Below, one piece after another: positions 1 to 10,443 of a stretch of DNA of 10,443 nt (position 1 is the first letter of the stretch; each line of letters starts with the position of its first letter). Under the pieces are notes generated by a model. That model made no database searches and was not told the origin of the DNA. It saw only the letters and a list, made by a program, of their open reading frames with translations. This DNA comes from Hyphomicrobiales bacterium. Its GTDB lineage: Bacteria > Pseudomonadota > Alphaproteobacteria > Rhizobiales > Aestuariivirgaceae. Location of the stretch: positions 1 through 10,443 of the forward strand of contig JALVRJ010000332.1 of the NCBI GenBank assembly GCA_027031305.1. Direction: 5' to 3'. The position numbers and the translations under genes were made by a program.

Positions 1-1
1 C

Positions 2-253
2 CCCAACGCCCGGCCCACGCTCATGGGCTTCCCCGTGGTGGAGGTGGAGACCATGCCGGACATCGCCGCCGGCGCGCACGCCATTGCGTTTGGCGACTTC
101 CGCCGTGGCTACCTGGTGGTGGATCGCACCGGCGTGCGCGTGCTGCGCGACCCGTTCACGGCCAAGCCGTATGTGCTGTTCTACACCACGAAGCGCGTCG
201 GCGGCGGCGTGCAGGACTTCGCCGCCATCAAGCTGCTGGAATTCAGCGTGTAA
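2..253 (+). CDS. HK97-fold major capsid protein, C-terminal 83 residues (RcGTA g5 type), partial at left edge
   Basis: The reading frame is open from the window edge and ends at TAA 251-253. The 83 visible residues (…RPTLMGFPVVEVETMPD… then …RGYLVVDRTGVRVLRDPFTAKPYVLFYTTKRVGGG…) look like the end of a phage HK97-type major capsid protein: the LMGFPVV segment, a GDF-x(3)-Y turn, the RD-PF pair and the final FYTTKRVGGGV…A-IKLLEFS strand are typical of that family. By family knowledge it forms the head shell. It is followed by the connector, stopper and tail genes in RcGTA order, which supports the call. An ATG at position 23 is internal and is not the start. The first three quarters or so of the gene, and the portal and protease genes expected before it, are outside the window. 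Confidence 0.85.
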   Translation, partial: PNARPTLMGFPVVEVETMPDIAAGAHAIAFGDFRRGYLVVDRTGVRVLRDPFTAKPYVLFYTTKRVGGGVQDFAAIKLLEFSV

Positions 254-277
254 TCAACGAGCAGGGCGGCATTTTCC

Positions 278-416
278 CGTCACCCCGGCGCAAGCCGGGG
301 TCTCGTGCCACAGACGATGCACTGGCGAATTTCTCGTCATCCTGGCGAAAGCCAGGATCTCGGGTCACAGGCTCATGTATCAATGGCGTGAGATACCGGC
401 TTTCGCCGGTATGACG
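278..416. repeat. Composite palindromic repeat, copy 1: three REP-like hairpins in the gap after the capsid gene
   Basis: Three stem-loops are visible: 283-300 (7-bp stem, loop GCAA), 339-358 (8-bp stem, loop GAAA) and 393-412 (8-bp stem, loop TTTC). The first two carry CGTCA on their left; the third is inverted, with ATGACG on its right, so the layout is forward-forward-reverse. Units 2 and 3 also pair with each other: CTCGTCAT at 333-340 against ATGACGAG at 411-418, and GGCGAAAGCC at 344-353 against GGCTTTCGCC at 398-407. The block could therefore fold as one imperfect palindrome of about 85 bp. The same arrangement recurs at 3281-3420 with matching spacing. The pattern resembles REP/BIME elements known in many proteobacteria; the specific family is not identified. 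Confidence 0.85.
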
Positions 417-467
417 AGGAAAATGTCCAGCGAAGATATATATGACCGCACCCTGAACACGCGAACA

Positions 468-500
468 GGGCAGGGGGGCGCTCTCACGCGCTCCCCGCCC
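468..500 (+). promoter_or_regulatory. Very stable hairpin between capsid and connector genes (possible partial terminator or mRNA stabiliser)
   Basis: Positions 468-481 pair with 488-500 around a 6-nt loop (TCTCAC, 482-487). The result is a 13-bp, almost all G-C stem with one G·U pair (477/492) and one bulged A (472). It is not part of the repeat at 278-416 and has no second copy in the window. It ends 30 bp before the start of the connector gene. What follows is pyrimidine-rich (ACCTTCCCTTCC) but is not a run of T, so it is not a classic intrinsic terminator. Placement just after the most abundant structural gene suggests a role in separating capsid expression from downstream expression; this is inference. 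Confidence 0.5.
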
Positions 501-530
501 ACCTTCCCTTCCAAACGACAAGAGGCTCTC

Positions 531-1091
531 ATGCCGCTACAGAACGTCTCGCCGCCGGGCGGGCTGGCGGTGTCGCTCGCCCGTGCGAAGGAACATCTGC
601 GCGCCGACGATACCGCCGACGATGCGCTCATCACCGACATGATCGCCGCCGCCACCCGCCGCATCGAACGGGAAACGGGCCTGGCGCTCGTCACCAGCCA
701 GTGGCGGCTGCTGGCGGATGCCATGCCGCGCGATTGCACCTTCCGCATCCCGCTCGCGCCCGTCGCCAGCATCGACGAGGTCGCCGTGCGCACGGAAAGC
801 GGCTGGCAGACGGTGCCGGCCAGCGATTGGCAGGCCGACCTCGCCGCGCGCCCGGCCCGCCTCGTCGCCAGCGGTGAATGGCCCCGGCCCGATGGTGCGC
901 CGGGCGCCATCCGCATTACCTTCACCGCCGGCTTCGGCGCCACGCCGGAGGCCGTGCCGGAGGAGCTGCGCATGGCCGTGCTCATCCTCGCCGCGCACTA
1001 TTACGAATTCCGCGAGGGCGGCGCCGCGCCGAAAGGCCTGCCGCCGGAGGTCATTTCCCTCCTCACGCCGTGGCGGAACATCTCGCTCTGA
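531..1091 (+). CDS. Head-tail connector protein, gp6-like (RcGTA g6 type)
   Basis: This 186-aa protein fits the phage head-tail connector family (HK97 gp6-like / phiE125 gp8-like). It opens with a segment like LAVSLARAKEHLRAD and then DDALITDMIAAATRRIERETG-x-AL (about residues 15-55), the helical start characteristic of these connectors. A beta-rich middle follows with P-x-APVASIDEVAV (about 80-90). Near the end is a helix, PEELRMAVLILAAHYYEFREG (about 142-163). By family knowledge it forms a ring under the portal, on which the stopper and tail attach. The ATG at 531 is chosen because AGAGG (521-525) lies 5 bp upstream and the family N-terminus begins there. The frame is open much further upstream through the repeat, but that stretch is not protein-like. 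It lies 8 bp before the next gene. Confidence 0.8.
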   Translation: MPLQNVSPPGGLAVSLARAKEHLRADDTADDALITDMIAAATRRIERETGLALVTSQWRLLADAMPRDCTFRIPLAPVASIDEVAVRTESGWQTVPASDWQADLAARPARLVASGEWPRPDGAPGAIRITFTAGFGATPEAVPEELRMAVLILAAHYYEFREGGAAPKGLPPEVISLLTPWRNISL

Positions 1092-1099
1092 ATCGGATC

Positions 1100-1456
1100 A
1101 TGAGAAACAACCATCCCCGCATCGCCCGGCTCGGCGTTCGCGTAACGCTGGAGCAGCCACAGGCAACGGAAGACGAACTGGGCGGCCGCGCCATCACCTG
1201 GAACGCGCTCGCCACCTTCTGGGCCGGCATCGAACCACTCATCAGGCGCGAAACCGCCGATAGTCTCTGGCACGACCAGCCGGCGGGCCGCCTGCGCGCC
1301 CGCATCTGGCTGCGCCAGCGTTCGGACGTCACGCCCGCCCCCGGAATGCGCCTCGTCGAGGCCGCCACCGGGCGCGCCTGGCACATCGGGGCCGTGGCCG
1401 ACCCGGACGGCGCCCGCCGTTACTGGCTCTGCCTGTGCGAGGCGAGGCCACTGTGA
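1100..1456 (+). CDS. Head-tail stopper/adaptor protein, SPP1 gp16-like (RcGTA g7 type)
   Basis: The 118-aa product has the size and pattern of the phage head-tail adaptor (head closure) family. It has an N-terminal R-V-T-LEQP strand (about residues 13-19), then W-x-ALATFWAGIEPLIRRE (about 34-49), an arginine-rich strand (RARIWLRQRSDVTPAPGMRL) and a C-terminal GRAWHIGAVADPDGARRYW strand. The 'W-x-x-L…VWA-I-P' core and the 'I-R-x-R-x-D-V-x-x-G-M-R' strand are typical of this family. By family knowledge it sits between connector and tail and closes the head after DNA packaging. It follows the connector gene by 8 bp. Its TGA (1454-1456) shares its last base with the ATG of the next gene, which implies translational coupling. 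Confidence 0.75.
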   Translation: MRNNHPRIARLGVRVTLEQPQATEDELGGRAITWNALATFWAGIEPLIRRETADSLWHDQPAGRLRARIWLRQRSDVTPAPGMRLVEAATGRAWHIGAVADPDGARRYWLCLCEARPL

Positions 1457-1641
1457 TGAAGCCTCCGTCCGCCATTCTCCGCGCCCGCCTCGAGGCGCTG
1501 GCCCGCCGCCTGCACGCGCGCTTGCCGCAAGGTGCCGCCATCTGGGCCGAGGCGATTGACGACGAACGGGGCGAGCTGCGCCTGCTCGCCCCGCGCCATC
1601 TGAAACCGTTCATCCGCAAGCTGATGGAGCGCCAGCCATGA
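1456..1641 (+). CDS. Small basic protein of unknown function between g7- and g8-type genes
   Basis: A 61-aa ORF starts at the ATG overlapping the stop of the stopper gene (TGATGA at 1454-1459) and ends with TGA overlapping the next ATG (ATGA at 1638-1641). Coupling at both ends argues strongly that it is translated. The product is Arg/Leu/Ala-rich, mostly helical in pattern (ILRARLEALARRLHARLP), with an acidic middle (EAIDDERGELRLL) and a basic tail (HLKPFIRKLMERQP). I do not recognise the family with confidence. Its position, between head-closure and tail-terminator genes, is where HK97 gp10-like or other head-tail proteins often sit, but it is much shorter than HK97 gp10. It may be a reduced version of such a protein or a separate small factor. 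As I recall it, the standard RcGTA cluster has no separate gene here. Confidence 0.6.
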   Translation: MKPPSAILRARLEALARRLHARLPQGAAIWAEAIDDERGELRLLAPRHLKPFIRKLMERQP

Positions 1642-2051
1642 CCATCCATGCCGCAACCGCCCTGGAAAAGGCCATCGTCCAGCAACTGCGCAACGATGCC
1701 ACGCTCACGGGTCTGCTGGGGGGCGCGAAGGTGTACGACCACGCCCCCCGCCGCGAGGAACCGCCCTACATCACCGTCGGCGACATCGAGACCACGGCCT
1801 GGGACACCTTTCAGGCCCGCGGCCACCAGCACCGGCTCACCTTGCACGTGTGGACGGATCACCGTGGCCGGCGGGAGGCCTTCCGCATCCTCCACCGGCT
1901 GGACGAGCTGCTGGACGAGGCGGCGCTGACGCTGGACGGCGGCCATCACCTGGTGAGCCTGCGAACCACCTTCTGGACGGCGCTGCCCGACCCCAACGGC
2001 CGCCACGTGCGCGGCCTCATCCGCCTGCGCGCCATCACCCATATCGTCTGA
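1638..2051 (+). CDS. Tail terminator / tail completion protein, DUF3168 family (RcGTA g8 type)
   Basis: This 137-aa protein matches the DUF3168 pattern. It has an N-terminal A-x-ALEKAIVQQLRNDATLTGLLGG helix and loop (residues about 6-29), then VYDHAPR-x-EEPPYITVGD (about 32-50), then the strand HRLTLHVWTDHRGRREAFRILHRLDELLD (about 64-92), and a C-terminal strand ending in RLRAITH. The 'Y-x-P…PYI-x-G' and 'L-x-V-W-S/T-x-x-x-G' signatures are the main evidence. By family knowledge it forms the ring that ends tail-tube growth and joins tail to head. It begins by an ATGA overlap with the 61-aa gene and is followed by a 129-bp gap carrying inverted repeats. Confidence 0.85.
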   Translation: MTIHAATALEKAIVQQLRNDATLTGLLGGAKVYDHAPRREEPPYITVGDIETTAWDTFQARGHQHRLTLHVWTDHRGRREAFRILHRLDELLDEAALTLDGGHHLVSLRTTFWTALPDPNGRHVRGLIRLRAITHIV

Positions 2052-2053
2052 AG

Positions 2054-2133
2054 CCTGTGGCCACCTTGAAAATCCTCCCCCTGGCAGGGGGAGGTCGGCC
2101 CCGTCAGGGGCCGGGAGGGGGTCGGGCCACAGG
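2054..2133. repeat. Small MITE-like element: outer inverted repeat enclosing two hairpins
   Basis: The outer arms are CCTGTGGCC (2054-2062) and its exact reverse complement GGCCACAGG (2125-2133). Inside lie two perfect stem-loops: CCTCCCCC/GGGGGAGG (2074-2081 with 2087-2094, 5-nt loop) and GGCCCC/GGGGCC (2097-2102 with 2107-2112, loop GTCA). The left arm begins 3 bp after the DUF3168 stop. The right end lies 48 bp before the tail tube gene, leaving that gene's ribosome binding site intact. The inner hairpin resembles widely scattered 'CCTCCCCC…GGGGGAGG' repeats of alphaproteobacteria (from general knowledge). No target-site duplication was identified. Confidence 0.65.
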
Positions 2134-2180
2134 TTCCGGGCGATCCCTTTCCTCGCAATTGCTACAGAAAGGATGCTTCC

Positions 2181-2594
2181 ATGTCTGCCCAGAAAGGACG
2201 CGACCTGCTGCTGAAGGTGGATTCCGACGGCCTCGGCACGTTCACCGCCGTCGCCGGCCTGCGCAGCCACCGCCTGAGTTTCGCCACCGGCACGGCGGAC
2301 GCCACGCACCAGCTGTCCCCCGGCCAGTGGCGCGAGTTGCTCGCCGGCGCCGGCGTTCGCCATGCTTCCATCTCGGGAAGCGGCATCTTCCGCGACGAGC
2401 CCAGCGACGCCCTCGTGCGCCAGTTCTTCTTCGACGACGTCATTCGCGACTGGCAGGTGATCGTGCCCGATTTCGGCATCGTCCAGGGGCCGTTCCAGAT
2501 CACGGCGCTGGAATATGCCGGCGAACACGAGGGCGCACTCACCTTCGAGCTGTCGCTGGAATCCGCCGGTCAGCTCACTTTCACCGCCATCTGA
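2181..2594 (+). CDS. Major tail (tube) protein, TP901-1 family (RcGTA g9 type)
   Basis: The 137-aa product begins with AQKGRDLLLKVD and G-x-F-x-x-VAGLR, the usual opening of the TP901-1/GTA major tail protein family. Its middle contains W-R-ELLAGAGVRHASISGSGIFRD (about residues 50-72), where 'Sv-s-GsGiF-D' is a family hallmark, then an RQFFFDDVIRDWQVIVPDFG stretch. It ends G-x-F-QITALEYAGEHEGALTFE-x-SLESAG, also typical. It polymerises as stacked rings to make the non-contractile tail tube. The start is well set: AAAGGA at 2168-2173 lies 7 bp before the ATG. Downstream lies the AT-rich gap at 2595-2761 instead of the tight packing seen in compact GTA operons. Confidence 0.85.
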   Translation: MSAQKGRDLLLKVDSDGLGTFTAVAGLRSHRLSFATGTADATHQLSPGQWRELLAGAGVRHASISGSGIFRDEPSDALVRQFFFDDVIRDWQVIVPDFGIVQGPFQITALEYAGEHEGALTFELSLESAGQLTFTAI

Positions 2595-2761
2595 ACGGCG
2601 GAAACCGCCTTCGTTCAACCTGAATCAACTTCTCAAGCGAGGTTGAATCGGAATGTGAATATCTACGCTGACACAACCTAAAGAAGCACGCGCTTCTCAA
2701 TACGAAACAAAAGGTTGCAAAAGAACATGAAAACAGAATCGGAAGTTGAGGAACCACTCAC
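2595..2761. other. AT-rich gap with inverted repeats between tail tube gene and g10-type gene
   Basis: No gene is seen here. By count, 2641-2760 is about 42% G+C, against roughly two thirds in the genes around it. Three short inverted repeats are present: GGCGG-AAA-CCGCC (2597-2609), TTCAACCT (2614-2621) with AGGTTGAA (2640-2647), and AGAAGC-ACGC-GCTTCT (2682-2697). The first could act as a weak terminator after the abundant tail tube gene. AT-rich DNA at this place could also hold a promoter for the distal tail genes. I looked for -35/-10 pairs with 16-18 bp spacing and found none convincing. TGAGGA near 2747-2752 is a plausible ribosome binding site for the gene at 2762. Confidence 0.45.
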
Positions 2762-3100
2762 ATGCCGCGTTCGCCGGACATCATCGCCTGTCTGAACGGC
2801 GAGAAATATCGCCTGCGCCTCACTCTGGGCACGTTGGCCGAACTGGAGGAGGCGCTGGGCGCCGATAGCCTCCTGGCGCTGGTCGAGCGTTTCGAGCAGG
2901 GCCGCTTCACCAGTCGCGATCTCATCCGCCTTGTTGCCGCCGGCCTGCGCGGCGCGGGCCATGCCGTCACCGACGAGGAGGTGGCGGGGATGACCCATCC
3001 GGACGGCGTGCAGGGCTTCGTCACGCTGGCCGCGCACCTGCTGGCTGCCGCTTTCCCCGCCGTGAATTCGCGGCAAAGCGTGCCGGACGGGCAAACATGA
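2762..3100 (+). CDS. GTA gp10-like tail assembly protein (Phage_TAC_11 / DUF3356 type)
   Basis: The 112-aa protein has the pattern of the RcGTA g10 family. A short N-terminal beta hairpin (residues about 9-18, LNGEKYRLRLTLGTLAELEEALG) is followed by the 'L…L-x-L-GeLaeLE-xa' helix start. Next comes a linker with F-EQGRFTSRDLIRLVAAGLRGAGHAVTDEEV (about 44-73). The helix-turn-helix run 'D-hh-hhaagLrgaG…t-eeVa-m' is characteristic. A final alanine-rich helix (LAAHLLAAAFP) precedes a short polar tail. By family assignment it is a tail assembly chaperone-like protein that would act with the tape measure protein. Its stop is reached by an ATGA overlap (3097-3100) with the next small gene, so the pair is probably translationally coupled. 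Confidence 0.8.
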   Translation: MPRSPDIIACLNGEKYRLRLTLGTLAELEEALGADSLLALVERFEQGRFTSRDLIRLVAAGLRGAGHAVTDEEVAGMTHPDGVQGFVTLAAHLLAAAFPAVNSRQSVPDGQT

Positions 3101-3276
3101 CCCGATTTCCTTTCCAGCGGCTTTACGTGCTGGCGGTGCTGCGGCTGGGGATTGCGCCATCGGAGTTCTGGGGCATGACCCCGCGCGAGCTGTTCGCGTT
3201 GCTGAAGCACGCGCTGCCACCCGCGCCGCCTGACCGCGCCACCCTGGAAGACCTCATCAGGCGCTATGGTGATTGA
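3097..3276 (+). CDS. 59-aa tail assembly chaperone, Phage_TAC_6 / TIGR02216 type (RcGTA g10.1 type)
   Basis: A 59-codon gene starts at ATG 3097, inside the ATGA overlap with the gp10-like gene, and ends at TGA 3274-3276. It is short enough to be missed by a 60-codon cutoff. The protein starts MTRFPFQRLYVLAVLRLGIAP and continues SEFWGMTPRELFALL (residues about 22-36). The 'RLG-x-x-P-x-eFW-x-mTP-rEL' core is the signature of this small phage/GTA family, which sits directly before the tape measure gene in RcGTA-like clusters. The C-terminus (DRATLEDLIRRYGD) is a short helix, also typical. In RcGTA this gene follows g10, as here. By comparison with other siphoviruses the pair g10/g10.1 probably assists tape measure folding; that role is inferred. 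Confidence 0.85.
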   Translation: MTRFPFQRLYVLAVLRLGIAPSEFWGMTPRELFALLKHALPPAPPDRATLEDLIRRYGD

Positions 3277-3280
3277 AGAG

Positions 3281-3420
3281 CATTATCCCGGCGCAAGCTG
3301 GATTGCGTGCCATAGACTGCTGCATTTGTGAGTCTCTCGTCATCCTGGCGAAAGCCAGGATCTCAAGCCTCAGGCATATGCATCAAGTGGCACGAGATAC
3401 CGGCTTATGCCGGCACACCG
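3281..3420. repeat. Composite palindromic repeat, copy 2: degenerate three-hairpin element before the tape measure gene
   Basis: This is a second copy of the element at 278-416 in the same orientation. Hairpin 1 is decayed (3286-3303, with mismatch and G·U). Hairpin 2 is intact (ATCCTGGC 3342-3349, GAAA, GCCAGGAT 3354-3361). Hairpin 3 is CCGGC 3400-3404 with GCCGG 3409-3413. Distances match copy 1: 38 nt between hairpins 1 and 2 in both, and 34 versus 35 nt between 2 and 3. The spacers themselves are alike (for example CGTGCCA-AGAC and GGC-TATG-ATCAA), so the whole 140-bp unit is homologous, not just its hairpins. It begins 4 bp after the stop of the 59-aa gene and ends 21 bp before the tape measure start. 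Confidence 0.85.
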
Positions 3421-3441
3421 TGGAAAGACAGAGCAACCATC

Positions 3442-3984
3442 ATGCCCGATCAACTGGAAGAAGTCGTTATTCCCGTGCGGCTGGAAACGGCGCGCATGCG
3501 GCACGAGATGCAACAGATTCAGCGTCTTTCCGCCGGTTTCGCCAGCACCATCAGCCGTGGTTTCGCCGATGCCATCCTGTCGGGACGCAAGTTCTCCGAT
3601 GTATTGCGCTCCATCGCCCGCTCGCTCATCCGCATGTCCCTGCAGGCGGCGTTGAAGCCCCTGATCGGGGGTCTCACATCGGCCATTGGCGGCGCGCTGG
3701 GCAGTGTGATGCCCTTCGCTCGCGGTGGCGTGGTGAACGGCCCGACGCTCTTTCCCATGGCCCGCGGCATGGGGCTGATGGGCGAGGCCGGGCCGGAAGC
3801 GGTATTGCCGTTGGCGCGCGGGCCGGATGGCCGGCTGGGCGTGCGCGCGCAAGGTGGCGGTGCGGCGTCTGTCAACATAACCATGAACATCAGCACGCCA
3901 GATGCCGAGAGCTTCCGTCGCAGCCGTGGCCGCATCGCCGCCGAACTGGCCCGCGCCGTCGCCGAAGGCCAGCGCCAGCTATGA
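3442..3984 (+). CDS. Short tail tape measure protein (RcGTA g11 type)
   Basis: The 180-aa product has the RcGTA g11 layout. An N-terminal helical part (LETARMRHEMQQIQRLSAGFASTISRGFADAILSGR, about residues 14-49) is followed by FSDVLRSIARSLIRMSLQAALKPLIGGL (about 51-78), with a glycine-rich hydrophobic continuation. Next is the conserved FARGGVVNGPTLFPMARG-x-GLMGEAGPEAVLPL block (about 92-125), and then a C-terminal segment with VNITMNISTPDAESFRRS. The 'GG-V…G-T-F…G-x-x-G-x-x-GE-AGPEA-h-P-L' block is shared with lambdoid tape measure C-termini. It would set tail length and occupy the tube. The ATG at 3442 is chosen from the family start; no clear Shine-Dalgarno is seen, perhaps because the upstream DNA is repeat. 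Its TGA overlaps the stop of the antisense nucleotidyltransferase gene. Confidence 0.8.
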   Translation: MPDQLEEVVIPVRLETARMRHEMQQIQRLSAGFASTISRGFADAILSGRKFSDVLRSIARSLIRMSLQAALKPLIGGLTSAIGGALGSVMPFARGGVVNGPTLFPMARGMGLMGEAGPEAVLPLARGPDGRLGVRAQGGGAASVNITMNISTPDAESFRRSRGRIAAELARAVAEGQRQL

Positions 3985-4305
3985 CAAGGCAGCCATCTGA
4001 TGATTGGCGGCATGCAGCGTCTTGCGCATTTTCTCGATGGAACGGATGAGATGTGGATTGCGCAGCGAGTGCCGGGTCAGAAGCTGCACGGGCTGGTCGA
4101 ACAGCCGCTCCAGCGCTTCCAGCAGCCCGAAATACTGATCCGCCGGCCCCATGCCGGGCGCAGGGTCGAACTCCACCAGCAGATCGATATCGCGCGGCTC
4201 TCCATCGTCGCGTGCCGCCGATCCGAACACGTCCAGCCGCCGCACATGATAGCACCGGCACAGCGTTTCGATGGCCGCGCGTTGTTTATCGATCACTGGA
4301 TGCAT
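3979..4305 (-). CDS. Solitary nucleotidyltransferase-fold protein (MNT-like, DNA polymerase beta superfamily), antisense to the tail genes
   Basis: The 108-aa product has the minimal nucleotidyltransferase pattern: FGSAAR with GS at residues 28-29, then D39-x-D41 in RDIDLLVEF. This fits the superfamily hG[GS]…DhDh motif. The third acidic position expected in the later 'VDLLT/VDLVT' strand is Gln here (Q74 in PVQLLT), so catalysis is uncertain. The C-terminus (SLRNPHLIRSIEKMRKTLHA) matches the 'RNP-x-h-x-x-SI-e-x-x-r-x-x-hYA' tail of stand-alone family members. Such proteins often pair with a HEPN (HepT) partner as an antitoxin, but no HEPN gene is adjacent. The start at 4305 is preferred over an ATG 24 bp upstream because AGGAGG lies 5 bp before it. 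Its TAG (3979-3981) overlaps the tape measure stop region by 6 bp. It is the only opposite-strand gene, hence probably an acquired cargo gene. Confidence 0.8.
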   Translation of the reverse strand: MHPVIDKQRAAIETLCRCYHVRRLDVFGSAARDDGEPRDIDLLVEFDPAPGMGPADQYFGLLEALERLFDQPVQLLTRHSLRNPHLIRSIEKMRKTLHAANHQMAALS

Positions 4306-4310
4306 CGTTT

Positions 4311-4316
4311 CCTCCT
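4311..4316 (-). promoter_or_regulatory. Strong Shine-Dalgarno (AGGAGG) of the nucleotidyltransferase gene
   Basis: On the minus strand AAAAGGAGG (4319-4311) lies 5 bp before the ATG at 4305-4303. This is a full match to the anti-SD and among the strongest in the window. It decides the start against the upstream in-frame ATG at 4329, which has no comparable site. Confidence 0.75.
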
Positions 4317-4355
4317 TTTCCCGGCTCAATCTACCACGAATAGGATGTTTCCGAA

Positions 4356-4985
4356 ATGATTGCCTTTCATGACGTGCGCTTTCCGCTGGACATTGCGCGC
4401 CGCGCCCTGGCGCATGTTGAGCGCCGCACGGAGGTGGTGGCGCTAGCCTCAGGGCACGAGCAGCGCAACGCCCGCTGGCGCTTTGCCCGCCGCCGTTGGC
4501 AAGTGGGCTATGGCGTGAAGACCATGGACGACCTGCACACGGTTATCGCCTTCTTCGAGGCCAGGCGCGGGCGGCTGCACGCCTTCCGCTTCCGCGACTG
4601 GGCCGACTGGAAGTCCTGCCCACCGTTGCAGGAGCCGACGCCCACCGACCAGGAGCTGGGTACCGGCGACGGCAGCACCACCACCTTCCAGCTGGTCAAG
4701 CGCTATGGCGATGCCGCCAATGCCGAGGTGCGCCGCATCACCCGCCCGGTGCCCGGCAGCGTGCGCGTGGCCATCGACGGCGCCGAGCTGACCGGCGGTT
4801 TCACCGTGGATCACGCCACCGGCCTCGTTACCTTCGACACCGCGCCCGCCGCTGGCGCGCTTGTCACGGCGGGCTTCGCGTTCGACGTGCCGGCCCGCTT
4901 CGATGCCGACGAGCTGCGCATAGACCTGGAAAGCTACCGCCTCGGCCAGGCTCCCGACATCGACATCGTGGAGGTGCGCGAATGA
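4356..4985 (+). CDS. Distal tail protein, DUF2460 / TIGR02217 family (RcGTA g12 type)
   Basis: The 209-aa protein is a clear DUF2460 member. It begins F-HDVRFPLDIARRA, and 'h-d-vrFP-dia-ga' is the family opening. Next are RRTEVVALASGHEQRNARW (about residues 22-40), then RRRWQVGYGVKTMDDLHTVIAFFEARRGRLHAFRFRDWADWKS (about 45-87), the diagnostic 'y-a-gvr-l-dl-avvaFfear-GrlhgFRwkD-aDwks' run. The rest is beta-rich, with LGTGDGSTTTFQLVKRYG (about 101-118) and the final IDLESYRLGQAPDIDIVEVR. It would form the ring at the distal end of the tube. A weak AGGA at 4342-4345 lies about 10 bp before the ATG. The antisense nucleotidyltransferase gene separates it from the tape measure gene, and a repeat-filled gap follows it. 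Confidence 0.9.
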   Translation: MIAFHDVRFPLDIARRALAHVERRTEVVALASGHEQRNARWRFARRRWQVGYGVKTMDDLHTVIAFFEARRGRLHAFRFRDWADWKSCPPLQEPTPTDQELGTGDGSTTTFQLVKRYGDAANAEVRRITRPVPGSVRVAIDGAELTGGFTVDHATGLVTFDTAPAAGALVTAGFAFDVPARFDADELRIDLESYRLGQAPDIDIVEVRE

Positions 4986-4994
4986 TTTCTTGTT

Positions 4995-5122
4995 CGTCAT
5001 TGCCGGCCTTGTGCCGGCAATCCAGGGCCAAAATCTGCAAGGGCAATGGTGCGCCACATTTCATGCCTCACACTCACGTGCGCGTTGTCCTGGATGCCCG
5101 GAACAAACCCGGGCATGACGAG
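4995..5122. repeat. Inverted pair of REP-like hairpins of a second family, between g12- and g13-type genes
   Basis: The left unit reads CGTCAT (4995-5000) with a 9-bp stem, ATTGCCGGC (4999-5007) to GCCGGCAAT (5013-5021), followed by CCAGG. The right unit is its inverse: CCTGG, then an 8-bp stem, ATGCCCGG (5094-5101) to CCGGGCAT (5109-5116), then ATGACGAG. The hairpins thus face each other about 70 bp apart, with a non-palindromic core. The outer CGTCAT/ATGACG is shared with the 278-416 element. The loops and flanks (CCAGG instead of CTCGTGCC) differ, and there is no third hairpin, so it is a related but distinct type. It begins 9 bp after the g12-type stop and ends 29 bp before the g13-type start. 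Confidence 0.8.
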
Positions 5123-5151
5123 TTTGGTGGTGATACGGTGGAGATGTGGCC

Positions 5152-6042
5152 ATGAAATCCATCCCCTCCAGTCTGCAAGCCAAGCTTGATTCTGGCGTCA
5201 CCACGCTGTGTTACTGCTGGAAGCTGACACGTGCCGACGGCACAGTCATGGGCTTCACAGATCATGACGAAGACATCGCTTTCAATGGCGTCGTCTTCAA
5301 GTCCGCTTCTGGCCTTATCGGATCCGATGCCGAGCACAAGCTTGGCCTGGCCGCCGCCGACATGGAGATCGCTGGCGCCATTTCGGCCGATGCCATCACT
5401 GAGGCCGACCTCGCCGCCGGAAAATACGATGGTGCGCAAATCGAACTGTGGCTGGTGGATTGGCGGCGACCATCCGACCGCATGTTGCTGCGCGCCGGTC
5501 AACTGGGCCGGGTGCGTCGTGGTCAGACGCATTTCGAGGCCGAAGTGCGCACGCTGGCGGCGCGGCTGGCGGAGGTGCGCGGGCGGCTGTTCGCCCACGG
5601 CTGCGACGCCGAACTGGGCGATGCCCGCTGTGGCGTCAACCTTGACGACCCGCGCTGGCAAGCCACTGTCACTATCACCGCCCTGATCGGTGAAAGACTG
5701 AAGGTTGACGGCGCTTCCGGCTTCGCGGCCGGCTTTTTCACCCATGGCCGTATCGAGGTCATTTCCGGCGCCGCCAGCGGATTCACCAGCCCTGTTGTCG
5801 CCCATCGGCTCCAGGAAGGGCAGGCGCTGCTGACGCTGGCCCGGACACCACCCGCCACCTTGGCCGTGGGCGATGCCGCCACCCTCGTCGCTGGCTGCGA
5901 CCATGCCTTTGCCACCTGCCGTGACAAGTTCGCCAATGCCGCCAATTTTCGCGGTTTTCCGCATATGCCGGGCAACGATTTCGCCATCAGCTATCCCGTC
6001 CCCGGCGACGGTGACCTGGACGGCGGAAGCATGAATCATTGA
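5152..6042 (+). CDS. Tail hub protein, DUF2163 / phage BR0599 family (RcGTA g13 type)
   Basis: The 296-aa protein has the DUF2163 N-terminal domain (about residues 1-165: LCYCWKLTRADGTVMGFTDHD, then the SGLIGSDAEHKLGLAAADMEIAGA run) and a C-terminal BR0599 domain ending CRDKFANAANFRGFPHMPGND. Four cysteines stand out: C151 and C160 (HGCDAELGDARCGVNL), C249 and C256 (AGCDHAFATC). By analogy with the lambda tail-tip protein gpL, whose related C-terminal domain binds a [4Fe-4S] cluster, they may be ligands; this is inference. The protein links tube and tail tip. The start at 5152 is preferred over a GTG at 5146 because GGTGGAG (5137-5143) is 8 bp before the ATG and only 2 bp from the GTG. It is followed almost directly by the peptidase gene. 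Confidence 0.9.
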   Translation: MKSIPSSLQAKLDSGVTTLCYCWKLTRADGTVMGFTDHDEDIAFNGVVFKSASGLIGSDAEHKLGLAAADMEIAGAISADAITEADLAAGKYDGAQIELWLVDWRRPSDRMLLRAGQLGRVRRGQTHFEAEVRTLAARLAEVRGRLFAHGCDAELGDARCGVNLDDPRWQATVTITALIGERLKVDGASGFAAGFFTHGRIEVISGAASGFTSPVVAHRLQEGQALLTLARTPPATLAVGDAATLVAGCDHAFATCRDKFANAANFRGFPHMPGNDFAISYPVPGDGDLDGGSMNH

Positions 6043-6047
6043 GCAAC

Positions 6048-6521
6048 ATGTCTTCAAGCAATTCTTCCGCGCGCATCGTGGCCGAAGCGCGCCAGTGGCT
6101 GGGCACGCCCTACGTGCACCAGGCCAGCCGCAAGGGTGTGGGCTGCGACTGCCTCGGGCTCGTTCGTGGCGTCTGGCGTGCCGTCATCGGCCCCGAGCCG
6201 GAAACGCCGCCCCCATATTCCGCCAGCTGGACAGACGTCCTCGATGGCGAGCGAGAATCCCTGCTCGCCGCCGCCCTGCGCCACTTGCATCCCATGTGGC
6301 TGGCCGCCGAGGGTGCCTCCGGTCTGCCCCTCGTCCACCCCGGCCAGGTGCTGTTGTTTCGTTACCGCGCCCACCTGCCGGCCCGCCACGCCGCCATCGC
6401 CACCACGCCCGACACCATGATCCATGCTCAGGAAAATATTGGCGTGGTGGAAGTGCCTCTGGGCGGTTGGTGGCGGCGCCATCTGGTGGCGACATTCGAA
6501 TTTCCGGAGGTCGAAGACTGA
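6048..6521 (+). CDS. NlpC/P60-type cell wall peptidase (RcGTA g14 type)
   Basis: The 157-aa protein is an NlpC/P60 papain-like hydrolase. It has ARQWLGTPYVHQAS-x-KGVGCDCLGLVRGVWR (residues about 12-43) with the catalytic Cys at C35 in D-C-L-G-L, and a second Cys at C33. The candidate catalytic His is H114 in RHAAIAT, and a third polar position is probably H126 in MIHAQE. All three sites are present, so activity is plausible. In tailed phages and RcGTA such a tail-tip peptidase cuts peptidoglycan to let DNA cross the wall. The ATG at 6048 is preferred, 5 bp after the hub stop. A TTG at 6039 that overlaps that stop, with GGAAG 9 bp upstream, is a real alternative and would add three residues. 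The TGA shares a base with the next ATG. Confidence 0.9.
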   Translation: MSSSNSSARIVAEARQWLGTPYVHQASRKGVGCDCLGLVRGVWRAVIGPEPETPPPYSASWTDVLDGERESLLAAALRHLHPMWLAAEGASGLPLVHPGQVLLFRYRAHLPARHAAIATTPDTMIHAQENIGVVEVPLGGWWRRHLVATFEFPEVED

Positions 6522-9500
6522 TGGCCACCATCGTTCTGTCCACCGTCGGCGGCGCCATTGGCAGCGTGTTCGGGCCGCTGGGTCTGCTGGCCGGGCGCGC
6601 CCTTGGCGCCATGGCCGGCGCCGCCATCGACGGCACCCTTGCCGCTTCGCTGAGTCCGGCGCGGCACGTGCAAGGCCCGCGCCTGAAGGAACTGCACGTG
6701 CAAGCCTCCACCGAGGGCGCCCCCATTCCGCGCATTCATGGCCGCGTGCGCCTGGCAGGCCAGATCATCTGGGCCACGCGCCTGGAAGAAGAGGTGCGCA
6801 CACAATCCGGTGGCGGCAAGGGAGGTGGCCCGAAGGTGAAGAGCACCACCTACCATTACCATGCCAATTTCGCCGTCGCCTTGTGCGAGGGGCCCGTGGC
6901 GCGCATCGAGCGCATATGGGCCGACGGCAAGCCGCTGGACGTGGCGGCCGACGGCATCGTTATGCGCTTCTACCCCGGCACCGAGACGCAAGACGTCGAC
7001 CCGCTCATCGCCGCCCGGGAAGGCGCCGCCAACGCCCCCGCCTATCGCGGCACCGCCTACGTGGTGTTCGAGCGCCTGGCCCTGGAACCCTTCGGCAACC
7101 GCATTCCGCAGTTTACCTTCGAGGTCGTGCGCCCGGTGGACGACGTGGCGGACAAGCTGCGGGCGGTGAACATCATTCCCGGCGCCGGCGAGTTCTTCTG
7201 CGACCCGCGGGTGATGACGAAAACCGACGGCCCCGCCATGGCCAGCGCCGAAAACGCCCACGCCAGCGAGAAACGCAGCGACTGGAGCGTTTCCATCGAT
7301 CAGTTGCAGGCCACCGCGCCCAACCTGCAAAAGGCGGCGCTGGTGGTCAGCTGGTTTGGCGACGACCTGCGCTGTGGCCACTGCGCCATCCGTCCGAAGG
7401 TGGAGGTGGTGCAAAAAATGACCGATCCGGAGCAATGGCGCGTGGCCGGGTTGACGCGCGCCAGCGCGCAAACCGTGTCGCAACGCGATGGTCGCCCGGC
7501 CTTCGGCGGCACGCCTTCGGACGCTTCCGTCATCCACGCCATCCGCGATCTCACCGCGCGCGGGCTGAAGCCGGTACTCTATCCTTTCGTCATGATGGAC
7601 ATTCCGCCTGGCAACGGCCTGCCCGATCCTTACGGCGGTGCCGAACAACCGCCTTTCCCCTGGCGCGGCCGCATCACGTGTGACCCGGCGCCTGGCCATC
7701 CCGACAGCCCGGACAGGAGCGCTGTCGTAAACACCCAACTCGATGCCTTCATCGGCAAGGCGCAGCCTTCGGACTTCAGTCTCAATGGCGACGAGGTGGT
7801 CTATTCCGGTCCTGACGAGTGGAGCTACCGCCGCTTCATCCTGCATTACGCCTGGCTGGCAAAGGCCGCTGGCGGGCTGGAGGCCTTTCTCATCGGCTCG
7901 GAGCTGCGCGGCCTGACCTGGTTGCGAAACGGCCCGGACGGCTATCCATTCGTGCAGGCCTTGCGGCAGTTGGCGGCGGATGTGAAGAGCATCCTCGGAT
8001 CGTCGGTGAAGGTGAGCTATGCCGCCGATTGGTCGGAATGGTTCGGCCACCACCCGAACGATGGTTCCAACGACGTGTATTTCCATCTCGATCCGCTGTG
8101 GGCGGATGCCAGCATCGACTTCATCGGCATCGACAACTACATGCCGCTGGCCGACTGGCGTGGCGGCATGGATCACCTGGACGCGCGGGCCGGTGCGAAG
8201 AGCATCTACGATCAGGACTATCTGAAGGCCAACATCGCCGGTGGCGAGGGATACGACTGGTATTATGCCAGCGCCGCCGACCGCGACGCTCAAGTGCGCA
8301 CGCCCATTACCGACGGCGCCCACAACAAGCCATGGGTGTTCCGTTACAAGGATATCCTGAACTGGTGGCAAAACCAGCACTTCGATCGTCCCGGCGGCGC
8401 CGAGAGCGCCACCCCCACCGCCTGGCAACCACAAGGCAAGCCCATCTGGTTCACCGAGGCCGGCTGTCCGGCGCTGGACAAGGGCGCCAACCAGCCCAAC
8501 GTCTTCTATGATCCGAAGTCCTCCGAAAGCGCGCTGCCGTATTTCTCTTCCGGCCGTCGCGACGACGCCATGCAGAAGGCCTACATGCGTGCCATGCTCG
8601 ACTATTGGAACGCACCGGGCGCCCACAACCCGGTTTCCTCCGTCTATGGTGCGCCGATGGTGGATGCGGAAAGCATCTTTTTTTGGGCCTGGGACGCCCG
8701 GCCCTATCCCTGGTATCCGGCCCGCACCGACGTGTGGGCCGACGCTGCGCCTTACGAGGTCGGCCACTGGCTCAACGGCCGGCTGGACGCGCCCTCTCTG
8801 CCCGCCCTCGTGCGCGCCATCCTGGCCGACTGGCGGTTCCCGACGGACAGGCTAGGCATCGAGGGCATTCCGGGGCAGGTGACGGGTTACGTGCTGGACC
8901 GCCCCATGAGCGCCCGTGCGGCCCTCGAGCCTCTCGCCGCCGTCTTCGGCTTTGATGCCGTGGAAAGCGGTGGCAAGCTGGTCTTCCGACCGCGCCAGCA
9001 ACGCGTCACGGCCACCCTCGAGGCCGAGCGGTTCGTGGAGGACAGCGCCGACACGCCGTTGTTCGAGATCGCCCGTGCCGACACCACCGAAACCCCCGAG
9101 GCCCTGGCGCTGTCCTACCTGGAGGAGACGGCGGAACACCGCACCGCCGTCATCCGCGTGCGTGCCACTGCGCAAGGCGCGCTGGTGGCCGACAGTGGCC
9201 GCGAGCCCATGCTGAGCCTGCAATTGCCCGCCGCCTTGCCGCAATCGGTGGCTGGCGGATTGGCAAGCATGGCCCTGCGGCAGGCCCGCGTCGGGCGCGA
9301 GCGCGCCTCCTTCATCCTCGGGCCGGAACACCTGGCCCTGGAGCCGGGCGACGTTGTCTCCCTGGCCTTGCCCGCCAACTCTTCCGCCGCTACGACTGGC
9401 CGTCTCTGGCGCATCACCAGCGTGGCCCAGGAAGGTTTGACGCGCCGCATCGAGGCCATCGCCCATGATCCGCTGGCGCTGGAGCCGCCACCATGGCCAT

Positions 9501-10443
9501 CGCGCCGATATCGTGCCGCCGGCCGCCAGCCCCTGCCGGCACCGGAGGTGCTGGTGCTGGACATCCCGCGCCTGGCCGATGACCATGATGCCCGCCGCCC
9601 CTATGTCGTGGCCTTTTCCAGCCCCTGGCCCGGGGGTGTGAGTGTCCTCAAGCGCCCCACGGACGCGCATACCTCGCTCATTGCGCCGGCCATCATCGGC
9701 GAGCTGCTGGATGATCTGCCCCCAGGCCGCCCCTGGCTGTGGCAACGCGTGCCCGGCGTGCGGGTGAAAATCCATGGCGGCCACCTTGCCTCGGTGAATG
9801 AACACAAGCTCTTCGCCGGCCACAATGCCGCTGTCATCGGCCGCTGGCAGAAAGCGGACGGCGTTTGCACCGGCACTTTCGAGGTGGTGCAGTTCCGCAA
9901 TGCCGAGCTCATCGCGCCCGGTGTGTGGCGCCTGTCCATGTTCCTGCGCGGCCAGCGCGGTTCCGAGCCGGAAATCACCACCCATCCCGCCGGCAGCCGC
10001 TTCGTGCTGCTCGATGCCGCCCTGGCACAGCTGGCCGGCTCCGGCGACGCCGACATCGGCCAGTTACTGGACTTGCGTGCCGGCCCCGCCAGCCGCGATG
10101 TGACCGACGCCACCTGGCGCGACCTTGCCGTGTCCTTTGCCGGCAGGGGCTTGCGTCCACTGTCTCCGGTCCATCTGCGCCGCCGCGTGGAGGACAATGG
10201 CGACTGGACGTTCACCTGGATTCGCCGCGCCCGCCTGCCCGAAGCCGCCGATGCCTGGGGAATGGGCGACGCTCCGCTCGTCGAGGAACGTGAGCGATAT
10301 GAACTCGCCTTGTTCGACGGCGCCACGGAAATCCGCCGCTGGCGGGTCGACGCGCCGCGCGCCACCTGGACGGCGGCGCAACGGGCGGCGGATTTCCCCG
10401 CCGGCCTGCCCGCGCAAGTCACCCTGCGGGTGGCGCAAATCTC
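6521..10443 (+). CDS. Giant tail-tip/host-contact protein with TIM-barrel-like domain (RcGTA g15 type), partial at right edge
   Basis: The frame is open for 1307 codons to the window end. RcGTA g15 is about 1300 aa, and the last residues (TWTAAQRAADFPAGLPAQVTLRVAQI) look like the usual end of the family, so only a short tail is probably missing. Visible parts are a Gly/Ala-rich hydrophobic N-terminus (about 4-40), a beta-rich segment to about 300, a TIM-barrel-like domain (about 330-750), a phage-tail domain (about 780-960) and a C-terminal beta-rich part. The barrel shows FLIGSELRGLTWLR (E461), SYAADWSEW (near 500), FIGIDNYMPL (near 537) and WFTEAGCPALDKGANQPN (E646), and ends in FFWAWDARPYPW. 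These carboxylates match glycoside-hydrolase-like positions, but activity on a glycan is inferred. GGAGG at 6506-6510 precedes the start, which overlaps the peptidase stop (TGATG). Confidence 0.92.
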   Translation, partial: MATIVLSTVGGAIGSVFGPLGLLAGRALGAMAGAAIDGTLAASLSPARHVQGPRLKELHVQASTEGAPIPRIHGRVRLAGQIIWATRLEEEVRTQSGGGKGGGPKVKSTTYHYHANFAVALCEGPVARIERIWADGKPLDVAADGIVMRFYPGTETQDVDPLIAAREGAANAPAYRGTAYVVFERLALEPFGNRIPQFTFEVVRPVDDVADKLRAVNIIPGAGEFFCDPRVMTKTDGPAMASAENAHASEKRSDWSVSIDQLQATAPNLQKAALVVSWFGDDLRCGHCAIRPKVEVVQKMTDPEQWRVAGLTRASAQTVSQRDGRPAFGGTPSDASVIHAIRDLTARGLKPVLYPFVMMDIPPGNGLPDPYGGAEQPPFPWRGRITCDPAPGHPDSPDRSAVVNTQLDAFIGKAQPSDFSLNGDEVVYSGPDEWSYRRFILHYAWLAKAAGGLEAFLIGSELRGLTWLRNGPDGYPFVQALRQLAADVKSILGSSVKVSYAADWSEWFGHHPNDGSNDVYFHLDPLWADASIDFIGIDNYMPLADWRGGMDHLDARAGAKSIYDQDYLKANIAGGEGYDWYYASAADRDAQVRTPITDGAHNKPWVFRYKDILNWWQNQHFDRPGGAESATPTAWQPQGKPIWFTEAGCPALDKGANQPNVFYDPKSSESALPYFSSGRRDDAMQKAYMRAMLDYWNAPGAHNPVSSVYGAPMVDAESIFFWAWDARPYPWYPARTDVWADAAPYEVGHWLNGRLDAPSLPALVRAILADWRFPTDRLGIEGIPGQVTGYVLDRPMSARAALEPLAAVFGFDAVESGGKLVFRPRQQRVTATLEAERFVEDSADTPLFEIARADTTETPEALALSYLEETAEHRTAVIRVRATAQGALVADSGREPMLSLQLPAALPQSVAGGLASMALRQARVGRERASFILGPEHLALEPGDVVSLALPANSSAATTGRLWRITSVAQEGLTRRIEAIAHDPLALEPPPWPSRRYRAAGRQPLPAPEVLVLDIPRLADDHDARRPYVVAFSSPWPGGVSVLKRPTDAHTSLIAPAIIGELLDDLPPGRPWLWQRVPGVRVKIHGGHLASVNEHKLFAGHNAAVIGRWQKADGVCTGTFEVVQFRNAELIAPGVWRLSMFLRGQRGSEPEITTHPAGSRFVLLDAALAQLAGSGDADIGQLLDLRAGPASRDVTDATWRDLAVSFAGRGLRPLSPVHLRRRVEDNGDWTFTWIRRARLPEAADAWGMGDAPLVEERERYELALFDGATEIRRWRVDAPRATWTAAQRAADFPAGLPAQVTLRVAQI

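Follow-up and report, generated by a model that had tools for sequence, protein, structure and literature searches.

A dispersed three-hairpin form of CGTC-tagged REPs in an alphaproteobacterial GTA-like gene cluster, with a hint of how the family moves

Two gene junctions within a GTA-like structural cluster of a Hyphomicrobiales bacterium contain what looks like the same palindromic element, which raises the questions of what the element is, whether it spreads as one unit and how two copies came to lie in one cluster. The element is ordinary in kind and unusual in form: it is a dispersed, inherited three-hairpin version of the CGTC-tagged REPs, and two-hairpin relatives in a sister species, Thermopetrobacter sp. 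TC1 (G003), hint clearly at the means by which the family moves.

Two copies in a GTA-like structural cluster

The window, meaning the whole stretch of 10,443 nucleotides that was analysed, is contig C332 of a 2.0-Mb genome (G000) which is 87% complete in 438 contigs. Profile matches identify in it a GTA-like structural cluster comprising the capsid end, connector, head completion, tail completion and tail tube genes, along with those for GTA-gp10, tape measure, DUF2460, baseplate hub and NlpC peptidase. The small open frame after GTA-gp10 is presumably a gp10.1-like gene. The hairpin order of the element is forward-forward-reverse (FFR), and its hairpins are termed F1, F2 and R. The relevant features are as follows.

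2..253, plus strand: C-terminal end of the major capsid gene (Phage_capsid, E 1.3e-24)
274..421, plus strand: copy 1 of the FFR element, flanked by the major capsid and head-tail connector genes (118.1 bits over positions 4-152 of 154, against a model whose training set includes it; fold z -9.6)
279..303, plus strand: hairpin F1 of copy 1, stem ACCCCGGC/GCCGGGGT
336..360, plus strand: hairpin F2 of copy 1, read as the extra module, stem ATCCTGGC/GCCAGGAT
391..415, minus strand: hairpin R of copy 1, stem ATACCGGC/GCCGGTAT
531..1091, plus strand: head-tail connector gene (TIGR02215, 135.9 bits against a cut-off of 39)
2762..3100, plus strand: GTA-gp10 tail protein gene (Phage_TAC_11, E 1.6e-27)
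3097..3276, plus strand: small tail-assembly gene, an open frame with 81% identity to G005 and 86% to G004
3278..3424, plus strand: copy 2 of the FFR element, between the gp10.1 and tape-measure genes (96.9 bits over positions 5-151, likewise a training copy; fold z -3.9)
3282..3306, plus strand: hairpin F1 of copy 2, decayed (score 19/25, stem 5.5/8)
3339..3363, plus strand: hairpin F2 of copy 2, intact (score 25/25, stem 8/8)
3395..3419, minus strand: hairpin R of copy 2, decayed (score 19/25, stem 7/8)
3442..3984, plus strand: tape-measure gene, RcGTA type (NF058675, 181 bits, under its cut-off of 220)

The original prediction, made from the letters of this stretch, was of one three-hairpin unit present twice with the same order, spacing and spacers, and this description holds. 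The hairpins span 279-415 and 3282-3419, F1 of copy 2 beginning 5 nt from the end of the small tail-assembly gene. With a 25-nt hairpin definition the gaps are 32 and 30 nt in copy 1 and 32 and 31 nt in copy 2; the gaps of 38 and 34 or 35 nt given earlier reflect a shorter definition. The spacers are homologous, with a 66-nt block 82% identical and a 39-nt block 77% identical, and the whole units share 79% identity in BLAST (E 4.9e-25). Such hairpins are not a product of chance, since 110 are found in the own-genome stretches examined (239,749 bases in 34 contigs, the window included, picked for holding matches) against 6 in one letter shuffle of the same stretches.

Copy 2 is the more decayed of the two, as had been proposed. 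Copy 1 folds at -88.1 kcal/mol (z -9.6) and copy 2 at -63.6 kcal/mol (z -3.9), none of 200 shuffles being as low in either case. The damage in copy 2 lies in the outer two hairpins, the middle one being intact. An unpaired CGTC (or TGTC, CCTC) present at one foot of the stems is gone from its F1 and R.

Other features of the window were also seen. A G+C-rich hairpin follows copy 1 at 472-500, and a G+C-rich palindromic repeat (CCTCCCCC..) occupies 2074-2130 in the junction that precedes the tail tube gene; sequences like it recur in stretches of G003. On the minus strand at 3979-4329, antisense between tape measure and DUF2460, a frame resembling an MntA antitoxin-type nucleotidyltransferase gives a weak, sub-cut-off match. 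A third REP-type dimer, with CCA-type tails, lies at 4995-5120 in the DUF2460-hub junction; by eye, G005 has this element at the corresponding junction, and G004 and G008 lack it.

The dimer family and its three-hairpin form

Each hairpin comprises a CGTC tag, an 8-bp stem, a 4-nt loop and a CTC tail. The window elements fit the CGTC-tagged REP superfamily of alphaproteobacteria rather than the RAYT-linked REPINs. The tail is CTC or near it in the window pair and in most dimers of the genome, and is not the usual CCA; this does not exclude membership, since CCA is reported for most, not all, members.

The original prediction had the whole triple, and not single hairpins, as the unit that spreads. 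The commonest unit in the stretches examined is a two-hairpin inverted dimer, with the head-to-head arrangement predominating, and the triple is a rarer long form. Among 44 F-R pairs tallied there, ACCCC on one side and ATTCC on the other are the most frequent stems. The spacing between hairpins is exactly 30 nt in 28 of the 42 pairs outside the window, and these 28 dimers align with 86% mean column identity. An exact CCTGG stem in F, typical of the middle FFR hairpin, occurs in only four of the 44 pairs. A complete or decayed F1 lies upstream in three of these (the two window copies and L030:8919), while the fourth (L034:1054) has at most a short F1-like remnant. As CCTGG F stems mostly have F1 or its decayed form upstream, the long form reads as a dimer to which a module of about 58 nt, F2 plus a spacer, has been added. 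A subset of dimers (L045, L065, L067) carries CCTGG-like stems in another context (ACCCTGG with ATGCTGG), with no long form.

Eleven FFR copies from five species and ten loci (pstS-pstC being represented in two species) align over 154 model positions with 73% mean column identity, spacers included. In the three stems 92.5% of cells are paired and 10 cells are changed on both sides, values which none of 500 shuffles reach; six stem pairs show both-side change, a number equalled or exceeded in 3 of 500 shuffles, the shuffle test taking no account of relatedness among the copies. A sequence-only model of the 11 copies yields, among the matches listed, at least 14 full-length matches of 82 bits or more (beginning no later than model position 10 and ending no earlier than position 143), distributed over six of the 11 genomes of the genus: five in G007, three each in the own genome and G010, and one each in G003, G004 and G005. 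Eleven of the 14 are in the model and three are not. Rows of 60-70 bits spanning most of the model were left out because dimers score in that range, and partial long forms, such as G007:C49 (27-152), were also left out. Across 49 family genomes outside the genus the best E among the matches listed is 2.8e-14, weaker than all 14 counted matches (weakest 2.7e-23). Decayed or interrupted long copies are also found in the own genome (L030 near 8884, L064 near 1796, L066 near 719). By eye, the L066 copy contains near 780-1000 an insert with inverted ends TAGGGTCTGG..CCAGACCCTA, and L113 (G005:C73) is interrupted too.

Three-hairpin units that agree in hairpin order, are spaced alike and have homologous spacers are thus found at other loci, which argues that the form spread as a unit, as the original prediction had it, and did so long ago. 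The identified neighbourhoods are pstS-pstC, a site beside cysK and the two GTA junctions. Both window copies do lie between structural genes, but the siting of the element is not GTA-specific.

Occupied and empty sites in related genomes

The junction between the small tail gene and the tape-measure gene (junction 2) holds the long form in G000, is empty in G005, where 6 nt separate stop and start, and holds a short F-R dimer in G004 at about the same offset from the stop. No such hairpins are present in the junction-2 loci of G008, G002, G006, G001 and G009. Sites can therefore be empty in a close relative, as had been expected of a mobile family, and this single site occurs empty, with the short form and with the long form. 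A CGTC dimer bounded by terminal inverted repeats (TIRs; L094 3071-3199) is also present in the GTA-like region of G003, where it lies in the connector-tape measure interval about 1 kb upstream of the tape gene and not in junction 2. At junction 1, between capsid and connector, no such hairpins were found in the scanned loci of G004, G008, G003, G001 and G006, and the connector has no match in G005. In G004 this junction (L080) contains an insert of low G+C, about 1.2 kb long, in which one reading frame resembles by eye a ClpP/SppA-type protease.

Outside the GTA-like cluster, the pstS-pstC junction carries the long form in G005 and G007, and half of it in G003, cut by an insertion in a hairpin. 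It has no element in G009, and none in the part present in G001, whose contig starts inside the junction. As this FFR is common to two species, with half of it in a third, at least one FFR is old and inherited. Taken with the states of junction 2, it appears that an FFR can lose or gain its module in place.

Gene trees around junction 2 are in conflict. A four-GTA-gene tree places G000 with G005 against G004 (98.9/99), and on this tree alone the occupancy of junction 2 in G000 and G004 requires either loss in G005 or two independent insertions. The genes upstream of the junction group G000 with G004 (92.8/86, 681 columns), those downstream group it with G005 (100/97, 1218 columns), and the tape gene alone does not resolve the three. 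Recombination near the element is one reading of this conflict; loss in G005, or two insertions, are others.

How, then, did two copies come to lie in one cluster? It had been suggested that they represent two insertions of different age, which is possible rather than established. The window copies share traits absent from the other nine aligned long copies: the R stem ATACC occurs in them alone among the 11, spacer 1 is 75% identical between them (the next best for copy 1 being 67%), and a tree of FFRs separates the pair from the nine others with a bootstrap of 82. On these sequences it is plausible that one copy descends from the other, or both from a shared parent in this lineage. That one arose from the other within the cluster, rather than by two separate insertions from outside, is a tentative proposal that we rate somewhat below even. 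It would account for the shared traits and for the presence within 3 kb of two of the at least three full-length FFRs in a 2.0-Mb genome, a coincidence of about 1% by simple arithmetic. However, no similarity was seen between the flanks of the two copies, so that duplication of a segment is unlikely; over the aligned unit copy 1 matches the G005 and G004 copies (75% each) no less closely than it matches copy 2 (74%); and junction 2 is occupied, in short form, in G004 too.

The same distribution bears on a possible role in RNA. The three-hairpin unit might have a function in the GTA, as a regulatory RNA or attenuator that selection retains in the two junctions. The very stable fold of copy 1 would suit such a role, and hairpins are seen in the capsid-connector junctions of G008, G001 and G006, some with T runs by eye, one of those in G006 scoring as terminator-like. 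Yet the element is missing from junction 1 in all five relatives scanned and from junction 2 in the six named above, copy 2 is decayed, and the same element stands at non-GTA loci. We therefore reject a GTA-specific function on account of the non-GTA copies, and regard such a selected regulatory role in the two junctions as very unlikely. A terminator reading of copy 1 was also discarded, as there is no terminator-like site in window 200-560, and no Rfam family reaches its cut-off within the window. In the transcript the long palindrome would probably be no more than a passive RNA stem, one that could shield or attenuate the capsid message upstream of it at its 3' end.

TIR-bounded dimers, movement and known systems

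In TC1 the CGTC dimer forms the core of an element 135 bp long, which has 15-bp TIRs (CAYACTACACGACAC) and makes 9-bp target duplications. There are 36 distinct TIR pairs, 34 in TC1 and two in G007, and 34 of the 36 have CGTC hairpins inside. The 9-mers flanking the pairs match at 7 or more positions in 19 cases, at 8 or more in 15 and exactly in 7, while shuffled pairing gives a mean of 0.4 and at most 3 at the first of these thresholds. The signal is confined to offset 3 (19 cases; offsets 0-2 and 4-7 give 0 or 1), and this sets the TIR length at 15 bp. Two groups with similar flanks, which are insertions into other repeats or were carried by them, account for six of the 19, so that at least 15 cases are independent; the 17 remaining pairs show no duplication at 7/9 or better. 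In a sample of 19 TC1 dimers taken from the best hits, all have at least one TIR and 15 have both (within 50 nt, with up to three mismatches), compared with both TIRs at 17 of 2000 random places in the G003 stretches. TIRs with 9-bp target duplications are the typical signature of a DDE transposase. The TC1 sequences thus support the view that CGTC REPs can be carried by a transposon of the DDE type, and two-hairpin members in TC1 keep the marks of transposon jumping.

The FFR copies of the window have no TIRs, and only one of 42 clusters in their genome has both. TIR remnants are kept in L031 of the own genome and in L053, identified by eye from its flanks as the corresponding copy in G007. 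Repeats of 8 nt or more flank 4 of 36 own copies against a control mean of 2.1, little excess. Since TIRs are generally missing from the own copies and repeats in their flanks are scarcely in excess, the TIR form may have arisen later, when a transposon captured the dimer in a different lineage, and not be the route of the window copies. Capture is favoured over loss of TIRs because CGTC dimers with diverse flanks are widespread in the account, in the sections drawn on here, of Di Nocera et al. (2013, PMC3733652). Separately, other insertions in G003 (L183-L186, L188, L199, L181) lie inside CGTC-repeat hairpins, as if the palindrome were a target, and one has a frame that by eye is transposase-like.

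A partner for the TIR elements was sought in TC1 with two transposase profiles, PF01609 and PF01797, and the stretches examined contain no autonomous element with these TIRs. At the six PF01609 loci, three have a single TIR-like match and none has a TIR pair around the gene. A TIR pair of about 620 bp was rejected as a candidate, being the small element itself split by an insert in which no convincing gene was seen, as were contig ends with an unpaired TIR, which mostly run into other insertions in a hairpin.

The original prediction looked to a tyrosine transposase of the RAYT type, which would move the hairpins as single-stranded DNA, and inverted hairpin dimers with conserved spacers do resemble REPINs. 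The Y1 profile (PF01797), however, finds no gene in the own genome or in its 10 congeners, of which one is 100% complete in 20 contigs and 3 of the 11 fall below a standard of 90% completeness and 5% contamination, whereas 5 of 14 control genomes are positive. The tag is CGTC rather than GTAG, and CGTC repeats are reported without association to transposase genes in the pertinent section of PMC3733652. RAYT-driven movement is consequently improbable.

We instead consider it likely that the window copies are long-form members of the CGTC-REP family, spread in trans by a transposase and interconverting in place with dimers. The ordinary member would be a head-to-head dimer of F1, about 30 nt and R, and the long form would have similar outer hairpins with the internal module of F2 and spacer. 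The family would have spread as a non-autonomous palindromic element into intergenic junctions, with dimer and long form exchanging when the direct repeats F1-spacer and F2-spacer slip against each other, and the window copies may once have moved as the TC1 elements did. A more far-reaching proposal, to which we give rather less than even credence, is that the CGTC REPs of the genus spread as the core of a DDE-type TIR element, the three-hairpin form being a second, ancestral mobile version made by duplication of the head module. As the junction-2 copy lies where the gene trees switch, the palindromes may also be crossover points in GTA clusters.

For the likelier reading, of long-form family members spread in trans, the nearest precedent is the CGTC-tagged REPs. 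As described in the parts of PMC3733652 cited here, these are mostly alphaproteobacterial, mostly head-to-head dimers, and 'apparently lack a dedicated transposase', with stems of 8-9 bp, loops of 4-5 nt and a tail that is mostly CCA; head-to-tail dimers are called negligible and grouped CGTC elements rare. The elements here share the CGTC tag, an 8-bp stem beginning A/T, the 4-nt loop, the head-to-head dimers, an alphaproteobacterial host and the absence of an associated tyrosine transposase, CGTC-1 being the nearest type by stem and loop length among those described there. They differ in the CTC tail, in the dispersed three-hairpin form with conserved spacers, which means that a CGTC group can be passed on and dispersed as a single unit, and in the TC1 and G007 dimers, which sit in TIR-bounded elements with 9-bp target duplications. 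Since that account ties no transposase to CGTC REPs, it leaves open the movement of a family widespread in alphaproteobacteria; the TIRs and duplications around the Thermopetrobacter dimers make the question testable, and help to explain how the family spread with no known transposase.

REPINs with RAYT share the inverted hairpin pair as a dispersed unit, but not the tag or, in the 11 genus genomes, the enzyme. Bacterial MITEs such as NEMIS and ERIC, as treated in the same parts of PMC3733652, resemble the TC1 and G007 form in being short, with TIRs and target duplications; here, however, the core is a CGTC REP dimer, the partner transposase was not found in the stretches examined and the window copies have no TIRs. 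In H. neapolitanus, CGTC-1 dimers lie inside 41-bp palindromes (PMC3733652), so that a REP dimer is regularly nested in an outer palindrome as in TC1; the section on that species names no target duplications, whereas 19 of the 36 outer palindromes described here have them.
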